The notes beneath the pieces are model-generated. The model was not told where the DNA came from. It ran no database searches and was given only the letters and a program-made list of their open reading frames with translations. The translations under genes were made by a program, and so were the position numbers. From a virus: a stretch of DNA of 31,801 nt. The stretch covers positions 1 through 31,801 of the IMG/VR virus record IMGVR_UViG_3300010373_000104; one strand, 5' to 3'. This document shows, in pieces, positions 1-31,801 of this stretch. Numbering within the stretch: the first letter of the stretch is position 1; every line of letters begins with the position of its first letter.

Positions 1-1
1 A

Positions 2-946
2 GCAGGTACAGATCCTAGATTACGTACATGGAATATAGGAGACTATGAGGGTAAGCCTTGTGCTGAAGCAGATCCTATTCTATCTAAGTACGTTAAGAAC
101 CCAGATATACAAGTCCCTGGTGGTGAGTCTTTCAATGACTTTAAGACTAGAGTCTTAGGTGGCATAGAAGATATTATGAATCAGCATCAAGGTAAGGTAG
201 GTATAGTTACTCATTCTAAAGTACAGCAACTATTGAATGCTACTGAGAAGGGTGACTGGCAACATGTAGATGCAGACCATTTTAACGATGCCCCTGAATC
301 TCCTGGACACGAGACTACCATGTCTATTCCAGAAGCTATGCTAATGCCTACAGATGAAGCAGCTAGAGCTATAGAATATCTTAAGGCTGGTCCTGCTAAT
401 CAGTATTTACAGTATATGCATAATCAGCTTAACAAGATGAGAGAGGATAACTTCAATCCATTTAACTTCTCATCTCGTAAGCATCTGTCTATGATGGGGG
501 AAGACGATACAGGTCTAGGTACAGAAGGTGAGATCAAGAATCTACATTACGGTATCCCTGCAGCAGGTGTAGGTAAAGCTAATCCATTCGTAATGACTAG
601 AAGTATTAAGCCAGATGTGATGCCAGAAGCTAATGATAATAGAGAAGATTCTCTTGAAAATGATTTAAATAAACTTCAGTTTAATAAACCATTGTCTGAT
701 AAGGAAGAAGCTAAATTTAATCAGCTAAGAGATTTTGATAAGAATCCTATGACTGAGGAAGAAGCAGATAAGTTAATTAAAGAGAATCCTGAGTTAGTTA
801 AATATGTTAGAGCTCTGAATAAACAAAATGCTCCTAAACCTCCTGCTCCATATGTAGCAGTAGACAATACTAAAGAACCTGCTCCATCTACTACACAGCA
901 ACTGGAAGATTGGTTTAAAGAGAAGTACCCTAACTTAGATAAGTAA
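2..946 (+). CDS. Histidine phosphatase-like domain protein, 5'-partial
   Basis: The frame is open from the left edge, so the true start lies outside; 314 codons are visible. Just inside the edge is WNIGDYEGK, then PGGESF about 30 residues on, then VGIVTHS. This order matches the second half of the histidine phosphatase (phosphoglycerate mutase-like) fold: the GxxEG helix, an acid in GGES and the second active-site His in the VTH strand. The first motif (RHG) would lie upstream and cannot be checked. The last 200 or so residues are hydrophilic, rich in Asn, Glu, Lys and Pro, with no fold I recognise. It ends 22 bases before a strong terminator, so it closes a rightward unit. It may be the tail of a large multidomain virion or injected protein; that is inference. 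Confidence 0.6.
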   Translation, partial: AGTDPRLRTWNIGDYEGKPCAEADPILSKYVKNPDIQVPGGESFNDFKTRVLGGIEDIMNQHQGKVGIVTHSKVQQLLNATEKGDWQHVDADHFNDAPESPGHETTMSIPEAMLMPTDEAARAIEYLKAGPANQYLQYMHNQLNKMREDNFNPFNFSSRKHLSMMGEDDTGLGTEGEIKNLHYGIPAAGVGKANPFVMTRSIKPDVMPEANDNREDSLENDLNKLQFNKPLSDKEEAKFNQLRDFDKNPMTEEEADKLIKENPELVKYVRALNKQNAPKPPAPYVAVDNTKEPAPSTTQQLEDWFKEKYPNLDK

Positions 947-968
947 TTTAATTTAACTTAGACATAAA

Positions 969-1002
969 AAAACCCCCTGAAGAGAAATCCTCAGGGGGTT
1001 TT
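969..1002. terminator. Bidirectional Rho-independent terminator
   Basis: A perfect 12-bp inverted repeat, AAAACCCCCTGA / TCAGGGGGTTTT, with a 10-base loop. It has an A-run on the left and a T-run on the right, so it can stop transcription in both directions. It sits between the rightward partial gene and the end of the long leftward gene block, exactly where converging transcripts meet. Confidence 0.95.
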
Positions 1003-1016
1003 AGTTTGTGTAGAGT

Positions 1017-1175
1017 TTAGTTCACCTTCGTCTCTGGTGTTTCCGTACCCACGTCTTCGTGTGTCTGGACGAAGGTCTGATCTTTCTTTTCCGCTTTCTT
1101 GAGGAGCTCTTCTGCGTGGAGAGCATCCAGCGTAGCCTGAGCCTCAGCCATCTGAGGAGTGATCTGGTCATTCAT
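1017..1175 (-). CDS. Hypothetical 52-residue charged protein
   Basis: A short minus-strand frame begins at an ATG preceded by GAAAGG at suitable spacing and ends just before the bidirectional terminator, making it the last gene of the leftward block. The product is hydrophilic and helix-prone: an Ala/Glu/Lys-rich first 30 residues, then a Thr/Glu-rich tail, with no Cys or membrane segment. Function unknown. Support comes from the ribosome binding site, position and good coding character, not from similarity. Confidence 0.7.
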   Translation of the reverse strand: MNDQITPQMAEAQATLDALHAEELLKKAEKKDQTFVQTHEDVGTETPETKVN

Positions 1176-1210
1176 GTTCTTACCTTTCTTACAATAGATT
1201 AATTATATGT

Positions 1211-1447
1211 TCAAGAATTCCGTGGTGGCTGTCGTGAACGATTCGCATGTTCACTGACCACCCTAACTGGTACATGGCGTAGAGAACCTGTCCGGTGAAA
1301 CCCTTCGTGGTCGAGTTCTCGCTTATCACCTTTATGTACCAATCCCTCACGCTCAGCACGCCTACGCGCACGATTACGATCTTCTCGTCTCTCAACTTGA
1401 GCATGAGAGTCTTCCCATTTTGTTTCTTTTGGATAGTTATGTGTCAT
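1211..1447 (-). CDS. HNH-like small phage nuclease-family protein
   Basis: A 78-residue basic protein. Its Arg-rich first half leads into KGDKRELDHE (Asp46-His47), and later come VRVVS and HANRS. This spacing resembles the compact HNH-type phage proteins that carry a GDGKxVDH motif followed by NLRVxSxxxNR. In those, the DH pair is part of the beta-beta-alpha metal site. The ATG overlaps the upstream stop (ATGA), which indicates translational coupling and favours this frame over the alternative frame that also stays open here. Activity is not assured: the Asn of NLRV is replaced and no zinc-binding cysteines are present. It may cut DNA or only bind it. Confidence 0.6.
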   Translation of the reverse strand: MTHNYPKETKWEDSHAQVERREDRNRARRRAEREGLVHKGDKRELDHEGFHRTGSLRHVPVRVVSEHANRSRQPPRNS

Positions 1448-1659
1448 TTAAGTACGGTGAATATATCCTCCTGTTCTTTCTCAACCCAAAACTGAATGGG
1501 TATTATATTGGTTTCATGTAGAGCACCGAATGACACATCTGCAATGCATTCATTGGCACCTTTTGCATACCCCCTTCTATAGAGGTATTCTTTCATCGCC
1601 TCCTTGATGTGCTCCAAGGAGACTTCGACTTGAACTGGTTCTGGCCCATGCAAGTTCAT
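1444..1659 (-). CDS. Hypothetical 71-residue protein
   Basis: The start chosen is the internal ATG at 1659 because GGAGA lies six bases upstream. An earlier in-frame ATG at 1731 (95 residues) has no comparable site and would overlap the upstream gene fully. The product has an amphipathic helix (SLEHIKEAMKEYLYRRGYAK) followed by a short beta-type C-terminal part. Its stop overlaps the start of the HNH-like gene. Function not recognised. Confidence 0.65.
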   Translation of the reverse strand: MNLHGPEPVQVEVSLEHIKEAMKEYLYRRGYAKGANECIADVSFGALHETNIIPIQFWVEKEQEDIFTVLK

Positions 1660-1789
1660 CTTGCGTCTCCAAGTCTTTGATTTGTTCTTTGATGTGTCTC
1701 CGAACTTTACTGGAGACTTCTTTCTCTTCATTAAATTTAATCTTCTTAATCTTTAAGCGTTCAGCTCTATCTTTAGGATGTGTCATCAT
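1577..1789 (-). CDS. Hypothetical 70-residue basic protein, overlapping the next gene
   Basis: It starts at a tandem ATGATG that overlaps the stop of the preceding gene, so coupling supports translation. The first 45 residues are strongly Lys/Arg/Glu-rich and helical. The last 25 (Ser/Gly-rich) run out of frame across the next gene and look less natural. Either the two genes truly overlap by about 80 bases or a frame slip joins them. Function unknown. Confidence 0.5.
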   Translation of the reverse strand: MMTHPKDRAERLKIKKIKFNEEKEVSSKVRRHIKEQIKDLETQDELAWARTSSSRSLLGAHQGGDERIPL

Positions 1790-1950
1790 AATGGTTTAAC
1801 TATATTTAACTCTTCAAACAAAGTAACTAGAACATCAGCCTCAGTAAGATCGTTTACTTCTAGTATCTCTTCTAAGGAATAAACCTCTAATAATCTCTCT
1901 GCTTCGTTATAGTCCAAGTAACCAGTCTTCAGGGATAGTAGAGAAGGCAT
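1786..1950 (-). CDS. Small acidic phage protein downstream of endonuclease I
   Basis: The conserved-looking part is a C-terminal helical stretch, EAERLLEVYSLEEILEVNDL followed by a short Leu/Ile-rich end. It resembles small proteins found beside replication nucleases in T7-like phages. The start is uncertain: an ATG at 1950 gives 54 residues, a TTG at 1917 inside the end of the nuclease gene gives 43, and a longer in-frame start at 2001 would overlap the nuclease needlessly. The stop overlaps the next ATG. No catalytic motif is seen. Confidence 0.65.
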   Translation of the reverse strand: MPSLLSLKTGYLDYNEAERLLEVYSLEEILEVNDLTEADVLVTLFEELNIVKPL

Positions 1951-2254
1951 ACTTAAACCCATTCTTAATCGCCCACTTCTCATACTTCTTATTAGGGGCA
2001 TAGAATAGGATACGTATATCCTTCTCAGGATGTTGTTTCTTAACAGCGACCATCTTAGCTTTATGTTCAGGTCGCAAATAACCTTTAGCTTCTATATAAA
2101 CTTTACCCAGTGGAGTATGAACAATAAAATCAGGAATGTAATCCCTAGCAAGGATATAAGCAATCCTTTCAGATTCATACTCATAAGGAACTTTAGCTCT
2201 CTTGATCTGACGCTCTAGTTTCTTTTCGAATTTATTTCTAGTTTTCTTAGTCAC
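1907..2254 (-). CDS. T7-type endonuclease I (Holliday junction resolvase)
   Basis: This 115-residue protein carries the endonuclease I active-site pattern. An N-terminal Glu sits in KFEKKLERQ (Glu10), then PDF (Asp42), then YIEAKG (Glu55, Lys57), followed by the conserved QHPEKDIRILF segment. These match the PD-(D/E)XK residues of T7 gp3 (Glu20, Asp55, Glu65, Lys67). T7 gp3 works as a domain-swapped dimer that resolves branched DNA before packaging and degrades host DNA. The gene begins with GTG three bases after the exonuclease stop, so the two nucleases are likely co-translated. Confidence 0.9.
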   Translation of the reverse strand: MTKKTRNKFEKKLERQIKRAKVPYEYESERIAYILARDYIPDFIVHTPLGKVYIEAKGYLRPEHKAKMVAVKKQHPEKDIRILFYAPNKKYEKWAIKNGFKYAFSTIPEDWLLGL

Positions 2255-2257
2255 AAC

Positions 2258-3127
2258 TTAATTATAAACTATACGTCCCTCTTTGTCAATCTCAGTGACA
2301 TCAGGCTTACGTACTACCTTGGTTAGATATCTGGGTCCATCAGAGTAAAGGAACGTTCGTAAATTCGGAAAGCAGCAATGTTTATAGGCCGAATATGAGG
2401 CTTTAACGTCAAGACGTATATTTCCCGCTTTTCCATCTTCAATAGTTCTGCATTGGCAAGGCGGACATTGATCCGAAGCAACAATTTCTTTGCTACTTCT
2501 AATTCTCTCTCTAATTCGATCAGGTCTGATCCTGTGCTCATAGAGAAACATCCTCCCTAGTTGTTTATCAATAGCTAAGATATAACCTTTATCTTTCACC
2601 CTAACGAGAGGGTCGTCAGCAGATGCCACCACATAGCCGTCCAACTGATCCAGATAGCCAAAGCTATCGTCTTGGACAATGGAGCCATCTTTGAACTTAG
2701 CAAAACTCCTGCTACTACATGACTTAACATCAACGATGCACCCATCAATGACACAGTCTCGATGACCTTTGATACCATCGCAGACCAGTTCATCTTGCTC
2801 TCCCGTGACTTCGTGCCCTGCAGCCTTAGCTAGACATATAGCTAGGGCTTCCAGTATATGGCCAAAAGCGTACTTAATCTTTGCCCACGGTGGAATGTCC
2901 TCTGCCATTTCTGGGTGGTGGATTGAGTACCACAATGCCTTCGGACATATTGGACCCATCTTCGACAAGCGTAGTGTAGGCTTATCAGGTTGGGAGGCAC
3001 GTGAGAAATGTTGTTGGAGACGAACTCCAATACTTTGGGACAGCTCTGATGCAAGGCGTTCATCTAACCACTCCTCCTTAGAGTTGAGTAGTTGATATAT
3101 GTCTGGGATTAGATCGTGTATATTCAC
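2258..3127 (-). CDS. PD-(D/E)XK exonuclease, Cas4/RecB-like
   Basis: A 289-residue nuclease with the motif order of the RecB/Cas4 class: GHILEA (His90, Glu93), GHRD (Asp124), IVDVKS (Asp133, Lys135), then QLDGY (Gln161, Tyr165), the QxxxY motif. One Cys lies early in ICPKALWYS (Cys61); five more cluster near the C-terminus (CPPCQC and HCC). That arrangement recalls the iron-sulfur-binding Cys of Cas4 and AddB, although the spacing is not identical. In T7-like phages such exonucleases digest host DNA or process concatemers. The start is GTG, directly preceded by an in-frame stop, with no clear ribosome site; coupling to the 91-residue gene is likely. Confidence 0.8.
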   Translation of the reverse strand: MNIHDLIPDIYQLLNSKEEWLDERLASELSQSIGVRLQQHFSRASQPDKPTLRLSKMGPICPKALWYSIHHPEMAEDIPPWAKIKYAFGHILEALAICLAKAAGHEVTGEQDELVCDGIKGHRDCVIDGCIVDVKSCSSRSFAKFKDGSIVQDDSFGYLDQLDGYVVASADDPLVRVKDKGYILAIDKQLGRMFLYEHRIRPDRIRERIRSSKEIVASDQCPPCQCRTIEDGKAGNIRLDVKASYSAYKHCCFPNLRTFLYSDGPRYLTKVVRKPDVTEIDKEGRIVYN

Positions 3128-3128
3128 A

Positions 3129-3404
3129 TTAGTTTAGAGACGCTTTAACAGCATGCCACATCAGAGCCATACATATCAAATACAGCGGTCCTGTAATAGG
3201 CATTGTTACTAGAAGCAGTAGAGCTACCTGATTAACTTGCTTCAAGGTAATACTACTAACTTCTTTCTTCTTCTCTCCTTCTTTCTTCTTGGCTTGTTCT
3301 TTATTGAGGAATTTCTCGAACTTACGTAACATCCTCAGAGGATCTTGTTCTTTGTGTTCTTGTTGAGGGTACGGATATGGGTACCCCATCATCCAGGGAA
3401 ACAT
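3129..3404 (-). CDS. Small membrane protein, charged N-terminus
   Basis: A 91-residue protein with a Pro/Tyr-rich first 14 residues, a highly charged Lys/Glu middle (20-50), and a hydrophobic C-terminal region (about 57-85) long enough for one or two membrane passes. A very strong AGGAGGGGGAG site lies upstream. It is the first gene after the candidate giant RNA and its terminator, and its stop is two bases before the exonuclease start. The topology would fit an inner-membrane accessory or holin-like protein; no family is recognised. Confidence 0.75.
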   Translation of the reverse strand: MFPWMMGYPYPYPQQEHKEQDPLRMLRKFEKFLNKEQAKKKEGEKKKEVSSITLKQVNQVALLLLVTMPITGPLYLICMALMWHAVKASLN

Positions 3405-3426
3405 CTCCCCCTCCTATAATGATTTC

Positions 3427-3472
3427 TAAAAATTGATTAAACTGGGGCAGGTTCTTGTTCAGACCTTGCCCC
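3427..3472 (-). terminator. Terminator ending the giant RNA candidate
   Basis: On the minus strand, GGGGC-A-AGGT pairs with ACCT-GCCCC across a 10-base loop, followed by AGTTTAATCAATTTTT. The T-rich tail is present only in the leftward direction, which fixes the strand of the preceding non-coding transcript. Its U-tract is interrupted, so termination may be partial, letting transcription continue into the 91-residue gene. Confidence 0.7.
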
Positions 3473-4907
3473 ATAACTCTTAAGGTGGTCTCGGTAGTCT
3501 ATGGAACGAAGAGCGCATGCTTGTTTCTCCTTTCCAACAGAGACCCATGTTATGGGCTAATACGAACTGACCTCTACAAGGATATCTCTTTCACGTGCTA
3601 TGCGCTATCCGTGTAACTGGACCACTTGCACAGATTACTTGAGTAATCTCCGTGTCGATCATTCCTTGCTTCATCAGCTGAGGACGATCTATGTAGAGCG
3701 TTCTAATGCCTGACCTGAGTATAGGAGCTATGTCTCCTTCCAACAGTAGAGGCAGGGATGGACAGATTCCATTTGCACTCTCTAACAGGACTTCTCGCCT
3801 CGCCTTATGGAACTTCGTACCGGCTATGCTAGTACTCGGAGCCTAGTATTATGCTCTTTGCAGGAGCAACCATGACTAGAGGAGTTATCCCAATTCAAGA
3901 TACTGTGGGCAGCATCTCATACCAACGGATATCCCCTATAAGGATCTAGGGCTTTCCTTCACATAGCGTCAGGTATTCTCCAATCAGGAAGCTCTTTGGA
4001 CATTTCAATCTGTTTAGTCCTAGGGCTTAGCTTCACCCCGAAGGGTCTTCGTCTTCTCCCCAACGAGGAGTTGACGGGACGGTACGATTGGTACCCTACT
4101 CGTTTAGCCTCTTCCTTCCACTTGGCTCTGCACTTGTCCGGTGCTGTCGGTATAGAGGGGACACGCTCTATACTAAGAAGCTACACGCGTAATGCTCTAG
4201 AGACGATTAGATCTGACGGAGAGCCAGACCGGCCCTAGCGTCTCATAGCATCTTCGCACCCCCGGTTAACAGCCGGTCGCTGGGATGTTGTCGATAGACC
4301 TTTGTCTAACCAATTAGGGTTAGAGCGGACTATACGTCTGTCAACGGAGATCTATCTCTGAGAACGCGGAACCCTTTTGTGCTGTTTTATCCTCCGTAGT
4401 CACCTACGGGTGGCAAAATAGACTTCGTAGAGTTCCACCCTTGGACGGTACCTATAGGTGTAATCTATAGATATTGCAAGGAACTCATAGGTCTCTGGCA
4501 TTGCCTTACCAGCTAGTGCAGGACGCCAACCCAGCTATCTCGCAGATAGTTACCCAAGTTTATAGTTGGACTCGAACCAACATCTACGGATATTCAACCA
4601 CTACATCCTAGACCTATAGCATCCGGCTATAGATCCTAAGGCTCAGAGATTACCTCTGATGTGGATCTAACGGCGATTTGAAACTAGCTAAGTGAAACTT
4701 CGTTTCACGCGAAGCGAAGCTTCTAAAAGAATTAATGGGAGGGAGACTCTTTCCTAGTCTCCAGCACAGGTAGCGATGGATTGTTCTGTAATCCAGTGCA
4801 CTGCTGTTACCCTTTTCAAAGTACCGACATAACCGGCCAGCATACGTTATCCCCTCGCTCAGAGGATTATTCCGTCACTCCCCATTCTCAACAGCTTATT
4901 GAGAATG
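3444..4907 (-). ncRNA. Candidate giant structured non-coding RNA (about 1.46 kb)
   Basis: No convincing protein frame exists on either strand between 3405 and 4921, yet the minus strand folds by eye into many perfect local hairpins. Examples: CATTCTCAA/TTGAGAATG at 4883-4907, GGAGACT/AGTCTCC at 4742-4762, GTGAAAC/GTTTCAC near 4692, a 10-bp GATCTATAGC/GCTATAGGTC stem at 4609-4633, CCGTAG-GTGA-CTACGG (GNRA loop) at 4394-4409, TCTAACC/GGTTAGA at 4304-4323, TATAGAG/CTCTATA at 4151-4172, ACCC-TTCG-GGGT (UUCG loop) near 4040, and AGATTAC-TCAA-GTAATCT at 3632-3649. It ends in a terminator. Giant ornate RNAs of the GOLLD and ROOL classes are known from phages, often beside tRNAs, but I cannot assign a class. 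The 5' end is approximate; it may be cut from the operon transcript. Confidence 0.65.
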
Positions 4908-4921
4908 TTTAAATTAATTAA

Positions 4922-5407
4922 TTACCAAGCAGGCATATCAGGTTGTTTATCAAAACCAGATACTCGATCTCTTTCCCTAGGATCAGGACTCTCAGCTGGG
5001 TTCATAGGAACTAGATTATAAATCTTCAATCCTGAGAATCGTGCAGCTTTATATCTACCTCCACCTGGAGTAGGTCCCGAGTATGTTTCGAGCTTAACCC
5101 CCACATCTGAGCCTGGACCGATGTTACCGTCAAAGGCGTGCCCCTCTTTGTCGATGACTGAGGGAGGTCCCAAGGCAGACTTGTATCCGTCTTTCCTCTT
5201 GATCTCAGGCGGTCTAGAAAACGAGATATAATACCCATCTTCATCCTTCTTAAGTTCATTCTTAATCCCCTCTTCGATTAACTTATTAACCTTCTGAAGA
5301 GACGGAGCATCTGGATATAGAGTTATGCCCCACTTATTAAACTTACCTAGGTGTTTAGTATTACACCACTTAACTTTGCCTTGTAGAAATTCTTCTTTAT
5401 TAGGCAT
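4922..5407 (-). CDS. Phage single-stranded DNA-binding protein
   Basis: A 161-residue protein with the layout of phage OB-fold SSBs. An N-terminal GKVKW strand and a Tyr/Phe-rich YYISFSRPPE segment precede the central signature: DGNIGPGSDVGVKLETYS, then GGGRYKAARFSGLKIYNLVP. The C-terminus is charged and ends in an aromatic residue (Trp), as in T7 gp2.5, whose acidic tail with a final Phe contacts the polymerase and helicase. Here the tail is less acidic. It sits directly downstream of the polymerase gene and upstream of the giant RNA. The ATG overlaps the stop of the 52-residue gene. Confidence 0.8.
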   Translation of the reverse strand: MPNKEEFLQGKVKWCNTKHLGKFNKWGITLYPDAPSLQKVNKLIEEGIKNELKKDEDGYYISFSRPPEIKRKDGYKSALGPPSVIDKEGHAFDGNIGPGSDVGVKLETYSGPTPGGGRYKAARFSGLKIYNLVPMNPAESPDPRERDRVSGFDKQPDMPAW

Positions 5408-5565
5408 TAAACAATTTCCTCAACTTTTAAAATCTCTATTTCAAATGGATCTATTGTTCTATCAAAATGTTCAATAGCAATAGCTTGCTTAATATTATCT
5501 AAATCTTGATCCTCTTCTTCAAACACTTCATAGACACCTTCTACTGAATAAAATATCTTTTTCAA
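5407..5565 (-). CDS. Hypothetical 52-residue acidic protein, TTG start
   Basis: It begins at TTG with a strong AAAGGAG site nine bases upstream; no ATG or GTG is available. The product is very acidic, especially residues 15-24 (Glu/Asp-rich), and its stop overlaps the SSB start (TAATG). The position between polymerase and SSB suggests a small replication-associated protein, but nothing is recognised in it. Confidence 0.7.
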   Translation of the reverse strand: MKKIFYSVEGVYEVFEEEDQDLDNIKQAIAIEHFDRTIDPFEIEILKVEEIV

Positions 5566-5590
5566 TGTGTTAAACTCCTTTAAATTTTCT

Positions 5591-5668
5591 TTATTCGGGC
5601 TTTTTAACTATCCAATGAGTTTCTGTTTCTTCTATGAAATCTCTTTCAGTCATTTCAGTTGTAACCAA
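5591..5668 (-). CDS. Possible 25-residue peptide after the polymerase
   Basis: An open frame runs from inside the last codons of the polymerase to a stop at 5591, with protein-like content throughout (DFIEETETHWIVKKPE at its end). The frame has no good start: a TTG at 5668 or an ATG at 5653, both without a clear ribosome site. Upstream in-frame codons remain open to beyond 5700 but lack ATG/GTG/TTG. It may be a coupled gene using an unusual start, or chance. Confidence 0.3.
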   Translation of the reverse strand: MVTTEMTERDFIEETETHWIVKKPE

Positions 5669-5705
5669 AGTCAGATAAATTATCTCAATATCATCTAGAA
5701 GTCTG

Positions 5706-7784
5706 TCAGTGAGTGACTGACCAGTTGGTTCCGATGGTGTAGTCTTTGATATCGTCATTCCAGTAACTCCCTGCTAGAGGACAGTTTAGTTTTAAATCCT
5801 CCCCCACTTCCCGTAGCGCCCTTGACTGACACTCCGCCACCCATAGAGCTGTCTTGATATTGTTAGGCGTTTCCGTCTGCCATTCGTCATGGACGAAGTT
5901 AACGATAATCGGTCTGCTGGCGGGAAGAGTGGTTTGTATCGTGGACCCGTTAGACATTTCCTTCGCATCTTCTAGCTCCTTCATCCACTTCAAAGTAGCT
6001 AACTTCATTACGACTGCTTCACCAGACTGGAGATATCCTGACATTGCTAGATGTTTTCGCTCACCCACAGAGTCTCCGGGTATCTGAACCTTGCGACCGT
6101 CCAACCCAATAAGGTAGCCTCTCTTTGCATCCTTAGGAATAACCGTCTCTTTGAGCCGAGCAAACCCCGTGTACCTTCGTAGTAGACGATTAAGTGCTTC
6201 CTGACATTCGGGTTCAGAGCAGTCCAACACCTGAGATAATTTCCACATTCCAGCCCCCAGTAATAGGGCGTATATGAAGCGTTTTGCAGCTGCTCTAGAT
6301 TTACAAATACTTCCAAGAATTCTTTGGTTGAGCGAATGTGGATCGGTTTTGTCATCTTTCTTTCCCTTGACCAAAGCTTCTGTAAACTCTGGATCATTAA
6401 TCAGATGAGCAAATATTCTAAGTTGAATACCTTCTGCGTCTACTCCCACTAACAATCTATTCTTAGGAGCCATCCATAAAGATCTAAGTTCTTTACCCAA
6501 GAGTTTCTTCTTACCTTGAGTATCCAGATCATTAGGGATGTTAGCAGTATTAGGCTTTTGATGGGCCATACGCCCTGTCCAAGCTCCTATACCAATGAAA
6601 TGGCCGTGGATGCGGCCATCATCTTTCACTAGAGAAATCCATTCCCTAAGAGTGCGTCGTCGGCTCTCTAGGAGAATTCTTTTGGCTAGGAACTTGGCAG
6701 GACTAGGAGCACCCAATGGCAAAGTGCTTAAGTTATTCTCGTTAATCTTCCAACCATATTTACTTAAATGTTCTAATTTGTCAAGAGGAATTGGTTCTCT
6801 ACTACGCTCAGCTTCTATGTAGGCTTGTGTCTTGTCAACGGGAGACCACTTCGCTTCATGCAAAATATTAATAACTTGGCGATGAGATGCTGGATTAAAC
6901 TCGACCCACTCACATCTACTGAATGGATATCCATTATATTCCGAGAGATTTCCACCTTTAACGAACCTGAAGTCACCCTTATGTAGAGTTCCGTGTGAGG
7001 TAATTCTCGGATGAACTTCCCTGATGAGCGTAAGTTTCGGCTTAAATACCTCTCTAATCTTGGCATCCAGTTCCCCCAATTCAATAGTAACTTTATCTAA
7101 AAGCTTCTCTGCTTTAGATTTATTAAATGCAAATCCATTGTCTTGTAAGTCATTAATAACTGAGAATTGGAAATGCTGCTCAAGCTCAATGCTAGGCTTC
7201 CACTTAGGATCGTTGATAAACGGACTATATTTGTGGTATATTAACTCCGCAATTTCAACGTCCCTTTTGCAGTAAGTCTCCATCTCTAAGCTGAACTTAG
7301 AAAAGTCATTGAACTTGAGCTTAGGTATACCGAACTCTTCACCGTATGAGTCGATTGAATGCGACTTTCTTATTGAGCTTGTTCGGGGTGAAGGAGCCGA
7401 TCCCAGAGCGTCTGAGGCTTCTTTTCCTCCTGGATCGGAGGAGCTGTGAAGTGCTCTGGCATCGAGACCGGCGGGGTAACTGTGGGGTTCGGAATAGTTG
7501 AATAGACGGGACAGAACGAGCGTGTCCAGTGATTTACACCAGACTTCGCGTATGGATAGACCACAACACCGAGCAAGAACAGGGTAGTCAAACTCAAGCC
7601 AGTTATGACCCACCCAGAGCGAGACTCGCTCAGAGAATTCAGCAAACCGTCTTTGTTCAGACGGCTCTTCCGATACGTTTCTGAAGACATATAGTTCTCC
7701 TGTGTCAATGTCTTTGCAGACGATAACCCATACTTTACTGGGATTATCTAATTTATCGGTCTCGATATCTATTACAACTTGCAA
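5706..7784 (-). CDS. Family A DNA polymerase with 3'-5' exonuclease domain
   Basis: A 692-residue T7-like replicative polymerase. Exonuclease motifs: VIDIETD (Asp6, Glu8), GHNWLEFDYP (residues 59-68), and YCKRDVE (171-177). Polymerase motifs: A at VGVDAEGIQLR (Asp449), B at RAAAKRFIYALLLG (497-510), C at FVHDEW (Asp633). It ends in GTNWSVTH, a usual C-terminus for this group. The start is TTG with AAGG upstream, overlapping the 86-residue gene. Odd feature: residues about 99-140 form a Ser/Pro/Ala/Asp-rich insertion between the LFNYS and SHSIDSYGEEFG segments, which normally lie close together. Another gene (7370-7690) appears to be encoded across it. It makes the phage DNA with the helicase-primase and SSB encoded nearby. 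Confidence 0.95.
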   Translation of the reverse strand: MQVVIDIETDKLDNPSKVWVIVCKDIDTGELYVFRNVSEEPSEQRRFAEFSERVSLWVGHNWLEFDYPVLARCCGLSIREVWCKSLDTLVLSRLFNYSEPHSYPAGLDARALHSSSDPGGKEASDALGSAPSPRTSSIRKSHSIDSYGEEFGIPKLKFNDFSKFSLEMETYCKRDVEIAELIYHKYSPFINDPKWKPSIELEQHFQFSVINDLQDNGFAFNKSKAEKLLDKVTIELGELDAKIREVFKPKLTLIREVHPRITSHGTLHKGDFRFVKGGNLSEYNGYPFSRCEWVEFNPASHRQVINILHEAKWSPVDKTQAYIEAERSREPIPLDKLEHLSKYGWKINENNLSTLPLGAPSPAKFLAKRILLESRRRTLREWISLVKDDGRIHGHFIGIGAWTGRMAHQKPNTANIPNDLDTQGKKKLLGKELRSLWMAPKNRLLVGVDAEGIQLRIFAHLINDPEFTEALVKGKKDDKTDPHSLNQRILGSICKSRAAAKRFIYALLLGAGMWKLSQVLDCSEPECQEALNRLLRRYTGFARLKETVIPKDAKRGYLIGLDGRKVQIPGDSVGERKHLAMSGYLQSGEAVVMKLATLKWMKELEDAKEMSNGSTIQTTLPASRPIIVNFVHDEWQTETPNNIKTALWVAECQSRALREVGEDLKLNCPLAGSYWNDDIKDYTIGTNWSVTH
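7370..7690 (-). CDS. Putative membrane protein nested inside the polymerase gene
   Basis: A 106-residue frame on the same strand as the polymerase but in another phase. GGAGA lies directly upstream of its ATG at suitable spacing. The product looks natural: a charged N-terminus (1-25), a membrane segment (about 26-46, GLSLTTLFLLGVVVYPYAKS), then a Pro-rich tail (NPTVTPPVSMP ... PQTLWDRLLHPEQAQ). Its last 40 codons lie over the low-complexity insertion of the polymerase, and its stop falls at the insertion's end. Single membrane pass plus Pro-rich periplasmic-type tail recalls spanin or lysis accessory proteins, but no family is recognised. An earlier ATG at 7708 lacks a ribosome site. Confidence 0.6.
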   Translation of the reverse strand: MSSETYRKSRLNKDGLLNSLSESRSGWVITGLSLTTLFLLGVVVYPYAKSGVNHWTRSFCPVYSTIPNPTVTPPVSMPEHFTAPPIQEEKKPQTLWDRLLHPEQAQ

Positions 7785-8032
7785 TCTGATACCTTATTAA
7801 ATTTCATCGCTAGTAAATCATCTAACAAAAGTTCTTTTATTTTACGAGACCATTCTTTTGTTCTAATAAGAGGTGGTGTACAGGTCCACCAATAAGCTTG
7901 AAATGGTCCAAAAAAGAAAAATACTTTGTATATGTCTAACTTAGGGTAGAGTAACTTGTAACCTGTTTCTTCAAATACATACCACTTGGGCCACAGCTTC
8001 CAGAAATGTTTCCATACAAATTGATATTGCAT
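7772..8032 (-). CDS. Hypothetical aromatic-rich 86-residue protein
   Basis: An unusually Trp/Phe/Tyr-rich protein (for example WKHFWKLWPKWYVF near the start and VFFFFGPFQAYWWT in the middle) with a Lys/Leu-rich C-terminal helix. It overlaps the TTG start of the polymerase by 13 bases, so it is likely coupled to it. Small aromatic-rich proteins of this kind occur beside phage replication genes; function unknown. The hydrophobic stretch is short and flanked by charges, so membrane insertion is uncertain. Confidence 0.75.
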   Translation of the reverse strand: MQYQFVWKHFWKLWPKWYVFEETGYKLLYPKLDIYKVFFFFGPFQAYWWTCTPPLIRTKEWSRKIKELLLDDLLAMKFNKVSDCKL

Positions 8033-8042
8033 TTAATGACCT

Positions 8043-8306
8043 TTAAAGTAGCCGGGGTTCGGCCTTTGGGCGGAGGTCACTTCGCGTAGTCACGCTGGCC
8101 TCCTCTGGTCGTTTGAGAATTTGCGCGATCTGCCTCTTGGCTTCACGATATTTACGCCAATCCCAAATCCAGACATATCTAAGTTCATCGTTATGATAAC
8201 AACGAAACGGGATCAGCAAAACCGCTCCGAGTAGTGATAGCGCTCCATCATCGGTAGCCAAAAGAACTCCTATGCTGCATTGGGTGGGGTTCATTTCTGT
8301 AGACAC
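8043..8306 (-). CDS. Hypothetical 87-residue protein, GTG start
   Basis: The frame opens at GTG immediately after the 3' arm of a 9-bp hairpin and only about five bases downstream of the expected start point of a TTGACA promoter. Translation may therefore be nearly leaderless; no Shine-Dalgarno site precedes either this GTG or the ATG four codons later. Residues about 11-35 are moderately hydrophobic, then a Trp/Tyr-rich WIWDWRKYREAKRQIAQ helix and an Arg-rich tail. Base use is more GC-rich than neighbours. Function unknown. Confidence 0.65.
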   Translation of the reverse strand: MSTEMNPTQCSIGVLLATDDGALSLLGAVLLIPFRCYHNDELRYVWIWDWRKYREAKRQIAQILKRPEEASVTTRSDLRPKAEPRLL

Positions 8307-8317
8307 AGGAGAGATAC

Positions 8318-8346
8318 TCTATACAAGTTCTCTCCTGCCTTGTCAA
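8318..8346 (-). promoter_or_regulatory. Sigma-70-type promoter with embedded inverted repeat
   Basis: Minus strand: perfect -35 TTGACA (8346-8341), exactly 17 bases, then TATAGA (8323-8318). The spacer contains CAGGAGAGA, which pairs with TCTCTCCTG at 8314-8306, giving a 9-bp inverted repeat across the -10 and start region. Initiation near 8311 would leave almost no leader for the gene starting at 8306. Confidence 0.6.
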
Positions 8347-8351
8347 CTAGG

Positions 8352-8882
8352 TTAGTGGATAGTGTAGGACTCGAAGTCCTTCAGAGCCTGGAGACGCTTG
8401 GACTCATCGGTAACAACGTTGATGATATCCGAAGCAGTCTGTCGAGCCTTCTCAAGATCATCGAAAGCCTTGTCTCTGGCTTTGTAATCCACAGGCTCTT
8501 TGCCCCAGCGGAACGGAGAGTGGTAATTGTAGGTGAAGTCATCACTATCTTCATCAAAATCACCAGGCTCAACGTCGACGAAGTGGTAGTTCCTATCCTT
8601 CAACCACTTGGCCGCTTCCTTACTGCTCTTGGGTTCAAGATCGCTATACTTCTCTCGAATATCGTGATTGAACTTCCAGTTCAGATCCGAGAGACGATTG
8701 CGAAGATACTTGAGGCTAGCGTCCGGGGTGTTATTGGTTTCAAAGCACATGTTAGTTTCCTTTTCTTCTGTGCTGTTAGTACCTAATTTGAAATATGTAT
8801 TACCCAAATCTTTGTTAATAGAAGTAATGCTTGGTACGTACATATTATAAACTTGATCTGTAGTTAGAACAACTTGATCCAT
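8352..8882 (-). CDS. Hypothetical acidic 176-residue protein, possible internal start
   Basis: The ATG at 8882 overlaps the upstream stop (TAATG). A second in-frame ATG 44 codons later (8750) has a better site, AAAGGA, at good spacing, and codon use changes there from AT-rich to more GC-rich. Two products, or a fused short leader gene, are possible. The main part is hydrophilic and helical with an acidic patch (EPGDFDEDSDDF). No motif recognised. The TTGACA promoter begins just downstream of its stop. Confidence 0.75.
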   Translation of the reverse strand: MDQVVLTTDQVYNMYVPSITSINKDLGNTYFKLGTNSTEEKETNMCFETNNTPDASLKYLRNRLSDLNWKFNHDIREKYSDLEPKSSKEAAKWLKDRNYHFVDVEPGDFDEDSDDFTYNYHSPFRWGKEPVDYKARDKAFDDLEKARQTASDIINVVTDESKRLQALKDFESYTIH

Positions 8883-9043
8883 TAGTTTCTAAATCCTTTT
8901 AATAGTAACTTATATGTTTCTTCTTCTCTACCTAATCTCTTAGGAGTCTTATCTTCTTCTTTCATAGAAGCTATAGATACTCTAAGCTGTCTTAAGGTAG
9001 ACCAATAATCTAAGTCAATAGGTCCTATTATATTATTCTCCAT
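8882..9043 (-). CDS. Hypothetical 53-residue protein
   Basis: A short frame that starts within the last codons of the upstream gene and ends in a TAATG overlap with the next. The product starts MENNIIGPIDLDYW and turns Lys/Glu/Arg-rich. Tight coupling on both sides is the main support; nothing in the sequence suggests a function. Confidence 0.65.
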   Translation of the reverse strand: MENNIIGPIDLDYWSTLRQLRVSIASMKEEDKTPKRLGREEETYKLLLKGFRN

Positions 9044-9392
9044 CTAATTGTTCTCTAGCTTTCTGTTCTAAAAGATACTCTTCTCCAGTCTGAAGTATCT
9101 CATGTAATCTAAAGTCTCTACAGAACCTAATAGGATCTACCCATATAGGTTCTTTCATATTAGACGATAAGACTAGTATAGATTTAATAGATTTATATAT
9201 AACTCTAAATTCACCTAAAGCAAATTGAGTATCCTTCTTATTTTGAACCAAGAAGGATGTATATTGATCTAAACTACTAAGCCAATTAGGATCATTAGGA
9301 TCTGTAGGGTCTTTACCTCCTGTAATAATTCTAGGTATGAAGGGAGCTTTAACCCTCTCCTCTTCTTCTATTTCTTCCAACTTTCTATTCAT
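9033..9392 (-). CDS. Hypothetical 119-residue protein
   Basis: The start was chosen at 9392 because GGAG lies five bases upstream; an in-frame ATG at 9431 would add 13 residues but lacks a good site. The protein opens with an acidic run (LEEIEEEE), then a Pro/Asp-rich turn region (GKDPTDPNDPNW), then a helical core with Lys and Phe, ending in a Glu/Arg-rich tail. AT-rich codon use matches the structural genes. Not recognised. Confidence 0.75.
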   Translation of the reverse strand: MNRKLEEIEEEERVKAPFIPRIITGGKDPTDPNDPNWLSSLDQYTSFLVQNKKDTQFALGEFRVIYKSIKSILVLSSNMKEPIWVDPIRFCRDFRLHEILQTGEEYLLEQKAREQLDGE

Positions 9393-9454
9393 ACATTCTC
9401 CATCTAATTTAAAATACCCGTGTAAGCCCATTAGAAGCTCACTGGTGCGTTATT

Positions 9455-9616
9455 TTATTCGTTTGGTACTTGGGTACCCTTGTGCCCATTAATCTCATCC
9501 TGGAGCATCTCTAGGGCTTGCATAGCTTCTTCAGCTTCATCCACAGGAATGCTTACATTGGGGAAGTCATACAGCTTAGCCAGCTCTAGTTGTTGCTTTA
9601 GCTTGGGTGTAGCCAT
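9455..9616 (-). CDS. Hypothetical 53-residue helical protein
   Basis: Starts at an ATG overlapping the stop of the 35-residue gene (TAATG), with AAGGA upstream. The product is acidic and helix-prone (DEAEEAMQALEMLQDEI). It forms a chain of three overlapping genes with the 35-residue gene and the uracil-DNA glycosylase. Function unknown. Confidence 0.7.
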   Translation of the reverse strand: MATPKLKQQLELAKLYDFPNVSIPVDEAEEAMQALEMLQDEINGHKGTQVPNE

Positions 9617-9723
9617 TAGTGTACTTCCTTGTGCTGAACTTTGATACTTGATTCAATAGCTTGTCGTCTGGCTTCCTTGTAAGAAGGAGCTATAGGCCAG
9701 TGTCTAGATCTATTCAGCTTCAT
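9616..9723 (-). CDS. Hypothetical 35-residue basic protein
   Basis: A microgene whose ATG overlaps the stop of uracil-DNA glycosylase (ATGA) and has GGAGA upstream. The product is Lys/Arg/His-rich. Stop/start overlap on both sides makes translation plausible; no function can be assigned. Confidence 0.6.
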   Translation of the reverse strand: MKLNRSRHWPIAPSYKEARRQAIESSIKVQHKEVH

Positions 9724-10400
9724 GGAAGTCTCCAGTCTATGGTAGGTCTACCTAAAGTCTCTAAGCTATCGTTAATCTTACTAAACAATCTAGAACCTAA
9801 GAACTTAGCTTCTGTCCTAGATCTCATATTAGCTCTAGGACTAGGATGACATAGTTCTATTAGAATATTCTCTCTAGGTTTAACTACCTCATAGTAGTTA
9901 ATTACATCAGCAAAGCTTCTAGCTTTACCTCCTAGAAGAACAAATACTATCCCCTCTTTACACAGAGCTTCTACTATCTCAGAAGTTAATACTTTCCATT
10001 CATCCCAATCAAGGGATAAGGATTTATTAGCTTCACAAGAGGGGATAGCATTCCACAGGAGAACACCTTGACTTACCCAAGGAGTTAAATCACCACAGGT
10101 TGGATACGGATAGTGAAGATCAGAACAATATTCTTTGAAAATATAATCTAATGTTGGAGGAAAACCTGTCATATAGGGCGGTATAGAGAAAGCAAGACCG
10201 CAAGCCAGACGAGGATCAGGGTAAGGATCTTGTCCCATGATACACACGTTAACATGGTTAAGATCAATAAGATCCAAGGCCCTAAACATAAGCTCACGGC
10301 TAGGGTTGATCTGAACACTACTTCTCGTGTACTCATCTAATTTCTCCTGAACGTTAGACCAAGCTAAGGAACTCCAGAAGTTGAGATCATCCCATTGCAT
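9720..10400 (-). CDS. ung: Uracil-DNA glycosylase, family 1 (UNG type)
   Basis: A 226-residue protein with the family 1 motifs: GQDPYPDP (residues 56-63; catalytic Asp58), followed by ACGLAFS, LLWN (Asn117, uracil-recognition strand), and the HPSP loop (His185-Pro188), which holds the catalytic His. Cellular UNG has GQDPYH; here the residue after Tyr is Pro, a common variant. It removes uracil from DNA. It is embedded in the replication block between the helicase-side genes and small unknown genes, consistent with a role in keeping uracil out of newly made phage DNA. The start codon directly abuts the upstream stop. Confidence 0.95.
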   Translation of the reverse strand: MQWDDLNFWSSLAWSNVQEKLDEYTRSSVQINPSRELMFRALDLIDLNHVNVCIMGQDPYPDPRLACGLAFSIPPYMTGFPPTLDYIFKEYCSDLHYPYPTCGDLTPWVSQGVLLWNAIPSCEANKSLSLDWDEWKVLTSEIVEALCKEGIVFVLLGGKARSFADVINYYEVVKPRENILIELCHPSPRANMRSRTEAKFLGSRLFSKINDSLETLGRPTIDWRLP

Positions 10401-10609
10401 TAGAGTACCTCCACTTCTAGACCTTCATCTCGGATGTTACGTTCTAGAGAATTGATCTCAGAAGTATCGTTATCAACTCTAATGCTTACTAACTCAGAAG
10501 TACAAATAAAATTCCTCTTCAAGAATTGAAGACCTTTGTAACTAACAGCTACAATTAGAGCGGTGTATTCACCACCCCTCTTCCGACACCGTATTGTTAT
10601 GTCCGTCAT
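10400..10609 (-). CDS. Hypothetical 69-residue protein
   Basis: The ATG lies inside the final 40 bases of the helicase gene, and the stop overlaps the glycosylase start, so it is locked into the operon. The content looks beta-rich (ITIRC, YTALIVAVSYKGLQFL) with an acidic C-terminal third. Not recognised. Confidence 0.7.
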   Translation of the reverse strand: MTDITIRCRKRGGEYTALIVAVSYKGLQFLKRNFICTSELVSIRVDNDTSEINSLERNIRDEGLEVEVL

Positions 10610-12119
10610 GACTTCCCTCTTCGTTTAGCATATAGGTGGTTTCATCGAACACGATGCTACCAGCAGCACCAGTAGCAGAACAGAAGCGATTATACGGAAT
10701 GCTAAGTTTAATCGTCCTCCTTTCCTTGTCATCCACGCACATCGTGTCACGATCAGCGTGAATAGTAATATCAGCCAACTTAGTGAGGTAATGTGAACCG
10801 CGAGACTGTCCCAAGTCGTTAACATGAGTCACCATGATTAGAGCGAAGTTAAGCTCCTTGACCATCATTTCGAGTCTGGATGCAAGATACTCCAGAGCAC
10901 GTCTTTCATCCCTTTCCCCTGCGAGCCCCGTAACCGCCATAGAAATATGGTCAAACAGAATATAACGACAGTTGCAGGCAGTAACGAGAAACCTAATAGT
11001 ATCCAGAATAACGTCTGGATCAGAAGTACCGAAATGATTGTAGATGTACAGACGGTCGTCACGGCCAACGACTTCTCGAAGCGCCGTGAGAACCTCCTCA
11101 TCATCAACACCAGAGTCAGGAAGGTGCGCTGGTTTCCCGATCTCCAATCCTGCGATAGATTGAAGATGTCTCTGTCTTGGTTCTTCGATGTAGATTGCTC
11201 CGACATTGGCGTCTGTCTCCTTCAAGAGCTGATGTTCGATAGCATGCATTATCGCAGTCTTACCTACCTTTTCAGGTGCTTTAAGCAAGACTGTCTCACC
11301 AGTCCTAATCCCATACGTCATCTTAGTTAACGTAGGGAAAGGATACGGAACTCCTTTAGGCTTCTCTTCACTAAGAACCTTCTCAAAATCAGAGAACGAA
11401 GAAATTATAGAAGACGGGAGATAGTGTTTAGCGTTGTAGAATAGATTAAGTAACTCGTCTCCTTCACCGTGTTGCAGGTATTCGTTAGCATCTTTTCGAT
11501 TGGAATACTTGAGATGGTAGAGTTTATTGTAGTCAAATAGTCTAGCGACTGCTGCTGTAGCTGCTTCGCCTGCGGGGTCGTTGTCAAATCCGAGATATAT
11601 TTTCTCGTAATCGTTAAGTGAGGATCGCACTGCGCTAACATCATTAGCAGCAGAAGCAGCACTACGCACCGAAACACAAGGTATACGAAGGATTTGATAG
11701 AGTGAAAGAGCATCTAGTTCTCCCTCAGTTATAACAATGCTCTTGTGAGCACCAGCAGCAAACTTATCTAATCCAAATACACCAGCTTTACTCTCACCCT
11801 CCCACCTAAAGTCTTTCTTATCTAGTGATCGTATTTTGATACCAGAAACGTAAGGAAACCGAAGTTCGCGAGGTTTACCGCTAGGGTCCACCACAGTAAG
11901 TACATCGTATTGTCTACACGTTTCTCTAGTAATTCCACGTATTCCCAAATATTCCAAGGTACAATCCTCTGCATTAGCAATCTCCTTAGGAGGTTTAAAA
12001 TACTTACATGAAAAGCAATAACCATGTCCATCCTCGTACAGACAATAGGCATCTGAACTAGGACATTGAGGACATGGAATATGTTTCTCGATTATGATCT
12101 TATTAGGCGTTAGTTCCAT
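10569..12119 (-). CDS. Bifunctional primase-helicase (T7 gp4 / Twinkle type)
   Basis: A 516-residue protein. An N-terminal zinc-binding domain has CPQC (Cys16, Cys19) and CFSC (Cys35, Cys38). The TOPRIM core has TEGELDALSLY (Glu132) and GFDNDPAGEAA (Asp179, Asp181). The RecA-like helicase domain has the Walker A loop APEKVGKTAI (281-290), YIEEP (310-314), YILFDH (Walker B, Asp390) and IMVTH (428-432). It unwinds DNA 5' to 3' as a ring and makes RNA primers for the polymerase encoded further down the operon. The Gly-Lys-Thr loop starts with Ala-Pro-Glu instead of the common Ala/Gly-Ser-Gly, a modest variation. Its start lies inside the preceding gene. Confidence 0.93.
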   Translation of the reverse strand: MELTPNKIIIEKHIPCPQCPSSDAYCLYEDGHGYCFSCKYFKPPKEIANAEDCTLEYLGIRGITRETCRQYDVLTVVDPSGKPRELRFPYVSGIKIRSLDKKDFRWEGESKAGVFGLDKFAAGAHKSIVITEGELDALSLYQILRIPCVSVRSAASAANDVSAVRSSLNDYEKIYLGFDNDPAGEAATAAVARLFDYNKLYHLKYSNRKDANEYLQHGEGDELLNLFYNAKHYLPSSIISSFSDFEKVLSEEKPKGVPYPFPTLTKMTYGIRTGETVLLKAPEKVGKTAIMHAIEHQLLKETDANVGAIYIEEPRQRHLQSIAGLEIGKPAHLPDSGVDDEEVLTALREVVGRDDRLYIYNHFGTSDPDVILDTIRFLVTACNCRYILFDHISMAVTGLAGERDERRALEYLASRLEMMVKELNFALIMVTHVNDLGQSRGSHYLTKLADITIHADRDTMCVDDKERRTIKLSIPYNRFCSATGAAGSIVFDETTYMLNEEGSHDGHNNTVSEEGW

Positions 12120-12786
12120 ATTCTAGACGTGAGTAATGATAATAAATACCTATGCGAGTACCATCTACAATTCTTTTGTTAGGTGCGAAAGCTCCTACTG
12201 TAGAATACAGTAGGCCTCCATCTAATTGTGGAGACCAATAGTCCTTGATACCGACATACATATGAGCTTTGATGGTCTTAAGAAACTCATCATTGCTCTC
12301 TTTAATTCGGTATGGGACTATGAGCTTAACTCGCTCTCGTCTGAACTCTAAACCATTCAAGTAATGTCTGTCAAGGGTATTCCAAAGTACATGAGGACGT
12401 ACCGCATGTATCTCACCCTTGATCCTACCCATTACAGTAGCTTTAATTCGCTCAGGACCAAGCTTATTCAGTCTTACTGAAGTAACTCCAGGTCCATCGT
12501 AAATCTTGTCTGCACCTTCTAGAGGAATAGGGAATGTTTCTGTTCCTAATCTCTTCTTCCACATTACGAACTTATCGTTAGCTGTGAAAGCCTGCCATAG
12601 ACGAAATGAATCTTCTCTTATGAACTTATAGTTCTTCCTGTTCAGCATGGTTTCATCGTAGAAGAACATATATACCCATTCATGTCTCTCTAACCAGAGA
12701 CGGTCAGGTGTGTAGTTTTCCCCTGTGTAAGCAGGAATGTCTCTCTGAATACCGTTTAACTTGAGATTGGTCTTGAAGGGCCACAT
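12103..12786 (-). CDS. Possible gamma-glutamylcyclotransferase-fold protein
   Basis: A 227-residue protein with an excellent AGGAG ribosome site. The segment YMFFYDETML could replace the VFVYGTL strand of the gamma-glutamylcyclotransferase (AIG2-like) fold. GRIKGEIHAV, then WNTLDRHY and GLEFRRERVKLIVP, resemble the G-x-L/I-y ... LD-x-x-E ... Y-x-R-x-x-V core of that family. The catalytic Glu would be in the LEFRRE segment, but alignment by eye cannot settle it. Relatives occur in some phages; their role there is unknown. Its 3' end overlaps the helicase start by 17 bases. Confidence 0.45.
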   Translation of the reverse strand: MWPFKTNLKLNGIQRDIPAYTGENYTPDRLWLERHEWVYMFFYDETMLNRKNYKFIREDSFRLWQAFTANDKFVMWKKRLGTETFPIPLEGADKIYDGPGVTSVRLNKLGPERIKATVMGRIKGEIHAVRPHVLWNTLDRHYLNGLEFRRERVKLIVPYRIKESNDEFLKTIKAHMYVGIKDYWSPQLDGGLLYSTVGAFAPNKRIVDGTRIGIYYHYSRLEYGTNA

Positions 12787-12812
12787 AGGTTATCTCCTGT
12801 TAAAGAATTAGG

Positions 12813-12888
12813 GACTGGTGAGGGAGCCTTGGGGACTGGCTGTTTTCGCGCTCTACCTCACCAGTCGTCCCGTAGGTGGGCTACGGGA
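12813..12888 (-). ncRNA. Two-hairpin structured intergenic element
   Basis: Between two leftward genes, the minus strand has TCCCGTAG/CTACGGGA (12888-12868), directly followed by an 11-bp perfect stem GACTGGTGAGG/CCTCACCAGTC (12866-12813). No T-run follows, so it is not a classic terminator. It may be an mRNA-stability or processing element, or a small RNA. Confidence 0.5.
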
Positions 12889-12890
12889 TG

Positions 12891-14495
12891 CTAAGCTGTC
12901 TTCTTGGCTTGGAATGCAGCACCCACATCCTCGTCATCATCTTCGATGGCAGGATCATGGGCTAGAGCCACAAGCTCCTTAGATTGGTTGGCAATAAGCC
13001 TCAGGAGATCGCCAGTCCAGATAACCATCGCTTCTGGATGGTTCTTGGCTATGTTGTACCTAACCTCAGGAGACCATCCGAACGTAGCTTCAAGACCTGG
13101 ATAATTGATTAACTTGTAGAACTGATCAGTAGTTTCTTCCAGCTCTTGTCCGATAATAGGTGGGATAACTGCCTGACCACCCTTGTCCAAGGTTTTCAAG
13201 TACTTGTTGATGTCGTACTGAGCCTTCTTGGATAAGACGGAATAGATTGGTGAACCACCCTCAGGATATTCTTTACCTTGTCCCTTGAGATTGTCCATAG
13301 TATCCGATATAACCTTAACTACATCGGCACCCGTCGCAACATCTTTACCGACGACTTTCTCTGTGACTCCGGTGGTAGACTTGAGGTGCTCCGCAGCGTC
13401 TTTAAGAGAGTGAAACGTAGGATCGAACATCTTAAGATACTTAGCCAGGTCTTTGTTAGGAGGCATGATACCAGCATTGGTTTCAGCCTCTTTGTTAGAC
13501 ACATCTCTACCGATCTTACCTTGCCAGAAGCGTTTAATTCCCCTAGTCTTAGTAATACCGATTGGATGATACAGCAAGACTACTTGCTTACCATCAACCT
13601 CAGTTAACCTAATAATCGTACCATCCTTGTCAACAATCTCTTTTTCTTTCACAATCTTAGTTGTTTCGGTAGGTTTGTTAGCGACTGTTTGCGCGCTTAT
13701 GACAGGTTGTTTGGCCTTATCTTCGACCTTAACCTCTTCATCATCGTCTTCCAAACCATCCAGCAAATCATCGAATGTATTCTTCTTCTTGGGTTGAGCA
13801 ACAACTGTAGCTTGCTCACCCAACACACCTTTAGCTGGCTCAGCCATACCAGTTACATACCCCAGAACATCCGTGGTACTGCCCCACGGGAAATCTTTAT
13901 ATGTTGGCATAGACTTGCCATAGCTAATGATCTGTGGTTCTTCTTTGTGGAATACATACAGCTGTATCATTCCACCTTGAGGACCAATATACTCCTTCAT
14001 CTCATTCTGAAGTTGAGTAGATTTAAGTTCCTCGATGAATGTATTAACATCACCCTTAGTGAGACGCCACATCATCTGCAGCTTGGGCATAATCTTCTTG
14101 TGAGCACACCACCATTGTGGTGAATGCTTAGCTTCTTTCTCTTCGTGTGCTTTGAAATCACCACACAGAGTAATAGCTACTTGATCTTTTAGATCATCGT
14201 TAAGCAACATCATGAACGGTTGGATTGAATCAGCAATGTAGTCCTTAGGATAATTACCGAAGAACCACATAGGCATCTTCTTGGATAGAGCTTTAGAGAA
14301 TGCTCTTATCTTGCTGAACTCTACATCCTTGTCGAATGCATGCAAGATATCCAAGCCGTTGTTCTCTTTGTTCACGACTACACAGCCGTAAACATTAGGC
14401 TTGAACTTCTTGGATACCTCTTCCAGATATGCATCCGGGAAGAGATAACCTTTACGTTCGATAGCGGAAAGACCGAAGTAATCAATCGAAGACAT
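12891..14495 (-). CDS. Large hypothetical phage protein, 534 residues
   Basis: The largest unrecognised gene of the leftward block. The N-terminal 230 residues look globular with aromatic-rich strands (MWFFGNYPKDYIADS; QWWCAHKK). An acidic linker follows (DDLLDGLEDDDEEVKVE, about 243-259), then a Lys/Thr-rich hinge and a second globular region (about 285-515), and an acidic end (EDDDEDVG). It has no membrane segment and no nucleotide-binding loop. It is followed by the two-hairpin element. Position among early or replication genes and its size suggest an abundant DNA-metabolism or host-takeover protein, but that is inference. Confidence 0.8.
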   Translation of the reverse strand: MSSIDYFGLSAIERKGYLFPDAYLEEVSKKFKPNVYGCVVVNKENNGLDILHAFDKDVEFSKIRAFSKALSKKMPMWFFGNYPKDYIADSIQPFMMLLNDDLKDQVAITLCGDFKAHEEKEAKHSPQWWCAHKKIMPKLQMMWRLTKGDVNTFIEELKSTQLQNEMKEYIGPQGGMIQLYVFHKEEPQIISYGKSMPTYKDFPWGSTTDVLGYVTGMAEPAKGVLGEQATVVAQPKKKNTFDDLLDGLEDDDEEVKVEDKAKQPVISAQTVANKPTETTKIVKEKEIVDKDGTIIRLTEVDGKQVVLLYHPIGITKTRGIKRFWQGKIGRDVSNKEAETNAGIMPPNKDLAKYLKMFDPTFHSLKDAAEHLKSTTGVTEKVVGKDVATGADVVKVISDTMDNLKGQGKEYPEGGSPIYSVLSKKAQYDINKYLKTLDKGGQAVIPPIIGQELEETTDQFYKLINYPGLEATFGWSPEVRYNIAKNHPEAMVIWTGDLLRLIANQSKELVALAHDPAIEDDDEDVGAAFQAKKTA

Positions 14496-14512
14496 TCTAT
14501 CCCTCGTGGGTT

Positions 14513-14989
14513 TCAGAGTTTCGCAAAGAGTTCACTTAACGAAAGTTCACCATCATTAGATGGTGCCTCAGGGATTGGTGCTGGTGTGGGTTTTCTACCT
14601 CCATTGAGTTTGCGTCTACGATCAGAAGCCTTAAGCTTAGCTTTAACAAGCAGAGGCTTCTTCTTCCTGAAAATAGGTTCAAAGTCTTTACCATGTCTTA
14701 ACTTCTGACCTAGCCAAGCCATCATATCGTTAGCTTCTTGGTCAGATATCTTACCGTCTAAGACTAAGTCTATGACGGCATCACACATCTGTTCGTAGAA
14801 TACTTTGTCTACGTACAGTCGTCTTCCCTCGACTGTCATTGTGACTTCCCTCACAGTAGATAGATAACGTTCGTTACGCTGTTCCTGTTTCAGTTTCCTC
14901 CTACGTCTGAACAGAAAGAATACTAACGCAGTACATGAAATGAATGCTGCAATAGGTACAGCATTATCTACGATTGCGGTTACGTCCAT
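14513..14989 (-). CDS. Membrane-anchored hypothetical protein, 158 residues
   Basis: An N-terminal membrane segment (about residues 12-28, ISCTALVFFLF) is followed at once by RRRRKLK, so the positive-inside rule puts the body in the cytoplasm. The rest is helical with a Lys/Arg-rich, then Pro-rich C-terminus (PTPAPIPEAP) and an acidic end. It starts within the last codons of the preceding gene. Function unknown. Confidence 0.75.
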   Translation of the reverse strand: MDVTAIVDNAVPIAAFISCTALVFFLFRRRRKLKQEQRNERYLSTVREVTMTVEGRRLYVDKVFYEQMCDAVIDLVLDGKISDQEANDMMAWLGQKLRHGKDFEPIFRKKKPLLVKAKLKASDRRRKLNGGRKPTPAPIPEAPSNDGELSLSELFAKL

Positions 14990-15161
14990 TGTCTAATCCT
15001 CTCTTGATAGACTCTAGAGACTTTTCCCCAAGCTTAGGATCGTCTCTCAAAGCTTGGGCACAGAATGGACAAATAGCATCTTTGGTCTGAGCTGAGTTAC
15101 CATGCTTAGACCTGATCTTAATACATTGAGCAGAGATATTAACCTTACATAATAGGAGCAT
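14964..15161 (-). CDS. Small Cys-rich protein, possible zinc binder
   Basis: The start was chosen at 15161 because AAAGGAGA lies upstream; a longer frame to 15239 would begin inside the preceding terminator. The 65 residues include Cys5, Cys14 and a CPFC pair with Lys/His residues nearby, compatible with a four-ligand zinc site, then a basic C-terminus. It overlaps the next gene by 26 bases. Not recognised. Confidence 0.65.
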   Translation of the reverse strand: MLLLCKVNISAQCIKIRSKHGNSAQTKDAICPFCAQALRDDPKLGEKSLESIKRGLDNGRNRNRR

Positions 15162-15195
15162 TGCAATCTCCTTTTGCTTAAGAGTTAAACAGGCA

Positions 15196-15252
15196 ATAAA
15201 AAACCCCAGTAGCCAGGGTGCATACACTCTACACACCACTAGACTACTGGGG
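15196..15252 (-). terminator. Leftward Rho-independent terminator
   Basis: Minus strand: CCCCAGTAG and CTACTGGGG form a 9-bp perfect stem, followed directly by TTTTTTATT. The loop is about 31 bases and may fold further. It separates the first gene cluster after the divergent region from the replication genes, so partial read-through or a further promoter must feed the genes beyond. Confidence 0.8.
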
Positions 15253-15287
15253 CTCCGCGAAGCTACTTAGCCGGAGGGAAGCGGCAG

Positions 15288-15755
15288 CTAAGTAGATGCA
15301 GTCTCGTCATAGAAGACTATCCATGTTATTCTTTCTTGTTCATATCGTTCCATCGCTCTGGTACGATCTTTGTATAGGATAGACTTTTTATAGTAAGACC
15401 CTCGCTCACGGTATAGGAAGTAATATGTTCCATCCTGTTCTCGTAACAAATACATAGCTTTGCTATCGAGACGAAAGATACACTCAGCGAAGTCTCTCAC
15501 CCTATTGCACTTCGCTAAGATATCTTCTCGGGAGGATGTAACTACGCATTCTCCCAGCCCTAGCATCTTACGCCTAAAGTTACTAAAGTTACTATCAATG
15601 TCTACTGGTGTGTAACCATATACGTCTTTAACAAATTTAATTCCAGAGCGAGCACGTCTATGGGCTGCTCTGTTCATATCTCGTAACCTAATCTCATCAA
15701 TCGCACTACGACGTTGCTTTAGGTACGCTCGTCGTAATCTTGACGCTCGCGCCAT
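15288..15755 (-). CDS. Hypothetical basic protein, 155 residues
   Basis: A strongly basic first 40 residues (Arg-rich, including RRAHRRARS-type clusters) suggests nucleic-acid binding. A globular part follows, ending in Tyr/Arg-rich strands (GTYYFLYRERGSYYKK). It overlaps the upstream 68-residue gene by 37 bases and precedes a terminator. No family recognised. Confidence 0.75.
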   Translation of the reverse strand: MARASRLRRAYLKQRRSAIDEIRLRDMNRAAHRRARSGIKFVKDVYGYTPVDIDSNFSNFRRKMLGLGECVVTSSREDILAKCNRVRDFAECIFRLDSKAMYLLREQDGTYYFLYRERGSYYKKSILYKDRTRAMERYEQERITWIVFYDETAST

Positions 15756-15925
15756 AGCTTCCTCCGTTCCTCTGCACGTTCAGCTAGCTTGTCGTAGTCA
15801 AGAGCTACCTGAAGCATCTGTTGTCGAGCTAGCTCTGTTGTCATTTGTTCAGCACAACAACGAGCTTCTTTTGCCCTAGCTTTCCAATAGTCTGGATCGT
15901 TTAGTCTAGCGTCTTGCTTAGCCAT
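15719..15925 (-). CDS. Rhizobiales-type small helical protein
   Basis: A 68-residue all-helical protein with the pattern DPDYWKARAKEARCCAEQMT followed by ALDYDKLAERAEERR. Short chromosomal proteins of this pattern (RAEEARxxAEQM ... DYdrLAerAE) are frequent in alphaproteobacteria such as Bradyrhizobium, where their role is unknown. It follows the duplicated TTGACT promoter and has GGAG eight bases before the ATG. It is likely an early gene acquired from, or mimicking, a host gene. Confidence 0.75.
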   Translation of the reverse strand: MAKQDARLNDPDYWKARAKEARCCAEQMTTELARQQMLQVALDYDKLAERAEERRKLWRERQDYDERT

Positions 15926-15937
15926 GACCTAATCTCC

Positions 15938-15975
15938 ATTATACTAATTGTAAAACGAAGAAGAGACTAAGTCAA
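15938..15975 (-). promoter_or_regulatory. Leftward promoter, copy A of a duplicated module
   Basis: Minus strand: TTGACT (15975-15970), 17 bases, TACAAT (15952-15947), a good sigma-70 match. A further TATAATG lies at 15943-15937. The block AATTTGACTTAGTC plus TATAATG recurs at 16769-16804, ahead of the other cluster. GACT-T-AGTC is a short palindrome overlapping the -35. Confidence 0.65.
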
Positions 15976-15988
15976 ATTTAAGACTGGC

Positions 15989-16087
15989 CTAATTGATTAC
16001 ATATACCATCCAAGGTGCAAAGTGACATACTAAGCCTATAATCACTGCACCAATTACTATTGTTACTGTTGTTATTATATTTCCCAT
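15989..16087 (-). CDS. 32-residue single-pass membrane peptide
   Basis: A microgene starting inside the last codons of the 124-residue gene. The product is almost one membrane helix: ITTVTIVIGAVIIGLV followed by a short aromatic end. GGAAG precedes the ATG. The stop lies just upstream of promoter copy A. Small phage membrane peptides of this type can act on host envelope functions; nothing specific can be said. Confidence 0.55.
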   Translation of the reverse strand: MGNIITTVTIVIGAVIIGLVCHFAPWMVYVIN

Positions 16088-16449
16088 CTTCCCATGCCTC
16101 CATCTGATGAGTCCCAATTTCCTTCCAGTTCATAGAAGTAATAAGTCTTAATCTCAGGTGCAGAACGGAACTCTTGTTCTTCACCAACCCAGATATAAGA
16201 CCACGTAACATTAGGATCAAATGTAGGATCTAATCCATTCCAAAATATATCTCCAGCAGCGGCTAGCACATATCGTCCCCGTCGCTGGGCAACTGGTGTT
16301 AAATTCTCAAACTTAACCATTACTTCTGAGGAGTCGGGATCACCATAGTTACGCAATACTGCAATGATGATCCCGCTCGGCCACTCCTTAGAAGTAAAGC
16401 GAGCAGAATCATACAGCTGCTCACCTTTTCTAGGAGGCCAATGTGTCAC
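16075..16449 (-). CDS. Hypothetical 124-residue Trp-rich protein
   Basis: The ATG overlaps the upstream stop (ATGA). The protein is rich in Trp, Tyr and acidic residues and looks like a compact beta fold (RYVLAAAGDIFWNG, WSYIWVGEEQEF). No Cys-based or catalytic motif is seen. Second gene of the leftward early cluster that starts at promoter copy B. Confidence 0.75.
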   Translation of the reverse strand: MTHWPPRKGEQLYDSARFTSKEWPSGIIIAVLRNYGDPDSSEVMVKFENLTPVAQRRGRYVLAAAGDIFWNGLDPTFDPNVTWSYIWVGEEQEFRSAPEIKTYYFYELEGNWDSSDGGMGRWEI

Positions 16450-16733
16450 GGCTGCATCTTTCCATTATCTGCACGCTTGAGAATATCGTGCAGACTTTCC
16501 ATCTTCATGGTTAGCTTGGGCTTTTCCGATAGATCAGGAAATTCAGGAGCCCATTCGTAGTCAATATCCAAATTCATCTTCGAGATATGGTCCCGAAGAT
16601 AATCATGACGCTGTAGAAATTCATGTTGCGTAGTAAGAATATGAACGCTATCCCAGAAATCACCTATGTATTCAACATAGAATACTTGCTGATTGTCTTT
16701 GTTGTAACCAGTCAGTGTTACACGCTGTGTCAT
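16446..16733 (-). CDS. Hypothetical 95-residue protein, first leftward gene
   Basis: The start was chosen at 16733, where GGAGGGAAAG directly precedes the ATG; an ATG four codons earlier would place that site inside the gene. It is the first gene downstream of promoter copy B. The protein has a beta-rich N-terminal half (RVTLTGYNKDNQQVFYVEYI) and a helical, Lys/Met-rich C-terminus. Likely early expressed; function unknown. Confidence 0.75.
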   Translation of the reverse strand: MTQRVTLTGYNKDNQQVFYVEYIGDFWDSVHILTTQHEFLQRHDYLRDHISKMNLDIDYEWAPEFPDLSEKPKLTMKMESLHDILKRADNGKMQP

Positions 16734-16768
16734 CTTTCCCTCCATCGCGGTTTCAATTTCTGAACCGC

Positions 16769-16804
16769 ATTATACATATTAAAATGAAATGGGGACTAAG
16801 TCAA
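16769..16804 (-). promoter_or_regulatory. Leftward promoter, copy B of a duplicated module
   Basis: Minus strand: TTGACT (16804-16799), 17 bases, TAATAT (16781-16776), with TATAAT again at 16774-16769. It shares AATTTGACTTAGTC and the trailing TATAATG with copy A at 15938-15975. It drives the first leftward gene. Confidence 0.6.
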
Positions 16805-17162
16805 ATTACAATCTCACCTAACTCGTTGTAATATATAGAGATTTACTATTAGAACTAATAAGAACTAATTCGCGTGTATATGCTAAAAACCTAGACGCGT
16901 AAAACAACGCCAATTAATACAAAATAATAACAAACCAAAATCGCTAACCGTTGCCACATTGCGTGATGATAGGACCTAATTCCTTATTTGTTCTAATTCG
17001 TTATTGCATGCAGAACAAACAGAGAACATAACAAGTGTTGCATAAATGTCACATGCGTACGTGTGTGATATATTTATCACATAGGTACCAATTCCTAAAT
17101 TCTTATACTGCGACATTCTGTCGCACCTGTGGATAAATACCGATTTAGGCTTGACTAAGGGT

Positions 17163-17191
17163 TTGCGTTTATTGGTTGTGCAGCCTATACT
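17163..17191 (+). promoter_or_regulatory. Possible rightward promoter
   Basis: TTGCGT, 17 bases, TATACT. The -10 is good (5 of 6) but the -35 is weak. A perfect TTGACA lies at 17290-17295 but has no acceptable -10 at 16-18 bases. One of these, or an unseen element, should drive the pair of rightward genes. Confidence 0.3.
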
Positions 17192-17358
17192 CATAATGTC
17201 GGATCAAGGTTTGATCTGGCACGCGAGCCTTGTCTTAACGCGCGGTCCAAACGTGCGAGCGACATAACCGGATCGGTTCTCGCGGGTTGTTTGACATTGT
17301 GAATAGCAAACAATCGCCACTTGATAACGCTATGCGTTGTCCGGTGCGCGGATTGTTG

Positions 17359-17378
17359 CGCTATGTAGGCGCATAGCG
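17359..17378 (+). promoter_or_regulatory. 5'-leader hairpin before the ribosome site
   Basis: CGCTATG/CATAGCG, a 7-bp perfect stem with a 6-base loop, ends two bases before the AAAGGAAG ribosome site. A related AACGC/GCGTT stem lies at 17326-17338. Such leader hairpins can stabilise mRNA or control initiation. Confidence 0.45.
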
Positions 17379-17391
17379 AAAGGAAGTGAAA

Positions 17392-17610
17392 ATGCTAATC
17401 GTTATGGCAACGGTTAACGGTAAACGCTTTCCAATGGCGTTCGAAACGCACTCTATACGTGACTTGTACTCTACTAGTGTAGCTTATGCCGAGGGGTTAA
17501 TTCCCCCTCACTATCCCGTTCCTGCGATTAAGTTGGATTATCAGTTATGTAAACGTCTTGATGAGGATGTTTACTACTGGGTTTTGTTTTCTTACGGCCG
17601 TTACAGCTAA
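17392..17610 (+). CDS. Hypothetical 72-residue early protein
   Basis: ATG at 17392 is preferred over an in-frame GTG two codons earlier because AAGGAAG lies at the right distance. The product is Tyr/Val-rich and looks like a small alpha/beta protein (LIVMATVNGKRFPMAFETHS; DVYYWVLFSYGRYS). Codon use (CGC, CGT, GCG) is host-like and differs from the AGA/CTA-rich codons of neighbours. First gene of the rightward early pair. Function unknown. Confidence 0.7.
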   Translation: MLIVMATVNGKRFPMAFETHSIRDLYSTSVAYAEGLIPPHYPVPAIKLDYQLCKRLDEDVYYWVLFSYGRYS

Positions 17611-17704
17611 CAAAACATACCGCGCCTACATTGTGCAGCAATCTTAGATTGTTGCTCGGTTTAGTTTGCTCCGATGAAAAGCAAACAATCATAGGAGACT
17701 TACT

Positions 17705-19183
17705 ATGGCGAAACTCTCATACAATCCGGCGTGGACGGAAAATCAGCAAGTTGCGATTGAAGAGGCTTTAGGATTGGACGAAAAGCAATCTGAAACGCTT
17801 TTCACCAATCAAGAGCCAATAACAATTACAAAAGAGCAAGCCCAACAGTTCAAAGATTGGGCCACGGCTGAAAAGAATAAGCCGGATGAAGATGAAGAGG
17901 AACTTGGTGGCGAACAGACAAACGACGCCAACAACGACACGCCAACAACAAACGATGATAGGTCGCAGCATGATGCTGACGATGCTGACAAGGCAGATAT
18001 GATTGATATATCTGTTGCGTCACAACGCGACCGTGACGCGATTGATGTTGGTCGCAAGTTAAGTGATGGTACGTTAGCCACATTGCGTGACGGTTATGAA
18101 GCACGCGAGAAAGTTAACATAACGCCATTGCTGGTCCGCCAGTCATTAGTTGCTGACGCTAAGGCAAAGAAGTTTGATCTAAACGATTTGCCTGTGCCCG
18201 GCAGCTATCGCAAAGGCGGCAAGACTGTTATCGGCACGGGCGATAACGTGCGGATACTTGGCGACAATGATCCTTACGATAAGTTCACGTTTCAAACGTT
18301 GAATGACAACGCCAAGCACGTCACCAAGAAAGGATCATACTACGATAGTATGTTCCGCTCTACTGCGCTAGGTAAGGAACTAGTTGCAGCGCGTGAACTG
18401 GCTGACGCTGCGGTCCAATCTTTCAAAGAGAAAGGACCGGCAATGCCTAGCGAATACAGCGGCAAGACTAAGCCGCAATGTATTCGTAGGCGTAGCTTGT
18501 TTGATAGTCGCATACGCTATGGCATTAACACGGTTAAGAAAGCCGTGGAGTTACATCAACAATGCCATGCTTTCGATGGGTTAACTCAGGTCGGTTACTC
18601 TTTCGATACCGAGTTAGTTAATGACAAGCGGCAGTTTGTTAATCGTAACGAGCCTATCCAGGTGTTCTCTCAAGTCACCGAGAAACTCGCGGATGGTAAG
18701 GAACGGATCAAGACTGGCGACCCATCGAACCAAACCATCGGCGCGTTCCTTCGTTATGATGTTGCCAAGGCTATCGCGCTAGCCGGTGGCAATGCAAAGG
18801 ACGTGACGCTTGAACACTTGCAAAAGACTGTTGCGCGCGAGCGTGGCGGCACAGACCAAGCCGACAAACAAAACAAGAAAGCGTCCGATGCGTTCAAGAC
18901 CGAGATTGGCAACGTGGAGAACTTTGAGACTGCAACTTATACTTACTTGAACTATCTCCACACTGACCAAGACGACTTGAACGTGAAGCATGTGGAAGCA
19001 ATCAAGAAACGCATTGCTGAGAAAGACGGCAACGACTTCCTGTTAGCGCTCGGTGACTTGTGTGTTCATTTGGATGACGGCGTGTGGCCAATCATTCAAA
19101 AGGCATATGAGAAAGCGGCAGCGGAAAGGAACGCTGTTGCTATCGCTGAACGTGCTAACAAGAATAAGAATCTTGCTGCCTAG
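17705..19183 (+). CDS. Large early protein of unknown function, 492 residues
   Basis: A strong GGAGA site precedes the ATG. An N-terminal helical region (1-55) is followed by a long acidic, Asn/Asp/Thr-rich linker (about 57-98, including DEDEEELGGE), then a mostly helical body (about 100-490) with a basic patch near KTKPQCIRRRSLF. It ends in an Ala/Asn/Lys-rich tail. There is no membrane segment or nucleotide-binding loop. It is expressed with the 72-residue gene from the divergent region and closed by a strong terminator, so it is an independent early unit. Codon use is clearly host-like. Size, position and composition suit an abundant host-takeover or DNA-binding protein, but nothing identifies it. 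Confidence 0.8.
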   Translation: MAKLSYNPAWTENQQVAIEEALGLDEKQSETLFTNQEPITITKEQAQQFKDWATAEKNKPDEDEEELGGEQTNDANNDTPTTNDDRSQHDADDADKADMIDISVASQRDRDAIDVGRKLSDGTLATLRDGYEAREKVNITPLLVRQSLVADAKAKKFDLNDLPVPGSYRKGGKTVIGTGDNVRILGDNDPYDKFTFQTLNDNAKHVTKKGSYYDSMFRSTALGKELVAARELADAAVQSFKEKGPAMPSEYSGKTKPQCIRRRSLFDSRIRYGINTVKKAVELHQQCHAFDGLTQVGYSFDTELVNDKRQFVNRNEPIQVFSQVTEKLADGKERIKTGDPSNQTIGAFLRYDVAKAIALAGGNAKDVTLEHLQKTVARERGGTDQADKQNKKASDAFKTEIGNVENFETATYTYLNYLHTDQDDLNVKHVEAIKKRIAEKDGNDFLLALGDLCVHLDDGVWPIIQKAYEKAAAERNAVAIAERANKNKNLAA

Positions 19184-19185
19184 CT

Positions 19186-19410
19186 GCTAAGCACTAACTA
19201 GAAACCCTAAGCACTCTAATCAGTGCTTAGGGTTTTTTTATTGCTTAATAGTCTAGTAATTCTATAGATTATATATAATAGCTAAGCATGATCTTAGCAT
19301 GATTAGAGTGCTACACATCCTAGCCTTAGGTTCTTAATGCATCTTTAGTCATAAGTTATAGCTAAGGGTGCTAAGCATACCCTTAGCATTATAGTATAGC
19401 TTAGATATAG
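19186..19410. repeat. Cluster of CTAAGCA / TGCTTAG words and hairpins
   Basis: The word CTAAGCA or its complement, exact or with one change, occurs about eight times, including the terminator stem. Two perfect hairpins are built from it: GCTAAG/CTTAGC at 19281-19298 and GCTAAGGGT/ACCCTTAGC at 19361-19387, whose loop is itself GCTAAGCAT. The flanks are AT-rich (TTATATATAATA). This looks like iterons or a regulator-binding array. Confidence 0.5.
19202..19239 (+). terminator. Strong rightward Rho-independent terminator
   Basis: AAACCCTAAGCACT pairs perfectly with AGTGCTTAGGGTTT (14 bp) across a 6-base loop, followed by a T-run to 19239. It closes the early unit that ends at 19183. The stem contains the CTAAGCA word repeated nearby. 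Confidence 0.95.
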
Positions 19411-19423
19411 AAATGAAGCCTTG

Positions 19424-19498
19424 GCTATATTCGACCCGGCCATGCACCCCATGCAGGGGGTTAGGACCCCCCAATCGACGCACTGAACTACACCTCAA
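19424..19498 (-). pseudogene. Degenerate tRNA-like sequence, Arg(CCU)-type anticodon loop
   Basis: Minus strand: GGTGTAGTTCAGTG resembles a tRNA 5' end with D-arm. It is followed by GGGGG-GTCCTAA-CCCCC, a perfect 5-bp anticodon arm whose loop has U33 and anticodon CCU, and later by GGGTCGAATAT, close to a T-loop. The order is right, but the D-stem, T-stem and acceptor do not pair. It is best read as a relic or mimic, not a working tRNA. Confidence 0.35.
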
Positions 19499-19518
19499 AA
19501 ATATCGAGGAGAAATTTT

Positions 19519-19698
19519 TCAATATGGTAATTGCCTTATCTTCATATCGTAATCATCAAATACAATGTCATGGTCTTGCATAACTCCTAGTTCATATCCT
19601 TTGGGAGCCACAACTTCCCACCAGATAGTCTGGGGATATGGTTTCTCTGGATTTTTCCAATAATCTGGATTTTTGTTATTTATTAGCTTATTTCTCAT
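19519..19698 (-). CDS. Hypothetical 59-residue protein
   Basis: A leftward microgene with a clear GGAG site five bases before its ATG. The product contains NPDYWKNPEKPYPQTIWWEV and an acidic Asp/Tyr-rich C-terminal third. It lies opposite to the late operon, in the spacer between early and late units. Not recognised. Confidence 0.65.
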   Translation of the reverse strand: MRNKLINNKNPDYWKNPEKPYPQTIWWEVVAPKGYELGVMQDHDIVFDDYDMKIRQLPY

Positions 19699-19826
19699 TT
19701 ATTCTCCATAAATGTTCATTTAAAGGGCTATTTTCCTTTCCATTAGGTATAGGTACCTAAAATATATTTAAACGCATGTACGGGCTTCTAATGGCGTTTA
19801 TTGGCCATTTTAAAAGATATCCTCGA

Positions 19827-19946
19827 TCATGTTATATCCATTCCATTGAAATAGGTATTATATATTCTCTTAGCCCATAGCTCATCTGGTATCTCTACCC
19901 AAGATCTACCTAAAGAATCTATTATTGTCTTGATATTACTTGACAT
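19827..19946 (-). CDS. Hypothetical 39-residue protein antisense to the late promoter
   Basis: A leftward frame with AGAAAG upstream of ATG. The product (starts MSSNIKTIIDSLGRSW, then VEIPDELWAKRIYN) is protein-like. Its start codon overlaps the -35 element of the rightward late promoter, so transcription of one may disturb the other. Function unknown. Confidence 0.55.
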   Translation of the reverse strand: MSSNIKTIIDSLGRSWVEIPDELWAKRIYNTYFNGMDIT

Positions 19947-19968
19947 TAGCTTTCTAATCCTATATAAT
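19940..19968 (+). promoter_or_regulatory. Perfect consensus sigma-70 promoter for the late operon
   Basis: TTGACA (19940-19945), exactly 17 bases, TATAAT (19963-19968): full consensus in both hexamers with optimal spacing. Transcription would start near 19975, about 20 bases before the first late gene. Confidence 0.85.
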
Positions 19969-19996
19969 AGCTGTCCTATATTCTTATGTAGGTTCT

Positions 19997-20314
19997 ATGA
20001 TTTATAACTTAATATCTAGATATTATAAATATTATCTAATAGCAATCTTTAGTATAGCTATTCTTAGTCTTCTGTCAAGAGTTTCTTTTGCTCATGATTG
20101 GTATACTGGCACTGGATGTTGTGGTAACTTCCATTGTCATCCTATAGATTCTTGCTCAGAGATTACTAAGGATGCTCAAGGTAATCTCCATTGGCATCAG
20201 TATATCTTTACTCCATTACAAGAGAAACCATCACAAGACAGTAATTGCCACGTGTGTACCTATGGAATCAAACCGGACGATACTTTCTGTATCTTTACTC
20301 AACAGAGTAGCTAA
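19997..20314 (+). CDS. Exported Cys-rich protein, alphaproteobacterial-type family
   Basis: 105 residues with an N-terminal signal peptide (hydrophobic about 13-27, likely cleavage after SFA at 32). The mature part begins HDWYTGTGCCG and continues with CHPIDSC, GNLHWHQY, CHVCTYG and DDTFCIF. Small secreted proteins beginning AH(S/D)WY with a CC pair, a W-H element and a final C-F motif are common in Rhizobiales genomes and their phages; their function is not known. First gene after the consensus promoter; its stop overlaps the first zinc-ribbon gene. Confidence 0.75.
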   Translation: MIYNLISRYYKYYLIAIFSIAILSLLSRVSFAHDWYTGTGCCGNFHCHPIDSCSEITKDAQGNLHWHQYIFTPLQEKPSQDSNCHVCTYGIKPDDTFCIFTQQSS

Positions 20315-20409
20315 TGTCAGAGAAACCTAAATATTATATCTGTGATAACTGTGGTAGACGATGGCCTGTACACTACTGTTCTCAATGTGGAGTATTTATA
20401 TTACGATGA
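20314..20409 (+). CDS. Zinc-ribbon microprotein 1 (31 residues)
   Basis: Starts in a TAATG overlap with the exported protein. It contains CDNCG, eight residues, then CSQCG: two CxxC knuckles as in a minimal zinc ribbon. It is the first of five consecutive genes of the same design, each coupled to the next by a stop/start overlap and each in a new frame. Function unknown. Confidence 0.75.
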   Translation: MSEKPKYYICDNCGRRWPVHYCSQCGVFILR

Positions 20410-20495
20410 CTACCTGGACTTGCCCTAACTGTGGGTTTGAGAACCAAGAGACAACTAGATGCATTAGATGCAACTGGGGTACCTGGCCGTTATGA
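20406..20495 (+). CDS. Zinc-ribbon microprotein 2 (29 residues)
   Basis: ATGA overlap with gene 1. It has WTCPNCGFEN and CIRCNWG. The CPNCGFEN start resembles the N-terminal zinc ribbon of many bacterial double-zinc-ribbon proteins, here standing alone. Confidence 0.75.
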   Translation: MTTWTCPNCGFENQETTRCIRCNWGTWPL

Positions 20496-20575
20496 GACTA
20501 TTTCATATCTGTCCTAAGTGTGGCTTTGAACATAGACTAATGACTAGTAAATGCAAAGCATGTGGATTTGAATGA
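20492..20575 (+). CDS. Zinc-ribbon microprotein 3 (27 residues)
   Basis: ATGA overlap with gene 2. It has CPKCGFEH and CKACGFE, with a basic linker between. The shortest member; it shares the CGFE words with gene 2, which points to duplication. Confidence 0.75.
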   Translation: MRLFHICPKCGFEHRLMTSKCKACGFE

Positions 20576-20664
20576 TGTGGGTATGTAAACAATGCCACCG
20601 TCTTAACACAGGTACTAACAAATACTGTGGTGGATGTGGTTGGCCTAAGGATGCTTTATCCTAA
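20572..20664 (+). CDS. Zinc-ribbon microprotein 4 (30 residues)
   Basis: Tandem ATGATG, the first overlapping the stop of gene 3. It has WVCKQCHRLN and CGGCGWP, with the same spacing class as its neighbours. The residue after the second Cys is His, a possible extra ligand. Confidence 0.75.
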   Translation: MMWVCKQCHRLNTGTNKYCGGCGWPKDALS

Positions 20665-20750
20665 TGGCTTGGATATGTCCCGTCTGTAGAGGAAAGAATT
20701 GGGAACCAGACTGGAAATGTCGTAAGTGTGGGGCTGACCGTGCCGTATAA
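20664..20750 (+). CDS. Zinc-ribbon microprotein 5 (28 residues)
   Basis: TAATG overlap with gene 4. It has WICPVCRG and CRKCGAD. The C-terminal codons overlap the GTG start of the next gene, which is of a different family, so the zinc cassette ends here. Confidence 0.75.
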   Translation: MAWICPVCRGKNWEPDWKCRKCGADRAV

Positions 20751-20880
20751 ATCAGAAGCTCAAGCAGCATATTTCAATATGCATAAGAAACAATTACAGA
20801 AGCAAGGTGTAGATGTTAACGAATGGAACCAGGCTTCTAAAGGTAAGAAACTACCGAAGAGGAAAAGCAATGTTAGCTAA
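20740..20880 (+). CDS. Small phage protein with MPYKSEAQ start (46 residues)
   Basis: GTG start inside gene 5. The N-terminus reads MPYKSEAQAAYF and the C-terminus is Lys-rich (KGKKLPKRK). Short proteins beginning MPFKSxAQ and ending in a basic tail occur widely in phages of Proteobacteria; their role is unknown. The start overlaps coding sequence by 11 bases. Confidence 0.7.
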   Translation: MPYKSEAQAAYFNMHKKQLQKQGVDVNEWNQASKGKKLPKRKSNVS

Positions 20881-20977
20881 AGCAATAGATTGGTTTCTAT
20901 GGGGATTCTTCATGGGAATAGGCTGGGTAGTAGGAACTAATGTTCTAAACTTCATTGGTTCTTTTTTACACAGATGA
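20870..20977 (+). CDS. 35-residue membrane peptide
   Basis: ATG inside the preceding gene, stop overlapping the next ATG. Most of it is one hydrophobic, Gly/Trp-rich segment (WFLWGFFMGIGWVVGTNVL) ending in a short basic tail. A single membrane pass is likely. Possible lysis accessory or virion membrane component; not identified. Confidence 0.65.
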   Translation: MLAKAIDWFLWGFFMGIGWVVGTNVLNFIGSFLHR

Positions 20978-21048
20978 CTAAGCACTTAAGTAAAATGTTT
21001 ATAGTTAAAACAAGAGAGGAATTATATGGAGCCTTTAGGCATCAATGA
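20974..21048 (+). CDS. 24-residue peptide
   Basis: ATGA overlap with the membrane peptide gene. The product is basic (starts MTKHLSKMFIVKTREEL) and its last codons contain the start of the next gene. Translation is plausible from coupling alone; it might serve mainly to deliver ribosomes to the next gene. Confidence 0.45.
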   Translation: MTKHLSKMFIVKTREELYGAFRHQ

Positions 21049-21163
21049 TGTGTCTTCCTACGACGATATGATGGATGACGATATGGATAGAGCTCAGCAA
21101 CTGACTCCTCCAATCTCTAGAAAACCCCCTACCCCAATAGCTACTAAGAAACGAAAGAAATGA
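21026..21163 (+). CDS. 45-residue acidic-then-basic protein
   Basis: A strong GAGAGGA site precedes the ATG. The N-terminal half is Asp/Met-rich (SSYDDMMDDDMDRAQQ), followed by a Pro-rich stretch and a Lys/Arg end. It overlaps the 24-residue frame, and its stop overlaps the next start. Not recognised. Confidence 0.65.
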   Translation: MEPLGINDVSSYDDMMDDDMDRAQQLTPPISRKPPTPIATKKRKK

Positions 21164-21456
21164 GCGCAGACGGCAGAATACAATATGAAGGTGGATCAGA
21201 ACTAACTAAGTATGCTCTACCTATTAAAACTCCCAATAGGAACTTCCCTCAAGTAGAGAAGAACCAATGGTATAGCCTAGGTGATCTCCAATCAGGAGAT
21301 TATGCAGGTAATACCGAAACAGACTCCGCAACGGAGCAATCTTCCGATCACCGTAACAAAGGTGAACAGGGTGGAGGTGGGTACACATCAATTAATTATA
21401 AGGCTAAAGGTAAGTCTATGATTAAGAATAAATCTTCAGCAAAGAAAGGTAAATAA
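21160..21456 (+). CDS. Hypothetical hydrophilic protein, 98 residues
   Basis: ATGA overlap with the previous gene. The product is low in hydrophobic residues: a start with GGSELTKYALPIKTPNRNFP, a Gly/Ser/Asn-rich middle, and a Lys-rich end. It is probably unstructured in part. Its position between microgenes and tail genes suggests a minor virion or assembly protein; not identified. Confidence 0.7.
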   Translation: MSADGRIQYEGGSELTKYALPIKTPNRNFPQVEKNQWYSLGDLQSGDYAGNTETDSATEQSSDHRNKGEQGGGGYTSINYKAKGKSMIKNKSSAKKGK

Positions 21457-21458
21457 CA

Positions 21459-21569
21459 ATGGCAAAAAGTCTAGGTAGTAAAGGTACCGCTAAAGGAACA
21501 TTCGCTCTAACTCAGAGTAGTTCTCCAGGCGGTTACAATCCTTCTGGTTATTGCAGCATCCATGGCTAA
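21459..21569 (+). CDS. 36-residue Ser/Gly-rich protein
   Basis: Follows the previous stop by two bases with AAGAAAGG upstream. The product is Ser/Gly/Thr-rich (GSKGTAKGTFALTQSSSPGG). Its end overlaps the start of the Lys-rich gene. Function unknown. Confidence 0.55.
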   Translation: MAKSLGSKGTAKGTFALTQSSSPGGYNPSGYCSIHG

Positions 21570-21720
21570 AGGTGGCCATCCTGGATTCAAAGCTGTCCAG
21601 AATAAAATAGCTAAGAAGTTCGGTAAGAAGAAAGCAGGAGCAATCCTTGCTGCGTCTACTAGGAAAGCATCTAAGTCAGCTAAGGCTAAGAATCCTAATT
21701 TAAAGAAGGTTAAAGGGTAG
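21562..21720 (+). CDS. Lys/Ala-rich small phage protein (52 residues)
   Basis: ATG within the last codons of the preceding gene. The sequence FKAVQNKIAKKFGKKKAGAI followed by LAASTRKASKSAKAKNP matches a pattern seen in many phages (KAVqakIakk ... AgAILAssTRkas). The strong positive charge suggests DNA or virion interaction; the role is not established. Confidence 0.7.
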   Translation: MAKGGHPGFKAVQNKIAKKFGKKKAGAILAASTRKASKSAKAKNPNLKKVKG

Positions 21721-21986
21721 TGAACCCTTTACTGTCTCAAATAGACCAAGTTCAGATAGCTCTTCTTGGTCTTTCTTTTACAGTAGCAATAACTATGCTA
21801 GGAATCATAGTTAAGGGTACTTGGTGGCTTAAGTCTCAATTCGAAAGCCTAAAGTTTTATCTAGAGAATCTCTTAGATCAGCATGAACAGAAAGATCAAC
21901 AGAGACACGAAGATAACTTACAGAAGATGACCATAATGGAAACTAAGCTTGGTATTATAATCAAAGAGAATGGTAAGTCACATTGA
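21720..21986 (+). CDS. Holin-like protein with coiled coil (88 residues)
   Basis: GTG start overlapping the TAG stop of the previous gene. One membrane segment (about residues 14-34, ALLGLSFTVAITMLGIIVKG) is followed by a charged helical region (about 40-80, with DQHEQKDQQRHEDNLQKM) predicted to form a coiled coil. This layout is seen in some single-pass phage holins and in tail-anchored accessory proteins. No endolysin is visible in the window, so the call is tentative. Confidence 0.55.
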   Translation: MNPLLSQIDQVQIALLGLSFTVAITMLGIIVKGTWWLKSQFESLKFYLENLLDQHEQKDQQRHEDNLQKMTIMETKLGIIIKENGKSH

Positions 21987-22309
21987 GTGGTCTATTCGCT
22001 GCTGACGGTTCTTGGAATGTAACTGTAGTCTCTGGTTCTAGTTATACTGGACTAATGGCTGCAGATGGTTCTGTTAATGTAGTATCTTCTCCTGGTAGTT
22101 CTTACGTAGGAGCTTACCATCCTTGTGGTGCTCTATACGTAACTAAGATTACTGCATCTCCGACTTCGTCTTCAATTAGAGCTATAGATGGTTCTCTAAA
22201 CGTATCTGTATCTCCATACGTAACACCTAATTCTCAACGAATTACTGTAGTAGGTGGATCCTTCGGTCCCTCTACTCCAGGTGCTCTAATACCTATAATC
22301 ATATTTTAA
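21983..22309 (+). CDS. Repeat-containing fibre or adhesin protein (108 residues)
   Basis: TTG start overlapping the previous stop (TTGA). The protein is built of short beta repeats: GLFAADGSWNVTVV, GLMAADGSVNVV, a diverged copy (GAYHPCGALYVT) and IRAIDGSLNVSV. The G-x-x-A-x-DGS-x-NV repeat is known from phage and prophage fibre-region proteins of Rhizobiales. It most likely forms part of the tail fibre or its attachment. Confidence 0.65.
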   Translation: MSGLFAADGSWNVTVVSGSSYTGLMAADGSVNVVSSPGSSYVGAYHPCGALYVTKITASPTSSSIRAIDGSLNVSVSPYVTPNSQRITVVGGSFGPSTPGALIPIIIF

Positions 22310-22321
22310 GGTTCATAATAT

Positions 22322-23089
22322 ATGCCTAATTTAACAACGGTAACTCTAACATCTGGTCTAGGCACTGGAGGTACTGGAACAGTTTCAACCCTAGACAACA
22401 TAATCGGTACTGCCGGAACAGGCAGTACTAATGTTTTAACCGTACAAGGTTCTGCCACAGGTACTGCTATACCAGCTACAAGCAAGGTTACAGACGGCAC
22501 TAATACAGCTGCAGTTAAAGCTGCATCTACAGCACCAGTTGTAGGAGACCCTGCACTAGTAGTTTCTATTTCCCCTAACAGTGTTAATGCTAATGGTCTT
22601 ACTGCAGCGTCTGGTTCAGCACCTGTTGTTCAAGCACCTACTACGACAGAAGTATCAGTTACTCCTACAGTTACTGCAGGTGCTTATACTGCTGGTAACG
22701 TTATTGGAGGTATCTTAACTTTTGCGTCTCTCTTAGACAGCGTTAGGTTTGCAGGTATCTTGGAAAGCATTACCGTTAAGTTTAAGGGCACTACTGTAAC
22801 AGGCAACATTACTGTTAACTTGTTTAAAGCAAGTCCTAGTAACGGTACTTATGCAGATCATGCGGCTGCTACTTGGAATGCACTTGATGCAGCTAATCTT
22901 TTAGGTAGCTATGTTCTTACTACTCCAGTAAGCAACTTAGGTACTATGACCGTCTATAATTCAGATGGTATTGGTAAAGCTATTCAAGGGACTACAGCTT
23001 CTCTATTCGCAGTCGTTACGGTAGCAGGTACGCCTACTCCAGCGTCTACTACGGATATGACTGTTTCTCTAGGAGTTCTCCCAGGCTAA
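22322..23089 (+). CDS. Thr/Gly-rich structural protein (255 residues)
   Basis: A Thr/Gly/Ala/Val-rich beta protein typical of virion surface proteins. The N-terminal 130 residues are low-complexity; after about 120 a jelly-roll-like domain seems to begin (ITVKFKGTTVTGNITVNLFK). The stop overlaps the next ATG (TAATG). Likely a fibre or decoration protein acting with the lectin-like and propeller proteins downstream. Confidence 0.65.
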   Translation: MPNLTTVTLTSGLGTGGTGTVSTLDNIIGTAGTGSTNVLTVQGSATGTAIPATSKVTDGTNTAAVKAASTAPVVGDPALVVSISPNSVNANGLTAASGSAPVVQAPTTTEVSVTPTVTAGAYTAGNVIGGILTFASLLDSVRFAGILESITVKFKGTTVTGNITVNLFKASPSNGTYADHAAATWNALDAANLLGSYVLTTPVSNLGTMTVYNSDGIGKAIQGTTASLFAVVTVAGTPTPASTTDMTVSLGVLPG

Positions 23090-23859
23090 TGGCTTTAATA
23101 ACAACTCATAGAGCTTTAATAAAACCTAAAGCCGTTGCTTCAGCAGCACCTGTATTTCCTACACTTCCTGGATTGGTTGGTAGATACAACGCACAACCAG
23201 GAAACTTCACCCAGAGCCTAGGAAATATTACAGGCGTTACTGATTTAAGCGGTGTTGGTAATAATCTTACAGTGAATGGTACTGTTCCTTACAATGCTAC
23301 CTCAGCAATCAACAACCATCCTGCATTTGACTTCGGTGCCGGAAGTACTACTGGGGCTCTTATTAACTCTGCGTTCAGTTTGAACGGACATACCGGAGCA
23401 ATACCCTTCTACATCTGGTTTGTAGTTCGTCCTAGTGCATCTATTGGAGTTTTTTCAACATTAGGAGGATATGGTTCAACATCTGGTAATTGGGGAGCAG
23501 GTACGGTAGTCTATGCAGCAACCAGTAATCCGGCAACTACATTTAGTTTTACTGGCGCAACAGTTTCCGGTGAAACATTAGGTGCTAATTATCGTTGGGG
23601 AACAGCTGTCAATGGTGCTTTAGGAACTAGCGATGCTGAAGGATTTCTTAATGGCAGTAATGTTGTAACATCAAACTTCTTTAGTGAAAGCTTCACTACC
23701 GGACAAACCTTCGGTTTTGGTGGAGGGTGGACTAGCGGTGGTTGGGCAAATTTCTGGCTAGGTCCTGTTTGTGAAGTAGTAGTGTGTTGTGGAACCACAT
23801 TCAGCTCTACTAACATTTCTCAACTAGATACTTATTTCACAGGAACATACGGTACTTGA
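23089..23859 (+). CDS. Lectin-like (LamG/ConA-type) fibre protein (256 residues)
   Basis: After a 25-residue N-terminal tail (possible attachment peptide), the segments LVGRYNA, VTDLSGVGNNLTVNG, HPAFDF, FYIWFVVRP and the final AEGFLNGSNV ... WANFWLGPVCEVVVC fit the concanavalin A/laminin-G jelly roll used in phage fibres to bind sugars. The family call rests on this order of strands, not on a catalytic motif. Sits between two other fibre genes with overlapping stops and starts. Confidence 0.6.
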   Translation: MALITTHRALIKPKAVASAAPVFPTLPGLVGRYNAQPGNFTQSLGNITGVTDLSGVGNNLTVNGTVPYNATSAINNHPAFDFGAGSTTGALINSAFSLNGHTGAIPFYIWFVVRPSASIGVFSTLGGYGSTSGNWGAGTVVYAATSNPATTFSFTGATVSGETLGANYRWGTAVNGALGTSDAEGFLNGSNVVTSNFFSESFTTGQTFGFGGGWTSGGWANFWLGPVCEVVVCCGTTFSSTNISQLDTYFTGTYGT

Positions 23860-26414
23860 CTACAGGATTACTTAATTTCGCAACCCAACCTACTGCGGGT
23901 TTCAGTCAAGTTTATCTTGGTGCTGGTGGCATGCTCACTGGCGTTAGTATTGGTTCTGACGGAACTACTGCAGTACGAACGGATACGTATGGTGCATGGA
24001 TATCTCCGTCCAGATTGAGTGGATGGTATCAAGCGGTCTCTGCAACTTCTATGCCAAGTACAGCAGATAGCGGAGATGCAATGGAGATTGTTATTGCTCC
24101 AAGTAACCCCGCAATCATGTATATGCTTCTAACAGATGGTAATGTTTATTATTCACTTAATCGCGGTATAACTTGGACTAAGACAGCTTTTACAGGAATA
24201 GGTACTATTAATGGATGGGGTGATAAAACCTATCCAAAACAATTTACTTCTTTCATGGCTGTTGATCCGAAGAATGCAAACATTGTAATTCTAGGCACTC
24301 CTTCTAACGGTGTATATTACACTACTGGAGGAACTACTAACGGAGCTTGGACCTCTGTATCAGGAATAGGTACCGCTACTTTAACAGGAGTGCGTGGGAC
24401 TAGCTCTACGTCTTTCTCTTCACCTTTCGGAACTGGTTCTAAGACGTTTACTACAGCAACTTCAATAGGACTTGGAGTTGGTGCAGCCATTCAAATTTAC
24501 TCTACTAGCAATCCTACTAATACAATGACTGCTACAGTTACATCTGATACCGGAACTACATTAGTTGTTAATGTCTCTGCATCCAGTGGTAGCGGAACTA
24601 ATGTTACAGATTGGTCAATAGCTGATGGTGAATTTGCTTCCAATCTAGTCTGTTTTGATCCTTCCTCTTCTTTTAGCGGTAGTGCGACTCAAGGTGTTTA
24701 TATAGCAGTTAATGGCTGGGGTGTATATCACTCTACTACAGGTGTAAGTGGCACATTCAGCCTAGTCACAGGTACAGGAATGCCTCTTACTCAAACTAAG
24801 ATGATCTGTGATCAATTTGGAAATGTTTGGGTGATTGATGGCAATCAAGATAACTCGGGTTTTCTTAACGTCTACCCGCATTCTGGGAGTACAATATTCA
24901 CAGTAGGTCAGTGGACTCAACCCACTACTGGCGGAACAAACAATGCCTGTAGTGTGGCTGTTGATCCTTCTCAAGTTACTGAATCTGGTAGTCGCATCTA
25001 CATAGGTACAAACAATAATGCTTTACTATGTAGTTCGCATAATGGAGGAGGTATTTGGGTAGTAAATGCTACACCTACATTAACTGGACCAGCTAATGGA
25101 ATACCGTGGCAATGGAATTATGGCAATACAGCTTTCCCAGCAGGTAATAATAACTATGCCGGAAGTATGATTAACTTAGTCTTTGACCCAAGCCTGACAA
25201 ACACATTGCTTGCTGCATCTGGAATAGGTCTATGGATAACTAATCCAACTAATGATGGAACTACTGCTTGGCAATGGACCGAGCAAAGTGGACATGGAAC
25301 AGGCTCTACCGGAATTGAAGAATTAGTCTTAAATGAAATAGTAAGTCCTTGGACTGCAGGAAGCACACCTCTCGCAATCTGTTGGGATAGACCTGTATTT
25401 CAAATTCCTTCTGGATCTAGCTATCCTACAAAATATGGACCGGGAATTCCTAATCCATTCTCCATACCTCCCAGAGGATGGTCTGCTGATTGGGCTTCAT
25501 CTAATCCAAGTATAATAACCGTTATGACTGATGGCATAAGCGCAGCTTCCCCATACGGCGATACTTCAGCTGTTTCCACTGATGGAGGCAATACTTGGAC
25601 TGTTTGGCCTAATCTACAATCAAGTGGATACGGTGGTAGCATAGCTGCATACGATGCAAATAACTGGGTGATCTTTACGAGTAATTCAGGACACCCTCAG
25701 TACACAACCAACGGAGCTTCTACTGCTTGGAATGATCTAGGTACATACTTCAATACTAATTTTGGCATACCCACTAGTGGTCAGAATGGTTGGAGTAATG
25801 TCTATTTTAATAACAACCAGATTGTAGCTTGTGATCGTGTACACCCAAATACGTTCTACGCATGGAATTTTGGTAATGCGAGTAGTTTAGGTACCTATGG
25901 CGGAATATATGTTTCCACTAGTAGTGGCTCAACTTGGACCCGCTATACACCTACTTTCTCATTTAGCAATGCAGCCATTGGCGTTATTGTAAAATCAGTG
26001 CCAAATAAAGATGGGCATGTATTCATAAGCTTTGGCAGTCAGTACAATGTTGGAGATCCTCTATATTTCTGTACTAATGCTTATAGTGCTACTGCACCTT
26101 TAGGGCAGAACTGGACAGCAGTAACAAATGTTACGGATGTAGCTGGCTATGGTTTTGGAGCAGTATCTCCAAGTAGCAGCACAGGTTACCCAACAATTTA
26201 TCTATACGGTAAAGTCAGCGGTACCCAAAGTCTGTGGAGAGGAGATAATTTTAATTCTTCAACCGGCGCTGCAACATGGACTAATCTTTCACCTGTGAAT
26301 GGTTTTGTTAATAATAGTCTAGACGTAATTAAATGCGTCGAAGGTGATGCCAATACTTATGGTACAGTTTATGTAGGGTTTGGTGGCACAGGAATAATCA
26401 AGTATCACCTGTAA
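23856..26414 (+). CDS. Beta-propeller (BNR/GH74-like) tail fibre protein (852 residues)
   Basis: TTG start overlapping the previous stop. Asp-box-type repeats mark propeller blades: YYSLNRGITWTKT, AVSTDGGNTWTVW, YVSTSSGSTWTRY, and VAVDPS/FDPS strands between them. The start (TGVSIGSDGTTAVRTDTYGA) and WYQAVSATSMPS resemble sialidase-like or xyloglucanase-like propellers found on phage fibres. Such proteins bind or cut host polysaccharide; the catalytic residues of GH74 cannot be confirmed by eye. Largest gene of the window; ends at the first base of terminase. Confidence 0.7.
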   Translation: MTTGLLNFATQPTAGFSQVYLGAGGMLTGVSIGSDGTTAVRTDTYGAWISPSRLSGWYQAVSATSMPSTADSGDAMEIVIAPSNPAIMYMLLTDGNVYYSLNRGITWTKTAFTGIGTINGWGDKTYPKQFTSFMAVDPKNANIVILGTPSNGVYYTTGGTTNGAWTSVSGIGTATLTGVRGTSSTSFSSPFGTGSKTFTTATSIGLGVGAAIQIYSTSNPTNTMTATVTSDTGTTLVVNVSASSGSGTNVTDWSIADGEFASNLVCFDPSSSFSGSATQGVYIAVNGWGVYHSTTGVSGTFSLVTGTGMPLTQTKMICDQFGNVWVIDGNQDNSGFLNVYPHSGSTIFTVGQWTQPTTGGTNNACSVAVDPSQVTESGSRIYIGTNNNALLCSSHNGGGIWVVNATPTLTGPANGIPWQWNYGNTAFPAGNNNYAGSMINLVFDPSLTNTLLAASGIGLWITNPTNDGTTAWQWTEQSGHGTGSTGIEELVLNEIVSPWTAGSTPLAICWDRPVFQIPSGSSYPTKYGPGIPNPFSIPPRGWSADWASSNPSIITVMTDGISAASPYGDTSAVSTDGGNTWTVWPNLQSSGYGGSIAAYDANNWVIFTSNSGHPQYTTNGASTAWNDLGTYFNTNFGIPTSGQNGWSNVYFNNNQIVACDRVHPNTFYAWNFGNASSLGTYGGIYVSTSSGSTWTRYTPTFSFSNAAIGVIVKSVPNKDGHVFISFGSQYNVGDPLYFCTNAYSATAPLGQNWTAVTNVTDVAGYGFGAVSPSSSTGYPTIYLYGKVSGTQSLWRGDNFNSSTGAATWTNLSPVNGFVNNSLDVIKCVEGDANTYGTVYVGFGGTGIIKYHL

Positions 26415-27982
26415 TGAAGAAACTATCTTCTGAAAGAGAAGAGCGAAGAATACTAGCAGAGTCCAGTTTAGAAGAGTTTATTAAGTTAATACATCCTTCT
26501 AGATTGCTCGGTAACATCCACAGAGAAGTAATTAACTGGTGGTGTAGAGATGATGCTAAGGTTAATCAGATTCTGCTTCTACCTAGAGAACATGCTAAGA
26601 GTACTTTAATAGCTTATAGGATAGCTTGGGAACTAACCAAAGATCCTACTCTAAGAATACTTCTAATATCTTCTACGTCTAACTTAGCAACTAAACAACT
26701 TAAGTTCATAAAGGATATACTTACCTCGTCTACTTATAGAACCTATTGGCCAGAGATGATTAATAGGGAAGAGGTTAAACGGGAGAAATGGACAGAGAAA
26801 GAAATCTCTGTAGATCACCCGAAAAGAAAAGCAGATGCAATACGTGATCCTTCCATTTTTACTGCCGGTCTTACTAGCAACATTGTTGGGCTGCATTGTG
26901 ATATTGCTGTTCTCGATGACGTTGTAACTTCAGATAATGCATATACGGAAGAAGGTAGAGACAAAGTTAAAGAACAATATGGCTACCTGTCTTCCGTAGA
27001 AACAGTTAATGCAAGAGAATGGGTGGTAGGAACTAGATACCATCCTAAAGATTTATATTCAGATTTACTAGCAATGGAGATTGAACAATTCGATGATGTG
27101 GGAAACACAGTTAATGCAGAATCACTCTTTGAGATTTTTGGAGGCGATGACGACGCTAAACGACAAGTTGAATCAGTTGGCGACGGAAGTGGAGAATATC
27201 TCTGGCCGCGTCAGCAAGCTGCAAATGGAAAATGGTACGGATTCAATTGGGAAGTCCTCAGTCAAAAGAGATCTAAATACACCAATAAGACTCACTACAG
27301 AGCCCAATACTATAACGATCCTCACGATATCGAATCCTCCAGAATCAAACGAGACTACTTCCAATACTACGAACCAACCTACATCCACAGAAAAGACAGA
27401 AACTGGTTCTACAAAAACAATAGAATCAACGTCTTCGCCGCAGTTGACTTCGCCTACTCGCTCGGTAAGAAAGCGGACTTCACGTCGATCGTCGTCGTCG
27501 GAGTAGACGGAGAGAATAACTACTATGTCTTAGATATAGATAGATTTAAGACAGATCAGAATATTGAATACTTCAATAGAATACAAAAGCTCTATGAGAA
27601 GTGGAACTTCAGGAAGATAAGAGCTGAAGTATCTGTAGCTCAGATTACTATCGTTAATGATCTTAAGGATAGAGTACGTAGACTAGGTCTAGCAATGTCT
27701 ATAGATGAATATAGACCTACTAGGTTCATGGGAGCTAAAGAAGAACGTATTCAAGCTATCTTACAACATAGATATGAGAACAAACAAATATGGCATTACT
27801 CTACAGGAAATTGTCAATTACTAGAGGAAGAACTGTTGTTAACTAATCCAGCACATGACGACATCAAAGATGCTCTGTCTGCTGCAATAGATTTAGCAGT
27901 AGCTCCATCTTGGTATGGATTTGCTAGTTCTGTAATTAAACCAGCATTTGAATTTAATAAACGCTTTGGTGGAGTAGCATGA
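26414..27982 (+). CDS. terL: Large terminase subunit
   Basis: A 522-residue packaging motor. ATPase: LLLPREHAKSTL (Walker A, Lys62), ISSTSNLATKQ (adenine-side), CDIAVLDDVV (Walker B, Asp168/Asp169). Nuclease: FAAVDFAYSLGKKADFTS (Asp345, Asp355) and AHDDIKDALS near the C-terminus supply the metal-binding acids of the RNase H-like fold. It translocates DNA through the portal encoded next and cuts it. No small terminase is evident nearby. Codons for about residues 275-370 are strongly C-ending, unlike the rest of the gene (see findings). Its stop overlaps the portal start. Confidence 0.95.
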   Translation: MKKLSSEREERRILAESSLEEFIKLIHPSRLLGNIHREVINWWCRDDAKVNQILLLPREHAKSTLIAYRIAWELTKDPTLRILLISSTSNLATKQLKFIKDILTSSTYRTYWPEMINREEVKREKWTEKEISVDHPKRKADAIRDPSIFTAGLTSNIVGLHCDIAVLDDVVTSDNAYTEEGRDKVKEQYGYLSSVETVNAREWVVGTRYHPKDLYSDLLAMEIEQFDDVGNTVNAESLFEIFGGDDDAKRQVESVGDGSGEYLWPRQQAANGKWYGFNWEVLSQKRSKYTNKTHYRAQYYNDPHDIESSRIKRDYFQYYEPTYIHRKDRNWFYKNNRINVFAAVDFAYSLGKKADFTSIVVVGVDGENNYYVLDIDRFKTDQNIEYFNRIQKLYEKWNFRKIRAEVSVAQITIVNDLKDRVRRLGLAMSIDEYRPTRFMGAKEERIQAILQHRYENKQIWHYSTGNCQLLEEELLLTNPAHDDIKDALSAAIDLAVAPSWYGFASSVIKPAFEFNKRFGGVA

Positions 27983-29856
27983 CTGGCCAAGTAATTGAAC
28001 TTATGAATGTGATTACGCCAGATGCTCTGGCTACTAGAATCACAGAGAAGTACGTAGAATGGGAAGTGTTAAGACAACCTTGGAAAGTAGCTACTGAAGA
28101 GATTCGTAGATACGTCTATGCTACAGATACTACCTGGACTACTAATGCCCAGCTACCTTGGAAGAATAAGACAGTTATTCCTAAGATCTGTCAGATCAGA
28201 GATAATCTTCTAGCTAACTACAAAGCTACTACATTCCCTAAGCGTAAGTGGATGGCTTGGGACCCTGGTTCTCAGGATGCAGTAGATAAGAGAGATGCTA
28301 TTATAAACTACATGTCTTGGGCTATAGAACAACCTTACTTCAAGACTGAGATGGATAAGATCTTCATGGACTACATAGACTTTGGCAATTGCTTTGCTAC
28401 AGTCGAATGGTTAGATCAGAGAGTTCAATTAACAGATAAGATTCAATCAGGTTATGTAGGTCCTGCCTTAAGACGTATATCTCCTCTGGATCTAGTAATG
28501 AATCCCACAGCTCCAGACTTCATTAGATCACCTAAGATTGTAAGATCAATCATATCTCTAGGTGAACTCAGAGAACTTCTAGAGCGTATGTCTAATGATG
28601 AGAATAGAGCAGAGTATGAAGCTCTATACGACTATCTAAAGAAGATTAGATTTCATGCCAGAACATTCCAAGGTCAGAACTGGATTGAAAGAGATAGATT
28701 ATATGCTATGGACGGATTCACTTCTTTCCGCGCCTATCTGTTACAAGATTTTGTGGAGGTTCTAACCTTCTACGGAGATTGGTATGACGATCAGAACGAT
28801 GTCTTTCAGAAGAACAGAGTTATCACCGTGGTTGACCGACACAAGCTTATTGGGAACAAACCCAATCCTAGCTTCTTCGGCTTCCCACCGATCTTCCATC
28901 TCTCCTGGAGAAAGAAACAAGATAATCTGTGGGGAATGGGACCCCTCGACAATCTTATAGGTATGCAATATCGAATGGATCATGTCGAGAATATGAAAGC
29001 AGATATCTTCGACTTGGTTACATATCCTGTACAGAAGATCAAAGGATTCGTTCAAGACTTCGTATGGCAGCCCGGAGAGAAGATCTTCGTAGGTGATGAA
29101 GGAGATGTAGAACTGGTTAATCCAGAGACTAATGTTCTCCAAGCTAACGTAGAGATTAAGAATCTAGCCGATCTCATGGAAGAGATGGCAGGAGCTCCTA
29201 AAGAAGCTATGGGCTTCAGAAGCCCAGGTGAGAAGACAGCATTTGAAGTACAACGTCTAGAGAACGCAGCTGCTCGTATCTTCCAGAATAAGATTACACA
29301 ATTTGAAGAGCAAATCATAGAGCCTCTACTCAATGCTATGTTAGAGCTAGCTAGGCGTAACATGGATACAGCGACGACTATCAAAGTATTCAATGATGAT
29401 TATAACATTGCTACATTTCAAGAACTCTCAGCAGAAGACATTACTGGCGTAGGCAGACTTAAACCTCTGGCAGCTAGAAACTTCGCAGAGAAAGCTCAGA
29501 TAGTTCAGAACCTAACTAACCTAGCTGGTTCTCCAATATGGCAGACAATAGCACCACACTTCTCAGGTATTAAACTAGCTAAGACTATGGAAGACATTCT
29601 AGATCTTAAAGACTATGGTCTATTCACGCCATTCATTGCTCAAGCAGAACAAGCAGAAGCTCAGATGAACATGCAAGCTCTAGAAGAGAATATGCAGAAG
29701 CAGACTATGACTGCCACAGGTATGAATGGTGATTACGATCTAGATAGAGCACATGGACAGCAACAGCCAACTCTAGGACGTGGAGTAGGAGCATTTGATC
29801 TTAAACGACAACCTCCATCTAACGCAGAACCAGGAGGTCTGTTAGCTACTCAATGA
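27979..29856 (+). CDS. Portal protein (head-tail connector)
   Basis: A 625-residue protein directly after terminase with an ATGA overlap. It has the stem-and-wing content expected of podovirus portals: an N-terminal helical region with TTWTTNAQLPWKNKT, the middle segment FFGFPPIFHLSWRKKQDNLW, and a helical stretch GAPKEAMGFRSPGEKTAFEV that many large portals share, then a Gln/Met-rich C-terminus (barrel-like). It would form the dodecameric ring at the capsid vertex. Identification rests on position, size and these segments. Confidence 0.88.
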   Translation: MTGQVIELMNVITPDALATRITEKYVEWEVLRQPWKVATEEIRRYVYATDTTWTTNAQLPWKNKTVIPKICQIRDNLLANYKATTFPKRKWMAWDPGSQDAVDKRDAIINYMSWAIEQPYFKTEMDKIFMDYIDFGNCFATVEWLDQRVQLTDKIQSGYVGPALRRISPLDLVMNPTAPDFIRSPKIVRSIISLGELRELLERMSNDENRAEYEALYDYLKKIRFHARTFQGQNWIERDRLYAMDGFTSFRAYLLQDFVEVLTFYGDWYDDQNDVFQKNRVITVVDRHKLIGNKPNPSFFGFPPIFHLSWRKKQDNLWGMGPLDNLIGMQYRMDHVENMKADIFDLVTYPVQKIKGFVQDFVWQPGEKIFVGDEGDVELVNPETNVLQANVEIKNLADLMEEMAGAPKEAMGFRSPGEKTAFEVQRLENAAARIFQNKITQFEEQIIEPLLNAMLELARRNMDTATTIKVFNDDYNIATFQELSAEDITGVGRLKPLAARNFAEKAQIVQNLTNLAGSPIWQTIAPHFSGIKLAKTMEDILDLKDYGLFTPFIAQAEQAEAQMNMQALEENMQKQTMTATGMNGDYDLDRAHGQQQPTLGRGVGAFDLKRQPPSNAEPGGLLATQ

Positions 29857-30104
29857 TTACCTTATGGACTAGTCACTTAAAGACTGACCTAGAGAAAGAT
29901 CAATTTAAGAAACAATTTAGAAATGCTCATGATATTCTCAATAGACTTGAAGATATCTTGAAGCAAAAACTAATCCAACTAGACAATGAAGAGAAAGATT
30001 TCTCAGCTGGTTGGGAATTCAAAATGGCGTCTATAGTAGGCAGACGTGCCGAAATAAACGACTTACTAAAACTGCTAAACCGAGACCAAGGAGCAAAACA
30101 ATGA
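29853..30104 (+). CDS. Small helical protein between portal and scaffold (83 residues)
   Basis: ATGA overlaps on both sides. The product is charged and helical (QFRNAHDILNRLEDILKQKL) and lacks Cys or membrane segments. Small genes between portal and scaffold are frequent in podoviruses; a role in head assembly is inferred only from position. Confidence 0.75.
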   Translation: MITLWTSHLKTDLEKDQFKKQFRNAHDILNRLEDILKQKLIQLDNEEKDFSAGWEFKMASIVGRRAEINDLLKLLNRDQGAKQ

Positions 30105-30856
30105 GCATCTTAGACCAAACAGATGACAATAAAGATTACCTTGCTGATCTAGTAGGAGAAGGAAAGAAATATCCTTCTGCTTCTGATCTAGCTAAGGCAT
30201 ATTATCACGCTGACACCCACATCAGAATGTTAGAACAAAGCAATGACGAAATGCGATCTAACTTACTGAAAGAAAAAGAGGATAGTCAGGCTAGGGCAAC
30301 GCTAGAAGACCTTGTAAGACAATTAGAAGGTAAAGCTCAGCAATCTGCAAGTAACAACGAACCCATAGTGAAAGAGATAGTAAAGCCCATAGATACTAAT
30401 GAGATTGATAAGCTAGTTTCTTCTCGTCTCTCTGCCATAAGAACAGCAGAGAAGGAAGAAGCTAATTCCAATCAAGTTATGTCTAAACTTAAAGAACGGT
30501 ATGGAGATAATTATGCTTCTACCGTAAAGCAACAGATAAATGAAATAGGATTATCAGAAGCAGACTTCGATGCTCTAGCAAGGAAGTCCCCTGAATTAGT
30601 CTTCAGAACCTTAGGATTGAATGAATCTAAAAGAGACACATTCTCTCCACCTCCACGTAATCAAGGATTTGCTCCTAAAGGGCCAACCAAGAAAACCTGG
30701 AGTTATTATCAAGATCTGAAGAAGACAAATCCTAATCTTTATCGCGATCCTAAAACAACTAATGAAATGACTCAAGCAGCTATTGAACTTGGAGATGACT
30801 TTTACGATGGTGATTATAACCGTTGGGAAAGACAGCCAAGAGGATTAGCTACTTAA
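30101..30856 (+). CDS. Capsid scaffolding protein (251 residues)
   Basis: The start was chosen at 30101, where AAGGAG precedes the ATG and the ATG overlaps the previous stop; an in-frame ATG at 30011 would run through the previous gene. Acidic, Gln/Lys/Glu-rich and largely helical (coiled coil about residues 45-85), it contains YPSASDLAKAYYHADTHI, a typical scaffold N-terminal helix, and KTWSYYQDLKKTNPNLY near the C-terminus. It lies directly before the capsid gene, as scaffolds do; it guides shell assembly and then leaves. Confidence 0.8.
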   Translation: MSILDQTDDNKDYLADLVGEGKKYPSASDLAKAYYHADTHIRMLEQSNDEMRSNLLKEKEDSQARATLEDLVRQLEGKAQQSASNNEPIVKEIVKPIDTNEIDKLVSSRLSAIRTAEKEEANSNQVMSKLKERYGDNYASTVKQQINEIGLSEADFDALARKSPELVFRTLGLNESKRDTFSPPPRNQGFAPKGPTKKTWSYYQDLKKTNPNLYRDPKTTNEMTQAAIELGDDFYDGDYNRWERQPRGLAT

Positions 30857-30882
30857 TCATTTCGGATTATTGGAGACCTTAA

Positions 30883-31801
30883 ATGGCTGGTTTTATGACC
30901 ACTAATACCAATAATCTAATTAGGACTAATATATGGTCTCGTACCATAAAAGAGCTCCTGTTAGATGACTTGGTTGCCATGAAGTGGGTCCGTATTCTCG
31001 ATGACTTCCCGGATGGACAGACGATTAATATCCCGTCCATCGGCGAAGCAGAGCAGAGCAACTTCGTCGAAGGTCAGGCTATTAAATACAATAGCATGAA
31101 CACTGGTAATTATACCTTTAGCTTCGACCAGTACGTCTATTCTGCCAATGCTATCTCGGAGAAGTTCAAGCGAGACAGTTTCTATTCGGCTGACGTTATT
31201 GCAGCATTTGTCCCTCGACAACATCGTGTGTTGATGGAAGGTGTTGAGACTAACATCCTCTCGAAAATTAACACCGGACAAACTGCTTCTAATGCTAATA
31301 GCATTAACGGTCAGAATCACCGCTGGGTTGCTCAGGGTACGTCTCAAGCTATTTCTCTTCAGGACTTTGCTGCTGCAAGGTACTCGATGAAGAAAGCTAA
31401 CGTTCCTATGCGTGACCTTGTGGGCATTGTTGACCCCAGTGTTATCTATACTCTCCAAACTCAAACTAACCTTATCAACCTTATCACTCCTGATCCTAAG
31501 TGGCAGAAGATTACTTCTGACGCTGCCGAGACGGGCTTTAAGTTTGAAATGAATATCTTTGGGTTTGACCTTTATTCTTCCAACTACCTGCCTGCAATCT
31601 CTTCGGAGACCATCGGCGGTGTGACTGTTACCACGGGTGTCCCGAACTATCTGTTCTCGGCTGCTCCTGGCGACACTCTCCCCGTTGTCGGTGCTTTCCG
31701 TCAGATGCCGACTGTGTATTCGGAATTCAATAAGGACCTTCAACAGGAAGAGTATCTCACCGTTACCGAGTACGGATTCAAGTTATACCGACCCGAGAAC
31801 A
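30883..31801 (+). CDS. Major capsid protein, 3'-partial
   Basis: ATG at 30883 with GGAGACC upstream; the frame is open through the right edge (306 codons seen). Features of an HK97-fold phage capsid: an N-terminal arm (MTTNTNNLIRTNIWS), EQSNFVEGQAIKYN, a spine-helix region with QDFAAARYSMKKANVPMRD, and a P-domain strand GIVDPSVIYTLQTQ. Codon use becomes C-ending and host-like within the first 20 codons, as expected for the most abundant virion protein. It directly follows the scaffold gene. Confidence 0.9.
   Translation, partial: MAGFMTTNTNNLIRTNIWSRTIKELLLDDLVAMKWVRILDDFPDGQTINIPSIGEAEQSNFVEGQAIKYNSMNTGNYTFSFDQYVYSANAISEKFKRDSFYSADVIAAFVPRQHRVLMEGVETNILSKINTGQTASNANSINGQNHRWVAQGTSQAISLQDFAAARYSMKKANVPMRDLVGIVDPSVIYTLQTQTNLINLITPDPKWQKITSDAAETGFKFEMNIFGFDLYSSNYLPAISSETIGGVTVTTGVPNYLFSAAPGDTLPVVGAFRQMPTVYSEFNKDLQQEEYLTVTEYGFKLYRPEN

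Follow-up and report, generated by a model that had tools for sequence, protein, structure and literature searches.

The window (the whole stretch of viral DNA analysed, 31,801 nt) contains on its minus strand a long interval without any plausible gene, bounded by two short protein-coding genes. Upstream lies a gene for a protein of 161 aa (4922–5407, minus strand), which shows 35–48% identity in 20 relatives. Searches of Pfam and PHROGs gave no match for it, so that the name 'SSB' reflects only its position and the call made in a preliminary description of this DNA; it is referred to here as the SSB-position gene. On the other side is a small membrane-type ORF of 91 aa (3129–3404, minus strand), Lys-rich and with a hydrophobic C-terminal part, which is 44% identical to that of contig L017 and has no match to a Pfam or PHROGs family. 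It is followed by a gene for a Cas4-domain exonuclease (2258–3127, minus strand; phrog_1990, E 3e-23; 57–67% identity in relatives), the downstream limit of the conserved interval. The boundaries given in the preliminary description are confirmed. The candidate giant structured RNA region itself spans 3519–4905 (1,387 nt, minus strand), with its putative 5' end at 4905 and its approximate 3' limit near 3519, and each of its minus-strand frames is broken by 25–30 stops. Over 3444–4907 the minus strand is without an ORF of at least 60 aa, and the plus strand holds one unsupported ORF of 80 aa. The interval had been described as gene-free, which holds for minus-strand ORFs of that size, but it is not wholly non-coding, since an ORF of 12 codons is found at 3480–3518. 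It was an overstatement that every other part of the window is packed with genes: positions 19184–19996 (0.8 kb, G+C 0.36) likewise lack ORFs of at least 60 aa. Elsewhere in the window (20314–20664, plus strand) there is a run of tiny ORFs of ∼30–44 aa, each with paired CxxC zinc-ribbon-like motifs. A blastn search of the window interval against phage records found nothing.

Relatives were gathered from IMG/VR by alignment of the polymerase and the Cas4-like protein. This gave about 100 loci, reduced to 51 distinct intervals (the window and 50 further contigs, all metagenomic) once near-duplicates were removed. Wherever the contig reaches far enough, gene order is kept: DNA polymerase, SSB-position gene, gene-free stretch, small ORF and Cas4-like nuclease. 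In the 47 complete intervals the gene-free stretch, measured from the stop of the SSB-position gene to a conserved mini-ORF (see below), is 1.08–3.7 kb long (median 1.61 kb), and in all but five the longest open frame is no longer than in shuffled sequence (42/47). Outgroups with ∼40% identical Cas4 mostly have a gap of 0–240 nt between the SSB-position gene and Cas4, and no gap separates the two genes in CRP-4, a cultured Roseobacter phage (Zobellviridae, Cobavirinae); for these reasons the gene-free stretch appears to have been inserted in a single lineage. Sub-clades can hardly be aligned with one another in the middle of the RNA, so that they may not all share one function. No description of this RNA class was found in the open-licence literature.

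The hairpins to which the preliminary description drew attention are present on the minus strand, including a GNRA hairpin (CCGTAG-GTGA-CTACGG, 4394–4409), which abuts the conserved core described below, and a UUCG hairpin (ACCC-TTCG-GGGT, 4035–4046). Their density does not exceed background, contrary to what was supposed. Relative to dinucleotide shuffles, the interval has a mean folding z of −1.47 on the minus and −1.61 on the plus strand, against −1.56 in coding DNA from the window; as the interval thus matches coding DNA, the counting of hairpins is no evidence. Covariation in homologues, the refutation test that the preliminary description had set itself, was passed for the relatives. Alignments were made within four-member sub-clades (55–79% identity) and their RNAalifold consensus energies compared with column shuffles. 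Over most of the non-coding sequence the consensus energies are low, with z down to −9, and segments of 200 nt contain as many as 25 compensated pairs (2–6 in shuffles); covariation is strong across more than 1 kb; in sub-clade A the consensus-fold signal is gone in the downstream coding DNA. In one alignment of four sequences (A5), 34 of 78 pairs are two-sidedly compensated, far above both the shuffled (15.0 ± 2.6; 0/500) and the slid (1–8) controls. The proportion of its cells that are paired, 93.5%, is a favoured figure, as this alignment was itself the source of the predicted structure. Consensus folds are predicted on the opposite strand too, and are on average stronger on the transcribed strand. 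An alignment of the window with L017 (52% identity, misaligned, mean z ∼ −0.9) was too poor to show covariation and was set aside. The two share a segment with 85% identity over 39 nt, containing the hairpin GGACUAAACAGAUUGAAAUGUCC (3998–4020, minus strand), the stem of which has undergone a compensatory change (GGAC/GTCC in the window against GGGC/GCCC in L017). Large size and covariation-backed structure, which characterize giant ornate RNAs as a kind, are thus found directly in the relatives, and in the window via homology.

A conserved core, R1 (GGAGGMUAAAACA ... CUCCGKUGACAGACG..AGUC), lies at 4322–4407 (minus strand). Its covariance model was built from six relatives with the window left out, and detects the window at 4407–4322 with 29.7 bits (E 5.4e-7 in 710 kb, E-values of such models being rough). 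The recurrent motif pair is GGAGGCUAAAACA ... CUCCGGUGRC-AGACG..GAUCA-GYC; each of the R1 motifs has a single occurrence in the window (31.8 kb), and the two are in order and 33 nt apart. At E up to 1 the model finds 25 loci. In the 22 relatives that were checked the match lies inside the interval and on the same strand, and only one locus beyond the clade is matched, marginally (L070, E 0.38). Among IMG/VR contigs, 17 contain the exact core, and the eight of these that were new to the set all carry relatives of the Cas4-like, SSB-position or polymerase genes. Around the core there is a predicted three-way junction (4293–4356, minus strand) with an outer helix GATAGATCT/AGGTCTATC (4356–4348 with 4301–4293) that encloses the hairpin TCTAACC-CTAATT-GGTTAGA (4324–4305, minus strand). 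In L018, L060, L051, L017 and the window the outer helix stands at a fixed register beside the core motif (Fisher p 0.0007 at that register, out of ten offsets tried; offsets 4–7 are not significant). A hairpin around GGAGGCUAAAACA with free offsets reached p 0.015 only, and was dropped as main evidence.

At gathering scores, Rfam has no match in the window. With a relaxed threshold, the 5' 174 nt of the RNA (4732–4905, minus strand) were recognized as a manA-like domain (RF01745, model positions 1–192), at 53.0 bits (E 3.2e-12; gathering score 55.2) and with part of the multistem region, or one helix, missing. The hairpin at 4883–4905 corresponds to helix P1 of this RNA. A second manA-like RNA stands at the head of the interval in L061 (3122–3279; cmscan, 33.4 bits, E 6e-5), so that the domain occurs in two of the 51 members. 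The manA RNA is a proposed riboswitch type (PMC2864571). Here it resembles that RNA in matching the full-length model, and differs in scoring 2 bits below the gathering score and in being continuous with a giant RNA rather than forming a short leader of a metabolic gene. Nor does it lie in the 5' UTR of a gene for metabolism or photosynthesis, the next ORFs being the mini-ORF, the membrane-type ORF and the Cas4-like nuclease. The sequence matches suggest that larger phage RNAs can include manA as one of their domains. An orphan riboswitch candidate is thereby linked to a larger RNA.

The relatives also contain tRNA-like modules. A search for T-arms, defined as an exact 5-bp stem closing a TTCRANN loop, found 63 on the transcribed strand and none on the other (51 intervals, 117 kb), compared with seven in 500 kb of flanking DNA. 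The stem sequences differ almost everywhere while the pairing is perfect, hence it is the pairing, and not the sequence, that is kept. About a dozen of the 51 intervals lack a perfect T-arm; the window has a single one, GTTGG-TTCGAGT-CCAAC (4565–4581, minus strand), with a perfect 5-bp stem and a canonical loop. In many relatives the T-arm is followed by a hairpin of 4–7 bp (a capped acceptor) and then by a D-arm, TGGCGAAA-GGYARACGC. Bacterial Y RNAs share this order, which is that of a tRNA after circular permutation. A covariance model (R2) built from ten phage T-arm/acceptor/D-arm modules scores within each of the three YrlA matches that Rfam gives in L206 and L241; at the window's T-arm its match is weak (17.6 bits, E 0.09), only the T-arm being clear there. 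The idea that the T-arm/D-arm pattern is private to these phages was rejected, as the permuted module is widespread in scans of IMG/VR and GTDB, where neighbouring copies are named YrlA by Rfam. The likeness to YrlA (RF02553) extends to the order of T-arm, capped acceptor hairpin and D-arm in the relatives. In contrast to YrlA, the permuted module is here a small part of a far larger RNA, and Rfam has no YrlA match in the intervals. A regular-expression scan, which a divergent stem could escape, found no Ro-binding stem in the 51 intervals, and none of 23 of these phage records encodes a TROVE/Ro60 (Rsr) protein (control positive).

Neither ARAGORN nor Rfam finds a canonical tRNA in the window. 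Default ARAGORN calls one intron-free tRNA in the 51 intervals, a canonical tRNA-Ile (GAT) at 11425–11496 of L006, within the interval, as in some GOLLD RNAs, which carry tRNAs; its tmRNA mode finds no tmRNA in any of them. Calls at lowered thresholds numbered dozens and were discarded as meaningless. A hairpin with the invariant loop CUCAUUA, which resembles an anticodon loop (CAU), has a covarying 5-bp stem (e.g. L036 offset 256, L048 offset 386, L033 offset 1254); the loop core was seen in 15 of the 51 intervals, and not in the window. A near-perfect long inverted repeat at 4955–5054 of L016 scored against plant microRNA models, and is probably just a strong hairpin.

That a structured RNA is read from the minus strand of the window is strongly supported by comparison with the relatives (conserved position, covariation, strand-specific T-arms and R1). 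The proposal of a giant structured RNA on this strand thus stands on grounds other than the hairpin argument first given for it. By its R1 match, its one T-arm and its near-threshold manA 5' end, the window is placed in the class.

The preliminary description overlooked a feature close to where the gene-free stretch ends on its 3' side, a mini-ORF of 12 codons (MRSSFHRLPRPP; 3480–3518, minus strand) that ends in Pro-Pro-stop and is preceded by a Shine-Dalgarno sequence, AAAGGAG (3527–3533, minus strand). An ORF of this type, with Shine-Dalgarno and Pro-Pro-stop, occurs at the corresponding position in all 50 evaluable intervals, against 1/50 on the reverse strand and 1.45/50 in shuffles (mononucleotide for some controls, including these counts, the hairpin z-scores past the stop and the open-frame lengths), while the next commonest terminal dipeptide is seen in eight. 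Sequence conservation is confined to the Pro-Pro-stop end, and the proline codons vary at their third base, which indicates that selection acts on the peptide. The conserved CCWCCUUAA near the 3' end was considered as an anti-Shine-Dalgarno or 16S mimic, and rejected as such, being the Pro-Pro-stop of the mini-ORF. Seven nt past this stop lies the hairpin GGGGCAAGGT..ACCTGCCCC with an AT-rich tail (3444–3472, minus strand), a candidate attenuator or terminator. Its folding z is −3.2; in the relatives a hairpin follows the stop at a median of 6 nt, with a mean z of −2.0. A terminator working leftward had been proposed at this end: the hairpin and its AT-rich tail are there, but a terminator scan does not list one on the minus strand. 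Proline pairs at the C-terminus slow termination, recruit tmRNA and provoke trans-translation, and they are rare in bacterial proteins (PMC3985003). The arrangement recalls stalling leader peptides of the TnaC type, in which a tiny ORF with its last proline next to the stop slows termination ahead of regulated genes (PMC3985003). Unlike these, with which it shares no sequence, it is located at the 3' end of a giant structured phage RNA. Likewise, the similarity to tmRNA, a tRNA-like part and a small ORF on one transcript, is superficial. Here, the acceptor stem is capped, so that the tRNA-like module could not be charged, and the mini-ORF has its own Shine-Dalgarno and start codon.

To our knowledge, very few giant structured RNAs have been described from bacterial or phage genomes, and none with an established function. 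GOLLD and ROOL are known examples of giant ornate RNAs from phages and prophages (PMC12286853). The preliminary description left it undecided between a large member of a known family and a new class; as far as Rfam shows, the RNA belongs to none of GOLLD, ROOL, OLE and HEARO. None of the four is found in the window at gathering score, nor in 3100–5000 at E up to 5, and their Rfam models have no match in the relatives. The new RNA is similar to GOLLD as a giant ornate RNA of phages and prophages, and some GOLLD RNAs carry tRNAs in a linker (PMC12286853). GOLLD has other conserved sequences, is located near tRNA islands rather than between the SSB-position gene and Cas4, and exceeds 800 nt, whereas the new class is usually longer and ends in the Pro-Pro-stop mini-ORF. 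With ROOL, which is ∼0.66 kb (PMC12286853) as against 1.1–3.7 kb here, it has in common that it is a large structured RNA of phages and prophages for which no function is known. By sequence, structure, location and mini-ORF, the class is separate from both. We know of no report of tRNA-elbow modules in ROOL. The class is larger than known giant RNAs and is found across a broad group of uncultured phages. It offers two clues that other giant RNAs lack, permuted tRNA-elbow modules and a conserved, putatively ribosome-stalling mini-ORF; both suggest, as a testable hypothesis, that the target lies in translation or tRNA biology.

The structure, the strand, the conserved position, the tRNA-like modules of the relatives and the universal Pro-Pro-stop ORF are all results of computation. 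As to what they mean, we consider it rather likely that the interval encodes a giant trans-acting RNA with a Pro-Pro-stop stalling switch at its 3' end. Such an RNA, ∼1.2–1.4 kb in this phage and 1.1–3.7 kb in relatives, would be read leftward together with the replication operon, and would join a manA-like 5' fold (in this phage), a rapidly evolving middle part that carries tRNA-elbow mimics, and the conserved core R1; at its 3' end would come the tiny translated Pro-Pro-stop ORF and then the hairpin. Acting in trans, it would show tRNA-like surfaces to tRNA-binding host factors, of which the ribosome, tRNA enzymes and tRNA-cutting defence nucleases are candidates. The tRNA-like domain of YrlA has been proposed as a decoy against an anticodon nuclease (PMC7790460). 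A ribosome paused at the Pro-Pro-stop would open or close the hairpin at 3444–3472, and depending on its state transcription would either stop, giving the 3' end of the RNA, or run on into the genes for the membrane protein, the Cas4-like nuclease and an endonuclease. Going one step further, a single transcript might pair tRNA-elbow docking with a Pro-Pro-stop ribosome trap, such that during infection the RNA would stay tethered to ribosomes or ribosome-rescue factors and act on them; this we regard as speculative and fairly unlikely.

The main rival is a purely cis-acting role, in which the whole stretch would be a giant 5' leader controlling the membrane protein, Cas4-like nuclease and endonuclease, with no function in trans. 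This is possible, although we judge it distinctly less probable than the trans-acting RNA. It would explain why a Pro-Pro-stop mini-ORF with a Shine-Dalgarno is universally placed right before the hairpin and the next genes, and why a domain of a proposed riboswitch type stands at the 5' end of two members (PMC2864571), and a scan of the window found no promoter-like site within the interval. Against it, the number of tRNA-elbow mimics is variable, and they do not lie beside a gene start. The length of 1.1–3.7 kb also speaks against a leader, those known to us being far shorter. An element acting at the level of DNA, such as a replication origin or packaging region with hairpins in the DNA itself, would fit the location among replication genes and the predicted folds of the opposite strand, but is very improbable given the strand distribution of the T-arms (63 vs 0), the on average stronger consensus folding of the transcribed strand, the confinement of R1 matches to that strand, and the variable length and content. 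Slightly less credible still is an accumulation of tRNA genes in decay. It would account for the sequences that resemble T-arms, D-arms and anticodon arms, and for the one real tRNA-Ile in the L006 interval, yet the T-arm stems are perfectly paired while their sequence varies freely, the circularly permuted order with its capped acceptor would not be made by simple decay, and most intervals are without a tRNA. A decayed protein gene, to which the longer-than-expected open frames of five relatives might be attributed, can practically be discounted, with frames of shuffled length in 42 of 47 intervals, no protein common to the relatives, and compensatory substitutions.

Permuted tRNA-like elements also occur outside the phages studied here, in bacterial contigs (L272, L255, L262, L207, L204, L227 and L239) as well as viral ones (L106, L116, L133, L139 and L172). 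They often have an anticodon-arm-like hairpin, and several are situated in Flavobacteria and Rhodobacteraceae, at loci dense in tRNAs. The Rfam YrlA model does not call most of them, and permuted T-arm/acceptor/D-arm elements may represent an under-annotated RNA family.

Follow-up and report, generated by a model that had tools for sequence, protein, structure and literature searches.

In lytic phages, T7 and SPO1 among them, early host-takeover modules consist of small, variable genes that stand behind strong host-type promoters. Zinc-finger microproteins are likewise already known as a kind of protein. They are known from haloarchaea (PMC6562870, PMC10716476), and HF1-group haloviruses have many small CxxC proteins without an assigned function, with products shorter than 100 aa from 14 of 23 and from 12 of 21 CxxC genes (PMC7230728). 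For the RanBP2-type zinc finger the consensus is W-x-C-x2-4-C-x3-N-x6-C (PMC6384913).

Here we describe a run of five very small zinc-ribbon genes in a 31,801-nt stretch of viral DNA (hereafter the window). By terminase homology and gene order, and as a description rather than a formal taxonomy, the window is a fragment of a Zobellviridae-like podophage. The terminase shares 55.4% identity with its counterpart in Celeribacter phage P12053L (Zobellviridae, Cobavirinae) at 99% coverage, and the gene order terminase-portal-scaffold-capsid is that of the Zobellviridae. Among the matches listed, the closest portal and terminase relatives are uncultivated contigs and the named phages are more distant; there were no near DNA matches to the window among named phages, and the tandem ribbon cassette was absent from the named phages of the family that were read whole (L005-L010). 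Rfam and tRNA scans gave no matches. The relatives compared below are a sample (at least 80 relatives in one listing; the best 80 of 519 for the portal), and one of them, L264, was first found by a motif scan and came up again in the portal scan.

Five overlapping microgenes and the class of their products

The cassette consists of five overlapping ORFs on the + strand (20314-20750) of 31, 29, 27, 30 and 28 aa, each with one CxxC-x(8-10)-CxxC module. These ORFs and the features that surround them are as follows.

19200..19237, + strand: terminator-like hairpin (consensus scan) with a 16-bp stem and a T tail, directly after the upstream 492-aa gene
19940..19968, + strand: perfect match to the sigma-70 promoter consensus, TTGACA-17-TATAAT, 28 nt before the 105-aa gene
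19997..20314, + strand: gene for a 105-aa exported-looking protein with a hydrophobic N-terminus and an HxWY..CC motif, the first gene after the promoter
20314..20409, + strand: ORF1, 31 aa, C4 ribbon with an inner spacing of 8, not RanBP2-type by sequence
20406..20495, + strand: ORF2, 29 aa, RanBP2-like (WxCxxCxxxN, but N-x5-C)
20492..20575, + strand: ORF3, 27 aa, a loose RanBP2-type match (W absent, H in place of N) and the paralog nearest to ORF2
20572..20664, + strand: ORF4, 30 aa, exact RanBP2 signature, AlphaFold2 pLDDT 91
20664..20750, + strand: ORF5, 28 aa, exact RanBP2 signature
20740..20880, + strand: likely next operon gene, GTG start, 46 aa, basic, with an 11-nt overlap with ORF5
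20870..20977, + strand: 35-aa membrane-type peptide (IDWFLWG..GW), conserved in relatives, the right border of the variable slot

The junctions ORF1/2, ORF2/3 and ORF3/4 are ATGA (4-nt overlap) and the junction ORF4/5 is TAATG (1-nt overlap); the 105-aa gene also runs into ORF1 through a TAATG overlap. The sequence-only reading had described five tandem C4 microprotein genes of 27-31 residues, joined at ATGA or TAATG throughout, and the ORF coordinates, the shuffles below and the three ATGA and one TAATG bear this out. Its range of 8 to 11 for the inner cysteine spacing holds for 8 to 10 only (the values from ORF1 to ORF5 are 8, 9, 10, 10 and 10). Its statement that every gene lies in a new frame is correct relative to the preceding gene and incorrect overall: all cassette junctions make an identical -1 step, so that ORF1 shares its frame with ORF4 and ORF2 with ORF5. 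The promoter, the slot and the RanBP2-type signature had escaped that reading.

The five-gene run is not due to chance. The window contains no small ORF with a CxxC..CxxC motif other than the five of the cassette, which form one run. In 300 dinucleotide shuffles of the window the mean was 0.07 motif ORFs, with a maximum of one and never a run of two, and 2,000 shuffles of the 437-bp stretch gave no motif ORF in 1,992 cases and one in 8. Synonymous codon choice, a weak signal in this phage, ranked the own frame best of six for four of the five ORFs, the exception being ORF2. Shine-Dalgarno-like sites are fair for ORF2 and ORF3 and weak for ORF1, ORF4 and ORF5, and translational coupling may therefore not be uniform.

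Judged by sequence, ORF2, ORF4 and ORF5 follow the RanBP2-type zinc-finger signature, ORF3 does so more loosely, and ORF1 is a C4 ribbon of a different type. The consensus is matched exactly by ORF4 and ORF5 and nearly by ORF2, which has N-x5-C; ORF3 lacks the W and has H for N, and ORF1 shows no fit. All five proteins score below the Pfam cut-offs (for the RanBP2 model PF00641, 16.8 bits for ORF2 and 15.2 bits for ORF5 against a gathering cut-off of 27), and Pfam, PHROGs and NCBIfam returned sub-threshold or generic zinc-ribbon matches only. Seven of 18 phage ribbons matched PF00641 at E<=0.01. Compared with PDB chains, a profile built from 18 phage ribbons, of which the window supplied four, matched RanBP2 (1.4e-14), Nup153 (2.8e-8) and L40e (3.5e-6), with rubredoxins lower.

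For ORF4, AlphaFold2 with an 18-row alignment gave a pLDDT of 91 for a chain modelled without zinc. The top 15 Foldseek matches of this model were all RanBP2-type fingers (TM 0.77-0.88 by query length; 0.81-0.88, with rmsd 0.3-0.5, for the first six), among them Nup153, RanBP2, ZRANB2 and TRABID, and the best of them superposed on the predicted fold at 0.3-0.6 Å. The Foldseek E-values were weak (0.19 or worse), as expected for a length of 30 aa. Of the two ORFs modelled, ORF1 and ORF4, it is thus ORF4 that is predicted to have the fold of a RanBP2-type finger. The ORF1 model was less confident (pLDDT 84) and its Foldseek matches were mixed and weak. Caution is warranted with small chains, as AlphaFold 3 is reported, in the part of the study drawn on, to be confident also on random sequences of similar size (PMC12383448).

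The promoter-proximal slot in related phages

The cassette occupies the promoter-proximal slot of the rightward operon, and the relatives of this phage keep this slot with 0, 1, 2 or 4 ribbon genes. The sequence-only reading had proposed copy number in related phages as a check, and variation was indeed seen, with five in the window as the largest number. The order after the promoter is an exported protein (present or absent), ribbons, and then the 35-aa membrane-type peptide. Between promoter and peptide there are five ribbons in the window, one in L372 and none in L348, L350, L360 and L034; just after the promoter there are two in L052 and L344 and four in L264, which has one more further on. 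The IDWFLWG..GW-type peptide was not found by pattern in the slots of L052, L344 and L264. Homologs of the 105-aa gene occupy the same position in L264 and L034, immediately preceding the first ribbon in L264, and in L052 and L372 a ribbon is itself the first gene, ~25-30 nt past the promoter.

Promoters were counted as consensus matches in 35 relatives (portal identity of at least 60%, at least 7.8 kb upstream, window included). Among the matches listed, 25 of the 35 have a sense-strand sigma-70 site of at least 11/12 up to 9.8 kb upstream of the portal, with 27 such sites in 329 kb, a few of which lie ~3 kb before the portal and outside the slot. The 10 relatives without an 11/12 promoter in the scanned stretch include the ribbon carriers L335, L336, L059 and L343. 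Five terminator-like sites were found in the region against 3.7 expected, and the hairpin at 19200..19237 has by far the longest stem. The related phage SIO1 reportedly lacks an RNA polymerase (PMC6775973), which would imply the use of promoters read by the host enzyme. Since structural genes follow the slot, the promoter may mean strong rather than early expression.

Several further features are recorded here in their own right. Two additional near-perfect sigma-70 sites (11/12 and 12/12) lie on the minus strand of the window at 20078-20051 and 2289-2261, one of the two pointing leftward from within the 105-aa gene. The family of the 105-aa exported-looking protein (window 19997-20314, L264:1128-1367 and L034:5091-5399) carries the motif HxWY..CC..CHP; in bacterial genomes, none of 66 pattern matches was confirmed as a homolog. 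In L367 and L353 the first called gene after the promoter (11/12 or 12/12) encodes a protein of 100-117 aa with several CxxC motifs.

Sense-strand ribbon ORFs occur, among the matches listed, in 10 of 43 relatives (window included), all of them within the 14 relatives of most similar portal. This set, with at least 7.8 kb upstream of the portal, leaves out carriers such as L365, L374 and L391/L392, and two of the ten, L335 and L336, have identical ribbons and are perhaps near-identical phages. Opposite-strand ribbons are present in L012, L017, L039, L052 and L076. In 120 distinct relatives with at least 900 nt before the portal, terminase and portal adjoin directly in 86 and are separated by ribbon genes in 2 (L059, L367), and a ribbon gene follows the portal in 3 of 113 (L367, L374, L392), starting with a 4-nt or 1-nt overlap, again among the matches listed. 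With overlaps at several gene junctions, the ribbon genes act like self-contained cistrons, joined to their neighbours by start/stop overlaps, that can be inserted there; GTG starts and gaps also occur in relatives.

Beyond these relatives, 86 RanBP2-type stretches flanked by ATGA on both sides were found in the viral collection. A small ORF with the full signature was present in 58 of 80 inspected viral loci and clusters of at least two in 7 (5 distinct, as those of L309, L446 and L458 are one sequence), and a cluster of five in none. In bacteria and archaea this pattern gave a small ORF of this kind in 9 of 80 inspected loci among the matches listed. Two tandem arrangements were noted separately: three small, paralog-like C4 ribbon genes in the haloarchaeal Halomicroarcula rubra (L480:5340-5851), and four small C4 genes of other types on one contig (L453:12429-13057).

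Selection and origin

One ribbon ortholog pair, L052a/L344a, is under clear purifying selection. All four cysteines are kept, pS is 1.00 and pN 0.23, synonymous change is saturated (18.5 changes over 18.4 sites, against 17.5 over 77.6 for nonsynonymous change), and none of 5,000 neutral simulations had as few nonsynonymous changes. Selection was gauged on ribbon pairs of relatives rather than on the cassette because no close relative of the five proteins was confirmed in viral contigs (five-joined query; one unconfirmed pattern match). The opposite-strand pair L052/L017 gave a borderline signal (318 of 5,000 simulations), L391 and L392 have two differences, both nonsynonymous, and three further pairs are identical, hence uninformative.

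Within the cassette, and beyond the shared cysteine frame, recent paralogy is apparent for ORF2/ORF3 alone (similarity z = 5.9; 0 of 300 shuffles); z lies between 0.4 and 2.7 for the remaining nine pairs. Local duplication, suggested by the sequence-only reading for the cassette, is thus upheld for this pair and not for the others. Comparably high values were obtained across phages, for ORF2 against the second ribbon of L052 (z 5.8) and the first of L264 (z 4.8), and for ORF4 against the second ribbon of L343 (z 5.6). We rejected simple tandem amplification of one ancestor as the sole origin, since the signal is confined to ORF2/ORF3 and several ORFs of the window are as similar to the ribbons of other phages as to each other.

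Two loci in relatives are of separate interest. In L052:2149-2284 and L344:818-974 a conserved small gene (MLWYGSQ..NLR..) shares part of its sequence, in another frame, with the second ribbon gene. The features of each frame are preserved in the two phages, and the genes may be an overprinted pair. In L343:3302-4073 two ribbon genes have 1-nt overlaps with each other and with the next gene, whose 186-aa product looks methyltransferase-like.

Possible roles and comparison with known systems

We consider it plausible, if not quite probable, that the cassette is an expandable series of independent zinc-finger adaptors, probably expressed early and directed at host targets; modular adaptors were among the roles offered by the sequence-only reading and fit best of its options. 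Host RNA polymerase would transcribe the slot strongly, probably from the onset of infection, and the five proteins would be made in series by termination-reinitiation at ATGA and TAATG. Each would fold around one zinc and bind its own host macromolecule, more likely a protein than a GGU-type RNA, and the proteins may serve as small host-takeover or anti-defence adaptors. Gene number would change by gain, loss and occasional duplication of whole overlapping cistrons, with fast divergence outside the cysteines afterwards. More doubtful is the extended proposal of a promoter-proximal 'adaptor rack', in which RanBP2-type finger cistrons would come and go, with 0 to 5 per slot, and each would evolve towards a host or defence protein of its own; if true, it would be a bacterial-virus counterpart of eukaryotic RanBP2-like multi-finger arrays, split into separate chains.

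Nucleic-acid binding, in which the fingers would bind RNA or ssDNA and tune the translation or stability of phage or host mRNA as in ZRANB2 and FUS, is unlikely. Fold and signature do match those of RNA-binding RanBP2 fingers (for example ZRANB2 ZF2, 3g9y), and 1 of 18 phage ribbons matches the NCBIfam 'putative Zn-ribbon RNA-binding protein'. However, in the residue register set by the ZRANB2 core, the W17/R19/R20 places hold T/T/N in ORF4 and W/P/D in ORF5, and only 6 of 90 distinct RanBP2-type cores have an aromatic residue after the Asn, none of these with R or K at Asn+4. In ZRANB2, ssRNA is contacted by W17, which is the stacking aromatic, together with R19 and R20 (PMC6384913); with ZRANB2-type contact residues absent, GGU-RNA binding is not favoured. 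It is decidedly unlikely that the ribbons are small structural-operon proteins associated with the virion or linked to assembly, even though they share its direction with tail, terminase and capsid genes and adjoin terminase and portal in a few relatives: 33 of 43 relatives, among the matches listed, have no sense-strand ribbons in the scanned stretch, and the ribbons are therefore not needed for assembly in general.

A further idea is a single obligate heteromeric complex whose five subunits would be supplied in equal amounts through coupled translation. Tight overlaps and similar sizes would suit such a complex, but relatives have 0, 1, 2 or 4 ribbons in the slot and others at different junctions, which makes an obligate five-part complex very unlikely and disfavours the earlier suggestion of separately translated parts of one complex. 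In a split array, -1 frameshifting at the ATGA/TAATG junctions would yield one multivalent finger polyprotein. Every junction would require the identical -1 step and eukaryotic RanBP2 has eight such fingers in one chain, yet each ORF begins with an ATG placed precisely at its junction, and the GTG starts and gaps of relatives do not suit the scheme, leaving it extremely improbable. We give as little credence to a metal or redox buffer, another earlier suggestion that found no positive support: the 20 motif cysteines per 145 residues would suit it, but each protein has four motif cysteines in the geometry of a single zinc site, together with conserved non-cysteine signature residues (W, N, G).

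Genes of 27-31 codons, a size that escapes usual gene calling, here stand in a strongly promoted slot of changing content, and such change among related phages is the pattern expected of host arms-race genes. If the five bind different targets, the slot would offer a directly usable catalogue of candidate host-takeover or anti-defence proteins, and a clear example in which to study how the smallest independently folding domains are multiplied and re-aimed.

Compared with RanBP2-type zinc fingers (PF00641; Nup153, RanBP2, ZRANB2, NZF), ORF4 and ORF5 have the same WxCxxCxxxNx6CxxC and ORF2 comes near it; each phage protein differs in being a single finger that falls below the Pfam cut-off and lacks the ZRANB2 RNA-contact residues. 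To our knowledge, neither ubiquitin nor Ran is to be expected in a bacterial host. The analogy with the early modules of T7 and SPO1 would lie in small variable genes and a strong host-type promoter, and the difference in one kind of module being repeated. Haloarchaeal zinc-finger micro-proteins, as far as the consulted parts of their accounts go, share a size below 70 aa, two CxxC motifs and a single zinc module, and are not described there as overlapping tandem genes. Theirs are two C(P)xCG motifs, whereas the cassette proteins are all below 32 aa and have both motifs ending in CG only in ORF1 and ORF3; the Pfam model of HVO_2753 matched ORF2 alone, at 17.5 bits against a cut-off of 33.2. 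HF1-group haloviruses also have many small CxxC proteins, but their CxxC genes are absent, in the portion of the source consulted, from the terL-to-Rnr assembly region (PMC7230728), whereas the ribbons described here head the structural operon, lie within it in relatives, and stand in tandem. In the literature searched (abstract-level, open-access), tandem overlapping RanBP2-type microgenes were not reported from any phage. What is new here is the RanBP2-type signature, the sigma-70 promoter-proximal slot, the recent paralogy seen for ORF2 and ORF3 alone, the variable ribbon number and the purifying selection on one pair.
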